NCBI GenBank assembly: GCA_902536515.1
Contig: CACAXU010000003.1
Location: forward strand, 1-64,000
Length of the DNA stretch: 64,000 nucleotides
Direction of reading: 5' to 3'
Source of the DNA: an uncultured Litorivicinus sp.
GTDB taxonomy: Bacteria > Pseudomonadota > Gammaproteobacteria > Pseudomonadales > Litorivicinaceae
Shown here: piece by piece, positions 1 through 64,000 of the stretch
Layout of the letters: the number at the start of each line of letters is the position of its first letter
How positions within the stretch are numbered: the stretch's first letter is position 1
Notes under the pieces: model-generated
Seen by the model: the letters and a program-made list of their open reading frames with translations, nothing else
Databases searched by the model: none
Told to the model about the DNA's origin: nothing
Made by a program: the position numbers and the translations under genes

Positions 1-263
1 AACAGCCGGACTTTAATCTCGAGGTCAGTCTTCGGAACACACTGGCAGGCTAAGTGCCTGTTTCTTTCTAGATCTTTCTCGGAAAGGATACCTGGCCGCC
101 CGGCAGGATAGTCTAAGTCTCCGGATAGAAGTTCAAACCTACAGTTACCGCAACTACCGGACGCACACTCGTAGGGAAATCCGAGACCCTGCTCCAGCGC
201 TGAACGAAGCAGAAAATCATTATCACACTTAAACGAAACACCATCTTTGATCTGTACCTTCAA
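1..263 (-). CDS. 2Fe-2S ferredoxin-type domain protein, N-terminal part (runs off left window edge); resembles the N-terminus of oxygenase reductase components
   Basis: Hand translation of minus strand from TTG at 261-263: (M)KVQIKDGVSFKCDNDFLLRSALEQGLGFPYECASGSCGNCRFELLSGDLDYPAGRPGILSEKDLERNRHLACQCVPKTDLEIKVRL; C-x4-C-x2-C...C plant-type 2Fe-2S motif; TGAGGAG upstream of TTG. Absent from the ORF track. Confidence 0.8.
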   Translation of the reverse strand, partial: MKVQIKDGVSFKCDNDFLLRSALEQGLGFPYECASGSCGNCRFELLSGDLDYPAGRPGILSEKDLERNRHLACQCVPKTDLEIKVRL

Positions 264-275
264 TGAAAAAACTCC

Positions 276-1889
276 TCAGTCCTGAGACATCCCATGACTC
301 TGAAAAATTAATGACTTAACTGTCACCGGCACCGTCCTGGATGGGAGCCGGATGCGGCCTAAGTCCACAAACTCAAACTCTTTAAACCGAAGACCGTCCA
401 GCACTAGCAACGGTCTCTCGATCTGATACTCAGTGGTGAGTATTCGACCAACACTCTGAGCGAGATCCCGATCAAATAACAGGTAGAGCGGTCTACGAGG
501 CCTCGTCCTGTCTGTATCGAGATAAAGGACAACTGCATCACAAAAACACCTCAAGACATCGTAGTCAAACTCGCCCGACCACTCAAAAGCCAACGCAAAC
601 TCGTCGTAGTCAGAAAGGTCAAACTCGACAACAGCCTGGGTCAGCCTCCTGGTAAGATCATCGACAGATAACTCGTCCGCATCAATTAGGAGGCGTATTA
701 CCGGTATGTTCTTCCTGGGCAGTAAAAGACCGGGATCAGACAAGTGTCCTGTGTTACCACTCACCTGAATATTAAACTCCGACGCCCCCAACGCGGTGGC
801 TCGTATGCCGCCGGCTGAAGCCTTGATCCGAAAGCCGTTGGGCTGTTCATCAAGCATCTGACGTAGCTGATTACCAAGCGCCTGCCCGATATCGTTGTGA
901 CCATCTGCACCTGGGTCAGCAATGTATTCCGACACGCCACCAGAAAATATGGCGGTGTCTACGTCTGAAGGAACCTCCAACTCATCCGTCAACCATCGCG
1001 TATCGGGGCTAGTTTCTCTTCTCAAAACCTGAACTACGGTTTTGGCCAACTTCTCTCCGAGCAACTGAACCATGTCATCCGACAAGACATCACCTAGCCC
1101 AATCTCTATACCCATCGCGGCGAGCAACTCGGTCGCACGCGGCTCCAATCGAGTGATTCTCCGGTACTCGTCCCAAACCAACAGCCGGCCCCCAACGTGA
1201 AACGCCGCAGTCTGAGTTAAGACCCCGCTGCGGACCAAGGCGAGCTTGGTCGTCCCGCCACCAATATCAACGTTCAATACGCATGACGATTCCACGCCAG
1301 ATAGCTCAACCGCTCCAGATCCATGCGCGGCGAGGTTGGACTCCATGTGATGACCGGCGCTGGCGCTCAAAAACTCACCACCTTTGTGCGCGATCACATG
1401 TGCAATATTCTCAGCATTTGCGCGCCTCAAAGCTTCGCCTGTGAGCAGAACCACCCCAATATCTACATCTTGGGGACTAACCTCCGCCTCGTGATAGGCG
1501 CGATCAATGAGCGCTCCAAGAGAGCGCGCATCGATCTCCGAGGAACCCTCGTATGGTGTAAAAAATATCGGCGACTGATACAGGAGTCGCCTCTCGACGA
1601 CCACGTAGCGGGAGCTCAGAGCCTCGCCCTGCCTCTCTAAATGAACCTGGGAGAACACAACCTGCGTGCTACTCGAACCAATATCTATCCCCACAGTCGA
1701 CAGGAAAATATTATCTTGTTGCCAAAGCGGATTATCCTCGAGCGGTCCCTCGTCGAAGTCATCATCGTGATCGTGGTCGTAGTGATGACCAGAAACGTGG
1801 ACGTGCTCATTGAATATCCCGTAGTCGTGATCTGTCAAAGCATGCGATGGCCCCTCAGTTTCCGAGCTTTTGTTGCTTGGCTTCGACAA
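276..1889 (-). CDS. eutA: EutA-like ethanolamine ammonia-lyase reactivating factor (actin-like ATPase fold)
   Basis: TVGIDIGSSSTQVVFS, LNVDIGGGTTKLALV and GGVSEY motifs typical of EutA; His/Asp-rich N-terminus HHYDHDHDDDFDEGP; apparent TTG start. Confidence 0.8.
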   Translation of the reverse strand: MSKPSNKSSETEGPSHALTDHDYGIFNEHVHVSGHHYDHDHDDDFDEGPLEDNPLWQQDNIFLSTVGIDIGSSSTQVVFSQVHLERQGEALSSRYVVVERRLLYQSPIFFTPYEGSSEIDARSLGALIDRAYHEAEVSPQDVDIGVVLLTGEALRRANAENIAHVIAHKGGEFLSASAGHHMESNLAAHGSGAVELSGVESSCVLNVDIGGGTTKLALVRSGVLTQTAAFHVGGRLLVWDEYRRITRLEPRATELLAAMGIEIGLGDVLSDDMVQLLGEKLAKTVVQVLRRETSPDTRWLTDELEVPSDVDTAIFSGGVSEYIADPGADGHNDIGQALGNQLRQMLDEQPNGFRIKASAGGIRATALGASEFNIQVSGNTGHLSDPGLLLPRKNIPVIRLLIDADELSVDDLTRRLTQAVVEFDLSDYDEFALAFEWSGEFDYDVLRCFCDAVVLYLDTDRTRPRRPLYLLFDRDLAQSVGRILTTEYQIERPLLVLDGLRFKEFEFVDLGRIRLPSRTVPVTVKSLIFQSHGMSQD

Positions 1890-2043
1890 AGATGTTCGCC
1901 CCCATAGTAAGATTGTTTCGTTGGTCGCGTACCTGCGAGACCAGTTTCAACTCTATTATTGCTACCATTTGACTAGTTTAAAGACCTAATTTTATCTGGC
2001 GGGGGAACCTGTTTGCTACGCCACAACGCTACCAAGGGATACT

Positions 2044-3159
2044 ATGAGTAAAGACACAATTGTTTCGGATGACCTGGCGAAGAAGTTCGCGAAAGAAAAA
2101 GACACCCCCTATTTAAAGTGGGTGCGTGACGAGGGGCTCGATATCATCGACGCCCTCTACGTAAAGAACCTAAACCACGTCGAGCTCAAGCCTTGGTCTC
2201 GTCGCGGCGGATCGGGTGTATACATCAACCATGACGCGTCTCGCACAACCAACGATTGTTACGTGTGTGAAATTCGACCCGGTAAAAAATTAGAGCCGCA
2301 GAGCCAGCTATTCGAAGAGACCGTCATGATCTTGTCTGGGCACGGAAAGACCACTGTCAAAAATTTCGCCAGACAGGAGGTCGAGTTTGAGTGGGGACCC
2401 GGTGCATTATTCGCGATACCCCTGAACACCATCCACCAGCACTTTAACCTGTCTGGATCCGAACCTGCCCGTTACGTCGCGGTAACTAACGCGCCCCCAA
2501 TTTTGAATACCTACGGTGACCCCGAGTTCGTCTTCAATACGCGGTATGACTTCTTAGAACGGTTCAACGGAGACCCAGAGTTTTTCGCCGGGAAAGGCGA
2601 GCAAAAGGGATTGCTTCTCGAGACAAATTTCGTACCCGACGGGGTCAATCTCCCACTGATCGAGGCCAAGGAACGAGGCGCAGGCGGAGGCCACATTCGG
2701 TTCAACTTTGCAAAGAGTTCACTTAACAGTCACATCTCACAGTTCCCGATCGGAACCTACAAGAAAGCTCACGCACATGGGCCCGGCGCACACGTCATTA
2801 TACTTAGTGGCTCTGGCTACTCTCTGATGTGGCCTGAGGGCGCCGAGCCAGAGCGCTTCGACTGGGAGGTGGGATCGATGATAGTGCCACCCAATATGTG
2901 GTATCACCAGCACTTTAATACAGGCACAACACCTGCTCGCTACCTCGCGTTCAAGTATGAGGGCGTTGCGATAAGGAATGCCCAGGGAGTACCCAAGGCC
3001 TGGATCAGCAAGCGCATTGGCGGACACCAGATCGACTATGCTGACGAGACACAGGAAGTTAGAGATTTGTTCGAACAGGCTCTGGCGAAGAACGGCCTGA
3101 CCACACAGATGACAGATGCTTACGAGAAAGAATTAGAGGACCTTCCTCCAAAATCGTAA
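2044..3159 (+). CDS. Bicupin (double cupin) domain protein
   Basis: Two cupin-like halves (EETVMILSGHGKTTV...IPLNTIHQHFN and HGPGAHVIILSGSGYSLMW...PPNMWYHQHFN). Confidence 0.75.
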   Translation: MSKDTIVSDDLAKKFAKEKDTPYLKWVRDEGLDIIDALYVKNLNHVELKPWSRRGGSGVYINHDASRTTNDCYVCEIRPGKKLEPQSQLFEETVMILSGHGKTTVKNFARQEVEFEWGPGALFAIPLNTIHQHFNLSGSEPARYVAVTNAPPILNTYGDPEFVFNTRYDFLERFNGDPEFFAGKGEQKGLLLETNFVPDGVNLPLIEAKERGAGGGHIRFNFAKSSLNSHISQFPIGTYKKAHAHGPGAHVIILSGSGYSLMWPEGAEPERFDWEVGSMIVPPNMWYHQHFNTGTTPARYLAFKYEGVAIRNAQGVPKAWISKRIGGHQIDYADETQEVRDLFEQALAKNGLTTQMTDAYEKELEDLPPKS

Positions 3160-3164
3160 GAAAT

Positions 3165-3192
3165 AAAAAAGGCCGCACAAGCGGCCTTTTTT
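3165..3192. terminator. Bidirectional rho-independent terminator
   Basis: AAAAAA-GGCCGC-ACAA-GCGGCC-TTTTTT between converging genes. Confidence 0.85.
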
Positions 3193-3204
3193 GTGAATGT
3201 TGTT

Positions 3205-3399
3205 TTAACTCTTCCTGGCAACGCGAAGCAGGGAACAAATAAAAACCGCCGCAATACCCGCAGCCACAAGAAGGTGCTCACCGCTTAAACTGTGACTTAG
3301 CAGCTGCGTCACCATCATGGACCCATGTTCACCGTGAGCAAGTACGGGCGCTGCGACAGCTGTCAACCCGGTTCCAGATAAAATGCGTGCGACTGTCAT
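3205..3399 (-). CDS. Small membrane protein with HupE-like character (short)
   Basis: ATG at 3397-3399 with GAGG upstream; MTVARILSGTGLTAVAAPVLAHGEHGSMMVTQLLSHSLSGEHLLVAAGIAAVF: signal-like segment then a TM helix. Confidence 0.55.
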   Translation of the reverse strand: MTVARILSGTGLTAVAAPVLAHGEHGSMMVTQLLSHSLSGEHLLVAAGIAAVFICSLLRVARKS

Positions 3400-3583
3400 T
3401 AAGTTACCTCGTTTTGAAATCACGTTTTGAGGCTAAAGATTAATTCGCTTCGCGAAAACACACCAATCGTATTCTGATTTGGTTATCGTTAACAGATTGT
3501 TTACCTTCATCTAAAGCTCTATCTTGACTCCAGTGACAATCCGAAACTTATGCTATTTATTTAAATAGCAGGACGAGAAACCT

Positions 3584-4441
3584 ATGATGTTACATCTCCA
3601 TAATAGGAACGCGCTTATCACGGGAGCAAGCCGTGGTCTTGGCCTAGAAATGGCGATCGCAATGGGTGAGGCAGGGCTGGCTGGGATCACCATTACAGCG
3701 GCACCAGGGTCTGATGAAACCTCCACTCAGATAGAAAATGAACTGCAGGCCGCGATTTCAGTGATCGAAAAAACTGGAACGAAAGTGAATGCAGTATTTT
3801 CAGATGTCGGTCGCTCAGAAGACTGCAAACATGCTATCGATAGCCACGTAAACGTGTTCCCTTCCCTAGACATTTTAATCAACAACGCCGGTAAAGCTGG
3901 CCGTTACGCGCACAAAGGCGAGACCGATAACGATATCTCTGGCCATGATCCAACGGGTATCGCTGAAATTATAGAGACAAACCTATGTGGGCCCTACCTT
4001 ATGCTCCATCATGCGTTACCGCACATGAAAAAACTGGCGAGGGCACGCGTGATCAATATTTCAAAGCGAATCGAGTCGATGCATCGCAAGGCTTGGACCC
4101 CCTATGGTCCAACTAAAGCCGCACTGGAGGCGGCTACGATCGCTTGGGCGGAGTCATTATCCGAGACAGGTGTGACCGTGAATTCCTTATCACCTGGCGG
4201 AGCGGTCAACACGAAATTTGGGACAGGTAAGATCTCTGGCCACGGCATTGATCCGGGCACGATACGACCGATGACGGTCTGGCTCGCATCGGACGCCTCT
4301 GATGGGTTTAATGGGTGTAGGTTTGTTGCAGATAGGTGGAATCCAGCACTTCCGAATCTCGAGGCCGCGCTTGGGTGCCAAGAGGGCCAGATTTTTCCTC
4401 GACCCGAAAGGGACACACCTCTTAAAAAGGCTTGGATCTGA
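3584..4441 (+). CDS. SDR family oxidoreductase
   Basis: ALITGASRGLG cofactor motif, NNAG, YGPTK active site. Confidence 0.9.
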   Translation: MMLHLHNRNALITGASRGLGLEMAIAMGEAGLAGITITAAPGSDETSTQIENELQAAISVIEKTGTKVNAVFSDVGRSEDCKHAIDSHVNVFPSLDILINNAGKAGRYAHKGETDNDISGHDPTGIAEIIETNLCGPYLMLHHALPHMKKLARARVINISKRIESMHRKAWTPYGPTKAALEAATIAWAESLSETGVTVNSLSPGGAVNTKFGTGKISGHGIDPGTIRPMTVWLASDASDGFNGCRFVADRWNPALPNLEAALGCQEGQIFPRPERDTPLKKAWI

Positions 4442-4445
4442 TCCC

Positions 4446-5237
4446 CTAGTCACCTAACCGGTAACGGCGCTCAATCATTGCCATCAACAAAATCACTAAA
4501 CCAATTACGCAGACACCTAAGCCGGTCAAATGGAGATATACTGGACCGGCCTCTATCCCCAAGATACCGTAACGAAACGAGCTCACCACCATGAGTATCG
4601 GGTTCATTTCAGCGACTGGCTGAATTATGGCAGGCAGTGCTGTCATCGGGAAAAACACGCCCCCCATATACGTCAGAGGCGTAATAACGAAATTGTTAAC
4701 CCAGTTTGCTTCGTCGTGGTCACCAGCAATGATCGCGTTGATCATCCCCAGCGCGGAAAAGATTATCGCCGTGGTAAGCGCGGCAAAGATCAGCACAAAC
4801 ATATTGTGAATTACGAACGGATTGAATAGATAGACAACAACCGACACCAAACACGTCACGAAAAGACCCCTTAGTACGCCGCCGGACAGATAACCCAAAA
4901 CAATCGAGACACTCGGTATTGGTGTCACAAACATTTCTTCATAAAAGCGATGGTTCTTGGAGCTGAAAAATGAGCTACTCACGTTTGAATAAGCATTATT
5001 GATCAATGCCATCGCGATGATCCCAGGGCCGATGAACTGGATATACGGCATGTCCAGTATCGAACCAACCTTTCGGCCAATAATCGAGCCAAAAATATAC
5101 AAATAGAGGACCATGGTGATGACCGGTGGTACAAGCGTCTGGGCCTTGATCCTCATAAACCGTCGGACCTCAGTCCGCACAATCGTCACGTACCCGGTCC
5201 AGGCAATCTGTTGCATCGAACGGAGGTTATTATGCAT
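4446..5237 (-). CDS. ABC-2 type transporter permease
   Basis: Multi-TM ABC-2 permease signature (LVPPVITMVLYLYIFGSIIG..., GGVFFPMTALP); start overlaps the upstream MFS stop (TGATG). Confidence 0.85.
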   Translation of the reverse strand: MHNNLRSMQQIAWTGYVTIVRTEVRRFMRIKAQTLVPPVITMVLYLYIFGSIIGRKVGSILDMPYIQFIGPGIIAMALINNAYSNVSSSFFSSKNHRFYEEMFVTPIPSVSIVLGYLSGGVLRGLFVTCLVSVVVYLFNPFVIHNMFVLIFAALTTAIIFSALGMINAIIAGDHDEANWVNNFVITPLTYMGGVFFPMTALPAIIQPVAEMNPILMVVSSFRYGILGIEAGPVYLHLTGLGVCVIGLVILLMAMIERRYRLGD

Positions 5238-6466
5238 CAGCCACCTCGCAATGCTTCGATATCTTCAACTTTGTCTAGCTCCCGGATCTGTTTAAATATA
5301 AACCAACCCCCGACTGAGACGGCGAGACCTATGAAGCCACCAACAAGTGCAGTTGGTACCGGCCCCACGACAGAGGCAAGCCACCCCGCCCGAAACGTCC
5401 CCAAGTGATTGGACGAGGACGTGCAGAGCGAGTTCACAGCATTCACCCGGCCTCTCAGATCATCAGGTGTACCCAGCTGTACCATCGACATCCGAATGTT
5501 CACGCTGACCATATCGACAGCGCCGTATACCACCAGGGTAATACAGCTTAACCACAGCGCCTCGGAGACCGCAAACAAGAGGATGGTTAAGGAGAATATT
5601 ATCAGCACCAAGAAGAGCTTCCGTCCCACGTTACGCATCGGGCTCATCCTGGCCAACATCAATCCGACCACGACTGAGCCAACTGCGGGCATCGCCCGCA
5701 GGAGCCCGAGGCCGTCAGCATCTGTCTCCAGAATATCTACCGCGTAAATTGGTAACAGGGCTATCACTGACCCAAACAATACAATAATAAGATCAAAGAG
5801 AATCGCGCCGAACACCATCATGTTGGCTCTCAGATAATGAATCCCCGCAAATATCGCCTTGAATGTTCGCGAGTTCTCTGACGATGGCACCGGTATGTTT
5901 GGCAAGAATGAGTACATTACTGGGCAAACCAGGACGATGGCGGTCATCAACCAATACACCTCCCTGTCGATCACCGTAATTAAGACACCCGCAGCGAATG
6001 GGCCGACCGTGGTCGCCAGGTGGCCCATCGTTGAGTTCAACGCAATCGCTTTCGGTAGGATCGTCGGCGACACCAGGTTTGCGAGGAATGCGGCCTGAGC
6101 CGGCGTAAAAAATGCGTGCGCTATACCGTGGATAAAAATAAACAAATACACCCAGTCAAGCGAAACTACATCTGAGGTCAGGGCGACCGCCATACCGACA
6201 AAAGCGATCGCGTCGATCGACGTCGCAGTGATCAAGATATCTCTGCGTCTGAAACGGTCAATCACAAACCCCGTCAGGAAAAAAAATACAAAGATCGGGA
6301 GAACAAACACGAGCCCAACGAGCGCCAGCTTGAACGCATCACCTGTGATCTCATAGATGTGCCAGCCAAGAGCGACCGCGACCATCTGCATCGACAGACC
6401 AAAGCAAATCCTGGACCCCAAGAACGCTAAAACCGGTGGCTCAAATTTTTCAAACGGTGTGTGCAT
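5237..6466 (-). CDS. MFS transporter (DHA3/EntS-like)
   Basis: 12-TM MFS pattern; GFVIDRFRRRDIL loop; ATG 6466 preferred over the track start at 6517. Confidence 0.85.
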   Translation of the reverse strand: MHTPFEKFEPPVLAFLGSRICFGLSMQMVAVALGWHIYEITGDAFKLALVGLVFVLPIFVFFFLTGFVIDRFRRRDILITATSIDAIAFVGMAVALTSDVVSLDWVYLFIFIHGIAHAFFTPAQAAFLANLVSPTILPKAIALNSTMGHLATTVGPFAAGVLITVIDREVYWLMTAIVLVCPVMYSFLPNIPVPSSENSRTFKAIFAGIHYLRANMMVFGAILFDLIIVLFGSVIALLPIYAVDILETDADGLGLLRAMPAVGSVVVGLMLARMSPMRNVGRKLFLVLIIFSLTILLFAVSEALWLSCITLVVYGAVDMVSVNIRMSMVQLGTPDDLRGRVNAVNSLCTSSSNHLGTFRAGWLASVVGPVPTALVGGFIGLAVSVGGWFIFKQIRELDKVEDIEALRGG

Positions 6467-6509
6467 ATAGGACTTCACTTTGATACGCGCACGATCATAA
6501 CCCGGGCTT

Positions 6510-7796
6510 GTGGCCAATTATGAGGTGAATAAGACCGATTTCAGCTCTAGGGCACCCCGAAAAAATTTCGAGTCGGGATCCGAGTTTGCGTATATTCGGG
6601 TTTTTAAGGATTCCGAGTTGAGCAAACACAACGATCAATGGACACCCCCAATCTGGGTATTGTCGCTCGGTGCCGGGCTGGCCCCGTTCGCTGTGACTTT
6701 GGTCGCCCCGGCTATCCCGGCGATGGCTATCGATCTAAGAGCCGACTCAAATATCGCACAGCTCGTCTTGACCACTCTGTTGCTATCGATCGCTTTGGGT
6801 CAACTGATCGCCGGGCCCCTGTCTGACCGGTTTGGTAGAAAACCATTATTTTTGGGTGGCGCAATTGCTTACTGCGTTGCGGGGTTCGGTGCGGTATTTT
6901 CAGCTACCATCGAGGGGATCATTTTTTTCAGAGTGATTCAGGGTTTTGGGGCAGCGGCCGCGGTGGCTATGTCTAGGTCAATCGTTGTCGATTTCTACGG
7001 ACGTGACCGAGCCGCGGGTGTCATGTCGACCATTATCGCCATGATGGCGATCATCCCAGTGTTTGGAACTTCACTCGGCGGAATTATTACCGACCTGGTA
7101 GGCTGGCACGGCTCCTTTTTTATGCTGGCTGTGACGGGTTTAATTCTTACCGTCTTCGTGGGAACTCAGATCCAAGAAACACACAAGCCTGAACACGTAT
7201 TCACGTTTGAGGACGCATTGACGGGTTACCGAGAGCTACTGCAAACTGAACGGTTCCTAGCGAGCGCACTCACGACAGCTTTCCAGACCGCTGTTTTTTT
7301 CGCGATGATGGGATTTATCGCCTACTCGTTCGAGAGAATGAATATCAGCCCCAAGGAATTTGGAGTATGGATGGCGACCACGTCGGTCGGCTACGTTATC
7401 GGAAACCTAGCCAACAAGAGTCTCCTGAAACGATACCGGATTGAAATCATTACGTTGGTCGGCGCTATAGCGTCGCTCACCTCTCTCGTGCTGATGGAAA
7501 TCTGGTACAACGCGGCCCCTAATTCACCGACTGGGCTCGCCATCACGATGTTTCTGGTTGGCCTGTCTAACGGGGTGATTATAGCCAACTCAATAATTAT
7601 TGCCTCCTCGGCTATACCCAGACTAAGGGGATCGGCCACTGGGCTCGTGGGCGCGATGCAGATGGGCGCCGGAGGGGTCTCCGGGACGGTGGCTATCTGG
7701 CTCGGGGCAGATGAGAACACACACGTCGGGATATTTACATTGATCGTGATCAGTTTTTGCTCGCTCCTGTCCGCCTGGTGGTCTTCCAAGCTCTAG
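6510..7796 (+). CDS. MFS multidrug-type transporter (Bcr/CflA-like)
   Basis: GPLSDRFGRKPLFLGG motif A and 12 TM; start uncertain (GTG 6510 or internal). Confidence 0.85.
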   Translation: MANYEVNKTDFSSRAPRKNFESGSEFAYIRVFKDSELSKHNDQWTPPIWVLSLGAGLAPFAVTLVAPAIPAMAIDLRADSNIAQLVLTTLLLSIALGQLIAGPLSDRFGRKPLFLGGAIAYCVAGFGAVFSATIEGIIFFRVIQGFGAAAAVAMSRSIVVDFYGRDRAAGVMSTIIAMMAIIPVFGTSLGGIITDLVGWHGSFFMLAVTGLILTVFVGTQIQETHKPEHVFTFEDALTGYRELLQTERFLASALTTAFQTAVFFAMMGFIAYSFERMNISPKEFGVWMATTSVGYVIGNLANKSLLKRYRIEIITLVGAIASLTSLVLMEIWYNAAPNSPTGLAITMFLVGLSNGVIIANSIIIASSAIPRLRGSATGLVGAMQMGAGGVSGTVAIWLGADENTHVGIFTLIVISFCSLLSAWWSSKL

Positions 7797-7901
7797 CTTC
7801 CTCAGTGAATTAAAATCAATAGAACGGGCATTTCAAATTGCTTGTCCTAGTTGGCAAAGAAGCCTGCGATATTAGAGTCATCAGAGACTAGGAAGGCTCC
7901 A

Positions 7902-9653
7902 ATGGATAGGAATAAGTACGAAAAATATCAATCGGATATTATCGTTGATCTGCTCAAACAATACGACATCAATCACATCTCCATGAACCCCGGTGCGAGC
8001 TTCCGCGGACTCCACGACTCGATTATTAATTACGGTGAAAATGACCCAGAGCTGATGGTCTGCCAGCACGAAGAAATCGCAGTACAAATAGCACACGGTT
8101 ACGCAAGGGCGACCGGCAAACCGATGGGTGTAATTCTCCATAACCTGGTTGGGATGCTCCATGCTCAGATGGCGGTCTACTACGCCTACATCGACCGAGC
8201 TCCGATCTTTATCATGGGCGCAACCGGTCCAATGCACGAAGGCAAGCGACGCCCACACATTGACTGGTCGCACTCCGCGCTGGTGCAAGGAGAGGCCATG
8301 CGGAACTACACCAAGTGGGACTACCAACCGCAAGCGATTGAGGGTGTCCCCGAGAGTTTCATGCGCGCCTACAGCACGATGGTCACCGAACCTGCCGGCC
8401 CTATCTATATGTGCTACGACGCTTGGCTCCAGGAGGAGAAACTCACCTGTGAAAACCTCGAGATGCCCCCGGAGGATATGCAAAAGGCACCAGCACCGAT
8501 GGGAGCTGACCCCGAGACTCTGGGGGTGATGGCCGACGTCATCTTGAACGCTAAGCACCCACTCATCTTGGTCGACTTCATCGGTCGGCAGCCAGGGAAC
8601 TTCGAGAGATTGGTGATGCTAGCGGAGACCCTGGGCTGCGGTGTGTGGGACATCAATAACTCGCTCGCGTTCCCGAACCAGCACCCACTCTGTATTTCGC
8701 TGGACCATGAGTCACTGAAAAACGCTGACGTGATTCTCGGGATCGACGTACGTGACTGGGAAAAGCCGACGCACAAGCTCGTCTCCACTACACGTGAAGT
8801 AACGTCTTATGTGCCCGATGACTGTGTCTGGATGGAGATCGGATTCGCGGAGCTCGAGATGTCTGCGTGGGCGTTTGACTATGGCCGGTATCAGCCGAAG
8901 CAGCACGTCGCGCTCGGCGACCCTCGTCTCGCGATGCCTGAGCTGGCGAAGATTGCTCAAGCGAAACTAGACGGCGACTCGAGGTTAGTGAGTGCACGTG
9001 ACGTTCGTGTCCAGGCCTTTACCGACAGACATAACAAAATCTTTACAGACTGGCGTACATCGGCAGAATCAAAGCGTGGCTCTGATCCAATCAGCTACGC
9101 AGAGCTGGCGATGATCGCCTGGGATGTAATAGAAGATGAGGACTGGGTCCTCGCGACAGGTACCGCACGCGAGTGGGTCCGTAAGCTTTGGAACTTCGAC
9201 AAGCCATACCAGCATGCCGGTCGCTCTTTAGGCACCTCGACCCAGATCGGGATGTCTCTCGGTGTGGGCCTCGCCTACCGTGGCACTGATAAGTTGGTGC
9301 TCAACTTCCAGCCAGACGGCGACCTAATGTACGACGCCGGAGCCCTGTGGACGGCGGCGAAACACGAGATTCCTATCCTGATCATCATGTGTAACAACCG
9401 GGCTTACTACAACGACTGGGAACACCAAGAGCGGATGGCTCATCTGAGGGGCACGGATGTCGAGAAAGCTCATATCGGGATGGACATATTCGATCCAGAG
9501 CCGGACTTCGCGACCCTCGCGAAATCAATGGGCATGTACGGTGAGGGTGCGATCACCGACCCATCGGAGATAGCTAGCGCACTGAGGCGGGCAATAGAGA
9601 TCGTGAAATCAGGAAAACCAGCGCTCGTTGATATAGTTGTAGCCCATCGCTGA
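7902..9653 (+). CDS. Thiamine-diphosphate-dependent enzyme (acetolactate synthase/benzoylformate decarboxylase-like superfamily)
   Basis: CQHEEIAVQIAHGYARATGKP N-terminal motif and PDGDLMYDAGALWTAAKHEIPILIIMCNN TPP-binding motif (GDG variant); ATG 7902 preceded by AGGAAGG. Confidence 0.85.
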   Translation: MDRNKYEKYQSDIIVDLLKQYDINHISMNPGASFRGLHDSIINYGENDPELMVCQHEEIAVQIAHGYARATGKPMGVILHNLVGMLHAQMAVYYAYIDRAPIFIMGATGPMHEGKRRPHIDWSHSALVQGEAMRNYTKWDYQPQAIEGVPESFMRAYSTMVTEPAGPIYMCYDAWLQEEKLTCENLEMPPEDMQKAPAPMGADPETLGVMADVILNAKHPLILVDFIGRQPGNFERLVMLAETLGCGVWDINNSLAFPNQHPLCISLDHESLKNADVILGIDVRDWEKPTHKLVSTTREVTSYVPDDCVWMEIGFAELEMSAWAFDYGRYQPKQHVALGDPRLAMPELAKIAQAKLDGDSRLVSARDVRVQAFTDRHNKIFTDWRTSAESKRGSDPISYAELAMIAWDVIEDEDWVLATGTAREWVRKLWNFDKPYQHAGRSLGTSTQIGMSLGVGLAYRGTDKLVLNFQPDGDLMYDAGALWTAAKHEIPILIIMCNNRAYYNDWEHQERMAHLRGTDVEKAHIGMDIFDPEPDFATLAKSMGMYGEGAITDPSEIASALRRAIEIVKSGKPALVDIVVAHR

Positions 9654-9668
9654 TAACTAGCATTTGGG

Positions 9669-9690
9669 GAGAGCCTCGGATGAGGCTCTC
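9669..9690. other. Perfect 9-bp stem-loop after the TPP enzyme gene
   Basis: GAGAGCCTC-GGAT-GAGGCTCTC; no following T-tract. Confidence 0.5.
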
Positions 9691-9767
9691 GTGGACAAAC
9701 CCTAGGGCAACAAAGGCCAGATTCAAGAGCTATAATTAAGGCTTTAAGTTATCAACCTTACGCTTAA

Positions 9768-11699
9768 TTGGACGTAGGCATGCAGTTTCATATAAATGGC
9801 TTTCACCCAGGCGACCCTCGTATCCATGATCCGCAAGACCGGGTCGTCGCCCCGCCTATTAAACGTCCTCTCCCGACGCACTGTGACGTGGCGATCGTTG
9901 GCTGCGGACCCGCTGGCCTTAACCTCGCCGCGCAGCTGTCCCAGTTCAGTGATATCCACACGATAATCACTGATCTAAAGGATGATCGACTGACCGTTGG
10001 TCAGGCTGACGGGATGGCTTGCCGGACACTGGAAATGTTCCAGGCATATGGTTTCGCCGAGCAGGTGATACAGGAGGCCTACGGCGTCAATGAGGTCGCT
10101 TTCTGGAAGCCTGACCCGAGCAACCCCACACACATAGCCCGGAGCAGTAAGATTGATGACGTCGAGGAGGATCTGTCAGAGATGCCTCACGTCATCATCA
10201 ACCAGGCTAGGATTCATGACCACTTCCTGAACGTGATGAGAAACTCGGCCGCCAAGAATGAACCGTTCTACTCTCGGAAACTAATTGACCTCCTTGTTGA
10301 TCACTCCGACGAGGATTACCCGGTGACGCTGACGTTTGAGCGAACAGTCACCCACTCACAATTCAACCGAGAGGTGGAGACCGTCAAATGTAAATACGCT
10401 GTCGGTTGCGACGGCGCCCGAAGTCAGGTCAGAAAGTCAATCGGTCACGAGCTGGTCGGTGACGCCTTAAATCAGGCTTGGGGCGTGATGGATATCCTAG
10501 CCGTCACTGACTTCCCCGATATCCGTTTGAAGTCAGCGATCCAGTCCACCAACGAGGGTAACGTGCTGATCATCCCGCGTGAGGGCGGGTACATGTTCAG
10601 GATGTACATCGAGCTCGACAAACTCAAAGAAGATCAACGTGTCGACCGGGAGAACATGTCGGTCGATGTGCTCATCAATGCCGCGAACCGAATCATGGCC
10701 CCCTATACGCTTGAGGTCAAAGAGGTCCCGTGGTGGTCCGTCTACGAGATCGGTCAACGTCTGACGACCGCGTTTGATGACTCCAAAAATGGGCAAGCCC
10801 CACGCGTCTTCTTAGCGGGAGACGCTTGCCATACACACAGTCCGAAGGCAGGGCAAGGGTTAAATACCTCGGTTATGGACACCTGGAACCTTGGCTGGAA
10901 GCTAGCTCACGTAATAGCCGGAATAGCCCCGACAGAGTTGCTCTCTACCTACTCCGCGGAGCGGGCCGACATCGCCAAGCAGCTGATCGACTTCGACCGA
11001 GAGTGGTCGAAGATGTTCAGCTCAAAGCCTAAATCGGAAGAGAATCCAGACGGTGTCGATCCGACCGAGTTCCAGAAATATTTCGAGCTGTTCGCCCGGT
11101 TCACTGCCGGGGTAGGAATCCAATACAAGCCATCAGCAATCGTAAGTAAAGACACGTATCAGGGCCTAGCGAGCGATCAACCGATCGGACAACGCTTCCA
11201 CTCGGCACCTGTAATCCGGCACGGTGACGCGAAACCTGTTCAACTGGGGCACTGCCACACAGCCAACGGAGCTTGGCGACTCTACGCGTTCGCTGGCTCC
11301 GATGATCCGACGTCTGAGTCATGTCGGGTCCGAAAATTAGCTGACTTCCTGGCGAATAACCCCGCGTCGCCTATTAAGAGGCATACGCCGTTTGGGGCAG
11401 ACTCTGATTCAGTAATAGACTTCAGAGTGGTGTACCAGTCACACCACCGTGAACTTGAGCGTGGAGATCTTCATCCGTTAATGACCCCAGTAAAAGGCGC
11501 CCTAGGACTCCGGGATTATGAGAAGGTTTTTTGTGTAGACGACAGCTCAAAGAAAAATATCTACGACATGCGCGGTATCAGTAAGTCTGAAGGCTGTGTT
11601 TTGGTCGTAAGGCCTGATCAGTATGTGGCCACAGTCTTACCATTGGATCGGCATCAAGAGCTTACTGACTTCTTCGGCCGATGCCTCATCGCCTTGTAG
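9768..11699 (+). CDS. FAD-dependent aromatic monooxygenase (phenol 2-monooxygenase / 3-hydroxybenzoate 4-monooxygenase type)
   Basis: DVAIVGCGPAGLNLAAQL Rossmann, VGCDGARS, VFLAGDACHTHSPKAGQGLNTSVMDTWNLGWKLA; C-terminal thioredoxin-like region. Confidence 0.9.
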   Translation: MDVGMQFHINGFHPGDPRIHDPQDRVVAPPIKRPLPTHCDVAIVGCGPAGLNLAAQLSQFSDIHTIITDLKDDRLTVGQADGMACRTLEMFQAYGFAEQVIQEAYGVNEVAFWKPDPSNPTHIARSSKIDDVEEDLSEMPHVIINQARIHDHFLNVMRNSAAKNEPFYSRKLIDLLVDHSDEDYPVTLTFERTVTHSQFNREVETVKCKYAVGCDGARSQVRKSIGHELVGDALNQAWGVMDILAVTDFPDIRLKSAIQSTNEGNVLIIPREGGYMFRMYIELDKLKEDQRVDRENMSVDVLINAANRIMAPYTLEVKEVPWWSVYEIGQRLTTAFDDSKNGQAPRVFLAGDACHTHSPKAGQGLNTSVMDTWNLGWKLAHVIAGIAPTELLSTYSAERADIAKQLIDFDREWSKMFSSKPKSEENPDGVDPTEFQKYFELFARFTAGVGIQYKPSAIVSKDTYQGLASDQPIGQRFHSAPVIRHGDAKPVQLGHCHTANGAWRLYAFAGSDDPTSESCRVRKLADFLANNPASPIKRHTPFGADSDSVIDFRVVYQSHHRELERGDLHPLMTPVKGALGLRDYEKVFCVDDSSKKNIYDMRGISKSEGCVLVVRPDQYVATVLPLDRHQELTDFFGRCLIAL

Positions 11700-11705
11700 C
11701 GAAAG

Positions 11706-12569
11706 ATGCTTTATCGTAACTTCGCTACCGAGGCTGAAATCAATGCCGAATATGATCCCGGCATGATCAGCGACCGGGTTCAAGCGATAGATCGCTTCGA
11801 GCGAATGAGCGAGGCGGCGACGAAGCAAATAACAAACTGGTACTCCTGTCAGTTTGGTCCGACCGAGGCAGAATACGTCGATGTCTTTCCGAGCGGTATT
11901 CCCAACGGACCTGTCCATATTTTTATCCACGGTGGGTATTGGCGTGCACTGAGCACCAGAGAGTTCGCTTTTGTGGCCCAAGTGCTCGTTCAAAAGGGAA
12001 TCACCGTCGTCCTGACGAACTACGGGCTTTGCCCGGATATACGTCTCTCTGATATCGTTGACCAAACCCGCAGAGCGGTCTCATGGGTAGCCCATAACGC
12101 CTTTAAACTCAACATAGATAGTGGCAGGCTCAGTCTTTCGGGTCACTCGGCTGGTGGTCACCTGGTTGCAATGATGCTCGCTACTGATTGGTCTGACTAC
12201 GGATTACCGCGAGACCTGATCAAGGGTTCGATTTCACTCAGTGGACTGTTCGATTTAAGACCGTTCCCGCACTCCTGGCTACAACCAACCCTGGCCCTTT
12301 CCACAGCCGAGGTCGAGGACAACAGCCCATTATTTTTACCTGTATGCGCTAAGGCCAAAGTGACACTGCTATACGGAGAACTCGAACAGTCCGAGTTCGC
12401 TCGCCAATCACTCACCTACTCAGAACATCTGGCCTCCAATAATGTCACTGTCGACTGTCTAGCCATCGAAAAAGCAGATCACTTCACTGAGCTGGAACTC
12501 TTCGTTCAAGAGGATAGCGCTTTTGTGAAAGAAATAGTGCGCTTTGGGCAAGAATATTCTCCTGACTAA
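11706..12569 (+). CDS. Alpha/beta hydrolase (arylformamidase-like)
   Basis: FIHGGYWRALS oxyanion motif, SLSGHSAGGHLVAMML nucleophile elbow, DHFTE His. Confidence 0.85.
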   Translation: MLYRNFATEAEINAEYDPGMISDRVQAIDRFERMSEAATKQITNWYSCQFGPTEAEYVDVFPSGIPNGPVHIFIHGGYWRALSTREFAFVAQVLVQKGITVVLTNYGLCPDIRLSDIVDQTRRAVSWVAHNAFKLNIDSGRLSLSGHSAGGHLVAMMLATDWSDYGLPRDLIKGSISLSGLFDLRPFPHSWLQPTLALSTAEVEDNSPLFLPVCAKAKVTLLYGELEQSEFARQSLTYSEHLASNNVTVDCLAIEKADHFTELELFVQEDSAFVKEIVRFGQEYSPD

Positions 12570-12683
12570 AATTTAGATATCTAACCACGGCTTGTTAGGT
12601 TCAATGTCGGAGGTGGACGCTGTAAGCTCTATGAATTGAGTGCCCCTTAATTCGTAGACACACAGATCAGCGCAGCCAATCCC

Positions 12684-13385
12684 ATGATGAAGGAGTTAAT
12701 GTTGTCCCGCGACACTATCCTGTTTGACATCAACGAAACCGTTCTTGATCTCTCCTCGCTCAAACCATTATTCGCAGAGAGCTTCGGAAGCACGGCAGTC
12801 GCCGCAACCTGGTTCTCAATGCTACTTCACAGCTCGAACGTTTGTGCCCTGACTAGCGTGAGGAGCGACTTTGAGTCACTGGCTGGCACCATGTTAGATT
12901 CGCTGGCTGCGCGCATGAGACTGGAGCTTGACCACAACAATAAGCAAAAGATTCTTGGTACCTTTGCGACGATGCCAGCACATCCCGATATGTCCCAGGC
13001 GCTGGAGACCCTAAAAGCGGCCGGTTATCGAACAATCGCGTTTACCAACTCATCAATCCAACTAGTTACCTCACAGATAGCCAACTCGGGCCTAACGGAC
13101 CTGTTCGATCAGCAGATATCGGTCGAATCGACCGGCAGCTTTAAGCCCGACACCAAGGTCTATCAACACGCAGCGAAGCAGGCTGATCGACCGATTAAAG
13201 CCCTCCGGCTCATCGCCACACACGACTGGGACACCCACGGCGCACTCAGTGCGGGCATGAAGGCAGGTTACATTGATCGCACAGGAGCGCCCTATCATCC
13301 TCAGTACCTGCGCCCAGATGCTTTCGCCAAATCCATGACAGAGCTAGTAGCGCAGATTATCAAGCTCGACGAAACACCAGACTGA
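12684..13385 (+). CDS. HAD superfamily hydrolase (haloacid dehalogenase type II-like)
   Basis: FDINETVLDLSSLKP motif I, AFTNSS motif II, KPDTKVYQHAAK motif III, ATHDWDTHGA. Confidence 0.85.
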   Translation: MMKELMLSRDTILFDINETVLDLSSLKPLFAESFGSTAVAATWFSMLLHSSNVCALTSVRSDFESLAGTMLDSLAARMRLELDHNNKQKILGTFATMPAHPDMSQALETLKAAGYRTIAFTNSSIQLVTSQIANSGLTDLFDQQISVESTGSFKPDTKVYQHAAKQADRPIKALRLIATHDWDTHGALSAGMKAGYIDRTGAPYHPQYLRPDAFAKSMTELVAQIIKLDETPD

Positions 13386-13520
13386 AGCATTTCCAGGTCA
13401 GTCCCTTATGTGTAGACGAATCAATTCGCGTGGCAAGATTTCTGGGCTTCAGCATACTCCGATTCGATTATCAAATAGACCATTCGGCAAACTACAACAA
13501 ACTCAGATCAACCAGCCCCG

Positions 13521-14762
13521 CTAAGCGGTAGCGAGCCGATCATTAACTGGGCTCTCCTTGACCGGCAAGTGAACAATCGCCGACAACAGACCCGTCCCGA
13601 CGCCAACCCACCAGACCACATCGTAGGATCCAAAGCGATCATAGAAATCGCCACCAAGCCACACCCCAACGAAACTTCCGATTTGGTGAGACAGGAACAC
13701 TAGCCCATAGAGCGTACCCATGTATTTGAGGCCATAAATATACGCAACGAGTCCCGAGGTCAGCGGTACAGTAGCGAGCCACAAGGATCCGATCAACGCC
13801 GAAAAGATCAGAACAGTTACCGGTGTCATCGGTGTCAAAATAAACCACGAGAATAGTAACGTTCTGGCCATGTAAATGCCCGCAAGAAGCAGACGCTTAG
13901 GGTATTTACCCCCCAAAGCCCCCGCTGTGATCGTTCCAATGATGTTAAAAACACCGATAACCGCTATCGCAACCGCGCCAAGATCAGCGGTGTTTTTGAC
14001 TCCCAACTTCGCAAGAATTCCACTTGGATCAATCGTCGCACAAGCCTCAGTAACGAACGCCGGGAAATGTGCCGTGATGAATGCTAACTGAAAACCACAG
14101 CTAAAAAAGCCTAAGAAAATTAATATGTAACTAGGATCTCTTAAGGCGATGTTTAATATTCTAGAGAGCGATTGCTCGATCTCACCCTTCGATGCCTTGG
14201 CGGGTGCCTTTAAAAAAGGCAGGCTTAACAGCGCAAGTAGAATCAAACCAGAGTAAAACAGAAATACATTTTGCCAGGTCATAGAATTCAACAAATATTG
14301 AGTCAACGGAGGTCCGATAATCTGACCGGCACTGCCGGCTGCAGTCGTGAGCCCTAATGCCAGTGACCGATGCTCGTCTGAGGAGGCTCTTCCAACAACC
14401 CCGAGTACAACGCCAAAACCAGTACCCGCGATACCGACTCCCACCAAAATCTCTAACATTTGATGACCCGCTGCGGTGGTCGCGATTGAGCTCAATGACA
14501 ACCCAAGCGAATAAATGACCACACCGGCGAGTATTGCTTTACGGTCGCCCAATTTTTCGGCAAAAGCGCCGAAGAAAGGAGTCGCGATACCCCAGGCTAA
14601 GTTCTGAATCGCGATCGCGAGCGAAAACTCAGTTCGAAACCAACCAAGATCATTGGCAATCGGAATTTGAAACACACCAAAACTTGCCCTGATCGCAAAA
14701 CTAATTAAAAGAACCAAAGACGCGGCAATCAGAATAGGCGTAAATACTTGGCGAGCTAGCAT
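13521..14762 (-). CDS. MFS transporter
   Basis: 12-TM pattern, GAFAEKLGDRKAIL motif A. Confidence 0.85.
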   Translation of the reverse strand: MLARQVFTPILIAASLVLLISFAIRASFGVFQIPIANDLGWFRTEFSLAIAIQNLAWGIATPFFGAFAEKLGDRKAILAGVVIYSLGLSLSSIATTAAGHQMLEILVGVGIAGTGFGVVLGVVGRASSDEHRSLALGLTTAAGSAGQIIGPPLTQYLLNSMTWQNVFLFYSGLILLALLSLPFLKAPAKASKGEIEQSLSRILNIALRDPSYILIFLGFFSCGFQLAFITAHFPAFVTEACATIDPSGILAKLGVKNTADLGAVAIAVIGVFNIIGTITAGALGGKYPKRLLLAGIYMARTLLFSWFILTPMTPVTVLIFSALIGSLWLATVPLTSGLVAYIYGLKYMGTLYGLVFLSHQIGSFVGVWLGGDFYDRFGSYDVVWWVGVGTGLLSAIVHLPVKESPVNDRLATA

Positions 14763-14825
14763 GAATTCGCGGCCTTGATCTGTCGTAAATGTTTGACTAA
14801 CAGCAAAATACTTCCAAAACTCTCA

Positions 14826-15311
14826 TCACTCGATTTCCAGACCCCCTAAAACCATCTCGATTGTCACAATAGCCGCTCCAGCGGCTTGTATCCTAGCCAG
14901 GGCCACGGTTTTATCATTCTGATCCTGGAACACCACAAGACCGCTAATGACAAACACCTGCTTTCCTGCATCCAACAGATCCATCACCGTCTAGAACACA
15001 CAGGCATGAGACTCCATCCCACACACGAGCACCTGCTACTGGGGCGCAACAACTTAAATCGAATGCCCTTTGAGTACGGAAACTGCAGTCTTGTCCAAGC
15101 GCGTCGTTGTCTCCGCGACTTCAAAAACGGTGTTGCCGAGCTCGTCGAGACAATGCTCTGTGACCACCACGCCAACCCGCTGACCTCTCAACCAGGTCAT
15201 CGATCGCTCACACATTAAGGCGACCAGATCACCCAAATCAACTTCAGGCACTAATCGTTCCTGCATATCAATGAACAGCACAGAAGATCGGCACCGATCG
15301 ATTAACGTCAT
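14826..15311 (-). pseudogene. Isochorismatase-family hydrolase with three in-frame stop codons
   Basis: Single-frame reading: MTLIDRCRSSVLFIDMQERLVPEV...DKTAVSVLKGHSI*VVAPQ*QVLVCGMESHACVF*TVMDLLDAGKQVFVISGLVVFQDQNDKTVALARIQAAGAAIVTIEMVLGGLEIE*. Stops at 15054-15056 (TAA), 15036-15038 (TAG), 14991-14993 (TAG). Confidence 0.9.
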
Positions 15312-15339
15312 GATTGTCTCCTCGTGCAGGCATTAAGGC

Positions 15340-16344
15340 ATGCAAACCCTGAATCCACAAGATGTCAGTATTTTATGGTTTAATCGAGCAAATGATTTGA
15401 CGAACCTTATGTTTCATATTTTTCTCAATACCCTCCCGTTCTTTGCGTTAATAGCCCTCGGCTACGGTGCGGCGAAAATCGCAATTTTTTCGAAAGACGC
15501 AACAGTCCATCTAACAAAGTTTGTCTTTTATTTCGCGCTCTCTGCGATGCTTTTTAAGTTTTCCTCAAACCTCTCACTCAACAAGATCCTTGAATGGGAC
15601 TTCATGGCCGCCTATTTGATTGGGTCGATGGTGCTCTATATCGTGACCATACTGATTGCAAAACTCAGGGGAACCTCATTCGATATCTCGGTGATTGAAG
15701 CACAATGCTCGGTCATTGGAAATATGGGCTGGATGGGTCTGGCAATGATTCCGATTTTGCTTGGTGAACAATCGATCAGTTATGTGATTATGGTGCTCAT
15801 TATCGACCTCATCGTATTTGGTCCCTTGATTGTTATTCTTCTCGTTGCACATCGTGAACGGCATCTCAGCCTGAAAGTCTTCAAAACGATCGGATTGGGT
15901 TTTATTAAGAATCCATTGGTGCTTTCAATTTCGACAGGGTTACTTTGGGCGGCATTTGAAATCCCCGTTCCTGAGCTTCTGGATCGGTTCATGACCATCC
16001 TCGGGGGAGCATCCACACCCGGCGCACTTTTTGCGATTGGCGCTTCGATGGCCTTTGCAGCCAAGGGTCAAATCTCAATCCCGCTATATTTATCAGCGAA
16101 CAAATTGATAATGCATCCGTTGCTGATTGGTATCGCATCATTGCTCGTTTTCCAGATTGATCCATTTGCGAGTGCGGTCATGATTGCATGTGCAGCCATG
16201 CCTGTGGCCGGAAACGTTTATATGATTGCGACGCATTATGGTTTGCCAGGTGAGCGTATTTCCATTGCGATATTGATCTCAACCACCGTGAGCATCGTAA
16301 CCATCTCGATTATCATTAGCTGGATAACACAATTTTACAGGTGA
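15340..16344 (+). CDS. AEC (auxin efflux carrier) family transporter
   Basis: FFALIALGYGAAKIAIFSKDA...LTKFVFYFALSAMLF, 10-TM pattern; start could be ATG 15409. Confidence 0.85.
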   Translation: MQTLNPQDVSILWFNRANDLTNLMFHIFLNTLPFFALIALGYGAAKIAIFSKDATVHLTKFVFYFALSAMLFKFSSNLSLNKILEWDFMAAYLIGSMVLYIVTILIAKLRGTSFDISVIEAQCSVIGNMGWMGLAMIPILLGEQSISYVIMVLIIDLIVFGPLIVILLVAHRERHLSLKVFKTIGLGFIKNPLVLSISTGLLWAAFEIPVPELLDRFMTILGGASTPGALFAIGASMAFAAKGQISIPLYLSANKLIMHPLLIGIASLLVFQIDPFASAVMIACAAMPVAGNVYMIATHYGLPGERISIAILISTTVSIVTISIIISWITQFYR

Positions 16345-16392
16345 AATAAGAGCGATCTAGCACTCACCCAAAACCTTCATTTAAATGACAAA

Positions 16393-17274
16393 CTAATAGC
16401 TCTGAATGTTCGAATCTCTTGCCTTTCGTGTCGCCAAATATACACCGACACTGGCTATGATAAAGCCAAGCATATCAAGAGTCGTCAGACCCTCATTCAG
16501 CAACATCCATCCAATGAGTGCAGCCACGGGTGGCACCAAAAAGAAGAGTGCTGATGTTTGACTCGCCGAATTATGGTTAATTAAATACATCAAAATTGAA
16601 AATGCACCGAAGCTGACGGCAATCACCAGCCATCCCATCGACATCCCAAAAGACAACGTAAACTCGATCGCTGGATCTTCAATCCACCACATGATGAATC
16701 CATGAAATACAGTGGCAGACAGGGCCTGAACTGCATTATTGGTCGCGAGTGGCAGCGTCTGTGAAAACTTCCGTTGCCAAATTGTACCTGCGGTAATAGC
16801 AACCAGGGCGATCACGTTGGCGATCAAACCATCAACTGCAAACTCAGATTCAAAATCAACACCAAGAACGATCGCGGCACCACCGAACCCGAAACTAAGT
16901 CCAATCCAATTTTTAAGAGAGATCTGCTCGCCCAATAGAAATCCGGCAAGAATCGCAGTCAGTATTGGTTGGATGCAGACGATCAGCGCCGATACGCCGG
17001 CTGGTATCCCGACACTGAACGAGTACCAGCAACCGCCTAAGTACAGCCCATGAAATAATAATCCAGTGATCACCGAATGTTTGAGATCACGACGATCGAT
17101 TTTTGAAAACTCACTTAAAACCCAAGCAACGCAAAAAAAACCAACAGCCACAATCGCAAACCGAAGAGCGAGAGCAGCAAAAGGAGTCGCGTCTTGGGTC
17201 GTAATGGAACCAATTGCAAAGGCAGATGCCCAAAGGATAATAAAGGTTAATGGAAATACATATGAAACCAGCAT
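16393..17274 (-). CDS. DMT superfamily (EamA) transporter
   Basis: Two EamA repeats; ILWASAFAIG and LLGEQISLKNWIGLSFGFGGAAIVLG. Confidence 0.85.
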   Translation of the reverse strand: MLVSYVFPLTFIILWASAFAIGSITTQDATPFAALALRFAIVAVGFFCVAWVLSEFSKIDRRDLKHSVITGLLFHGLYLGGCWYSFSVGIPAGVSALIVCIQPILTAILAGFLLGEQISLKNWIGLSFGFGGAAIVLGVDFESEFAVDGLIANVIALVAITAGTIWQRKFSQTLPLATNNAVQALSATVFHGFIMWWIEDPAIEFTLSFGMSMGWLVIAVSFGAFSILMYLINHNSASQTSALFFLVPPVAALIGWMLLNEGLTTLDMLGFIIASVGVYLATRKARDSNIQSY

Positions 17275-17347
17275 AGGTCCCCTTCAAGGGCGTCAGACTA
17301 ACTTTTCCCGATCACACAGAGGTCTGAGTTTCGGGTATCGGTTCCGA

Positions 17348-17711
17348 TCAAAGTGATCGCATCGCAAGCAATCCCAGCATGGGAACCGGCAAAAGTAACC
17401 ACACCACGGATGTATCCAACCGATCCACCCAACTGGTGAGAATTACTATGGAGCCGATCGATAGAAAAAATCCGAGACTGTTTTGGATCACCAACGCGCT
17501 ACCAACCATGTCTGCACGACATGATTTAGATGAGATAGCGAAAAATTGCGCCGATTCGGCAATCACAAAGAACCGCCACACAAGCAACGCAAATATCGAC
17601 AATCCACGAACTGCCTCAATGAGTTGATATGTCAAGCATAAAGTTCCCGAGATCAGTAACGACTTAAAAGCAATACGCCCACTATCCGATCGCTGGCTCA
17701 TAACACCGCCC
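17348..17711 (-). pseudogene. 3' remnant of an MFS transporter
   Basis: SDSGRIAFKSLLISGTLC...ALLVWRFFVIAESAQFFAISSKSCRADMVGSALVIQNSLGFFLSIGSIVILTSW resembles the C-terminal half of an MFS protein; no N-terminal half present. Confidence 0.65.
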
Positions 17712-17732
17712 GACAGGACGTCAGCGTAATTG

Positions 17733-18503
17733 TTAAATCGCGAGGTAATCGTGACGTAACTGCTCGTTCTCGAGAACTTCTTCCGCCGAGCCGTCAAAGA
17801 CCACTGAACCGGTATCCATAATCACAGAACGATCCGCAAGCTTTAAAGCAGCAACAGCATTCTGCTCGACGATAATTGTTGTGATCCCAAGCGTCTTGAT
17901 ATCCCGCAACGTACGTTCGATCTCTTGCACAATCACGGGAGCAAGCCCTTCGTATGGCTCATCAAGTAACAATAATTTCACATCGCGAGCGAGCGCACGA
18001 CCAACAGCAAGCATCTGTTGCTCGCCACCCGACAGCGTCACTCCCTCTTGATTCCGCCGCTCTTTTAAGCGAGGGAACAGATCGTAAATACGATCGATTC
18101 CCCAGCCAATTGGCTCTTCAATCTGGGCCAAAACCAGGTTCTCCTCAACAGACAGCCCTGGGATGATCCGACGATCTTCTGGAACCAAAGAAATTCCGCG
18201 CTGTGACGCCTCGTACGCTTTCATCCTATGCAAAGCCTCATGATCCAGCCAAATTTCACCACGGCGTACCTCGGGGTCATCGCACCGCGCTATGGCTCGG
18301 AGCGTGGACGTTTTCCCCGCCCCGTTTCGTCCGAGCAGTGCGAGGATTTCGCCTTCGTGGATGTTAAAGCTTACGCCCTGGACGATATAAGATTCAGCGT
18401 AATACGCGTGGATATCCCTCACCGAGCAAAACGCGGTCGGCGTTCCGAGGTTTGTTGTCTGTACGATCTCGGTCGGGCCGTCATATGTCTGTTGTTCTGT
18501 CAT
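17733..18503 (-). CDS. livF: Branched-chain amino acid/urea-type ABC transporter ATPase (LivF family)
   Basis: ALLGRNGAGKTST Walker A, LSGGEQQMLAVGRAL signature, LLLLDEP. Confidence 0.9.
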   Translation of the reverse strand: MTEQQTYDGPTEIVQTTNLGTPTAFCSVRDIHAYYAESYIVQGVSFNIHEGEILALLGRNGAGKTSTLRAIARCDDPEVRRGEIWLDHEALHRMKAYEASQRGISLVPEDRRIIPGLSVEENLVLAQIEEPIGWGIDRIYDLFPRLKERRNQEGVTLSGGEQQMLAVGRALARDVKLLLLDEPYEGLAPVIVQEIERTLRDIKTLGITTIIVEQNAVAALKLADRSVIMDTGSVVFDGSAEEVLENEQLRHDYLAI

Positions 18504-19273
18504 ACTTCTGCGCCTCCTAGATACGCCTCTTTAACACGTGGATCACCCTTAATCTCCTCAGGTAAGCCCTCAACAATGACGTGCCCTTGCGCGAGGACAC
18601 TGATCCGCTCGGCAAGCGAAAACACCACGTGCATATCGTGCTCGATAATCGCCATCGTGAGACCACGCCCTGCGATCGTCTTTAAGAGATCAATGGTATT
18701 GTTAGTGTCAGCCCGTGCCATCCCAGCCGTTGGTTCGTCGAGAAGCAATAATTTGGGCTCTTGCGATAGACACATCGCGAGCTCAAGGCGGCGTTTGTCA
18801 CCACGAGATAGGGAACCAGCAATCGCATCTCGCTTCTCCCAGAGATTGACGTCGTCCAAGAAATGATGCGCCTTTTCTAGAATATCAGCCTGCTGATCTC
18901 CCCGTGACCATAAATTGAGCTTGAAAGCCCCATCACGGTGAGCGAGCAACGGAATCATCATATTTTCAAGAAGCGTCAAATCTGTGTAGATCTCTGGTGT
19001 TTGAAAAACCCGCGAGATCCCTAACTGATTAATCTGATGTGGCTGCACTCCAAGCATGCTCTGGCCATTGAACATGATCGAGCCCGTATCCGGACTCAGT
19101 TTTCCAATGATGTTATTTAGCAGCGTTGATTTACCGGCCCCATTCGGTCCGATTATTGCGTGGACGGTTCCCGCTTTAACGGTCAGGTTCACATCATCCA
19201 GCGCTTTGAGTCCGCCAAAGGAAAGATTCACGCCCGAAATTTCAAGAATATTTGACATATAACTCTGCCTCAT
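18500..19273 (-). CDS. livG: Branched-chain amino acid/urea-type ABC transporter ATPase (LivG family)
   Basis: [37 protein letters not shown]; 4-nt overlap with livF. Confidence 0.9.
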
Positions 19274-20400
19274 TCAGCGCTATCTGCTCGGGACTTTACG
19301 AAGAACCGACGCTTGATTCGATCGACTCCTTCCATGATCCCACCAGGCAAAAAAATAACTACCAACATGAACAATAGACCAAGCGTTAGGTGCCATCCCT
19401 TCCCGACAAACAACGAGACAACGCTGGCAATGAAGGTTCCGAGCGTATCGGGTAAAAACGAAAAGAGATCCACGAGAACCGACTTATCGATCGCAGAAAA
19501 AATATTTTCTGCATACTTGATGACCGCGGCACCGATGACTGGTCCCACCAATGTGCCAATACCACCAAGAATCGTCATCAAAACAACCTCACCTGAAGCT
19601 GTCCATTGCATGCGTTCGGCACCGGCAAGAGGATCCACAGCCGCCATCAGACAACCAGCTAGACCGGCATACATACCTGAGATAACAAAAGCTGCAAGCT
19701 TGTAAGGCCGCGTATTTAACCCGGTGTACATCATCCGAGTTTGATTCGTTTTGATACCGCGAAGCATCGAGCCAAACGATGAGCGTGTGATTCGAATCGA
19801 AATATAAAACCCAACGATTAGGAAAAACGCGCAGAAATAGAAACCAAACAGGCCATCCCACGCGCCCATCTCGATACCAAAGAAATTGGTTGGGGGAATA
19901 CCCGCACCGTCCGCAACAGCACCATCCAGTAAACGCATGTCCTTGGTGCTCAACTGGAGTCCGGTCTCACCCTGCGTAATCGGGGTCAATACAGAGTACG
20001 CGAGGTTGTACGACATTTGCGCAAGGGCCAAAGTCAGAATCGAAAAATAGATCCCTGTTCTTCGAAGACAAATGAAACCGATGACTAACGAGAAAATGCC
20101 CGCGACCAGAGTTCCAAAAATAATTGCAGGGATGACGTTCATCGTCATTAGCTTGAAAACCCAAACCGTCGCGTATGAACCAACTCCAATAAAGGCTGCG
20201 TGCCCGAATGACAGATAGCCGGTTTGCCCGAATAGGATGTTAAACCCAATCGCGAACAAGCCGAAAATTGCAAACTTTTGCATCAAATCGGGATAGGCAG
20301 CGCCGAATGGCTGTAACCAAATCGGCATCGCAAGTACGACCAAGGTGAACCCTAAAAACAGCGTCAAGTCTGACCGTGGAGTAACTGTTGATTTCGCCAT
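19270..20400 (-). CDS. livM: Branched-chain ABC transporter permease (LivM family)
   Basis: [23 protein letters not shown] motif; 4-nt overlap with livG. Confidence 0.9.
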
Positions 20401-20403
20401 AAT

Positions 20404-21414
20404 TTAGTCCTCCATTACTCCTTTCCGTCCCATCAAACCACGTGGACGGACCAACAAAACAATCATCGCGATCAGGTAGATGATAATTTGGTCAATACCT
20501 GGGAAAATTTCCTTCACTTCGGTCATCGAAGCCAACGACTGCAAAATACCGAGCAAAAAACCAGCCGCGACTGCGCCGGGTAACGATCCCATACCACCAA
20601 CAACGACCACGACGAATGACAAGACAAGGAAATCCATTCCCATGTGGTAATCGGGCGGAAGTATCGGGGTGTACATAAGTCCCGCGAGCCCAGATACGAC
20701 TGCGGCGATCCCAAAGACCGTGCTAAACCGTTTGGTAATATTGATACCGAGTAATTGAACTGTTTCCCGGTCTGCCATTCCGGCGCGTACGACCATTCCA
20801 AACGTCGTAAACTGTAAGAACGAAAAAACGGCTGCGATGATACCCATCGAGAATATGAAATATACCAATCGCCAAGTTGGATAAGTCAAATCCATTCCGA
20901 TAAGTGCACCGAGATTCACCGTTCCAGAAAAGAAATCTGGGGCGGTTTGTGGAATTGGGTTTGCTCCATAAAAAGCTTTGATAATTTCCTGCAAAACAAT
21001 AGCAAGACCAAAGGTTACGAGGATCTGGTCGGCGTGTGGACGTTTGTAAAAGTGCCTAATCAGCCCGCGCTCCATCGCAAGACCAATGCCAAGCATGACT
21101 GGGATCGCAACGAGAAGTGATATCGGAATGGACCAGTTAATAATCAACGAACCAGTCTCGCCGAGCCACATTTCAAGGTACGGTACATCTTTATACGCCT
21201 CAAAAAATGTCACTGACTCGTCTCGGACTTTTGCAGATAGCGTGATCGCTTTGTTGACCGTGACCGCACAAAACGCACCGAGCATGAACAGTGCACCGTG
21301 GGCAAAGTTCACAACACCTAAGGTACCAAATATCAATGTAAGACCTAACGCAATCAGTGCGTAAGCCCCACCTTTATCTAATCCATTCAGGATTTGCAGA
21401 AGTATCGCGTCCAC
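20404..21414 (-). CDS. livH: Branched-chain ABC transporter permease (LivH family)
   Basis: GLTLIFGTLGVVNFAHGALFMLGAF motif. Confidence 0.9.
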   Translation of the reverse strand: MDAILLQILNGLDKGGAYALIALGLTLIFGTLGVVNFAHGALFMLGAFCAVTVNKAITLSAKVRDESVTFFEAYKDVPYLEMWLGETGSLIINWSIPISLLVAIPVMLGIGLAMERGLIRHFYKRPHADQILVTFGLAIVLQEIIKAFYGANPIPQTAPDFFSGTVNLGALIGMDLTYPTWRLVYFIFSMGIIAAVFSFLQFTTFGMVVRAGMADRETVQLLGINITKRFSTVFGIAAVVSGLAGLMYTPILPPDYHMGMDFLVLSFVVVVVGGMGSLPGAVAAGFLLGILQSLASMTEVKEIFPGIDQIIIYLIAMIVLLVRPRGLMGRKGVMED

Positions 21415-21442
21415 TTCGATTCTCTCTGTAACTAAGTTTAAA

Positions 21443-21468
21443 AGCAGGAAGGGGGACCCCTCCCTGCT
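21443..21468 (-). terminator. Terminator/attenuator-like hairpin between binding-protein gene and livH
   Basis: Minus strand AGCAGGGAGGGG-TCC-CCCTTCCTGCT followed by a short T run. Confidence 0.6.
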
Positions 21469-21503
21469 AAATACAAAATATCAGGTGGGCTACACGCCCA
21501 ACC

Positions 21504-22862
21504 TTAAACCTTGTATGGTCCTAGCTCGCCAGCATAGAGATCCGGCGAGTAGGTGACTTTGTCTCTGTCGACAATGTCAACTACCTCAAGCAGGTCAAAT
21601 TGGCTTGAAGGGTTCTGGTTGCCACGCACAACAAGTACATTCTTGAACACCTGGTGATCCGCGCCACGATAAATCGAGTCGCCGTTACCCATACCACTAA
21701 ATTCGTGATCTTCAAGTGCCTTGATTACCTGTACTGGATCAAATGTTCCAGCCCGTTCAACCGCATCCGCGTAGAGAAGCGTCTGGCAGTAGCACGTGTG
21801 TGCAGCCTGAGATGGTGGGAAACCATACTCTTGGCCAAATGACTTAACGAAGGCTTGAGAACCAGCATCTTGCAGACTCCAGTTCCATGCCGTTGAGCCA
21901 AGAATTCCTTTAATGCTCTCGCCTGCACCCTGTGCCATCAAACGAGAGAACAGTGGAACGACGACTGTGAAGTCTTTACCGTTCACTTGCTTGTCGAGGA
22001 GCCCAAATTGAACCGCCTGGGTAAGTGAGTTAACCATGTCCTTACCGTAGTGATTAAGAACCAGCGTATCTGCACCGGAATTCAAAACTGGCGTGATGTA
22101 CTGAGAAAAGTCTCCAGCGCCGAGTGGCGTTCTCACAGCGTTTACGGTGTTCCACTTAGCTTGTTTCGCAGTCGCCTCCTGGATTGACGACTCTTGTGAC
22201 CAACCCCAGTTGTAGTCTGCTGTCAAATGATAAACCTGACGCTCGTCGCCATACTCTGCCTGCAATACTGGTGCAAGTGCGGCGCCGGACATGTGCGCGT
22301 TAAAGAAGTGACGGAAACCGTAACGACGACGGTCTTTACCAGTCGTGTCGTTCGAGTGTGTCAGGCCTGCCATAAAGACAGTACCCATTTCCTGAGCAAG
22401 TGCCTGAACAGCGACAGCCACACCCGATGAAGAACCACCCGAGAACATGATCACGCCATCTTTCTCAATCATCCGCTTGGCCGAAGCACGCGCAGCGTCT
22501 GACTTTGTCTGAGTGTCACCAGTGACAAACTCGACTTTCTTGCCGAGGATACCGTTACCTTTAAGGTTCATCGGCTTCATTGTCTGCATCATGCCGCCAT
22601 CACCCTCACCATTGAGATGCTTCACAGCAAGCTTGAAGGCACGTAATTCGTCCGCACCCTCGTCGGCGTATGGACCTGTTTGGGGGACGTTAAAGCCAAG
22701 CGTAACAGTCGCTTTATTTGTTGGATCGTTACGGAAGCCATGGCCGCCAGCATAGGCGCCCTGGATCCAAAACGCAGGTGTACTTAGTGCCGCGCCTGCA
22801 GCCAGCGAACCCTTCAAAAACGAACGGCGAGAAACCGAGGTTTTCTTGTCAGTCATAATCAA
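21504..22862 (-). CDS. ABC transporter substrate-binding protein (periplasmic binding fold type I), Tat-type signal
   Basis: SRRSFLKGSLAAGAAL Tat motif; TVTLGFNVPQTGPYADEGADELRAFKLAVKHLN; adjacent to liv permeases/ATPases. Confidence 0.9.
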   Translation of the reverse strand: MIMTDKKTSVSRRSFLKGSLAAGAALSTPAFWIQGAYAGGHGFRNDPTNKATVTLGFNVPQTGPYADEGADELRAFKLAVKHLNGEGDGGMMQTMKPMNLKGNGILGKKVEFVTGDTQTKSDAARASAKRMIEKDGVIMFSGGSSSGVAVAVQALAQEMGTVFMAGLTHSNDTTGKDRRRYGFRHFFNAHMSGAALAPVLQAEYGDERQVYHLTADYNWGWSQESSIQEATAKQAKWNTVNAVRTPLGAGDFSQYITPVLNSGADTLVLNHYGKDMVNSLTQAVQFGLLDKQVNGKDFTVVVPLFSRLMAQGAGESIKGILGSTAWNWSLQDAGSQAFVKSFGQEYGFPPSQAAHTCYCQTLLYADAVERAGTFDPVQVIKALEDHEFSGMGNGDSIYRGADHQVFKNVLVVRGNQNPSSQFDLLEVVDIVDRDKVTYSPDLYAGELGPYKV

Positions 22863-23392
22863 TCTCCAAAATTTATTGCTATCTGTCTTACTCAGACAGA
22901 GCGAGGATAGTGGGGATGATTAAACGGGGTTTCAATTGAAATCAGAAATTTGCGACGATTGGATATCATGATTTTTGCATAGCAAAATTTTATTTAGTAC
23001 CGATGATCAAATCAAAGTCATCGACCGATGATGTTGTTACTTTTTTACCTAGGAAAACCATCGTTCCATTGAGTCGCCAAGGTTAACTATCTAAGCAACC
23101 GGTTTTGGACCAGGAAAAAATGTACTCCACAGCTGGATTGCGGGTAGTAATTTCAAGGCCACAGCGGAAGGATGGAGCTATCGGCCGTGTCCCATGCAGA
23201 ACCAATCGGCTCCGCGCGACAAGTACCCTCGACCACAACAAGAGGTTCTAGAGCGTAGACGACTGCTTACCAACTTGAGTCATGGCCGACTTATCCAACT
23301 GAACCACAGTTTTGACAAGCGTTGTCGCCAATACTTTGCCTACCCCTTATGTTTTACCCTCATCCCTACTTTATTTGGATTACGAACAGAGC

Positions 23393-23863
23393 TTACACCA
23401 ACCGTGCAACACTCTCCTTTACTCGCCGCAATGGAATTGATGATTCGATTGATGCGACCCCCTCAATCTTTGTTAGCTTGCGGGTAAGAAATCGCTCGAA
23501 CTCGTGTAAATCGGCGACAGCAATTCTCAACAGATAATCAAAACCACCGGTCATCAACCAACAGTCGACTACCTCCTGATAGCGTGCGACCGCTTGCTCG
23601 AAAGTGACTAGCCGATCATCAATTTGTTTGTCGAGGCGGACTGAGACGAAGATACTGAATCCAAAACCCAGTTGCTCTTCATCGATCAGCGCAGTGTAAC
23701 CACGAATATATCCATCGGCCTCAAGCTTTTTCAATCGACGAGCGCATGGCGTTGGCGATAGGCCCACCGCATCAGCCAATTCCAACTGCGAGAGTCGACC
23801 GTCTTGTTGAAGACACCTTAAAATATTCTTATCAATCCCATCAAGCACAGCATTTAACTCCAT
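23393..23863 (-). CDS. Lrp/AsnC family transcriptional regulator
   Basis: LDGIDKNILRCLQQDGRLSQLELADAVGLSPTPCARRLKKLEADGYI. Confidence 0.95.
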   Translation of the reverse strand: MELNAVLDGIDKNILRCLQQDGRLSQLELADAVGLSPTPCARRLKKLEADGYIRGYTALIDEEQLGFGFSIFVSVRLDKQIDDRLVTFEQAVARYQEVVDCWLMTGGFDYLLRIAVADLHEFERFLTRKLTKIEGVASIESSIPLRRVKESVARLV

Positions 23864-23980
23864 TTATTCATATGATATTAGTTTAGATCGCTAAATTAGA
23901 GAGTGAAAACACCATTGATTCGCTGAAAAAAACTCAACCGAGGATTTTATACTCCAAGTGTGGGTTGTAGGAGTTCAAGC

Positions 23981-26659
23981 ATGAATCAATTAATCGAGCA
24001 ACGGATCCCAGATCAGATCGATGACGACATGCGTCAGGAGTGGATCGATGCACTTCGATCACTGTTCCGAGAAGAGGGTAAGAATTCGGCGCAACTGCTT
24101 CTTGAAGCGCTAGGTGATGAAGCTCGAGTGCTCGGAATTAATCACTCCAAAGCCTCTTACTCTGCCTACCGGAATACAATCGCACTCGAGGACCAGCCAG
24201 CATATCCCGGGGACCTCGAACTCGAGGAGCAATTAACATCAATCATGCGTTGGAACGCCCTCGCAATGGTTGTGCGTGCAAATCAAACCTATGGCGAGTT
24301 GGGCGGTCATATTGCGTCGTACGCTTCTTGCGCGGAGATCTTTGAACTCGGATTCAACCATTTTTTTCGTGCGCGTAACGACACCTTCGACGGTGATTTA
24401 GTCTACTTTCAACCTCATTCAGCGCCCGGAGTCTATGCCCGTGCTTTTTTGGAGGGCCGCCTGACTGAGGACGATCTCGACAACTACCGACAAGAGGTAC
24501 CAGGACATGGACTATGCTCCTACCCTCATCCTTGGCTTATGAAAGATTTTTGGCAGGTGCCAACGGGCTCGATGGGAATAGGCCCAATCTCAGCGATCTA
24601 TCAAGCGCGCTTCATGCGCTACCTCGAACACCGACAGTTAGCTGAAAGCCAGCAACGCCATGTGTGGGGAGTCTTTGGTGATGGCGAAATGGATGAGCCT
24701 GAGTCCCTTGCAGCTCTGACACTCGCAGCCCGAGAAAACCTCGACAATCTGACATTCATCATCAACTGTAATCTGCAGAGACTCGACGGCCCAGTTCGCG
24801 GCAACGGTCAAATCATCCAAGAGCTTGAATCTTTATTTATTGGGGCCGGCTGGAATGTCATCAAAGTTCTGTGGGGGTCAGAATGGGATACGTTATTTGC
24901 CCTCGATCATGATCATGTCTTGTTGAGACGATTCGCTGAGACGCCCGATGGGGAGTATCAGAATCTTGGATCCAAAAATGGCGATTACAATCGGCAGAAG
25001 TTCTTCGAGCAGGACCCTAAAGCAGCGGCCCTGACAAAACATATGACCGATTCCGAAATCAATGCCCTAAAACGAGGAGGGCATGATTTCAAGAAGCTTT
25101 ATGCCGCGTTCGCCGCTGCCAAAGCGTACAAGGGAAAACCAACGGTGATACTCGCCAAAACCAAAAAAGGATTTGGGATGGGCGGTGCGGGCGAATCGAA
25201 AATGACCTCTCACCAAGCCAAAAAGCTCGATGTAGAGAGTCTTCTTGAATTTCGTGATCGCTTTGATTTACCTCTTAATGATGATCAGGTGCGACGGCTT
25301 GAATTCGTCAAACCATCAAATGACTCTGCCGTAATACGATACTTACTAGAACGTCGTCATCATTTGGGTGGTTTCTTACCAAAGCGATTTTCAACCACTG
25401 TGAATCAACTACCGAGTCGTCCTCCAATGACTGTCTATGCAAAGTCTGCGATCGAGGCAAACGGTAAAGATATGTCAACCACCATGGCATTGGTGCGGAT
25501 CATCGGTGGTCTTTTACGTGATAAACAATTTGGGAAACGACTGGTCCCGATCGTGGCCGACGAAGCCCGCACCTTTGGAATGCAAACACTCTTCCATCAA
25601 ATTGGTATCTATTCGCCCCATGGCCAGACCTATGAGCCCGAAGACGCGGGCTCTGTTGTCTCTTATAAAGAAGCAAAGGACGGGCAACTGCTTGAAGAAG
25701 GCATCTCAGAAGCTGGCGCCATAAGTTCATGGACGGCCGCAGCGACCGCGTATTCCGCTCACAACATTGAACTGCTACCGATCTATATCTTTTACTCGAT
25801 GTTCGGTTTTCAACGAATTGGGGACCTAATCTGGGCTGCGGCCGATCAACGAGCTCGGGGATTTTTGTTCGGCGCAACAGCTGGACGAACCACACTGTCA
25901 GGTGAAGGACTTCAGCATCAAGATGGCTCTAGCCATTTGATCGCCGCAACCATTCCCAACTGCAGAGCCTATGACCCCTGCTTTGCTTACGAACTCGCGG
26001 TCATTGTGGAATACGGGATTCAACGCATGTACGACGAACAACATGATGAGTTGTTTTACATCACGCTAATGAACGAGAACTACTCGCATCCATCGCTTCC
26101 CAATGGAATCAAAGAAGACATCATTCGCGGTATGTATCTTTATAACTCACTCGGTGACGCAGCATCACCTTGCGTACGTCTACTCGGGTCAGGGACCATT
26201 CTCAAGCAGGTCATTGAAGCTGCACATCTGTTAGCTGGGCACTTTGAAATCCGCTGTGAGATTTATTCAGTCACTTCATTTAGTGAGCTCGCCCGCGACG
26301 CGCAAACGATAGAACGCGCGCAACGACTGACTGGCGATGCAGAGAAATCCCAAATCACGAAGCATCTGAGCGGCAGCTACCCAATTGTATGCGCGACTGA
26401 TTATGTGCGATCGGTACCCTCGCAGATTAGTCCGTATCTCAGTGCCCCATTCCAGATTCTTGGAACTGATGGATTCGGGCGTTCCGCCAATCGTCAAGCC
26501 TTGCGAGATTTCTTCGAGGTCAGTGCGGCACATATTGCATTCACCGCAGTCACTTCATTGATCGATACAGGCACGCTCCCAAACCATTCACGACAGCGCG
26601 CGATTGACGCATTCGCAATTGAAATGCCTGTATCTAACTCAGCTCCCTGGAATCAATAG
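23981..26659 (+). CDS. aceE: Homodimeric pyruvate dehydrogenase E1-type 2-oxo acid dehydrogenase
   Basis: HSAPGVYARAFLEGRL, GDGEMDEPES TPP motif, KTKKGFGMG; ATG 23981 with TAGGAG upstream. Substrate not determinable (pyruvate or 2-oxobutyrate). Confidence 0.85.
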   Translation: MNQLIEQRIPDQIDDDMRQEWIDALRSLFREEGKNSAQLLLEALGDEARVLGINHSKASYSAYRNTIALEDQPAYPGDLELEEQLTSIMRWNALAMVVRANQTYGELGGHIASYASCAEIFELGFNHFFRARNDTFDGDLVYFQPHSAPGVYARAFLEGRLTEDDLDNYRQEVPGHGLCSYPHPWLMKDFWQVPTGSMGIGPISAIYQARFMRYLEHRQLAESQQRHVWGVFGDGEMDEPESLAALTLAARENLDNLTFIINCNLQRLDGPVRGNGQIIQELESLFIGAGWNVIKVLWGSEWDTLFALDHDHVLLRRFAETPDGEYQNLGSKNGDYNRQKFFEQDPKAAALTKHMTDSEINALKRGGHDFKKLYAAFAAAKAYKGKPTVILAKTKKGFGMGGAGESKMTSHQAKKLDVESLLEFRDRFDLPLNDDQVRRLEFVKPSNDSAVIRYLLERRHHLGGFLPKRFSTTVNQLPSRPPMTVYAKSAIEANGKDMSTTMALVRIIGGLLRDKQFGKRLVPIVADEARTFGMQTLFHQIGIYSPHGQTYEPEDAGSVVSYKEAKDGQLLEEGISEAGAISSWTAAATAYSAHNIELLPIYIFYSMFGFQRIGDLIWAAADQRARGFLFGATAGRTTLSGEGLQHQDGSSHLIAATIPNCRAYDPCFAYELAVIVEYGIQRMYDEQHDELFYITLMNENYSHPSLPNGIKEDIIRGMYLYNSLGDAASPCVRLLGSGTILKQVIEAAHLLAGHFEIRCEIYSVTSFSELARDAQTIERAQRLTGDAEKSQITKHLSGSYPIVCATDYVRSVPSQISPYLSAPFQILGTDGFGRSANRQALRDFFEVSAAHIAFTAVTSLIDTGTLPNHSRQRAIDAFAIEMPVSNSAPWNQ

Positions 26660-26745
26660 TCTCCGCTGGACATTAGGGGGCCGCGTCCTCAACAAGCGGG
26701 CGCAGCTTTTTATTTGACTATCCAACCCAACTTTGATTTACTGAA

Positions 26746-26759
26746 TTCTGAATTCAGAA
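26746..26759. promoter_or_regulatory. Perfect 14-bp palindrome, candidate GntR operator
   Basis: TTCTGAATTCAGAA, ending 13 bp upstream of the gntR start. Confidence 0.45.
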
Positions 26760-26772
26760 CTCAAAAAATTTA

Positions 26773-27423
26773 ATGCAAATCAACAAAACAGATCTTGTGG
26801 GTCAAGTGTACGACTCCATCCGTAAACAAATCCTTTCTGGTGCTCTCAATCCAGAATCGCCGCTTCGACAGGAAGAACTCGCTGAAAAACTGGGTGTCAG
26901 CCGACAACCCATCAGTCATGCGCTGGTGTTGCTAGAACGCGAAGGATTGATCTCTGATTACGGGCGTAAAGGGAAAATGGTCGCGCCAATCGTGCCCGAA
27001 CAACTGCGCGATCTCTATCAAGTTCGAGGCGCAATTGATGGCCTGGCGGCCTATTTGTGTGCCATGCGTGTCGATACTGAGCTTAAAGAGCTTCTACATA
27101 AGCTCATCGAGCAAGGGGAAACAGCGACTCACAATGGTTCGATCCAGTCACTAGCTTTTGCAGATATCGCTTTCCACCGCGCTCTCTATGAACGGTCGGG
27201 CAACCCCGAAATCACCCGACTCGCGGACCAATCATGGAGTCACATGGTTCGCTCAATGCATCAAGTGCTTGAGAATCAAACCATACGAACCGGAATCTGG
27301 GACGATCATCGGGCAATCACCGATGCGATTATTGCTGAAGACCCAGAACTTGCCCGCGAGCGAGCCACCAATCACGCTAACTCAGCAGGTCAAATGACTT
27401 ATCAACGTTTGACCGACTCATAA
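26773..27423 (+). CDS. GntR family transcriptional regulator (FCD)
   Basis: LRQEELAEKLGVSRQPISHALVLLEREGLI winged HTH; FCD-like C-terminus. Confidence 0.9.
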   Translation: MQINKTDLVGQVYDSIRKQILSGALNPESPLRQEELAEKLGVSRQPISHALVLLEREGLISDYGRKGKMVAPIVPEQLRDLYQVRGAIDGLAAYLCAMRVDTELKELLHKLIEQGETATHNGSIQSLAFADIAFHRALYERSGNPEITRLADQSWSHMVRSMHQVLENQTIRTGIWDDHRAITDAIIAEDPELARERATNHANSAGQMTYQRLTDS

Positions 27424-27444
27424 CAACAAAACGAGGAGATATCT

Positions 27445-28233
27445 ATGAAACTAACGGAACAGCAACTCGAGGAATTCGATCGAGAGGGTTACCTCTTTTT
27501 ACCCAACCTATTCTCGTCTGAAGAGGCTGCATTCCTGAAAGGCGAGGCGGAAGCCATTTATCAGATGGATCGAAAAGAGGTGTGGCGAGAAACAAGTGGT
27601 GTCGCGCGAACAGCGTTCGCAGCACACACCTACAACGAAGGGTTCCGACGTCTGGGATCGCACCCACGCCTGATCGATCCGGTCGAGCAACTTCTCGATG
27701 GTAAGGTGTACATGCACCAGTACAAAGTGAACGCCAAGGCCCCGTTTGATGGCGCTGTCTGGCAGTGGCACCAAGACTATGGCACGTGGAAACGTGATGA
27801 TGAGATGCCAGAGCCAAGGGCAATGAATATTAGCGTTTTCCTCGATGATGTGACGGCTGCCAATGGTCCTCTGCTCTTTATTCCTGGCAGCCACAAACAG
27901 GGTGTTGTAAAGGCAGGACATGATCTCGAAACCACGAGTTACCCACTCTGGACGTTAGATCGAGAGACGGTCACCGAACTTGCTGAGCAAGGTGGTTGTG
28001 TTGCACCAACCGGACCAGCTGGAAGCGTACTCTTGTTCTCTTCATTACTGGTCCATGCGAGCCCGCCCAATATCTCACCGTTTGGTCGGACGATTGTGTA
28101 TCTCTCGCTCTGTGAAACGACAAATCATATCCGTGCATTCAATCGTGAAGAATGGATCGCACACCGCGATTTCACACCAATCGAAGCACTGGAGGATGAC
28201 TGTCTCCAAGAGCTTCTGCACGAGCCAGCCTAA
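27445..28233 (+). CDS. Phytanoyl-CoA dioxygenase (PhyH) family protein
   Basis: WQWHQDYGTW (HxD) ... LFIPGSHKQG ... LVHASPPN (distal His). Confidence 0.85.
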   Translation: MKLTEQQLEEFDREGYLFLPNLFSSEEAAFLKGEAEAIYQMDRKEVWRETSGVARTAFAAHTYNEGFRRLGSHPRLIDPVEQLLDGKVYMHQYKVNAKAPFDGAVWQWHQDYGTWKRDDEMPEPRAMNISVFLDDVTAANGPLLFIPGSHKQGVVKAGHDLETTSYPLWTLDRETVTELAEQGGCVAPTGPAGSVLLFSSLLVHASPPNISPFGRTIVYLSLCETTNHIRAFNREEWIAHRDFTPIEALEDDCLQELLHEPA

Positions 28234-28247
28234 GGAAAGCATCCTCA

Positions 28248-29546
28248 ATGTATATCTACGATGACCTCGTTAATCGAGCCGAACGACCAGTCCAAGTGGG
28301 ATTGATCGGAGCCGGAAAATTTGGATCCATGTTCTTGAGCCAGGTTCCAACTACGGTTGGACTTGAAGTCAAAGCCATCGCTGATCTAGATCCGGATCGC
28401 GCGAAGCAAGCATGCCAGAATGTCGGCTGGAGCGGTGACCTCATCAAGAAGACAGCGTTCTTTGATAGCACCCAGACCATGATCAACGCGGGCGGGATTG
28501 ACGTGTTGGTTGAATCCACCGGCAATCCACTCGCTGGCATCGCGCACGCAAAGATGGCGATCGCGACCAGAACACACATCGTGATGGTCAACGTCGAGGC
28601 CGATGTCCTTGCTGGTGGAATTCTGGCCAAGGAAGCCCGAGAGGCAGGCATTGTGTACTCGATGGCTTATGGTGATCAACCTGCCCTCACCATCGAGCTC
28701 GTTGAATGGGCGCGTGCGACAGGATTCAGTGTCGTCGCAGCCGGCAAAGGCACCAAGTATCTGCCGGAGTACCACTACTCTACTCCCGATACCATTTGGG
28801 ATCACTATGGCTTAACCCCCGAGCAAGCAGCGCAGGCGGGGATGAACAGCCAAATGTTCAACAGCTTCCTCGATGGAACCAAGTCCGCGTTGGAGATGGC
28901 TGCAATCTCAAACGGCACAGGTCTCAAGGCACCCGATGACGGCTTATTATTCCCGCCTGCAGGGATGGATGACCTGGCTCACGTCCTTCGCCCCCGCTCC
29001 GCGGGTGGGCAACTCGATGACAGTGGCATGGTCGAGGTCGTGACCTCGGTTGAACGTGATGGCCGCTCCGTCTACAGAGACCTCCGCTGGGGCGTCTATG
29101 TGGTCATCGAAGCACCCAACGAGTACGCTTCAGCCTGCTTTAAGCAGTATGGAATGAATACCGACTCAACCGGTCGCTATTCGGCGATGTATAAACCCTT
29201 CCACTTAATCGGTCTCGAACTCAACATGTCGATTCTCTCGGCTGCGCTGTTGAATAAACCAACCGGATCGACGTTGGACTTCAATAGCGACGTGGTAGCA
29301 ACAGCCAAACGCGATCTACGGGCAGGCGAAATGCTCGATGGTGAGGGTGGATTTACCGTCTATGGCAAGCTCACGCCAGCAAGCAAATCACTGGCTATTG
29401 CCGGGTTACCGATCGGTCTTGCGCACCGAGTAAAACTCAAAACCAACATCAATAAAGACCAAACTATTACGTGGGAGGATGTCGATATTGACATGACGAC
29501 TCAAGCCGTTTCTACCCGGAAAGCGATGGAAGAGCTCTACCGCTAG
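28248..29546 (+). CDS. NAD(P)-dependent oxidoreductase with SAF-type C-terminus (homoserine-dehydrogenase-like)
   Basis: VGLIGAGKFGSMFL Rossmann; AKRDLRAGEMLDGEGGFTVYG SAF-like region. Confidence 0.8.
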   Translation: MYIYDDLVNRAERPVQVGLIGAGKFGSMFLSQVPTTVGLEVKAIADLDPDRAKQACQNVGWSGDLIKKTAFFDSTQTMINAGGIDVLVESTGNPLAGIAHAKMAIATRTHIVMVNVEADVLAGGILAKEAREAGIVYSMAYGDQPALTIELVEWARATGFSVVAAGKGTKYLPEYHYSTPDTIWDHYGLTPEQAAQAGMNSQMFNSFLDGTKSALEMAAISNGTGLKAPDDGLLFPPAGMDDLAHVLRPRSAGGQLDDSGMVEVVTSVERDGRSVYRDLRWGVYVVIEAPNEYASACFKQYGMNTDSTGRYSAMYKPFHLIGLELNMSILSAALLNKPTGSTLDFNSDVVATAKRDLRAGEMLDGEGGFTVYGKLTPASKSLAIAGLPIGLAHRVKLKTNINKDQTITWEDVDIDMTTQAVSTRKAMEELYR

Positions 29547-29854
29547 TCTGGAATCTCAAGGCTCAACAGCGGTGCGTGCTGTTGGGCTCCATAGACGTCG
29601 GTCTCGCCAAATGCACCAGACGAACGAGTCCGCTTGATGGTGACTTTGATTGCAAGCGCCGGTTCAAACTCAACCACTGCGATCACATCGCTAACTGAGA
29701 TACGAAATAAGTCTGCAAATGCCGCCACCGACAAAATCTTTGAACGAACAACACGCTCGAAATCATCGCGATTGGCAAACAGCACATCAAAGGTTAGTTC
29801 AAATGGGCCTGCATTCTTCGACCGAATCACTGTTGCCAGATCCGACAATTTCAT
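29543..29854 (-). CDS. DUF4387 / AtuA-associated small protein
   Basis: MKLSDLATVIRSKNAGPFELTFDVLFANRDDFERV; directly follows the AtuA-like gene. Confidence 0.8.
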   Translation of the reverse strand: MKLSDLATVIRSKNAGPFELTFDVLFANRDDFERVVRSKILSVAAFADLFRISVSDVIAVVEFEPALAIKVTIKRTRSSGAFGETDVYGAQQHAPLLSLEIPD

Positions 29855-31224
29855 CAGACCACTCCCAGATCCTGAATCCGTATCGGAAAGGGACTCACCG
29901 GATCATTTACGGTCATGAGGTGATAAATGCTAAATTCATAGACTGCACCGTGCGAGATATCAGATGGCGAATACGGGAAAGCGAGATTCCCCGCGGTAGA
30001 CTTTCGCCCCGGATAGCCAAAGTGAAGCAACGAGGAGCGGGCAAAGGAACACAAGGTATCAGCCAGAGATTGCGTTTCTGCTACCACCTCAATCACCAAA
30101 CCAACCTCATGCGGAGGCTGATCGACACAAGGCTCCAAACCACCCATAACGCCATTTTTTCCATAGACACGGAATAGTAACTGAGCCTCACTCGGATCAA
30201 TTGACTCAAAATTTGCAAACACGCGATCACGAACAGCCTCTAGAACACCATCCAACTGTTGAATCAAATCAGGTGCACGAATCCCAGCGATTGAAATTGT
30301 TCTAAAACCCACGGGCTGGGCACCCTCGAGCTTGATTGTGTAGTCCGCACTTTTTTGTAATTGAGTTCCTGTAACGCGCACTCGCCGTTCATCAAGTTGC
30401 TCGAAGTGGCAAGCCGTAAGATCGAGTACGCCACCGGGACCTGGCAGAAATCGAGGATCAGTCTTTTCATACAGCGTGTGTGCGGCCACTGACGTGACTG
30501 TGCATTTTCGCTCAGGACTCAACGCCTCGAGTGTGAAACCAGACTCATCGAGCACGCCGATCATGCAATCGGATCCACTCCCTGGCGTTGCAGCAATGGC
30601 GGCACATTCGAGAATTTTTCCGAGATGTAAAGATAAGGCCTCAGAGAAACCGGCACGAATCGGAACAGCAGCAAAAACAGCTGGATCGTAACAGCGACCT
30701 GTGACGATGATCTGTGCACCTTGATCGAGCGTCTCAATGACGGGTTCAACACCCATTTGGGCAACAATATAGGTAGATTTTTCAATCGCATCTTGCGTCA
30801 ACGGCGGCACCGGACCGAGCTCTGAAATACGACCCGAATGAAGTGCTGATATCAGGGTATCACGATGCTGATCAGAGGCAATCTCCGCGACCCGAGCACA
30901 GCGCCCCAGGTCACAAAGCACCTCATCGACGATCTCCATACACCGCTGAAGGTGGGGCCTCGCCCCGGATCCACCCGCAGTTCCGATCAGCACGGGAATA
31001 TTTTTTTCGAGGCCCGCCTTTATTATTAGTAAAAGATCGCGTTTCACGGCCTCACGGTTGGTAAACGATTCACCAGAGCCGAGGTAGTACGGACCCGGAT
31101 CTGTAGAACCCGCGTCTACCGCAATTGCATCAGGATTCCGTAACAGGCCTTCCAGAAAGGATGCCTCAGGAAAACCGTACCCAAGGATTGCTGTAGGGGA
31201 GAGGATAGAGATGTGTGTCTTCAG
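29854..31224 (-). CDS. AtuA family (DUF1446) acyclic terpene utilisation-like protein; apparent CTG start
   Basis: Track ORF starts at GTG 31047, but the frame continues upstream: LKTHISILSPTAILGYGFPEASFLEGLLRNPDAIAVDAGSTDPGPYYLGSGESFTNREAVKRDLL, a family-typical N-terminus; upstream TGA at 31234-31236. Confidence 0.8.
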   Translation of the reverse strand: MKTHISILSPTAILGYGFPEASFLEGLLRNPDAIAVDAGSTDPGPYYLGSGESFTNREAVKRDLLLIIKAGLEKNIPVLIGTAGGSGARPHLQRCMEIVDEVLCDLGRCARVAEIASDQHRDTLISALHSGRISELGPVPPLTQDAIEKSTYIVAQMGVEPVIETLDQGAQIIVTGRCYDPAVFAAVPIRAGFSEALSLHLGKILECAAIAATPGSGSDCMIGVLDESGFTLEALSPERKCTVTSVAAHTLYEKTDPRFLPGPGGVLDLTACHFEQLDERRVRVTGTQLQKSADYTIKLEGAQPVGFRTISIAGIRAPDLIQQLDGVLEAVRDRVFANFESIDPSEAQLLFRVYGKNGVMGGLEPCVDQPPHEVGLVIEVVAETQSLADTLCSFARSSLLHFGYPGRKSTAGNLAFPYSPSDISHGAVYEFSIYHLMTVNDPVSPFPIRIQDLGVV

Positions 31225-31236
31225 AGTCTGGCCTCA

Positions 31237-31458
31237 TTAATGAACCGCCTGCCAATCGACCAAGCGCTGGTCCGCCAGTTTACAAGTAGAGATCCCTACA
31301 ATGGAATAGAGCTCACAGGGTTCAGTTAGACCGTTAACCGCCGAGATTATTCCAATCAATTCCCAGGATCTGATCTCCCCTACCATTACCAACCCTAGGA
31401 GGAATGATCCCACGAGAATCCGCGTCTACTTATCGAAACCACTCAAGTTCGCTTTCAT
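31237..31458 (-). pseudogene. DUF2892/YgaP-like inner membrane protein with one in-frame TAG
   Basis: MKANLSGFDK*TRILVGSFLLGLVMVGEIRSWELIGIISAVNGLTEPCELYSIVGISTCKLADQRLVDWQAVH*; TAG at 31426-31428; good SD (CAGGAGACAGCT-ATG). Confidence 0.75.
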
Positions 31459-31735
31459 AGCTGTCTCCTGAATTATGGGTCGCATGATAGACGCAAGAAG
31501 CCGAATTTGAGAAGGCTCAATGAATTTTCTTCGTGAATAGATCAATCCGAATCAGTAGCATCAATCTATATACGGAATGTCTTGTGAACCGATATTTTCC
31601 GTTCGATGGTCTAGCCCATACCTATCAAAGTTCTCTGAAAAGCTCCCATTCAGATAAGAATGAGAGCTATTCCGAGCTACCTATTGATCGTCTTAAGCCT
31701 GTGCACCCTCACCTAAAGAAGTCGGGCTTGTTACT

Positions 31736-32758
31736 CTATGATGACAGACAATCTTTCAGTGCTTTGGCCATTTGCCGAATCAGCTTCTGATAAAGATCGA
31801 CCCCTGGCTTGAGCTCTGCCCCCAATGGATCCAATACACCCGTCCTAGCATCGGTGCCGTCAGTGATAACTTCTACTACCCTAGGTTCAAATTGTGGTTC
31901 AGAAAAAACACACGTCGCTTTCGAACTCTTGACCTTATCCCTCAGCTCTTTGAGACGCTTTGCTCCCGGCATTACCTCGGGGGATACGGTGATAGTACCG
32001 ACAGCCCTGACCCCGAAACGGTTCTCAAAGTATTGATACGCATCATGAAAGGCGATGAATTCTCTGCCCTGCAATCCGGCGAGTTCCGCCTCTATTTCTG
32101 TCACCAGTTTATCCAGTCTGGCCTCGGTCTTCTTTGCATTTGACTCGTATCGCGCCGCATTTACCGGATCCATCGATGACAGCTGGCTCTGTATTTCGCG
32201 CACCATAACTTTGGCGTTGAGCGGATCCAGCCAAAAATGAGGATCATGCTCACCATGGCCGTGATCGTCGTGCTTGTCATGGTCATCATGCTTGTCATGA
32301 TCATCGTGCTTGTCATGATCATCGTGCTTGTCATGATCATCGTGCTTGTCATGATCATCGTGCTTGTCATGATCATCGTGATCATCGTGACCATGCGAAT
32401 CGAACAGTCCACCCTCCCTGAAACTCAACTCAACAAGGCCCTCCGTCTCACCCAGTTCAACCACCACCGTATTTTTTGGTATTGATTCAAGAGGCTTTTC
32501 TAAGAATGTCTCGACATCATGTGCGACCCAGAAGACCGCATCTGCTTCTTGCAGGTACTTGGCCTGACTCGGCTTCAAAGAGTAGGTGTGAGGTGAGCCT
32601 GCCTCGACTAACAAAAGTGGTGCTGCTACACCTTCCATGACAGAAGACACTAACGAATGAATTGGCTTTATCGAAGCGGCCACATTAGGCTGGGCAATCG
32701 CCATATTTACGCTGGCGACCGCGATGATAGATGGTAGTAATAACTTGGTTATGCGCAT
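31736..32758 (-). CDS. znuA: Zinc ABC transporter substrate-binding protein
   Basis: IKPIHSLVSSVMEGV, VEAGSPHTYSLKPSQA, His-rich loop (HDDHDK)n, EHDPHFWLDPLNAK, FSEPQF. Confidence 0.95.
   Translation of the reverse strand: MRITKLLLPSIIAVASVNMAIAQPNVAASIKPIHSLVSSVMEGVAAPLLLVEAGSPHTYSLKPSQAKYLQEADAVFWVAHDVETFLEKPLESIPKNTVVVELGETEGLVELSFREGGLFDSHGHDDHDDHDKHDDHDKHDDHDKHDDHDKHDDHDKHDDHDKHDDHGHGEHDPHFWLDPLNAKVMVREIQSQLSSMDPVNAARYESNAKKTEARLDKLVTEIEAELAGLQGREFIAFHDAYQYFENRFGVRAVGTITVSPEVMPGAKRLKELRDKVKSSKATCVFSEPQFEPRVVEVITDGTDARTGVLDPLGAELKPGVDLYQKLIRQMAKALKDCLSS
32269..32392. repeat. 18-bp tandem repeat inside znuA encoding the His-rich metal loop
   Basis: Repeated catgatcatcgtgcttgt on + strand, giving HDDHDK hexapeptides on - strand. 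Confidence 0.9.
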
Positions 32759-32792
32759 ACATTTCCCTTAAACAGGTATTTAGAAGCATTTA

Positions 32793-32807
32793 TGTTATAA
32801 TATAACA
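32793..32807. promoter_or_regulatory. Zur-box-like operator in divergent znuA/znuC promoter
   Basis: TGTTATAATATAACA palindrome, matching the core of the gammaproteobacterial Zur box (TGTTATANTATAACA). Confidence 0.85.
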
Positions 32808-32847
32808 CCTCGGTGATGCAAGAAATACCAATAGGCAGAGTTAGCTA

Positions 32848-33651
32848 ATGATAAAATCCGATTCATCAACACTCATCGAACTGAAGAACGCTGGAGTCAA
32901 GCGTGCTGGAAAATGGCTGGCCCGCGGGATTACATTTTCGCTGCACGCAGGTGAGATCGTGACACTGATCGGTCCGAATGGCGCAGGGAAAACAACCTCA
33001 GCAAAAATGGCGCTCGGTCTACTAGACTTAGACGAGGGTACAGCGCTCCAAAAATCCGAGTTGCGTGTCGGCTACGTCCCACAAAAAGTTTCAATTGACT
33101 GGACCCTACCCCTGAGGGTTAAAAGATTCTTGAATCTGACCGGCTCCTGCTCAGAGACAGAAATTAATGCAGCGTTGGCGATGACTGGCACGTCTCACTT
33201 ACTAAACTCTGAAGTAAATACGCTCTCTGGTGGTGAGTTTCAGCGAGTGCTCCTATCCCGAGCCATCGCCAAGAAACCTGAACTTTTGGTGCTCGACGAG
33301 CCGGTTCAGGGGGTCGACAATTCTGGTGAAGAGGCGATGTATAATCTGATCGAAACGATAGCTAAAACTCTCAATTGCGGGGTCCTTCTAATTTCACACG
33401 ATCTGCACTTTGTGATGTCCGCGACGACCCATGTTATCTGTCTGAACGGCCATATTTGCTGCTCCGGGACCCCTAGAGCCGTCTCAACATCGTCAGAATT
33501 CCGCACTCTGTATGGATCAAAAATATCTGCCAACCTAGCGATCTACGAGCACATGCACGATCACACCCACGCAACAGACGGGTCCATAGTAAAGTTGGAA
33601 GAGATGGCGGAAAATTCTAAAGACAACAAAGAGATCACGACGAATGCTTGA
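32848..33651 (+). CDS. znuC: Zinc ABC transporter ATPase
   Basis: [47 protein letters not shown]. Confidence 0.95.
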   Translation: MIKSDSSTLIELKNAGVKRAGKWLARGITFSLHAGEIVTLIGPNGAGKTTSAKMALGLLDLDEGTALQKSELRVGYVPQKVSIDWTLPLRVKRFLNLTGSCSETEINAALAMTGTSHLLNSEVNTLSGGEFQRVLLSRAIAKKPELLVLDEPVQGVDNSGEEAMYNLIETIAKTLNCGVLLISHDLHFVMSATTHVICLNGHICCSGTPRAVSTSSEFRTLYGSKISANLAIYEHMHDHTHATDGSIVKLEEMAENSKDNKEITTNA

Positions 33652-34483
33652 CGATTTTCTGTTTCGGGCCTTCCTCGGAGGCATCGGCGTTGCCATCATA
33701 ACCGGTCCTCTCGGGTGCTTTGTAGTCTGGCGTCGCCTAGCTTATTTCGGCGACACACTCTCACACTCTGCACTTTTGGGGGTTGCGCTCGCGATTCTTT
33801 TGGAGGTCAATATCATGCTTGCGGTATTTGTGATCTCGGTATTGATGGGTCTCGCACTTCTAATGCTGAGACAAATAGCCCCCCTCTCATCTGACGCATT
33901 ACTTGGTTTACTCGCGCACTCAACACTGGCTGTAGGACTCATAGCGCTCTCATTCATGACATGGGTGCGTGTTGACTTACTTGGTTTTCTGTTTGGGGAC
34001 GTTCTGGCGATCAATCAATTTGATCTACTGACTATCGGACTAGGCGGCACGGTCGTATTACTCGTATTGAAGGTAATCTGGCGACCATTGTTCGCAGCCA
34101 CAGTAAGTCCAGAGATAGCAAGGGCTGAGGGTCTGAGGCCAGAACGCGCCGAAGTGATTTTTATGATACTCATGGCCTCCGTAATAGCGATCTCGATGAA
34201 AATTGTTGGAGTGTTACTCATCACGGCTTTATTAATTATCCCTGCCGCATCGGCCAGGTGTTTTTCTAATTCGCCGGAGCAGATGGCTCTATTTGCGGTC
34301 CTAGTAGGTATTTTGTCAGTCATCATGGGTCTACAGAGCTCCCTTACATTGGACACACCAGCGGGACCGAGTATCGTCGCGGCTCTGTTGCTGCTCTTCA
34401 TAGTCAGCACGTTGTCAATGCCGAAGATCAGAAGCATCAAGCGGAAATATTCGAACAATGCTAGTCATGGGGCGATGTCGTGA
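33644..34483 (+). CDS. znuB: Zinc ABC transporter permease
   Basis: GPLGCFVVWRRLAYFGDTLSHSALLGVAL family motif; overlaps znuC. Confidence 0.95.
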   Translation: MLDDFLFRAFLGGIGVAIITGPLGCFVVWRRLAYFGDTLSHSALLGVALAILLEVNIMLAVFVISVLMGLALLMLRQIAPLSSDALLGLLAHSTLAVGLIALSFMTWVRVDLLGFLFGDVLAINQFDLLTIGLGGTVVLLVLKVIWRPLFAATVSPEIARAEGLRPERAEVIFMILMASVIAISMKIVGVLLITALLIIPAASARCFSNSPEQMALFAVLVGILSVIMGLQSSLTLDTPAGPSIVAALLLLFIVSTLSMPKIRSIKRKYSNNASHGAMS

Positions 34484-34875
34484 GCAAATCTCTTACCAAA
34501 AATCAGATCCTCGTTCTAGACACGTTAAAAGCTGCCCCAAAGCCGCAAACTGCATATTCGCTGCTCGAACAATTGAAAGAGCACGGTCTCAAGGCGCCTC
34601 CCCAGATCTATAGGGCGCTTGAAAAATTGCTAGCCCTGGGTCTGATTCATAAATTGGAGAGCATAAATAGCTTTGTTGCCTGCCAGCACAGCGATTGCGC
34701 CCACCAGATAGCAGGATTTGTGATCTGTGACGGGTGTGATCAAGTTTCTGAAATTATCGATGATAATCTGGAGTCACAAATCCGCTCAGTGGCCAAGACA
34801 GCGGGCTTGGTGCCCAAAAAGTCAACCATGGAAATCCACGGCCTCTGCCATTCTTGTAAGGGCAGCGAGGCCTGA
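34480..34875 (+). CDS. zur: Fur-family zinc regulator
   Basis: YSLLEQLKEHGLKAPPQIYRALEKLLALGLIHKLESINSFVACQHSDCAH, CDGC and CHSC; follows znuCB. Confidence 0.9.
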   Translation: MSKSLTKNQILVLDTLKAAPKPQTAYSLLEQLKEHGLKAPPQIYRALEKLLALGLIHKLESINSFVACQHSDCAHQIAGFVICDGCDQVSEIIDDNLESQIRSVAKTAGLVPKKSTMEIHGLCHSCKGSEA

Positions 34876-34973
34876 AAATATTTTTGGCTGGAATCGAAAA
34901 ACATAGAGGATGTCGAAATTGTGGAAGCATCCCACCGATCTCATCCCCGAATCACAGGTGAGGAAATTTACTC

Positions 34974-35999
34974 TTGGAATCTATGACCAAATCCACAGAC
35001 ATCATCCCTAACGTTCCTACGAGTATCATTTCTGGTTTTTTAGGCGTAGGTAAAACAACGGCCATACGAAACTTATTGCGCCAAAAGCCAAACAATGAGC
35101 GATGGGCCGTCTTGGTGAATGAATTTGGCGAGGTGGGCGTTGATGCCAGTTTGCTAGAGACCAGTACAAGTAATGACAAAGAAATTTTTCTAAGAGAAGT
35201 TCCCGGTGGGTGCATGTGTTGCACGAACGGGCTCCCGATGCAGATGGCCTTGAATCAGCTTTTGTCCCGGGCTCGCCCTCACCGCCTGCTAATCGAGCCC
35301 ACCGGGCTTGGACACCTTGAGGAAGTTATCGGGACCCTCTCCTCTGGATTTAATCAAAAGACGATCCGGCTCAAAACTGTGGTAACTCTAGTTGATGCGA
35401 GGATGCTCAACCAAGACAGATACCTAAAAAACGATACCTTTATCCAACAAATCAAATGCGCAGATATAATTATTGGGAACAAACATGACCTCTACGAAAT
35501 CGATGATCAAGAGCGTTTATTGACGTTTGCTAGTCAGAAATGTGATTCAGAGACCGAAGTGATATTTTCGGAGCAGGGAATGTTCGATCTTGAGCTACTG
35601 GACAGAGCTTCGCGATATGTTGCGCAATGTCAGCCACAACACGACCATCATAACCCGATTGAACCTCGGTTAAACGAGCTTACTATCCCCGACTCGGGAT
35701 ATGTGGTCGCATCAAATGCCGGTAATGGATTTGTAAGCTCAGGATTTCGATTCGATTCTCGATTTCTTTTTGATCTTACCCAGCTAAGATTGATATTGCA
35801 GGGCATTGATGTTGAACGATTCAAGGGAATTTTTCGCACAAATGACGGGGGTAAAATTCTCAACCTCGCAAGCGGCGTTTTGACAGAACTATCAGTGTCA
35901 TATTGCGAGGAGAGTCGGTGCGAAGTAATAGGCAGGGACTTACCTGACGATTTGACGGATCAACTGCTCAAAGCTGTCGCTGTGTCGGAACTCTTGTAA
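34974..35999 (+). CDS. CobW/COG0523 family GTPase (putative zinc metallochaperone)
   Basis: SGFLGVGKTTAIRNLL Walker A, GGCMCC (CxCC), NKHDL. Confidence 0.9.
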   Translation: MESMTKSTDIIPNVPTSIISGFLGVGKTTAIRNLLRQKPNNERWAVLVNEFGEVGVDASLLETSTSNDKEIFLREVPGGCMCCTNGLPMQMALNQLLSRARPHRLLIEPTGLGHLEEVIGTLSSGFNQKTIRLKTVVTLVDARMLNQDRYLKNDTFIQQIKCADIIIGNKHDLYEIDDQERLLTFASQKCDSETEVIFSEQGMFDLELLDRASRYVAQCQPQHDHHNPIEPRLNELTIPDSGYVVASNAGNGFVSSGFRFDSRFLFDLTQLRLILQGIDVERFKGIFRTNDGGKILNLASGVLTELSVSYCEESRCEVIGRDLPDDLTDQLLKAVAVSELL

Positions 36000-36118
36000 A
36001 GACGAATGTTTCATCTAAAACCCAACACGACAATTGATGGTACCAATTGATCAACACGTAACCTAATGCCTCATCAGAACCATCTTATTCCTCGAATAAA
36101 GTCACATGCTTAAAGTGT

Positions 36119-36235
36119 GCAGCCCTGGAAAACTTATCGATTTGTGTTGATCCCTAAATTAGAAAGCATCAACAGCTTCATCTCATGCCAACAGTCGAAG
36201 CGTTGCAGTCAGCATGCCTCGAGATTTCAAGGGTA
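36119..36235 (+). pseudogene. Degenerate zur-like fragment
   Basis: LIPKLESINSFISCQQSKRC matches the intact Zur LIHKLESINSFVACQHSDCA; AALENL just upstream in a shifted frame matches RALEKL. Confidence 0.65.
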
Positions 36236-36511
36236 GATACCGGCGAGCCCGCTTTCATTCAGACGCTCACAAGAAACTTCTAGGATCAGCTGGTATTTCT
36301 CTAACGCCCTTCTTTGGACCAGAATACTCCGTTACCTAGGTTTCATTAACGATTGTTTCAGTGGTCGATCATTATCGAAATCTCTTTTTTCGGGTTGAAG
36401 GGGTCTTCTGCGACACAAAAACAATCAATGATTGACATAAACGAATCACTAGTTATTAAATAACCTTCCAAAAAAAACAGCAACTAAGACAAAATGTGAC
36501 TGGAGGTCATC

Positions 36512-36832
36512 ATGCGTCTGTTAAAAGTGGTCGACCATTTTGGCTCAATCAAAGCGTTAGCCAACGCCTTGGAACTCAATCCATCCACGGTCCAGGCTTG
36601 GAAAAAATCTGGATTAGTCCCGGAAAAATGGACGGCCGCTGTCAACGAGTTGATGCAGCAATCGAAGTTCCAAAAAGTTACACCGGAGCACGTCTCTGTT
36701 GATTCGATCATTGCCCAGCATGGCTCGGTCAAGGCCGTTGCTCAGCTTCTCAAAGTCACACCTAATACGGTCTACCGTTGGCGAGATTCTGGGCGAATTC
36801 CAAGCGAATCCATCGAGAAACTCGTTGGTTAG
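36512..36832 (+). CDS. Tandem HTH protein (two Cro/YdaS-like HTH repeats)
   Basis: HFGSIKALANALELNPSTVQAWKKSGLVPEKW and QHGSVKAVAQLLKVTPNTVYRWRDSGRIPSES; TGGAGG RBS. Confidence 0.8.
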   Translation: MRLLKVVDHFGSIKALANALELNPSTVQAWKKSGLVPEKWTAAVNELMQQSKFQKVTPEHVSVDSIIAQHGSVKAVAQLLKVTPNTVYRWRDSGRIPSESIEKLVG

Positions 36833-36854
36833 CTGAGTCTAAGAGGCCTAAAGC

Positions 36855-37265
36855 ATGCCAACCTTCACAGACGAGACCTCAGCCCTTGGAGACTTGGAGA
36901 ATCGAGTCAAAATCCCTTGTTCTTTGCCCGCAATGCTTGGTGCATTCATTTCCCTTGGAGCCTACTTAATTGCAAGAGACACTGGTGGATACGGATTGTG
37001 GCTATCAATAAGTCTATTTCTTGGCATCATTTTGACGACACTGTGTTTCTGGTCAGAAAAGGAAGGACAAATGCTCATCGAGGGTAACGATCCCTGTTTA
37101 TCCTCAGGAGCTACCGAAAAAATTAAACCAGATCTCACCTTATGGCTTCGCATGCAAGGAGTCTATCTGGTATCAGCTTTCGCCATCTTTGGAGTGTTAG
37201 GTCTAATTGGTGATCCAGTGTTCGCAATGTATTTAGATTGGAAGGGGTCGTTTCTCAATCCATGA
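36855..37265 (+). CDS. Uncharacterised multi-TM membrane protein
   Basis: Hydrophobic segments LPAMLGAFISLGAYLIA, LWLSISLFLGIILTTLCFW, GVYLVSAFAIFGVLGLIG. Confidence 0.5.
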   Translation: MPTFTDETSALGDLENRVKIPCSLPAMLGAFISLGAYLIARDTGGYGLWLSISLFLGIILTTLCFWSEKEGQMLIEGNDPCLSSGATEKIKPDLTLWLRMQGVYLVSAFAIFGVLGLIGDPVFAMYLDWKGSFLNP

Positions 37266-37561
37266 GAGTCAGAATTGAAGTTCCCTGTTTGGTTGTATTG
37301 TGTTGTTTAATTGGCTGCGCTAATGTCTCTAGCTCTCTCAAGTCGACCGAGCCCCCCCGTGAATCAGCTCGAGTACCCAGCACCTCAGTTAATATGGCGC
37401 TTGATCAACAAGAGCCTTATCAAAACGATAGTTTCAAGTGCTTCTACATTCCTGTTAGTACATCCACCGACGAGCAATTAGGCGTAACGCTACACTCGAG
37501 GGAGTGCCCCAAACGAATACAGTATGATTTCACAAAAGGTAATTGGCAGATCGCCAAATAG
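37262..37561 (+). CDS. Small lipoprotein
   Basis: MRVRIEVPCLVVLCCLIGCANVSS lipobox (LIGC); ATG at 37262. Confidence 0.65.
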   Translation: MRVRIEVPCLVVLCCLIGCANVSSSLKSTEPPRESARVPSTSVNMALDQQEPYQNDSFKCFYIPVSTSTDEQLGVTLHSRECPKRIQYDFTKGNWQIAK

Positions 37562-37636
37562 ACTAATTGTCGATCCCTCACAGACTAGGCAATGAGTCGC
37601 CCTGTCGGCGAAAGCATCAGCGATCTTGGCAGTGAC

Positions 37637-37873
37637 TCAGATCTGGTCACTTGGCAGTTTAGTGAATGGAATCGGACTGCCGAGCACAACGAACCGTAAT
37701 AGCCCGTAAGGTACCCCCAACACAACAAAAAAAATCAATATATCTAGGTCATCGCCGAGACCTAAAAGGACGACGATCAATCCTAGCGTTGATATTACAA
37801 ATAGAATAGTTAAAAACCAATCCACTACGAGCAATGCGCGACGCATCACAAATATCCTCTGCAGTCCTACCAA
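37637..37873 (-). CDS. Small membrane protein, unknown
   Basis: Two TM segments; weak support. Confidence 0.35.
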   Translation of the reverse strand: MVGLQRIFVMRRALLVVDWFLTILFVISTLGLIVVLLGLGDDLDILIFFVVLGVPYGLLRFVVLGSPIPFTKLPSDQI

Positions 37874-38011
37874 TCAGTAAGCGGCACGTTATCGCTCACC
37901 ACTCCCGCAACCGGTATTGTTGCGGCAGAGGACCTCAAACTCAATTAATTAGAAACTGAGATGGCAACGCACGATCGCGGAATCATATGTGCAGCCGTTG
38001 GATAACAGCAT

Positions 38012-38518
38012 TCAGGTGTGTTCCAGAATCACGTTTTTCAAATCGACCGGAGCGAAAATTTCAACCCAATATCCATCCGGGTCTTTGATAAATGCAATGC
38101 CTTTCATCGAGCCATCATTTGGTCGTTTCACGAATTCAACACCCATCGATTCAAAACGATCACAGGCCGCATTGACATCGGGAACCGAGACACAGATGTG
38201 ACCGAAACCTTTGGGTTCGCTGTTACCGTTATGGTAGCCCTCAAATTCATCATCCGTTTCAGTACCATGATTATGCGTCAGTTCTAGTAAGCCCGATTGC
38301 CGAGCCAACCATTCGATTCGCTCCGCGCGATCCGACGGCATCATATCACTCAGTCCAGCTTCAAAGCCCAAAAAGTAGAGACTGAACCCCATACTATCGA
38401 AGGTGAATGTTTCAATTAAGGTAGCACCAAGAATCTCGCGATAAAAATGAAGAGACCGCTGCGGGTCTTTCACTCGCAACATTGAATGATTTAATTTAAA
38501 CCCGGATATCGACATCAT
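38012..38518 (-). CDS. gloA: Lactoylglutathione lyase (glyoxalase I)
   Basis: [22 protein letters not shown] ... [10 protein letters not shown] ... [12 protein letters not shown] ... [12 protein letters not shown]. Confidence 0.95.
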
Positions 38519-38587
38519 TGTTGTCCTTTACGTAACGTTTGGTTGGATTGTTACAAAGCAATCACTTGGGATGGTAGTAAATCGATA

Positions 38588-39352
38588 CTACGACTGTTCC
38601 AGCTCGACCTGCCCTGACTGGTACATCACGTTGATTCGAATCACGTACTTAGGTGCCCCATCATGAAGAATTTCCCCAGCATGGAGCACCGATCGATCGT
38701 GAATTCCATGTCGGAAAAATAAGGCTCTTCCACGACACGGACTCACTCGATGAATAACAGTCTGACCATCCAATAAGAGGGTATCGCCACCCACGACACC
38801 TTCTTGTTTACCATTGAGGTACAGCAGCATCGACAACATCGAACGACCAGTTTTCCAATACTCGAGGTTATGTGTTTTCTTATTCACAGAAAAGCCTGGC
38901 CAATCACCGTCCAGATGTGGCTTGAATTCCTGTCCGACCGTGTAGCGATACGTATTAAAGCGGTGACTCAATACACCCATACTTTGCCGACCCTCAATGA
39001 CCGACGGAATGAAGGCTTTGATTCGGGAAAATAAAACCTCAGCGTCTCGCGGATGAGCCATCCAATGCACAGTTGTATTCTGTCGCATCCCGGGCGGAGT
39101 TTGGATGCCAGGTGCCGCCGCCCTAAATCCCAAAGCCTCGGTCAAGGCAATCAAACGCTCACTTTCCACTCGCGAAATCACGCCATCCACCTGAAAGGCG
39201 AGCCTGTTGTCAAAACTCAAATCTTGGTAGCCATGAGCACACCTCGTCCCACGAACTAAGAAGTTCTGATCAGCACGAAATATTGGTGTTTGTTCCTCAA
39301 AGCCACCATCAGGCAATGAACCCAAATCCGTAGCAACAACCTCAACGTTCAT
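38588..39352 (-). CDS. 2OG-Fe(II) oxygenase (prolyl hydroxylase-like)
   Basis: FKPHLDGDWPGF (HxD), SMLLYLNGKQEGVVGGDTLL, VSPCRGRALFF. Confidence 0.75.
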   Translation of the reverse strand: MNVEVVATDLGSLPDGGFEEQTPIFRADQNFLVRGTRCAHGYQDLSFDNRLAFQVDGVISRVESERLIALTEALGFRAAAPGIQTPPGMRQNTTVHWMAHPRDAEVLFSRIKAFIPSVIEGRQSMGVLSHRFNTYRYTVGQEFKPHLDGDWPGFSVNKKTHNLEYWKTGRSMLSMLLYLNGKQEGVVGGDTLLLDGQTVIHRVSPCRGRALFFRHGIHDRSVLHAGEILHDGAPKYVIRINVMYQSGQVELEQS

Positions 39353-39365
39353 CGTCAGATCCTCA

Positions 39366-39399
39366 TAAAAAAGCCCAGCGTGCAAAGCACACTGGGCTT
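39366..39399 (-). terminator. Rho-independent terminator of GMC dehydrogenase operon
   Basis: Minus: GAAGCCCAGTGTGC-TTT-GCACGCTGGGCTTTTTT. Confidence 0.85.
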
Positions 39400-39416
39400 C
39401 CTATCACCGAGTCATA

Positions 39417-40988
39417 TTAGATAGTTCTCGCTGCCATCTCCTTGGCGATGTAATCCGCCTGACGCATCGCTAATGCGACGATGGTCAATGTCGGATTTTC
39501 TGCGGCACCAGTAGTGAACTGCGAACCATCGGACACGAATAAGTTGTCTATGTCATGAGTCTGACCCCACTTATTCACGACGCCGTCACGTGGCTTGGCC
39601 GACATCCGATTAGTCCCCAAATTATGTGTTGAGGGGTACGGCGGAGTTGGATACGTTCGAGTTGCCCCGACAGAATCATACAATTTCTTCGCTTGCCCCC
39701 AAGCATGATTTCGCATCGCGATATCGTTCGGATGATCTGAGAAATGCACGTTTGGTGCGGGCAATCCGTACTGATCCTTCACATCGTTGTTCAGGGTTAC
39801 CGCATTAGTTTCTTGCGGCATATCCTCACCAACAATCCACAGCCCGGCCATGTTCTCGTACATATCCATCGCGGAGGTAAATGAGCGACCCCAAGCACCT
39901 GGATCCAGGAATGCAGCCATAAACGGAACCCCAAGAGCTAAGGTCTCTAGCTCGTATCCTCCAACAAATCCACGGGATGGATCATGTATGGATTCATCAG
40001 TAATAATTCCTGCCATGGTAGTCCCACGCCAGAAACGAACAGGTTTGGGGAAAACGGCGTACATAGATGCCGTCATATGACGCATGTAGTTCTTGCCGAC
40101 CTGGCCGGAACTGTTGGCCAATCCGTCCGGGAACATACTGGAGGCAGAGTTCAAAAGTAACCTCGGGCTTTCAATTGAGTTACCAGCGACTGCGACAATA
40201 CGTGCTTTTTGCATTTGCTGGTTGCCATCCTTATCGGCATAAATTACGCCAGTTACCTTGCCTTTCGCGTCATGCTCAATCTTCAGGACTTGAGCGTGCG
40301 TCCTCACCTCAAGATTACCAGTAGCCTCTCCTTTCGGGATGTCGCTATAAGCCGAAGACCACTTCGCACCAAATTTACATCCCTGAAAACAAAAGCCAGC
40401 TTGTTGGCAATTAGTCCGACCATCCCTAGGCTCACTATTGATGGCCATCCGACCCGTGTGAACGTTTTTATAGCCAAGGTTTTTTGCGCCAGCCTCAAAC
40501 ACCTTATAGTTGTTATTTCCTGGCAATCCTGGAATCCCATTAGTCCGCGTTACGCCAAGATTTTTCTCAGCCTTGGCGTACCAGGGCTCCATTTCAGAGA
40601 GACCAATCGGCCAATCAAGCAAACTTGCACCAGCCACATCACCGTAGACAGTCTTTACCTTGAACTCGTGCTCTTGGAATCGTAACGAAGCCCCCGCCCA
40701 GTGGGTTGTGGACCCACCAACCGCTTTAACAATCCAAGAGGGAAGCCCAGAAAAATCCTTGGATACACGCCAGTCACCCGAGGTGGTACGAGCATCAAGC
40801 CAGCTAATCTGGCCAAAGCTAGCCCATTCGTCGTTCTGATAATCTTGTGGTAGGTGCCTTCCGCCCGCCTCTAGGCAAACGACCTTGATACCTTTCTGAG
40901 CAAGCTCATTTGACAAGACGCCACCACCGGCGCCGGAACCAATGACGACAACAACACCATTATCGTTTAGATCAAATTTTGCAGACAT
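39417..40988 (-). CDS. GMC family oxidoreductase (gluconate dehydrogenase large-subunit-like)
   Basis: VVVIGSGAGGGVLSNELAQKGIKVVCLEAG; C-terminal NLFVSDGSQFTTGAAENPTLTIVALAMRQADYI. Confidence 0.9.
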   Translation of the reverse strand: MSAKFDLNDNGVVVVIGSGAGGGVLSNELAQKGIKVVCLEAGGRHLPQDYQNDEWASFGQISWLDARTTSGDWRVSKDFSGLPSWIVKAVGGSTTHWAGASLRFQEHEFKVKTVYGDVAGASLLDWPIGLSEMEPWYAKAEKNLGVTRTNGIPGLPGNNNYKVFEAGAKNLGYKNVHTGRMAINSEPRDGRTNCQQAGFCFQGCKFGAKWSSAYSDIPKGEATGNLEVRTHAQVLKIEHDAKGKVTGVIYADKDGNQQMQKARIVAVAGNSIESPRLLLNSASSMFPDGLANSSGQVGKNYMRHMTASMYAVFPKPVRFWRGTTMAGIITDESIHDPSRGFVGGYELETLALGVPFMAAFLDPGAWGRSFTSAMDMYENMAGLWIVGEDMPQETNAVTLNNDVKDQYGLPAPNVHFSDHPNDIAMRNHAWGQAKKLYDSVGATRTYPTPPYPSTHNLGTNRMSAKPRDGVVNKWGQTHDIDNLFVSDGSQFTTGAAENPTLTIVALAMRQADYIAKEMAARTI

Positions 40989-41013
40989 TCTAATTCTCCT
41001 TATCCTTGCCTTT

Positions 41014-41538
41014 CTAAACCCAATTGATGTCGTTGTAGCCGCGATTTATGTAACCGCCCTTCGAGTACGACTCACCCTCGTAGCCAAACAATGGCCATAC
41101 CTCTTTCTGGTTATACAACCCAGTAATCAGATTACCCCGAACCGTTTGGAAGAAAGAGCTGTCCTCAATACTCTTCAGCATTTCAATTCGGTCGTCCTCC
41201 CAGCTGGCAGAAAGATAATCGGTATAACCTTTTTCCTGAGCCAGCTTGTTTAAGATCTGAACTCCCTCCGCCACGCTCGACTTTGAATCAGCTGAATCAT
41301 ATCCCTTCATTGCACGAGCGTAATACTCATCTGGAATATGGTTGTGTGGGTAAACATCCCTCGCCATTCTAATCAGTGTCGCCATTTCTTTCGGCGTGAC
41401 GTGTTTTGTCTCCATAGCCCAGGCAGCAGTGCTACCTGCAACAAAACCAGTACCAACCGCTAGGCCAGCACCGACGACCATGCACCGCTTGAGAAGCTCT
41501 CGGCGGCTTATCCCTTTCGATGAAGTGATTGTTTCCAT
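41014..41538 (-). CDS. Gluconate 2-dehydrogenase subunit 3-like Tat-exported protein
   Basis: ISRRELLKRCMVVGAG Tat motif, TLIRMARDVYPHNHIPD; upstream of GMC subunit. Confidence 0.85.
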   Translation of the reverse strand: METITSSKGISRRELLKRCMVVGAGLAVGTGFVAGSTAAWAMETKHVTPKEMATLIRMARDVYPHNHIPDEYYARAMKGYDSADSKSSVAEGVQILNKLAQEKGYTDYLSASWEDDRIEMLKSIEDSSFFQTVRGNLITGLYNQKEVWPLFGYEGESYSKGGYINRGYNDINWV

Positions 41539-41730
41539 TACTACGTTTCCTCGTTGTTATTGTAGAAATCGCTTCCGCTTATTGACGACGAACCGGCCAG
41601 GAGGCACGAAACGACGCGAATTCTCAAACTACTATCTGACAATTGGGATACCAAAAGGTAGCAGTGGGGTACTACATCGGGCAAATCGAATAATAAATTC
41701 GTATAATTGTTCAGACATTTTTCAATAAAT

Positions 41731-41785
41731 TTATGGTGTACCAAGTTGCGCCAAGCGAGATAACGAGAATTTATGGTCTACCAAA
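41731..41785. repeat. Pair of near-identical operator-like repeats, 40 bp apart
   Basis: AATTTATGGTGTACCAA (core 41731-41745) and AATTTATGGTCTACCAA (core 41771-41785). Confidence 0.6.
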
Positions 41786-41788
41786 AAG

Positions 41789-42145
41789 TTAACTAGCTTG
41801 GCGTTGCCGCTGATCTTCCATTCGGGTTGCTAAGCGGTTATCCATGTAAATCAAGCATGCCGACCGCAATAAAGATGTGAAGTTTTGTGGCGCACCCTGA
41901 AGTTCCATCACCTCTCGATGTAACTTCGATATGAAGCCGGGCGTTGTAAATCCCTGTGACTCAGCAACCTCGTCAAGTATTGACCAGTAAAGGCCCTCGA
42001 GACGGATGCTCGTTACCTGTCCATCGAGCCGGATACTTCTTGAAACATACGAATAGTTATCAGGATCTTGACCAGCAAAAATCTGACACATAGCGAACCC
42101 TCCTGGTGCGTGATTATTTTCTCTTTTATGAGAATGAGAATACAC
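41789..42145 (-). CDS. Ribbon-helix-helix domain protein
   Basis: SRSIRLDGQVTSIRLEGLYWSILDEVAESQGFTTPGFISKLHREV, typical RHH_4 reading. Confidence 0.75.
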   Translation of the reverse strand: MYSHSHKRENNHAPGGFAMCQIFAGQDPDNYSYVSRSIRLDGQVTSIRLEGLYWSILDEVAESQGFTTPGFISKLHREVMELQGAPQNFTSLLRSACLIYMDNRLATRMEDQRQRQAS

Positions 42146-42295
42146 GGTTACAAAAGAATGGCAAGTGGCTATTATGGAATACCAAAACTATAAAAATAAT
42201 CACATAGACTAAAATTTATGCAATTTCGAGTGCTTATGGTATTCCCTGATGATGTTTTTAGACCCAAAGACGTAACGCAAAATCAATTAAGATTT

Positions 42296-42963
42296 GCGCA
42301 TGAAGAGTGCTGTTGTATCAAGCACAGGTAATTGCGTATGGCCTTGGTCGACTAATAGCCCGATTTCGGTATATCCGAGAATCACCCCAATTGCTCTCTG
42401 ATGGAACAAGTCCTCGAAACACCCAAAGAGACATCGCGAGAACTGTCGTTGAGTTCACCATGACCGAGCTCGTCATAAATGATCCAGTGAACCTCCTGCC
42501 ATTGCACTTCACTCGGGATGATCACATCGATACCAAAGCGTTACGAAGTCGATCGGACAGGAACAATTTTTCCATCGTGAATCGGATGCCTAACAAACCA
42601 ACACACACATAATCATCCCTGTAAAGCGAATTCACCGAGCGCGTCACCGACATGTAAATGAGTGATATTATCCCATCACAGACTTGATCAAATACCACAT
42701 GCATCGTGTTCGTATAAATGGCAACGTAATCAGCCCCCGCCATAACCAAGTGTTTAGCGGCGTCTCCTCAAATGACAACAGCATTCCGAGCACCGTCAGA
42801 CTGACACTGTTCAATCTTGGCAAAATCCGCACTCACCATGACGATTTTCGCTTAACGAAAACCGCCCAATTTACGATTAACCGCATGCTTGCAGAGAGTA
42901 ATACGTTTGCGTACTTACCCAGCTCATTCCACCGATGCGACCGTTTGTTTTACAGACCGAACC
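42296..42963 (-). pseudogene. Aspartate/glutamate racemase family, frameshifted
   Basis: Fragments in different frames: KTNGRIGGMSWVSTQTYY; AGADYVAIYTNTMHVVFDQV; VGLLGIRFTMEKLFLSDRL; VIIPSEVQWQEVHWIIYDELGHGEL; AIGVILGYTEIGLLVDQGHTQLPVLDTTALF. Confidence 0.85.
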
Positions 42964-43189
42964 AATCACCTAATTCACCAAGATAAAGAACCAAGAGCAC
43001 AAAAGAAATCCCTTTCCAAACCCACAAATTCTGACGAAGCTCTTCTGCTTCTTTTTCGAGCACAATCAGATCAGTATCGTTTTGCTCTCGCTTCATATTC
43101 GCTTCGCCTCCGCAATAATTCATGGCTGAGATAGTGCCAGATTCATTAAAAAAAACCTGATCTTGAATTCTAACCCGTGATGGTTTCAT
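42950..43189 (-). CDS. Small single-TM protein, unknown
   Basis: MKREQNDTDLIVLEKEAEELRQNLWVWKGISFVLLVLYLGEL; internal start likely. Confidence 0.35.
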   Translation of the reverse strand: MKPSRVRIQDQVFFNESGTISAMNYCGGEANMKREQNDTDLIVLEKEAEELRQNLWVWKGISFVLLVLYLGELGDWFGL

Positions 43190-43227
43190 ACTTAATCACA
43201 GTTTTTAGACAAACTGCGTGACTCAAC

Positions 43228-43578
43228 ATGGGTAAATTCAACAAATTTATATCGATCGTTGCATACACAGTAGTTAGCGCTTCGGGACCGAGCGCTCTGG
43301 CTCAACCGCCTTTCACATACAAATGCTTCGAAGCGGGATCGGGTCGAGATTTTCGATTTGAAGTGCCCGCAAGTGGAAAAGGTGAGCTCATCCTTTTACC
43401 TGGATTTCCCGTCAAGACCAGAGATCGCCTTCCTGTTAATGGATTTGCATCGAAAAATTCGTTCCGTTTTGGAAACGAGATCGAGGGTGGGCTCTTTCGA
43501 AACGGCGTGTTCTATTATCACAAACACAATAGTTCGACTGGCACCAAGATCGTAAACGGCGCCTGTAAACTGATTTAA
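43228..43578 (+). CDS. Secreted hypothetical protein
   Basis: Signal-peptide-like N-terminus (KFISIVAYTVVSASGPSALAQ). Confidence 0.45.
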   Translation: MGKFNKFISIVAYTVVSASGPSALAQPPFTYKCFEAGSGRDFRFEVPASGKGELILLPGFPVKTRDRLPVNGFASKNSFRFGNEIEGGLFRNGVFYYHKHNSSTGTKIVNGACKLI

Positions 43579-43583
43579 CCAAT

Positions 43584-43757
43584 CTAGAGAATACGGCACC
43601 AACCTTTTTGGCCGAGCACTTGATCGAACCCCCTCAACTCGCGGTAATGACACTGGGCGGCTTCGTAGTCCAGGATGGCATAACCGCAAAAGGTTAACAC
43701 CGCAATGATGCATAGCAGCGTAACAACTGTTTGTTTATAATATCGAATCCAATTCAT
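43584..43757 (-). CDS. 57-aa single-TM small protein (below track threshold)
   Basis: Hand translation MNWIRYYKQTVVTLLCIIAVLTFCGYAILDYEAAQCHYRELRGFDQVLGQKGWCRIL*. Confidence 0.4.
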   Translation of the reverse strand: MNWIRYYKQTVVTLLCIIAVLTFCGYAILDYEAAQCHYRELRGFDQVLGQKGWCRIL

Positions 43758-43966
43758 CGAACGATCTCATCAAGGGAACTCTTAATATCGACGATGCACA
43801 AAAAAACTATAGTGGCTGTGGCTTTTGTTGCTAACTGCACTTCGAAATAACCATTCACTTAATGCGACTATCGCAATGGGTACGCTAGATACCATAAAAA
43901 ATCTTTAACAGCTGATCATCTCGAGTCCAATAGCACGACAGCCTTCCAAACTCGTGGTCGTCCAGG

Positions 43967-44914
43967 TTAAGGAACTCCCAATCGAGAGCGCAAATCGTCT
44001 GGCATCGGATGTGTGGTTAGTTTCGTGCCTGCTTGGCGTACCAAGCCCGGCAACGGATCAGACAGTATCCCCTCCAACTGGCGCGCAATCTCGAGTAAAG
44101 CATCCAAGTCGACATCGCACCTATACCCATCGAAAATCAATGCATGGACCAAGTCCTCAGTACAAACATTACCCGTCGCCCCGGGAGCATAGGGACAACC
44201 CCCAATGCCACCGATCGACGCGTCCAAATGACGGATACCTGCATCGATTCCAGCCAAGGCATTGGCGATACCCAACCCTCGCGTATTGTGAAGATGCAAA
44301 GTGATTTCAATCTCCGGGAACTCATCAACAATCGCCTTACATAGGCTAAATATCTGATGAGGGGTCGCTGTGCCCACGGTATCAGCAAGGGTTAACGAGT
44401 CGATGCCAACATCCAGATAACGCTGGGCCCACTTCAGCACTATTGATGGATCGATCGAGCCAACAAAAGGACAACCGAAGGCCGTAGCCAAAGTCCCGTT
44501 GACCCTCAGCGATCCTCGATTTGTACAAATGTCCCGAAACTGATCCAACGAATCATCACAAGTCATTCGAAGATTCGCGATGTTGTGTGCATTACTGACC
44601 GACATCACGACGTTCACCTCATCGAGATAGACAGCGAGAGCTCGCTCGAGACCTCGAATATTGGGGATTAACGCACTGTATGTCACACCTGGAACACGCT
44701 CTATCGCGTCCAGAACGGCCTCAGCGTCAGCCAAAAGGGGTACAGCTTTCGGTGACACGAACGAAGTGACTTCGATTTTCGATAAGCCAGTTTTCGACAA
44801 CTGATTCAGCAACTGGATTTTATCGGCAGTCTCCACAAACTGACCCGCACTCTGAAGACCATCACGCATGCCAACTTCTTGGATCCGAATAACGTCACTT
44901 GGCACATCTCGCAT
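43967..44914 (-). CDS. HMG-CoA lyase-like (HMGL) enzyme
   Basis: IQEVGMRDGLQ, KIEVTSFVSPKAVPLLADA, LHLHNTRGLGIANALAGIDAG, GGIGGCPYAPGATGN; start overlaps CaiB stop. Confidence 0.9.
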   Translation of the reverse strand: MRDVPSDVIRIQEVGMRDGLQSAGQFVETADKIQLLNQLSKTGLSKIEVTSFVSPKAVPLLADAEAVLDAIERVPGVTYSALIPNIRGLERALAVYLDEVNVVMSVSNAHNIANLRMTCDDSLDQFRDICTNRGSLRVNGTLATAFGCPFVGSIDPSIVLKWAQRYLDVGIDSLTLADTVGTATPHQIFSLCKAIVDEFPEIEITLHLHNTRGLGIANALAGIDAGIRHLDASIGGIGGCPYAPGATGNVCTEDLVHALIFDGYRCDVDLDALLEIARQLEGILSDPLPGLVRQAGTKLTTHPMPDDLRSRLGVP

Positions 44915-46113
44915 CAGAGCCCTCCACACACCTTCTTTATCATATCTGCATCAAGATCTAACTCTCCCAAGATTTCCGCGTTGTGAGCCCCCAGTTGAGG
45001 ACCAATCCAACGTGTCTCACCAGGAGTCTTAGACAGTTTCGGAACCGCGGAGGGCATAAACAAATCAAGACCCGACTGCAGCAGATGATGCTCAATTGCA
45101 CCGCGCGCTTTGAGCTGCTCGTCTTCAAATACCTCAGCAACTGAATTGATCCCAGACGCAGGAACAGACGCAGCCTCAAGAATCTCGAGGGCCTCGGCCA
45201 AACTGACCGACACGGACCAGCCTCCCAAAATTTCATCAAGTTCATCAGAAGCTGCAGCCCTGCCATCGTTATGTTTGAACCGTGGGTCATCAGCCACATC
45301 AGGTCTGCCAATTGCTTGCATGAGTCTCTGGAAAATACTATCTCCATTTGCCGCTAGGACGAGGTAACGCCCATCCTTCGTAATGTAGGTATTGGATGGT
45401 GCGATACCGGGGAGACTTGAACCTGTTCGCTCGCGCACGGTACCGTCTGCTCCATACTCAGGTATCAAGCTTTCGGTTACAGCAAGAACAGATTCAATCA
45501 GGGACACATCCACCACTTGCCCCTCACCTGATTGTTCCGCATGGCGTAATGCCATCAAGGTTCCGACGACACCGTACAACGAAGCCAGGGTATCTCCTAT
45601 ACTGACACCTGTTCGAACCGGGGCACGATCAGCGTAGCCGATGAGATACCGCAAACCACCGATCGCTTCAGCGATCGCAGCGAAACCTGGCTTCCCCGAA
45701 TAAGGTCCTGACTGCCCATAACCTGAAACTCGAAGCATGACCAGCTTCGGATTCAACTCCGATAACCTGTCCCAGCCCAGATTCCACTTTTCAAGCGTAC
45801 CAGGTCTAAAATTCTCAACAAGAACATTGGCGTCCTTGACGAGATCACGCAAGACGGCTTGAGCATCCGGATCTTTAAGATTGAGCGTTAAGGATTTTTT
45901 GTTACGACTCTGCGAATACCACCAGAGCGACGTATCATTGTCCATTTTACGCCATTTGCGCAGTGGATCACCGATTCCAGGCGGCTCAATTTTGATCACT
46001 TCCGCCCCAAACTGGGCCAGTAAGGCACCCGCATATGGCCCGGCTATCAGTGAACCCAATTCAATTACACGAACACCCTTTAACGGCCCTGTTATTCGAT
46101 CAGGCATAAGCAA
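44914..46113 (-). CDS. CaiB/BaiF (class III) CoA-transferase
   Basis: GVRVIELGSLIAGPYAGALLAQFGAEVIKIEPPGIGDPLR; NKKSLTLNLKDPDAQ. Confidence 0.95.
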   Translation of the reverse strand: MLMPDRITGPLKGVRVIELGSLIAGPYAGALLAQFGAEVIKIEPPGIGDPLRKWRKMDNDTSLWWYSQSRNKKSLTLNLKDPDAQAVLRDLVKDANVLVENFRPGTLEKWNLGWDRLSELNPKLVMLRVSGYGQSGPYSGKPGFAAIAEAIGGLRYLIGYADRAPVRTGVSIGDTLASLYGVVGTLMALRHAEQSGEGQVVDVSLIESVLAVTESLIPEYGADGTVRERTGSSLPGIAPSNTYITKDGRYLVLAANGDSIFQRLMQAIGRPDVADDPRFKHNDGRAAASDELDEILGGWSVSVSLAEALEILEAASVPASGINSVAEVFEDEQLKARGAIEHHLLQSGLDLFMPSAVPKLSKTPGETRWIGPQLGAHNAEILGELDLDADMIKKVCGGL

Positions 46114-46118
46114 CCTCT

Positions 46119-47003
46119 TTACCCTGATTCCCGATTTGAAGAGGAATACTGAGCTGATATTTCGTAGTAATCATTGAAACCAACACGTTCTCTTAACTCC
46201 CCGAAATCCATCAAATCCGTAGCACTTTGATGCCTCATTGCACGAAGCGAATCAGTCATCGCTTTCATTGCAGCAGCTAACAGGGTCAACGGATATGCAG
46301 CGAGAGAATAACCAATTGCTTGCAATGCATCGATTGGAAGCTGGGGAGTCAGCCCCCCTTCGACGATATTTGCCATTTTCGGACCCGGCAGCGATCGACA
46401 GATCTCTGTCATCTCAGATTCTGTTTGGGGAGCCTCGACAAACAAAATATCGGCTCCTAATTCGGAAAACCGGGCCGATCGCTCAATCGCCTCAGCCAGA
46501 CCATACTCATGCCGCGAATCGGTTCTCGCTAAAATGAGGATCTCTGGACCACCTGTGGCCACAAGTTCATTCCGGGCGTCTACAGCGGCTCGGATCCTGT
46601 CAAACGCCTCATTTCTAGGTACAACCGCTTTCCCAGGGGTGTGACCGCATCGCTTTGGCGCTACTTGGTCCTCAATCATCACCGCCGCGGCACCCGCTTG
46701 GGCCAAGCCGACGACGGTTCGCCGAACGTTCATGGCGTTACCGTATCCAGTATCGCCATCTGCAATCAGTGGGATTTGGATTGCGGACGCAATGTACCGA
46801 ACATGATCGACGACTTCGCCGTAGCTCATTAAACCCAAATCTGGCGCACCCAATTTCGTCGCAGATGCCGCAAATCCAGACATGAAAGTCAGAGGATAAC
46901 CCTCTTGTTCAATCAATTTTGCGGACAATGCATCAAAGCAACACGGCATTAAATGACATATGTCTTCGGCTAATAGGGTTCGCAGATCGTTAAGTGTACT
47001 CAT
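46119..47003 (-). CDS. Isocitrate lyase/PEP mutase superfamily protein
   Basis: ADGDTGYGNAMNVRRTV, MIEDQVAPKRCGHTPGK, ILARTDSR. Confidence 0.9.
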   Translation of the reverse strand: MSTLNDLRTLLAEDICHLMPCCFDALSAKLIEQEGYPLTFMSGFAASATKLGAPDLGLMSYGEVVDHVRYIASAIQIPLIADGDTGYGNAMNVRRTVVGLAQAGAAAVMIEDQVAPKRCGHTPGKAVVPRNEAFDRIRAAVDARNELVATGGPEILILARTDSRHEYGLAEAIERSARFSELGADILFVEAPQTESEMTEICRSLPGPKMANIVEGGLTPQLPIDALQAIGYSLAAYPLTLLAAAMKAMTDSLRAMRHQSATDLMDFGELRERVGFNDYYEISAQYSSSNRESG

Positions 47004-47007
47004 CCTG

Positions 47008-48282
47008 CTACCACTTGAACGGAATATAGAGCGCTAGATCCGGCACAATGTAGAGCACGAAGACACAGACCAGCATCATAATTAAGAAAGGCCAAACACC
47101 AGACGCAACTTCGCCAAGGGAGACCTTTGCAACCGATTGAATGACATACAGATTCAATCCAACCGGAGGCGTAATGAGCGCGCATTCAACCATGATCACC
47201 ATGTAAATTCCGAACCAGATTGGATCAAATCCCAGTCCCATTGCTGCTGGAAGCAGCACCGGGGTCATGATAAGAATCATCGACAGTGTTTCAAAAACCA
47301 GTCCCATCACCAACAACACAGCCGACACGATTAAGATAAAAATAATTGGTCCATCGATGTTCATCGCAATGAAGGCAGAAATGTCTTGCGGTACACGATA
47401 GAGTGCGAGCGCTTTACCAAATACTTTCGCCGCCGCAATGATGATCAAAATTGCTGTTGTGGTAACAGCACTCTCTTTGACCGCCTCCCAAAAACTTTGC
47501 CATGTCAGTCGACGAAGCCAAAACGCAGTAATGATGACCGCGGCAACAAAGCCAACGGCAGACGCCTCCGTCGGCGTAAATGCGCCTGAATAGAGTCCGC
47601 CAATAATCAAAACTGCCAGAATCACCGATGGCAAAGCACGTTTAGTCGATTTTTTTCGTTCCAACCAAGATGCTTTAGGCATCTGCTTATACTGATTTGA
47701 AAATCTGGCATAGATCATGGAGAAGCCAACAAAGAACGTAACCAAAAGCAGACCGGGTCCGATACCCGCCAGGAAGAGTGCGATTACGGATTCCTCAGCC
47801 ACGAAGCCAAAAACAATCATCGGAATCGATGGAGGAATCAAAATACCGAGCGTCCCGCCAGCGGCAAGCAACCCATAGACAAAACGGCGGTCATATCCAC
47901 GACTGACCATCTCGGGTATCGCGACCGTGCCGATGGTGGCTGCGGTTGCCACCGAGGAGCCCGAGATTGCTGCAAAAAGTCCACAGCTAAGAATCGTTGC
48001 CACGGCCAGTCCACCAGGCCAATGTCCAACCCAAGCTTGTACCGCGCTGAACAGATCGCGTCCCACACCACCCTTCAGCAACACATTCGACATTAATAGG
48101 AACAGCGGCACCGCGAGCAAAATGAACCCATCCAACGTAGAGAGAATCGCTTGTGGCGCCATCAAAGGAGAAAATCCACCAAGGAATAACATACCAAGGC
48201 CGATGCCCCCGAGAGCAAAGGCAACTGGGACGCCGATTAAAAGAAGACTGAAAAGGCAAACGACAATGACAAGGATCGTCAT
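47008..48282 (-). CDS. TRAP transporter large permease (DctM)
   Basis: LLIGVPVAFALGGIGLGML, ISGSSVATAATIGTVAIPEM. Confidence 0.95.
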   Translation of the reverse strand: MTILVIVVCLFSLLLIGVPVAFALGGIGLGMLFLGGFSPLMAPQAILSTLDGFILLAVPLFLLMSNVLLKGGVGRDLFSAVQAWVGHWPGGLAVATILSCGLFAAISGSSVATAATIGTVAIPEMVSRGYDRRFVYGLLAAGGTLGILIPPSIPMIVFGFVAEESVIALFLAGIGPGLLLVTFFVGFSMIYARFSNQYKQMPKASWLERKKSTKRALPSVILAVLIIGGLYSGAFTPTEASAVGFVAAVIITAFWLRRLTWQSFWEAVKESAVTTTAILIIIAAAKVFGKALALYRVPQDISAFIAMNIDGPIIFILIVSAVLLVMGLVFETLSMILIMTPVLLPAAMGLGFDPIWFGIYMVIMVECALITPPVGLNLYVIQSVAKVSLGEVASGVWPFLIMMLVCVFVLYIVPDLALYIPFKW

Positions 48283-48797
48283 TCGTGACTACCCCCGAGA
48301 CTCACGGTGTCATTCCGCCACAACGCTTTCAGTTCGCAAGCCGCTTGAGCAAATAATAATAAAAATCCTAATGGAACCGGGAGTTCGGCAACCCAGGTCG
48401 GCAGGTTGAGAAGCGAGCCGGTGGTTCTTCCGCGAACCCAACTCTCATAAAAAATATCCCAACCCCAAAGAACGATTACAATCGAGAAAATGAGGATGCC
48501 CACCAGTGACACTGCCATACAAACTTTCTGTGTGCTTCGCGGCAATCTGCTGGTCAATGCATTCACAGTGATATGTTGCCGAAGCGTCAGAACCCAGGCC
48601 ATTGCGAGCAAGCATCCCCAGATTAGACACAACTGGCTAATCTCAGCAGCCCAAATTGTTGGTTTGATGAAGAAATATCTAGCGACCACCTCGTACGTTA
48701 GAAACAGACCTGTCACGGCCAAAAGGGTAGCCCCAAACAAACCCGCCCAAACAGATAGTTTGTTAATCAATTGCATGATCATGTTCACCGAATGCAA
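48279..48797 (-). CDS. TRAP transporter small permease (DctQ)
   Basis: 4-TM; NALTSRLPRSTQKV; overlaps DctM. Confidence 0.9.
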   Translation of the reverse strand: MHSVNMIMQLINKLSVWAGLFGATLLAVTGLFLTYEVVARYFFIKPTIWAAEISQLCLIWGCLLAMAWVLTLRQHITVNALTSRLPRSTQKVCMAVSLVGILIFSIVIVLWGWDIFYESWVRGRTTGSLLNLPTWVAELPVPLGFLLLFAQAACELKALWRNDTVSLGGSHE

Positions 48798-48833
48798 CGC
48801 GACCCCCTAAGGTGGCCGCGCCTTGGAACGAAA

Positions 48834-49814
48834 TTATTGGCTCGCTGCGTCTAAAATCGTCGTGCCCAAATCACCAGTGGCTTGGAGATACGAATCATAA
48901 ACGGGCTTAGAAACAGCCTTCCACGCTTCGAGCTCTTGATCTGTCAGTTCGACGACGGTCATTCCATTTGCCTTCGCTGCCGCGTAGGCGTCTGCTTCGA
49001 TTTGAGTCATTGCGTCGCGAACACTCTCTTGCGCAACATTGGCTGCAGCCCGGATGTGACCTTGGATCTCCGATGACAAACCGTTCCACCAATTGGTGTT
49101 AACGACCACAACAAATTCAATATCCGCATGATTGGTCACCGTAATTGTATCCATCACTTCCCAGAGCTTCCGTGATTTCACACCTGAAACACCTGTCATG
49201 CCGATATCGACCGTGCCGCGCTGATAGGCCAGATACTGCTCTGATCCAGATATCAGGGTCGGCGCCCCACCTGCCGCTGTCACGAAATCACCGAGCGTTT
49301 TTCCGAAAACACGCGCCTTCTTTCCCTTCATATCCGCAGGTGTCCGTATTGGCCCACCCTTCGACAGAAGGATTGCCCCACCATACGCCTGCCAGTAAAG
49401 AATCTGACCACCTGTCTTTGCGACTTCCTTCTCAATCGTCGTTCTCACAACACTACCTTCAGCAACTGCGGCTCGCACCTTCGCTTCTGAGTTCAACAGG
49501 AAAGGCATATAAAACACATCAACCACGGGTGCATCACCAACGTATCGAGTTAACGATGCAACACCAGCCTCAATAGCCCCAGAACCGACCGCAGCCGGTA
49601 CCTCTTTATCTTTGTACAGCTGAGCACTGTCATAGATCTCTACATCGATAGCGCCATTGGTTCGAGCTTCGACCTCTTTCTCGAACACGAGTAAATTTTG
49701 TCCGAGATGACTTTTGAGCGGTAATTGAAGAGATATCCTCATCTTGTCAGCGGCTTGAGCTGTCCCAGCAACTAGTGTCAAACCGAGTGCTGCCACGGCT
49801 ATTTTTTTTAACAT
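48834..49814 (-). CDS. TRAP transporter substrate-binding protein (DctP)
   Basis: Signal peptide, LLSKGGPIRTPADMKGKKARVFGKTLGDF. Confidence 0.9.
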   Translation of the reverse strand: MLKKIAVAALGLTLVAGTAQAADKMRISLQLPLKSHLGQNLLVFEKEVEARTNGAIDVEIYDSAQLYKDKEVPAAVGSGAIEAGVASLTRYVGDAPVVDVFYMPFLLNSEAKVRAAVAEGSVVRTTIEKEVAKTGGQILYWQAYGGAILLSKGGPIRTPADMKGKKARVFGKTLGDFVTAAGGAPTLISGSEQYLAYQRGTVDIGMTGVSGVKSRKLWEVMDTITVTNHADIEFVVVVNTNWWNGLSSEIQGHIRAAANVAQESVRDAMTQIEADAYAAAKANGMTVVELTDQELEAWKAVSKPVYDSYLQATGDLGTTILDAASQ

Positions 49815-49978
49815 GGTTTAATCCTCGTTATTGTTATTTATTCCGTATTGTTGCCCTGCAGGACGAAAATTCGTCACATCAGTACAAATCGTTATACCTT
49901 TCTATCCAAGATTTTTGCAATACCAAAATCTTATTTTTAAAAAATTTGTTTGGTTTACTTTATTTAAAATCGTTATAA

Positions 49979-49986
49979 GGTATACC
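49979..49986. promoter_or_regulatory. GGTATACC palindromic core upstream of gntR, candidate operator
   Basis: CGTTATAAGGTATACCAAATATA in the dctP/gntR divergent intergenic. Confidence 0.35.
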
Positions 49987-50004
49987 AAATATAAACTGTC
50001 ACGG

Positions 50005-50640
50005 ATGGGTATGACGGATTCACTCAGCCTCAAGGCCCGAAAAAAAACTGAAGAATTCATCTTGCAGGGCATTTTAAAAGCCGGAGATAAGATCACAGAG
50101 CGCGATCTTGCAGAGCGTCTTGGTATGTCCAGGGCGCCTGTTCGCGAAGCGATCCGAGAACTCATAGCGGTTGGACTTCTAGAACAAATCAGTGCCCGGC
50201 AAATTGTTGTGCGTCAGTTACTGTTATCCGAGGTGAAAGAAATCTTCTCAATCCGAGCGATGCTGGAAGGCAAAGCAGCTGCTGCGGCCGCTACAAGATT
50301 CCAGACGAAAGACCTCTTGAAGCTTGAGCAACTTCACGAAGATATGAAGCGAGTTGCGAGGAGCGACGACCTTACCGATTATTTTGACCTGAATATCCAG
50401 TTCCATAAAGTCATCCATACAGTCGCGGAATCCCCTCGCTTGATGAACTTAATCGATCAAGTGATGCGCGAATCACTGGTGTTCCGAAGTCGGAGCCTAG
50501 CTGATCAAAAGAATATTCAGAAATCAATCGAAGAGCATGAGCAACTGGTCAGGGCATTCAAAGCATATGATGACGAATTGGCTTCAATCTTAATGGTTCG
50601 TCATATCGACGGCGGATTTAATCGACTCGAACTCCTGTAG
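50005..50640 (+). CDS. GntR family (FCD) transcriptional regulator
   Basis: ITERDLAERLGMSRAPVREAIRELIAVGLLEQ; start at 50005/50011 rather than track 49831. Confidence 0.9.
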   Translation: MGMTDSLSLKARKKTEEFILQGILKAGDKITERDLAERLGMSRAPVREAIRELIAVGLLEQISARQIVVRQLLLSEVKEIFSIRAMLEGKAAAAAATRFQTKDLLKLEQLHEDMKRVARSDDLTDYFDLNIQFHKVIHTVAESPRLMNLIDQVMRESLVFRSRSLADQKNIQKSIEEHEQLVRAFKAYDDELASILMVRHIDGGFNRLELL

Positions 50641-50641
50641 C

Positions 50642-51313
50642 TTATTCCAAAGTCATTCCAACGATCTCATTCTGAAAATCAATTTCAATCAGTGACTGCT
50701 GGAAAAACGTTGTGCCAAGAATGGCATCGACATTCGCGGTGTCCATTAACTGACTGAGTTCAGCGGTCGCAATCCCAAATGTTTCGGTTAATGATTGATC
50801 GCCCACAACGAGCGTGCAGGCAACTGTTTGAATCTCAAAAGTGCCAAGCATCGGATGAAAATCATGCTGTTTCCCAAGTACCTGCCCGAACACAGCAGTT
50901 TCATTACTCCTGAGGTAAGACAACCCAGCACCAGTGTCTAGAACACAGCTCAGTCGGTCCTCCCCAATCTGGCAATGAACAACAGGGGAACCCATGACAA
51001 AGGCGGTTTCATAACCGTCAATTGATACGTCGAGCCGAGCGAGAGTGTTGTTTGCAACGTCAAATCCCAACACGGCGTCAGAAAACGCATCAACTCCGAT
51101 CAATCCGACAGCATCAAATGGCAGACTGTCCTGTATTTCAGTCCAGGCATAACTGCCAAAACTCGAATTTAACTGAACCACTGAGCCCAGCATGCGGACC
51201 GGAATGTCTGGCCCTAATGATACCGGAGACCCCGTATCGATGATGAGGCATCCCTCGTCGAAATCAGCGCACAGGATACCCTCACGCACAACAACTTCGA
51301 TTGACTCTGACAC
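50642..51313 (-). CDS. Small bilobed aspartyl-protease-like protein
   Basis: Two active-site-like motifs: CLIIDTGSP and SCVLDTGAGLSYL in 223 aa. Confidence 0.65.
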   Translation of the reverse strand: MSESIEVVVREGILCADFDEGCLIIDTGSPVSLGPDIPVRMLGSVVQLNSSFGSYAWTEIQDSLPFDAVGLIGVDAFSDAVLGFDVANNTLARLDVSIDGYETAFVMGSPVVHCQIGEDRLSCVLDTGAGLSYLRSNETAVFGQVLGKQHDFHPMLGTFEIQTVACTLVVGDQSLTETFGIATAELSQLMDTANVDAILGTTFFQQSLIEIDFQNEIVGMTLE

Positions 51314-51362
51314 AAATTATCCCTCCTGCATCCGAAGCCTCAGTGTACTGCGATTCAGTCGC

Positions 51363-52178
51363 TTAATAATAGCTTCGACGATCTGTGGAAACACTGGAAG
51401 ATGACTCACTTTCCACTGTCTCAGAAATAGCCTCGTAAGTAGATGCCGCGGGCGGCTCTGAAGTGTCAACTGATTCTGGAACACTCATACTGGAAGTGTT
51501 TGAATCACCGACTACGGTCTCGGAAAAGCTTTCGCCTGACGACAAGCTGCCTGAATCAGATCCATTATCAGAGTTGTCAACAGCAGACCTACTACCTATC
51601 CAATTCACACGATCTATTTTCTGGGGAACAATTTCCTTGCCGCGAGCACGGATCAGCGCCAAAACGCGTTTCATACCGCCATGCTGACTGCGCTTGAGCG
51701 CGTCTTCGATCAACTGAACTTCGGTACCGGAAAGCGTTATGGCTTGAATCCAGTCGAACTGACGTGACGTCTGTATATCAATAATCGATGTGGAAACACC
51801 AGCTGATCGCATCGCTGGGAAGGTAACTTCAGTCGATTGGCTTTTATCGAACACATTCGTCAGTTTCAGTTTATTCAAACCAAGCCGTGGCCTGACTTGA
51901 ATAACCGTATTCCGTCGAACCTGCCCCAAATCAGTCCCGTTGAGCTCTACCAAATAAGTACTCAGTAAGCCTTGGAGATTTCTGACAGCACTTGATTGAT
52001 CTGCCGAACTATCAATAAACGCTAAGACAGCTCCGCCTCGGGTTTGAGACAACGCGTCTATGACTGACTCTTGTGAGTCGAGTCTCCGCGCACTATCAGC
52101 GTTTAATCCAGCCGACAGGATGATAGAAACAATTGCTAAACCAAACTTTATTTTTAGCACGACCCCAGGCTCTCTCAA
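51363..52178 (-). CDS. Secreted Ser-rich C-terminal protein, unknown
   Basis: N-terminal signal-like segment; Ser/Glu-rich low-complexity tail. Confidence 0.5.
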   Translation of the reverse strand: MREPGVVLKIKFGLAIVSIILSAGLNADSARRLDSQESVIDALSQTRGGAVLAFIDSSADQSSAVRNLQGLLSTYLVELNGTDLGQVRRNTVIQVRPRLGLNKLKLTNVFDKSQSTEVTFPAMRSAGVSTSIIDIQTSRQFDWIQAITLSGTEVQLIEDALKRSQHGGMKRVLALIRARGKEIVPQKIDRVNWIGSRSAVDNSDNGSDSGSLSSGESFSETVVGDSNTSSMSVPESVDTSEPPAASTYEAISETVESESSSSVSTDRRSYY

Positions 52179-52353
52179 TCGAACACATCTTCTATCGGCA
52201 AAAAACGCGCGCCCTAAAGGACTTCATTCCCTTATGGGAAGCTATTAGCCACGGCGCCGTTGAATCATAAATCCATTTAGCGCACCTCTGGGTTGGCACA
52301 AGTCACCAAGGTTGAGACATTATCAGGAGGCAAGTGCGTAGCTAATCATCCAG

Positions 52354-52566
52354 TCAATTAATCAACGCTGTCGATCCAGAAGCGAGATCCCTAATCAATC
52401 GTATCCTATCGATTTCATCTTGTGATTCAAAACGTGCGCGACTTTCGATCAGTTGATCAACTTCCGTAGCCATCCCCTCGCTGATAAGAGCCCGGCACTG
52501 TGCAAAAAGACTAATATCCAGACAATTCAGATCGCGCTCAAATTCAAGCTTTGCTAATACTGACAT
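52354..52566 (-). CDS. Small hypothetical protein
   Basis: 70 aa, RBS-like GGAG upstream of ATG. Confidence 0.4.
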   Translation of the reverse strand: MSVLAKLEFERDLNCLDISLFAQCRALISEGMATEVDQLIESRARFESQDEIDRIRLIRDLASGSTALIN

Positions 52567-53119
52567 TTTTATTCTCCGTCAAAAAAACAGCACAGATAAT
52601 GACAGCAAGAAAAATGCCAATAACCTTGGGGCAGGTATAACTCAATGACCAGTGGCAAGAGAGATAGCCCAGCATTACTCCGATACCATGTCCTAGCTAA
52701 GAAATTTAAAAAAGGTTTTCGAATTGACACAAGCTGCCAACTACCACAACCCCAACTGCAGTGAATAAAGAGACGCGCTGCGCTTTTAGCAAGGTTCAGG
52801 CATCAGTCCAAAAATCATCCTTTACCTGCAAGACGGATGGACGACTTAGACCTTGTACGGATAGAGAGCATCCCTTGGCCTCGATTGGCACCAAATACTA
52901 AGACTGGACGCTCAATCTGCGCTACACGAAGCATTGACGGCAACGACTTCGAAACGATCGTTAAATATGTCGCCGAGCAACCGGGCGCCCTTGAAAGGCC
53001 TTTTGTTGCGACAGACAGGGGGCCCGATTATGCCGGCCGATCAATACAATCTTGGAGATCATCGCCTTGCGTCTCAAAACATCATGGCTGACTGAGAAAG
53101 GGGCTCAAGTAATTTAATC

Positions 53120-53212
53120 TTACGACAAGACCATGATCACAATGACTGTGGTTGCAATAATCAGCCAATTGATCCACCAAGCCTTCGGTGGCTTGTTATC
53201 GTTACCTTGCAT
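53120..53212 (-). CDS. 30-aa single-TM microprotein candidate
   Basis: MQGNDNKPPKAWWINWLIIATTVIVIMVLS*. Confidence 0.4.
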   Translation of the reverse strand: MQGNDNKPPKAWWINWLIIATTVIVIMVLS

Positions 53213-53293
53213 GGATCACACTCTCTGTTGCTTCAGGGAACGGTAACCCCTTTGCGGGATCGAGTCCAATATCGGATACGAAACTTCAATAAA

Positions 53294-53318
53294 AAAGGCT
53301 GAGTGTGACTCAGCCTTT
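53294..53318 (-). terminator. Rho-independent terminator (minus strand)
   Basis: AAAGGCTGAGT-CAC-ACTCAGCCTTTTTT on the minus strand. Confidence 0.8.
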
Positions 53319-53630
53319 CCTGGTTTCGACTCGCCTATTTCAAGGATACACTCGGTCGCAAGCGGTCGGTCGGCCTCTGTTATCCGTTTGCCTGTCAAAA
53401 CAGACGCCCTCAGCGGGACTCTTACGGATCGCCCGGAAAGCGCTTGCCGGTTTCTCACGATGAGAAACATTTACGAAACCAAAAGTCACTATCGCAGATT
53501 TCTCGACGCATTCAATAACTCCATGGTCGAGCTCTAGTGTTGCATCTGCGTAAAAACCAACTAGGTGCTCGAGCTTACAGCGGTTCTAACCACTACTCTC
53601 AAGGTTGTTTTAACTACGAAGGGGTTCTAT

Positions 53631-54309
53631 TCAGGAAAATTCTGAAACTTCGAGCACCATATCGATTAGCTGATGGATTCGTTTGTTGTTCCCAGCGATC
53701 GCCAATCTATTTCGATCTGATTCTGCATTCAGTTTTTCAATGTGGGCTGTGTTTTCACCGACGGTTTCAACCAACCCGTCACAAATCTCCTTTAACTCAT
53801 CGATCATTTCATTCGATATTGAATATTCTTCATCGAGTACTTCCTGCATCACCCGATCATGATGAAGGTCTGTTGATGCGGCGGCTAATACAATCTCATC
53901 AGTGAAACCAGCAGAGCTACTATTAACAGCGATCATTTGTTTGTTGATCTCGACTAATGATTGATTAATTCGGATAAGACCACGGTTGATCTCTATTCTC
54001 GCTTTAAGATGCTCTATCAGTAGTTTAAGCGTCGCGAATTTCGCATGAATTTTCTTTTCCTCTTCTTCGGTCTCAATATGATTGAGCTCATTCAAACAAA
54101 TCGCCAAATGTGATTCCAGTCCTTTGGTTGCAAGATCACGAAGCGCGACGCCATTGGCTGTCGTATTAGCCAGAATATGAAAATGATTTTCTTCAACTTT
54201 TGACCGATGTAGCCCCGCTTTAGCCGTGTTTTCGCTGACTCTAGCGGACAGCTCGTAAATGAGATTCTGGATTCTCTTTAACTTTTCGATTTTTACTTCA
54301 GTACCCATA
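53631..54309 (-). CDS. Coiled-coil protein, unknown (gene 3 of cassette)
   Basis: Heptad-like Asn/Ile repeats (IEINRGLIRINQSLVEINKQMIAVN). Confidence 0.7.
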
Positions 54310-54347
54310 AATACTCCAATATAACAATCTTCGATTTGCAGTCTCAT

Positions 54348-54863
54348 CTACTTGATATTTGCACCCAAAATATTTTGAGCTAATAAAAATTCCAGAGGTG
54401 TGATGGGCTGGACCATGTATTGATCGAGATTTAAAAGTGTTCCTAATTCGTTGGCGATCTCCTGGCCTTCGGTCAGTGCAGCCTGCGCATCAATTTCCTT
54501 TTGCTGATATCGAATACCTAGTTCAAAAAATCTCGAAGCGAACTCTAGGGGGACATAGATCGTCACCGGACCGTTCACTGTAACCATTGTCTGAAAACAC
54601 GTCTCATCGTCAGCCACTGGTTGGGGGGGCGGAACTTCTCCTCCGGCAGTTGCAATCATGACTTCTTCCTCATGGCTGGCAATCGCCTTCATCGCCGCTC
54701 GAAAGATAATATCAAGCCCTGTTTTAGACCGGAGCGCGATGCGAATTCGGAGAGCTCTAAGCTCTTTTGAGTCCCCTGACGAAGCCACCGCTTTTTCAAA
54801 GCCACTCTTCGCAGTTTCTCGCTCTTTCGTCTTCCCACCATCAAACCAGCTTAACAGACCCAT
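54348..54863 (-). CDS. Uncharacterised protein (gene 2 of cassette)
   Basis: Intact ORF in same orientation, tight spacing. Confidence 0.65.
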   Translation of the reverse strand: MGLLSWFDGGKTKERETAKSGFEKAVASSGDSKELRALRIRIALRSKTGLDIIFRAAMKAIASHEEEVMIATAGGEVPPPQPVADDETCFQTMVTVNGPVTIYVPLEFASRFFELGIRYQQKEIDAQAALTEGQEIANELGTLLNLDQYMVQPITPLEFLLAQNILGANIK

Positions 54864-54876
54864 CGTTTGATCCCGC

Positions 54877-55692
54877 CTAGTACTTTGAGACTTTTTCTAA
54901 GATCACATCATGTCTTAGATCGGGGACATCGAGCCACGTCGATCCCGGAGAATCGCGCTTGACCATTGCCTGCAACAACGCACTCGTTCCTATCCAGACA
55001 ATCTCGCTTAAATCGGCAGCCTGTCTTTTCAACCCTTGAACAGCCACAGTTAACGCATACGGGTCGTTGACTAAAATAAAGTTTGGAGCGTCACTGAGCC
55101 TCAATACATTAGGATTATTTTTCGTTCGACCAAATATTGGCATCCGAATCACCCGCTGATTTGCAGCTACAAGACGTTTCGCAACGCCACCTGCTTCCTC
55201 AATTTCCTCGAGCACGACACAGAGCTCTTTATCTTCAGCATCCTTGGCGATCAATTTAGCCAACTCAACAGAGCTCCCTGGGGTTGTAGGCGTCAAAATC
55301 TCTCGTGGACTGATTTGATCTATTCCGACAAATCTAACGATCTCTGAAAATGACAGGGCTGTGTCATCATCGAGTGCGGCATACTTCAATCGATCTTTCC
55401 TCAGCTTCAATGCATTGATCAGTGACTCAAATTGCTCTAGCGCTTCAGGTGCGTAAGGGTTAGCTGCAACTACCCTCAATGGACGACTATCTTTCACATC
55501 GTCCCAGTCCGCAAATTCCCTCAAAACGGCCCGTTGACGAGCATCATTTGGCAGCTCAAGCGTACTCAGCGGACATATATCCACCTCTATCCAATAACGC
55601 TTACCATCCTTCGCCAATGCGTCAGCTAACGGATTAACCGCGTCGCCCCATGTAGCGTTGGTCACAATAAGATTGGCGTTACTAATTCCCAT
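54877..55692 (-). CDS. Uncharacterised protein, possibly uroporphyrinogen-III synthase (HemD)-like fold (gene 1 of cassette)
   Basis: LIVTNATWGDAVNPLADALAKDG... and FILVNDPYALTVAVQGLKRQ...IVWIGTSALLQAM read like a divergent HemD. Confidence 0.5.
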   Translation of the reverse strand: MGISNANLIVTNATWGDAVNPLADALAKDGKRYWIEVDICPLSTLELPNDARQRAVLREFADWDDVKDSRPLRVVAANPYAPEALEQFESLINALKLRKDRLKYAALDDDTALSFSEIVRFVGIDQISPREILTPTTPGSSVELAKLIAKDAEDKELCVVLEEIEEAGGVAKRLVAANQRVIRMPIFGRTKNNPNVLRLSDAPNFILVNDPYALTVAVQGLKRQAADLSEIVWIGTSALLQAMVKRDSPGSTWLDVPDLRHDVILEKVSKY

Positions 55693-55923
55693 GTTCTAAT
55701 CCTGTACGTCGTGTCTTAGACACTACACTGATAGATCAATAAAAGCACCCACAAAGCTGGGAGCGATCATTAGAAAACCCCGAAAATTTTCCGCTTAACC
55801 GATTGCTCGGTTTCATCCCACTGACCATAAAACACCGCAGATATCCTCAGCCGGTAGTGGTGTAATACTACCCTAGCATCGTAATATTTAGGCAAGGTGA
55901 TTAGTTAATTTACTGAGGTTTTC

Positions 55924-57018
55924 ATGAGTCTGGCACTTGTTTCTAAAATCAATATTGTTTCAATCGATTTACCGTTACAACGGCCTATCGTCTCTGCAGT
56001 CGGACGCTATGGCAAATGGCCATTCATCATTACTGAAATAACCCTCGACAATGGTATCGTTGGCAATAGTTATATTTGTCCTTACCTCGTCAACTTCACA
56101 GACTCCATCGAGCGGGTTATAAGGGAGCTGTTCAGACTCTTCGAAAATCAGCCACTCGCTCCCGCGGCATTCTATGAAGTAGGGATGCGTCGGTTAAGTT
56201 TACTTGGCCGCTCTGGAATCGCATTATATGCGCTCGCCGCCCTCGATATTGCATTTTGGGATGCGAGCGCTAAAGATGCAGACCGGCCGTTGTGTGAACA
56301 TTTAGGAGGCACTCTTGCAGGAGTGAAAGCATATAATTCTGGTGGGCTTTGGTTAATCGCACCAGAACAATTGGCTCAGGAAGCAAGAGACCTCCGGAAT
56401 GAGGGTGACTTTTCTTCGCTCAAACTCCGTTTAGGTCGGAAGACATTGGACCAAGACCTGAGAGCCATCGAGGCAGTCCGATCCCAAATGAACGCTGATG
56501 ATGATCTCTTGTGCGACTTTAACCAAGTACTGAGCTTTACTGAGGCACTTCGCCGCCTGAAAGATTTGGATAACCAAGGTCTTTACTGGTTTGAGGAGCC
56601 CATCCCCTACCATGAATTCAGAAACTACACCGAACTCCGCCAACATCTGTCGACGCCACTCATTCTCGGCGAGAACTTCCATGGAATCGACCACGCCACC
56701 CTGAGTCTAGAACTCAAATCAAGTGACGCGATCATGCCAGATCTGATGCGAATTGGTGGGGTGTCTGGATGGATCAAAACGGCAGCACTCGCAGAGGCTT
56801 ACAAAAAGCCTTTGTCCTCCCACCTCTATCACGAAGTGTCTGCGCATCTAATGCGCGTGACACCGACGGCGGATTATCTCGAATGGATGAATTGGGTTGA
56901 CCCTTTATTAGTGGAGCCCTACCGAATCAAAGACGGACATCTCGTCATCCCAGAGCGCCCAGGGGTCGGACTTCAGTTCAACCGAGATGTTATCGACAGG
57001 TACCGGGTCAAGCGTTGA
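55924..57018 (+). CDS. Mandelate racemase/muconate lactonizing enzyme (enolase superfamily)
   Basis: SLKLRLGRKTLDQDLRAIEAVR, DFNQ, WFEEPIPYH, GENF, DLMRIGGVSGW. Confidence 0.9.
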   Translation: MSLALVSKINIVSIDLPLQRPIVSAVGRYGKWPFIITEITLDNGIVGNSYICPYLVNFTDSIERVIRELFRLFENQPLAPAAFYEVGMRRLSLLGRSGIALYALAALDIAFWDASAKDADRPLCEHLGGTLAGVKAYNSGGLWLIAPEQLAQEARDLRNEGDFSSLKLRLGRKTLDQDLRAIEAVRSQMNADDDLLCDFNQVLSFTEALRRLKDLDNQGLYWFEEPIPYHEFRNYTELRQHLSTPLILGENFHGIDHATLSLELKSSDAIMPDLMRIGGVSGWIKTAALAEAYKKPLSSHLYHEVSAHLMRVTPTADYLEWMNWVDPLLVEPYRIKDGHLVIPERPGVGLQFNRDVIDRYRVKR

Positions 57019-57160
57019 AAAAGTATCGTCAAAAACACAAGATATATCGATTTCCGTGAATCATTGCGCGTCGTCCGCCGACTGTCCGCGACTCACTGGT
57101 CATTTTCCAGCAAACAAATTGATCTTGTCTTACTAAATGTTGTTCATTGATTAGTAAAAA

Positions 57161-57457
57161 TCAATGAACACCACTAGTAATTGCAGCGGGATACACTTTG
57201 TCTACCTCTTGGGCGATAAAACCCATCGAGATATATCCTCCAGTGGTTCCTGGCGCTCCGCACCGCGCATCAAGATTTTGAGCAGTTTCGTTCCGTCGAC
57301 ATGAATACACAACTAACCCATTTTCGAGTACGCCCAATTTATTGATATCGGACATCAATCGACGATCTGAACTATTACCGACCAAGATTGAATCAGATGC
57401 ATGGACGTTGCAGACCACAAGTAAGAAGAAAAACAAAGCTCTCAGCATGCTTACCAC
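57161..57457 (-). CDS. Secreted stand-alone S74 (intramolecular chaperone)-like protein
   Basis: SDRRLMSDINKLGVLENGLVVYSCRR...MGFIAQEVDKVYPAA resembles SDRRLKxxI...GFIAQEVExxxP; signal peptide. Confidence 0.65.
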   Translation of the reverse strand: MVSMLRALFFFLLVVCNVHASDSILVGNSSDRRLMSDINKLGVLENGLVVYSCRRNETAQNLDARCGAPGTTGGYISMGFIAQEVDKVYPAAITSGVH

Positions 57458-57533
57458 TATCCAATAGGCGTGACTAGCTAAGACTCATCACCAAGATCCC
57501 TGAAACATCAAGACCTGTTCAACGATGCAATTG

Positions 57534-58850
57534 TTACTTGAACCTATGTGATATCAACTGGCCGTGCAAAGCAACGACGCGGCGAAGATTCACGAGCAAC
57601 ACCCAAGTATCTTCTGGAACCAATCTGATAGGGAACTGGGTTTCTGGCTCATCCTGCGAGTGTACAGAGGTATTTCGCAATATCCGAAGGGTGTGCAGGT
57701 ATGACTTGTACCAAGCCGAAATTTTCATTCCTTTGTAGCGAGCCGAAGTCGGTAGTTTAGCAGCCAAATCCTCTATCCCTCCATGAAAGGTGCTCGGGCG
57801 TTTGCCGTAAAAGCAATAGCAAAGGTGGTTTACGAGGCCCTCTGATAGACGACCAGAAGCACTACCTATTTCTAAAGTGGTTGGATTATCTCGATTCAGA
57901 ACCGTCAGCATATTATCTATCGCAGTGATTAATTCAGCTTCATGCTGTACCAGATCGAGAATGCGAAATTGTTCTAGCTCGAGCCTAAATTCTTCAAGTA
58001 ACAGCCGCGTACTCGCTGCTTGGAGCTCCTCTTTCTCGATGGCTGCCTCGCCAATTTCCTTGAGTAAATTTCGTCTAAGCTCGTCGTCAACCTGTAGCTC
58101 TCTGTTGCCGGCTCGTGCTCGACCCAGCTGGCGCGACAACTTTTGATGAATTGTCTTGTCCCAGTAACAAATCTTTATTGTCTTAAGTTTAGGAGAATTT
58201 ACAAACCACTCTGAAACCGCGTCCATCAAATGACGTAAGAGAACATGTGGTTGGTCGAATTGCTGTGCAGCTAATGCCGACATTACCAATTGCTGATATG
58301 GTTCATATCGTCGTGTCGCAAGACAATCTGTAACCTCTTGCGCACGAATCGCTGCCAAAAGTGCAGCTAATGTATAGCTGTAGTCGTCTTGTGTCGTTTC
58401 TGGGTTCCTGGTTTGTCGAAAAGGTAGGGTATGAATACAAAAAATATTCTTTGGTGCGTCAAAAGCATCCGCTTCGGGTTTAAGACAATCAATGCGAATC
58501 AAACGCCTAAAGTCTGAACCATGCGACTCAAGCGTATGTTCCATTGTCGCGCTTGTAGCCCAAACGCTCGACCCCTGGGCTGCCTCTAGAACTGGTTTAA
58601 AGTCTTGACCGTTCAATCCAAACTTGGTTTTCAAGCTCGTCCATGCCTGCCCTATGGGTTGAGGGTAAAGACCTTGATCAACAAACTCTCGTTTTTCGTT
58701 GTAAACGTTGGAACTGATTACGACTGACGAGTCTGAATCAGCCAAGCTGGCCAAGTCGCCCCAAAATAGTTGGATTTCCTTGATTGAGCCCAGCACCTCG
58801 ATCGTTCTTGAGTATAAAAGCTGGGCCGGATTGGGAGCAGAAATAGCCAT
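57534..58850 (-). CDS. Macro-like + HEPN-like protein of the RT operon
   Basis: N-terminal EIQLFWGDLASL...VVISSNV and PYQQLVMSALAAQQFDQPHVLLRHLMDAVSEWFVNSPKLKTIKICYWDK (macro-like); C-terminal LRILRNTSVH (R-N-x3-H HEPN motif). Confidence 0.6.
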   Translation of the reverse strand: MAISAPNPAQLLYSRTIEVLGSIKEIQLFWGDLASLADSDSSVVISSNVYNEKREFVDQGLYPQPIGQAWTSLKTKFGLNGQDFKPVLEAAQGSSVWATSATMEHTLESHGSDFRRLIRIDCLKPEADAFDAPKNIFCIHTLPFRQTRNPETTQDDYSYTLAALLAAIRAQEVTDCLATRRYEPYQQLVMSALAAQQFDQPHVLLRHLMDAVSEWFVNSPKLKTIKICYWDKTIHQKLSRQLGRARAGNRELQVDDELRRNLLKEIGEAAIEKEELQAASTRLLLEEFRLELEQFRILDLVQHEAELITAIDNMLTVLNRDNPTTLEIGSASGRLSEGLVNHLCYCFYGKRPSTFHGGIEDLAAKLPTSARYKGMKISAWYKSYLHTLRILRNTSVHSQDEPETQFPIRLVPEDTWVLLVNLRRVVALHGQLISHRFK

Positions 58851-58879
58851 AAAATGAGGTGGCTCCTACATCGATCTCA

Positions 58880-59572
58880 CTATGCCGTCAGGTATCTCGC
58901 GACATCGTCCAGGCCTCGCTGATATGACTTCCGAGTTACTCGTTCATAAAATTCAACTGCGGGTAAGAATATCGCATATCCTAACCGAGGGTTAACTAAG
59001 ATCAACCTATCTAAATCATAGCCATTCTGGAAAGCTAAAAACTGATAGAGAAACAGCTGGCGGAAGTCTTGGAGCCTAAACCCGTACGCCGAGGTCTTTA
59101 CCTCGATTAATGTGTGAGTCGCGAGTATGTCTGGAGAACAAGAATTCAAAAAACCATAGCCTCTTAATCGAGGATGAAAATTAATATCCATCGCAGCGAT
59201 CTGTTCGAGAAATTGATTAAGCCGGTGACTCAAGTTAATCGAGTCTCGCAAGGTAGCAATCGAAACATTTTCAGGGCTTAACTGTTTCCCACTGATCGAA
59301 TTGATTCGATCGATTGCGCAGTGAATGGTATTCCTGTCTTCATTCTGAAGGTTCAGATCGTGCGATTTTGCTGCATGCGCGAACGAAATTTCAGCCACCA
59401 GATCGTTTAACTCTGGGCGCTCTCGATGCACGAATTTTTTCGCAAATTGACACTTAGATGCTGTGGTTTCTAGCACTGATCGGAAGTTCGCTTGATAAAT
59501 CTTTGACAGTGCTGGCCCACACTGTCTCCATAATTGCTCGTCAAATTTTGCTATATATGTTTCACTGGCCAT
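58880..59572 (-). CDS. PD-(D/E)XK nuclease-like protein of the RT operon
   Basis: CSPDILATHTLIEVKTSAYGFRLQDFRQLFLYQFLAFQ: D...ExK plus downstream Q-helix of RecB-like nucleases. Confidence 0.65.
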   Translation of the reverse strand: MASETYIAKFDEQLWRQCGPALSKIYQANFRSVLETTASKCQFAKKFVHRERPELNDLVAEISFAHAAKSHDLNLQNEDRNTIHCAIDRINSISGKQLSPENVSIATLRDSINLSHRLNQFLEQIAAMDINFHPRLRGYGFLNSCSPDILATHTLIEVKTSAYGFRLQDFRQLFLYQFLAFQNGYDLDRLILVNPRLGYAIFLPAVEFYERVTRKSYQRGLDDVARYLTA

Positions 59573-59578
59573 CACTAT

Positions 59579-61057
59579 CTAATTCAGAAGAGTCGATGGA
59601 TCCCAGACGCTCATGAGACCGAGGTCAGTCTCAATCGTCTGCTTCATTGTGGATCCTGCAATATCTGGTTTGGATCGCATCAAGTTGATGATTTCCCTTC
59701 TCACAAAGACAGAGTCTGAGTATTCCCAAAATAATTTCACAAAGAAATCACCAAATACTGGATCCAAGGTCTCTGAAAGTTCGCCGATTATTCTACATAT
59801 TTGACCAACTACGCTAGCTGGTAATTTTCGACGAGACTCGGCGAGATCCATGACCAACTTTGTAGCAAGAGTTTTAACAAGCTTGACATCCATCACAGAT
59901 TTCACAGCGATCGTAAGGCGCACCAGTTTTGGTAGTATAGGAAAGTAGTGAACGTTCGTGGCGTACCTGACCAGCAGCGGAAAGCAGACCTCAACTTCGC
60001 TTTGTGGACTGTAATGGAGAGCTGAGATATAGATTTTCAAGCTCCGAATGTCAGGCACAATCTTCTCGGTTTCTTTCTCGATCAGTTGGTTCAAATTTTC
60101 CGCAGCAGATATTTGTTTGAGCTCCTCAACCCTCGTGATGACAAGCTCCGAGTAAGGATCGAAAAAACACTCGAAAATTTTGTGGCTATGGGACTCTGAC
60201 ACTTCCGACGATCGACGCCTCATCCGGCTAGAAAGCTCAACTTTCTCTAATCGAAATTTCGCTGAATTTATCTGGAATCCAAGCCCAGAAATGACATCAA
60301 CCAGACGGTGGATAGCAAATCTAGCGTCATCTTCACTCGAAAAAAATATGCGAATGTCATCCACAAATCGACAATATCGCCAACCTTGATCAAGCACATA
60401 TTGGTCGATCTCTGAAAGAATCAATTCACCAATAACACGACTGTAATCGCCGCCAACTGGGAGTCCATACAAAGAACCTTGGACCGTCTCAAAGAAAAAT
60501 TGCATGAATATTTTATCTTTATCATCGAGGGGTAGAGATGTAGTCACTCTGTCAATGTGATGATATTTCACGGTTGCGTAAAATTGAGCGAGATCGATCG
60601 AGATCTTCCAAGGAAAATCGTCGGCCAATTCCTCCTGTTTCTTTACAAAATCTTTCCATCCTATTTCTCGATCAAACAGCCCCTCCGGCGCGGATAGATT
60701 GGGTCTATAAGAAAACACAGACTCATTCAGCGTATTGCCCCACAGCGAACTAAATCGAGCAACTAAACTAAAAGCGTGAACAGTACTGAAAATGGCAAGT
60801 AAAACAGGGAGCTGTGTCGCAATACGCGGACGGAGATCCCCTGAATAAAACGCGTCTCTAGCAATGCCCGAGTGTGACATTGCCACGCTTGAAATCGCCG
60901 ATTTTTCGATCTCAGCGATAGCTGGGGCCAATCGATCGAGGTGATCCGTCAAATAACGCAATTCAATCGCAGGCGGATAAAGATCGGTATCACCAAAAAC
61001 CAGAAGATGATTAACCGTAGTCTGAACTGCAGACGGAGTAACAAGTGGTTTAGACAT
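59579..61057 (-). CDS. Reverse transcriptase, UG/Abi-like with alpha-helical C-terminal extension
   Basis: ISIDLAQFYATVKYHHID (motif A), GLPVGGDYSRVIGELILSEID (motif B), YCRFVDDIRIFFSS (FVDD catalytic motif); ATG 61057. Confidence 0.85.
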   Translation of the reverse strand: MSKPLVTPSAVQTTVNHLLVFGDTDLYPPAIELRYLTDHLDRLAPAIAEIEKSAISSVAMSHSGIARDAFYSGDLRPRIATQLPVLLAIFSTVHAFSLVARFSSLWGNTLNESVFSYRPNLSAPEGLFDREIGWKDFVKKQEELADDFPWKISIDLAQFYATVKYHHIDRVTTSLPLDDKDKIFMQFFFETVQGSLYGLPVGGDYSRVIGELILSEIDQYVLDQGWRYCRFVDDIRIFFSSEDDARFAIHRLVDVISGLGFQINSAKFRLEKVELSSRMRRRSSEVSESHSHKIFECFFDPYSELVITRVEELKQISAAENLNQLIEKETEKIVPDIRSLKIYISALHYSPQSEVEVCFPLLVRYATNVHYFPILPKLVRLTIAVKSVMDVKLVKTLATKLVMDLAESRRKLPASVVGQICRIIGELSETLDPVFGDFFVKLFWEYSDSVFVRREIINLMRSKPDIAGSTMKQTIETDLGLMSVWDPSTLLN

Positions 61058-61433
61058 ACAGGCAGGCGGATCTTTGAATCCCATCCACCTCGACATTTCC
61101 AATATATTCGTATGTGGCCCCTGGGTCGATAAATTGTTCCCAAACAAAACGACCTTTAGAGCTGGCGACTCTCATTCCCTCGATCTGCTCGGCAGTTATA
61201 TTCGAATAAGCATACAGACGGACACCCCAGCTCTCCGCTCCCAAATATTCAATTGTCGCAAGAGGGACTGGGTCAGACTCTGGAAGAAAGGAATCTGAAA
61301 AACCAACATATAAAACTCCGCCGGCATCTGCAGGCAAGAAAAACACGACGTTACTCGACTCAACGAATTCAATGGCCTCACTGGCCACGACCTCCTCGAA
61401 CGCAATTAAGCGATCCATTTGGGTTTCCTCCAC
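61050..61433 (-). CDS. Uncharacterised 127-aa protein, translationally coupled to RT
   Basis: Stop TAA (61050-61052) overlaps RT start region (61055-61057). Confidence 0.65.
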   Translation of the reverse strand: MEETQMDRLIAFEEVVASEAIEFVESSNVVFFLPADAGGVLYVGFSDSFLPESDPVPLATIEYLGAESWGVRLYAYSNITAEQIEGMRVASSKGRFVWEQFIDPGATYEYIGNVEVDGIQRSACLYV

Positions 61434-61485
61434 ACCATCAATGCTTGTTAAAGCTATCTGAGGGCATACTGGCTCTCAAGCTTAG

Positions 61486-62076
61486 CTATGACTCTTCAAA
61501 AACAATGGCGCTCATCGACGACGATAAAATATCAGTCTCAATCTGGAACGGTTTGCTCTCCCAGCACTGAGATTCGAAAGAGAAAGATAAATCAAACTGC
61601 GTGTTGTCTCTTATCAGTGCATACGATCCTGCTCCTAAGAAGCGGATACCTGACACGAAAAAATCGTCATATTCGCTTCTAACATCCTCATACACTACAT
61701 AAGGGGTATTCCATTGCGTTAATGGGTTATTCATCCTGAGGAACTCATAAAAAACATGATCAACCTCATTAGCCCGACTGCCTCTCCAAAAATCATTGTC
61801 AGATTGCGCACCTCTTACTCGAAAGCTAGGCGTATAAGCAGTCACGAAACTCTCGTTCCCTGTTTCTTCGTCGGTGACGCAGCATTCATCAGTCTCCTCA
61901 AACCTAACCTGCATTCCCTGCAGTTCCTCAAATAATGGCCGCTGGTAATCCAGCGCTTGTGACTCTTGGGCGAGAAACTCCTCAAGGAACACATCCCAGC
62001 GCTGGTTTGGATCGCTGCAATCTTCAAAACGCATCGCTACCGGAAAAATACAGACCACCGAACAATTAAATGACAT
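61486..62076 (-). CDS. Uncharacterised 196-aa protein upstream of RT operon
   Basis: Intact ORF, same strand, 52-bp gap. Confidence 0.6.
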   Translation of the reverse strand: MSFNCSVVCIFPVAMRFEDCSDPNQRWDVFLEEFLAQESQALDYQRPLFEELQGMQVRFEETDECCVTDEETGNESFVTAYTPSFRVRGAQSDNDFWRGSRANEVDHVFYEFLRMNNPLTQWNTPYVVYEDVRSEYDDFFVSGIRFLGAGSYALIRDNTQFDLSFSFESQCWESKPFQIETDILSSSMSAIVFEES

Positions 62077-62224
62077 AGCAACTCCCCTCGTATAGCCCGA
62101 TAAGCTTTAAACCGATCTCTAAGCTGTCAGAAACTATCACCCTGCGGCGCAAAATCGCCAAGAGATATTGACCACCGTTCGAACGTACTCGTGATAGCGA
62201 CGCATGGCAAGCAGACATCGAAAG

Positions 62225-63298
62225 TTAATGAATAGACGCGCAATTTGTCCAGTAGATCCTGTCGTCTGATGTATAGAGATACCCTTGGTCCATTAGGCTT
62301 TGGTAATCACCCACGTAGTCTCGGGTCGTATCCGCCAATAACCAAATACCGTTGTCTTCAGTGAAATAGATGTAGGTTCTTGGTCCAGTATCGCGTTCCC
62401 CACTCTCGTAGAACCCGTCTAAGGCGGCGATGAATTCATCCATAAGCGAGAGATCGACACGGAACTCCGTCAAAAGATGCCACTCGTTATCGGTATTGCT
62501 GATCAAACGCATCCGGTTCTCGATACCGACCGCAGAAAACAGGGACGCTATCAGTACCGCTTGGTCGTCACAGTCTCCGCCTCTCGTATCAAGGGTCTCA
62601 ACTGGAGGTGCCACATAATCCCCATCAACCGTTTCACCTTCACTCATGTGGCTCGGGTCCGGGACATAGGTAACATTTTTCTTCACATACTCAAATAATG
62701 CGGCGGCTCTTCGCAAGACCGCCGGCTCATTTTCTTGATGAACGCTGGCAATGTTGACTGCCAGTGCCCGGACAGAGCTTGGATCTACCAAGGCCCTATA
62801 GTCGACCGGTCCCTCGAGTGCTGAACGGATCGGGCCGTTTACTTGCGTACGACCCTTGGAGTACTTCTCGATTAGGTGGTCAGTCTGATGCGCTCCTGCG
62901 GGTGTCTCCACTTGTGTCCGTTCTGGGCCTTTATTCGTAGACCAGAAAGCCGTCAGATGGGTAATAGCAGTGATATGCGCCAAATCGACAAGGCTCTCCG
63001 GTGCCGTCCAAACCCAGTTGGAGTCAAAAATAATCGCTATAATCGGACGGTACAGCGCTTCAAACACATAATTGTTGAATTGCCACGGGTCTGACTCACC
63101 GAAAGTTACGTTATAAGCGATCACCGCTAGCGCCCATAAGCACGGCCAGATGAAACAGATGATGAGTAGTTTTGGGACCCAGGAAGTAAGTTTCTTGAAC
63201 GAAACCAGCACCCAAACAATCAAGAGGTTCCAGGCGACAAGGGCCCAGAAATAGAGCGGGTCAGCAAAAAATGGGGCCGCTTCCACAGCAATCCACAT
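62225..63298 (-). CDS. Membrane protein with transglutaminase-like domain
   Basis: N-terminal TM segments; GGDCDDQAVL (Cys), NEWHLLTEF (His), WLLADTT (Asp). Confidence 0.75.
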   Translation of the reverse strand: MWIAVEAAPFFADPLYFWALVAWNLLIVWVLVSFKKLTSWVPKLLIICFIWPCLWALAVIAYNVTFGESDPWQFNNYVFEALYRPIIAIIFDSNWVWTAPESLVDLAHITAITHLTAFWSTNKGPERTQVETPAGAHQTDHLIEKYSKGRTQVNGPIRSALEGPVDYRALVDPSSVRALAVNIASVHQENEPAVLRRAAALFEYVKKNVTYVPDPSHMSEGETVDGDYVAPPVETLDTRGGDCDDQAVLIASLFSAVGIENRMRLISNTDNEWHLLTEFRVDLSLMDEFIAALDGFYESGERDTGPRTYIYFTEDNGIWLLADTTRDYVGDYQSLMDQGYLYTSDDRIYWTNCASIH

Positions 63299-63329
63299 GC
63301 ATCAAATATCTGAAACTACTCAATCTCGA

Positions 63330-64000
63330 TTACCCTTTATCTCCCAAGGAAATACACTTCTCTATGAACTTCAGTGATGCGTCAATCACGGCCTCACTGT
63401 ACCCGTCGCTGCTGATAGGGGCTTTGATTTTATTTGCCGGAGGACTAAGTTCGTTAATCACCTTATCTTCGATGAACCGTTGCACGAGTCTCCGCCTACC
63501 CAACCGATCTCCGCCTCTCGAGTAAAGAAATTGAGAAAGTGCATCTTGATCCGAAGCTTCATTGATTCGGATGTATTGAAATGAGAATCGATTTGAGATG
63601 CCCGCAGCATCTAGCTCGCTAAATTCCTCCCAACGATCGTTTGCGACCTTAACCCTATTTTCAAAAGTCGAGCATCGACCATCCCCCAGAAGATGTTGCA
63701 ACCTCGATTTGTCATCGTTACTTGTTATGGAAAGAAGACTCACGCCAACGTTCTGAAAAAATTTTTCGTTACCCATAACTGGCAGGTAAACCTTTTTAAA
63801 TTGATTTTTGTTGCGCTCCAAAAGGCGGCCAACTTCTTTCAAATTACGATCGGCTAGAAGGTCACCTAGTTTTGGATCTTTTTTTGCCGATAAGTTCGTA
63901 AAATTAGTCTCTTTGAATCGGCATGTGATGCTGGCTAAGTGTGTCCACCAACGGTCTCGAGCAACTCCAGAAGAGCCACAATAAGACCCTGCATAAAGTA
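63330..64000 (-). CDS. Uncharacterised protein, 5' part beyond window
   Basis: Frame stays open upstream of the track start (63842) to the window edge: LYAGSYCGSSGVARDRWWTHLASITCRFKETNFTNLSAKKDPKLGDLLADRNLKEVG... Confidence 0.6.
   Translation of the reverse strand, partial: LYAGSYCGSSGVARDRWWTHLASITCRFKETNFTNLSAKKDPKLGDLLADRNLKEVGRLLERNKNQFKKVYLPVMGNEKFFQNVGVSLLSITSNDDKSRLQHLLGDGRCSTFENRVKVANDRWEEFSELDAAGISNRFSFQYIRINEASDQDALSQFLYSRGGDRLGRRRLVQRFIEDKVINELSPPANKIKAPISSDGYSEAVIDASLKFIEKCISLGDKG

What the first reader, a model, noticed from the sequence alone, without database searches (positions are those of the whole stretch)
57534..61057. Reverse transcriptase + PD-(D/E)XK nuclease + macro-like/HEPN protein in one operon
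Seen: three same-strand genes, tightly spaced (RT stop and nuclease start within 10 nt; nuclease to third gene 29 nt). The RT has UG/Abi-like motifs (FVDD, GLPVGGDxSR) and a long helical C-terminus instead of a retron or group II maturase layout. Gene 2 has D...IEVKT nuclease residues; gene 3 has RNTSVH (HEPN RxxxxH) behind a macro-like domain. Knowledge: UG/Abi RTs are linked to phage defence (DRT, AbiA/AbiK/AbiP2), and HEPN, macro and PD-(D/E)XK are recurrent effector/sensor domains. Inference: a multi-gene RT-based abortive-infection system. I cannot say from sequence alone whether this exact composition is already catalogued.
Basis: partly seen in the sequence, partly recalled or inferred. 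Interest (0 to 1): 0.88.

Follow-up and report, generated by a model that had tools for sequence, protein, structure and literature searches.

The report
Divergent DRT8 defence operon, extra gene
A bacterium known here only as an incomplete small-genome assembly carries a strongly diverged copy of DRT8, a little-understood two-gene anti-phage system (a reverse transcriptase plus a DNA-cutting enzyme), with a third gene attached, a macro-domain/HEPN-like protein not seen next to any of the related copies examined.

Summary
In detail: three coding genes on the minus strand, 3 and 29 nt apart. The first two are a known pair: the RT's best PADLOC family is Drt8 (203.6 bits), the nuclease's is RTasPDDEXK (127.9 bits). 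Of 71 RT loci collected from GTDB genomes by RT motifs alone, 65 carry this nuclease next to the RT; five of the other six end at a contig edge. The nuclease active-site residues are invariant in 66 of 66 copies, and its model resembles Cas4/Dna2/RecB-type nucleases. So this is a DRT8-type system, but an outlier: 12 other Drt8-type RTs scored 387-555 bits. The third protein belongs to a rare macro-like + DUF4145/HEPN-like family: two remote relatives found, neither beside an RT (one in a Pycsar-like operon), none in about 75 DRT8 loci. The operon lies in an accessory island that starts where homology to sister genomes ends. Its three-part composition rests on this one locus. DRT8's mechanism is published as unresolved. 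Verdict: new variant of a known kind; role of gene 3 inferred, not shown.

The parts
59579..61057 (-). Drt8-type reverse transcriptase, 492 aa (P0001); motif A D155xxxFY, GLPVGGDYSR 198-207, FVDD 231-234
   Evidence: RVT_1 9.7e-12; PADLOC Drt8 1.9e-60; catalytic residues invariant against canonical DRT8 RTs
58880..59575 (-). RT-associated PD-(D/E)XK nuclease, Cas4/RecB-like (P0002, 231 aa): E62, D149, E158, K160, Q173xxxY177
   Evidence: RTasPDDEXK 1.1e-37; catalytic residues 66/66; AF2 pLDDT 81.7; Foldseek top hits ACE1 (Cas4 family), Dna2, Cas4, AdnAB, RecBCD
57534..58850 (-). Third gene (P0003, 438 aa): macro-like N-terminal part, DUF4145/HEPN-like C-terminal part with R389-x3-N393-x-S395-x-H397
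   Evidence: DUF4145 weak; relatives L120 and P0004; PARP14 macrodomain the top PDB hit of the family profile
61050..61433 (-). Possible extra upstream gene (127 aa), overlaps the RT start by 8 nt; weak KTSC-domain hit; membership of the operon uncertain
   Evidence: coding by codon usage; no shared upstream gene in canonical DRT8
57018..64000 (.). Accessory island (continues to contig end, 79062): nucleotide homology to sister genomes ends at about 57010

Best explanation
This is a strongly diverged DRT8-type (RT + Cas4/RecB-like PD-(D/E)XK nuclease) anti-phage operon with an appended macro-like/HEPN-like protein, carried on an accessory island. Shown: the RT-nuclease pair is an evolutionarily fixed unit with intact RT and nuclease active sites, and the third gene is co-oriented and 29 nt away. 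Inferred: the RT makes DNA without an adjacent RNA template, in the manner of Abi/class-1 RTs, when phage infection changes the cell. The nuclease acts on DNA ends, either trimming or destroying the RT's single-stranded product (a built-in brake) or attacking DNA once the RT licenses it. The macro/HEPN-like protein is a lineage-specific effector or regulator that couples this to growth arrest, for example by binding a nucleotide-type ligand through the macro-like part and acting on RNA or a partner through the HEPN-like part.
For: PADLOC assignment of genes 1 and 2 to one system. 65 of 71 RT loci selected only by RT motifs have the nuclease next door, and five of the six exceptions are cut by a contig end. 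Pairs in the window's own order (L152, L153) and on plasmids (L007, L008, L010, L156) keep RT then nuclease, often overlapping. Nuclease catalytic residues and QxxxY invariant, with a Cas4/Dna2/RecB-like model. RT tree: uniting the window RT with the PDDEXK-linked RTs is not rejected, AU p = 0.337 and 0.334. No conserved sequence in the 500 nt flanking DRT8 pairs: 0 of 364 comparisons upstream at 60-80% RT identity against 364 of 364 for RT coding sequence, which argues against an adjacent conserved ncRNA. The locus lies in an accessory region absent from that site in sister genomes. A relative of gene 3 lies in an operon with a Pycsar effector and a cyclase gene. Literature: class 1 DRTs synthesise untemplated DNA (PMC13174585, PMC12632851); host nucleases hold DRT3 and DRT9 products in check (PMC13174585); DRT8 gives phage resistance but its mechanism is unresolved (PMC13314766, PMC13213688).
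Against: The window RT is a very long branch whose position is unresolved in the second tree and it scores about half or less of what other Drt8-type RTs do. Whether DRT8 RTs are class 1 was not tested directly; a ncRNA conserved in structure but not in sequence, or a distant one, would be missed. Gene 3 has no second occurrence beside a DRT8 RT, so its place in the system rests on spacing alone. Its single-sequence structure prediction failed (pLDDT 32.5), and its HEPN catalytic motif is doubtful. No phage assay.
Confidence: 0.6

Rival explanations
1. An ordinary two-gene DRT8 (diverged), followed by chance by an unrelated gene of the same accessory island; gene 3 is an independent defence or other protein.
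For: Canonical DRT8 has no recurrent third gene: of 27 same-strand downstream neighbours scanned, only YidB recurs, in 2; no P0003 relative in any DRT8 locus; P0003 relatives occur without an RT. Several other genes of the island lie on the same strand.
Against: 29-nt gap, same strand, and gene 3 is of a family that elsewhere sits in a defence-type operon.
Confidence: 0.4
2. Nuclease as guard: the RT continuously makes toxic single-stranded DNA, the Cas4/RecB-like nuclease removes it, and a phage nuclease inhibitor or end-binding protein releases the toxicity (toxin-antitoxin logic), with gene 3 as a further safety or effector part. This is a more specific version of the best explanation.
For: Fixed RT-nuclease pairing; exonuclease-like fold; DRT3 is synthetically lethal with loss of RecBCD and DRT9 with loss of ExoI (PMC13174585).
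Against: No biochemical data; the nuclease could equally be the effector. The Foldseek matches have low TM-scores.
Confidence: 0.4
3. Templated (class 2-like) RT with a ncRNA encoded elsewhere or diverging too fast to see by sequence.
For: Several DRTs need a ncRNA (DRT2, DRT3, DRT9, DRT10; PMC12632851, PMC13174585). The 515 nt downstream of gene 3 hold only a 98-aa ORF and could carry an RNA.
Against: No flanking conservation among DRT8 pairs; no Rfam match in 50000-64000; in the window the RT start is overlapped by a coding ORF.
Confidence: 0.2

Closest known systems
DRT8 (PADLOC Drt8 + RTasPDDEXK; probably UG7, from memory, not checked)
   Same: RT followed directly by a PD-(D/E)XK nuclease; RT and nuclease catalytic residues; profile hits to both models
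   Different: Window RT scores 203.6 bits against 387-555 for 12 other Drt8-type RTs, and its match ends at profile position 445 of 493; nuclease 127.9 against 180-243 bits; a third macro/HEPN-like gene not present in other DRT8 loci
Drt8-type RTs without RTasPDDEXK (plasmid loci L009, L011, L012; genomes L115, L117)
   Same: Same PADLOC RT family (387-534 bits)
   Different: No RTasPDDEXK next to the RT; the window has it
AbiA (RT with C-terminal HEPN domain)
   Same: RT linked with a HEPN-type domain in a phage-defence gene (PMC3710099)
   Different: Here the HEPN-like domain is on a separate macro-like protein; the RT is Drt8-type, not AbiA
Macro-like + DUF4145 proteins (Priestia WP_289579007.1, L120)
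   Same: Same two-part architecture and R-x3-N-x-S-x-H signature
   Different: Not linked to an RT; the Priestia copy lies in a Pycsar-like operon

Membership tests
DRT8 | RT of the Drt8 family | tested here: met
   Best PADLOC family Drt8, 203.6 bits, E 1.9e-60, next best RT_UG19 74.7 bits; weak compared with 387-555 bits of others; tree position deep and unresolved
DRT8 | Adjacent co-oriented RT-associated PD-(D/E)XK nuclease | tested here: met
   RTasPDDEXK E 1.1e-37, 3 nt downstream of the RT; D149/E158/K160/Q173/Y177 invariant in 66/66
DRT8 | Anti-phage activity | not testable with these tools
   Reported for the DRT8 family (PMC13314766); not for this copy
Class 1 UG/Abi RT (untemplated, protein-primed) | No associated ncRNA; template-free synthesis | tested here: inconclusive
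   No sequence conservation in the flanks of DRT8 pairs, no Rfam hit; synthesis itself cannot be tested
Retron / group II intron RT | Retron msr-msd RNA or maturase-type RT family | tested here: not met
   NCBIfam retron and group II models far below cut-off (27.6 vs 235; 36.8 vs 300 bits); no Rfam hit
HEPN RNase | Conserved Rx4-6H catalytic motif | tested here: inconclusive
   R392-x4-H397 present in P0003 but R392 is Gly in L120 and P0004; conserved R389-x7-H397; DUF4145 hits below the curated cut-off
Macro domain | Macro fold and ADP-ribose-binding loops | tested here: inconclusive
   Family profile hits PARP14 macrodomain in two collinear segments, whole-sequence E 0.0026; glycine-rich loop poorly kept; no usable structure model

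The most novel reading that the evidence does not exclude
A three-component DRT8 subtype in which a macro-domain/HEPN-like protein, shared as a module with cyclic-nucleotide (Pycsar-like) defence operons, is the effector or regulator controlled by DNA made by the RT and trimmed by the Cas4/RecB-like nuclease.
Probability: 0.35. Interest if true: 0.65.

Novelty: new variant of a known kind. Interest (0 to 1): 0.45.

Why it matters
DRT8 is one of the few named DRT types whose mechanism is published as unresolved. The data here narrow it: the RT-nuclease pair is nearly obligate, the nuclease is of the Cas4/RecB/Dna2 type with an invariant active site, and no conserved flanking RNA is visible. That makes a testable case for untemplated DNA synthesis coupled to a dedicated DNA-end nuclease. 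The window's extra macro/HEPN-like gene, if it belongs, would be a new link between RT-based and nucleotide-signalling defence.

Tried and rejected
Scans for P0003 relatives in GTDB genome contigs, viral contigs, phages, plasmids and genus relatives found none. A whole-genome search of 392 order members gave one convincing remote relative (L120); a phylum search with the family profile found nothing more. Two other weak hits were not accepted: L121 has stops in frame, L122 shows no protein of this architecture. AlphaFold2 of P0003 without an alignment was useless. First-look relatives of the RT in sampled genomes (L086-L118) proved to be other RTs or Drt8 RTs without this nuclease. A DUF3644 gene (overlapping a HEPN family according to PMC3710099) 106 nt downstream of the DRT8 pair in L062 looked like a second RT-nuclease-HEPN case but is a single occurrence of a different family. 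Considered and rejected: retron, group II maturase. Promoter and terminator scans were no better than shuffles. The original UG/Abi survey (10.1093/nar/gkac467) was not available, so UG numbering and class of DRT8 rest on memory.

Full report
OBSERVATION. The three ORFs are real. They lie on the minus strand at 61057-59579 (RT, 492 aa), 59575-58880 (nuclease, 231 aa) and 58850-57534 (third protein, 438 aa), with gaps of 3 and 29 nt. Each scores best in its annotated frame by the codon usage of the window's core genes. A further coding ORF of 127 aa (61433-61050, weak KTSC hit) overlaps the RT start by 8 nt, so the transcript may start further upstream. Promoter and terminator scans were no better than shuffled sequence and settle nothing.

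GENES 1 AND 2 ARE A KNOWN PAIR. PADLOC assigns the RT to Drt8 (203.6 bits, E 1.9e-60; next best family 74.7 bits) and the nuclease to RTasPDDEXK (127.9 bits, E 1.1e-37). NCBIfam retron and group II models are far below their cut-offs. To see whether the pairing is general I searched GTDB genomes with an alignment of RTs only: 71 loci encode RT relatives. In 65 of them the PD-(D/E)XK gene lies immediately downstream on the same strand; of the six others five are cut by the contig end and one RT is truncated. Two further pairs in genomes of the window's own order (L152, L153) and plasmid copies (L007, L008, L010, L156) agree.

THE WINDOW COPY IS AN OUTLIER. Against the PADLOC models, 12 other Drt8-type RTs score 387-555 bits and four other nucleases 180-243 bits; the window copies score 203.6 and 127.9. 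The RT is 23-25% identical to its relatives. In a maximum-likelihood tree it is a very long branch inside the Drt8 superclade (support 87/87) but outside the tight PDDEXK-linked clade (99/100). With other outgroups its place is unresolved. Holding it together with the PDDEXK-linked RTs is not rejected (AU p = 0.337 and 0.334).

NUCLEASE. In an alignment of 66 copies D149, E158, K160, Q173 and Y177 (window numbering) are invariant and E62 is kept in 64. That is a D-ExK core with the QxxxY motif typical of RecB/Cas4-type exonucleases (own knowledge). An AlphaFold2 model from a 51-row alignment (mean pLDDT 81.7) has as its best PDB matches Argonaute-associated Cas4-family proteins (E 3e-4), then Dna2, Cas4, AdnAB, MGME1 and RecBCD. 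TM-scores are low (about 0.25-0.43), so this is a family-level likeness.

THIRD PROTEIN. It has no close relative in GTDB contigs, viral contigs, phages, plasmids or 58 related genomes. One whole-genome hit (L120) and, through it, a Priestia plasmid protein (P0004) are remote relatives. All three have a weak DUF4145 match (HEPN clan; E 0.016, 7.6e-4, 3.3e-3). A profile of the three finds PARP14 macrodomains as its best PDB matches, in two segments that lie in the right order and towards the two ends of the macro fold (whole-sequence E 0.0026). The catalytic claim is weaker: the R of RNTSVH (R392) is Gly in both relatives, and the conserved residues are R389, N393, S395 and H397. Single-sequence structure prediction failed. 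The Priestia relative lies in an operon with a Pycsar effector and a cyclase gene, so the family also occurs in nucleotide-signalling defence operons.

IS GENE 3 PART OF THE SYSTEM? Only orientation and spacing say so. No P0003 relative occurs in any DRT8 locus collected. The genes downstream of canonical pairs are miscellaneous: 27 same-strand neighbours, only YidB recurring (2). One locus (L062) has a DUF3644 gene, a Pfam family that overlaps a HEPN family according to PMC3710099, 106 nt downstream.

CONTEXT. The flank to 57010 is conserved in sister genomes at 82-87% nucleotide identity, and the homology stops there; the operon and everything to the contig end (79062) are missing at that site in those genomes. 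The locus is thus accessory, as expected of a defence island, though no tRNA was found in the window and no integrase was noticed at the boundary.

MECHANISM. Literature held here says that class 1 DRTs make untemplated DNA and class 2 DRTs copy a ncRNA (PMC13174585, PMC12632851), that host nucleases restrain the products of DRT3 and DRT9 (PMC13174585), and that DRT8 protects against phage but is mechanistically unresolved (PMC13314766, PMC13213688; read). I found no conserved sequence in the 500 nt on either side of DRT8 pairs: 0 of 364 upstream and 2 of 352 downstream comparisons at 60-80% RT identity, against 364 of 364 for RT coding sequence. No Rfam family matches the region. This favours an untemplated RT but cannot exclude an RNA conserved only in structure. 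My best model: phage-triggered, untemplated DNA synthesis by the RT; a dedicated Cas4/RecB-like nuclease that trims, removes or uses that DNA; and here, possibly, a macro/HEPN-like effector or regulator. The pairing and active sites are shown; substrate, trigger and the role of gene 3 are inferred.

VERDICT. The finding is real and is very probably a defence operon, but its core is the catalogued DRT8 pair. What is new is the depth of divergence and the attached macro/HEPN-like gene, seen once. New variant of a known kind; interest 0.45.

Noticed in passing
window 57010-64000 and contig to 79062: Sharp end of synteny with sister genomes at 57010; the rest of the contig is an accessory island with a DUF2779 protein, TPR proteins, a transglutaminase-like membrane protein and several unknown same-strand genes.
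   Followed up: partly
window 57161-57457 (-): 98-aa ORF with a secretion-signal-like start and a Peptidase_S74 (endosialidase chaperone) match, E 6.9e-5, just downstream of the operon; looks like a fragment.
   Followed up: no
L145:2197-6823 (Priestia aryabhattai plasmid NZ_CP128553.1): Pycsar-like operon with two macro-like proteins (one with a DUF4145/HEPN-like end), a cyclase and a RyR-domain protein; a candidate expanded Pycsar-type system.
   Followed up: partly
L053:3291-4811 and L045:8371-9876: A second, very similar pair of UG-type RTs lies close to the DRT8 pair in two distantly related bacteria (Oceanospirillaceae MAG and Pontivivens insulae).
   Followed up: no
L062:8439-9635 (Thalassotalea sp.): DUF3644 (HEPN-related) gene 106 nt downstream of a canonical DRT8 pair.
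   Followed up: partly
L115:5622-7766: A Drt8-type RT without RTasPDDEXK followed by a PD-Lambda-3_A family gene (PADLOC E 3.4e-51), possibly a second kind of RT pairing.
   Followed up: no
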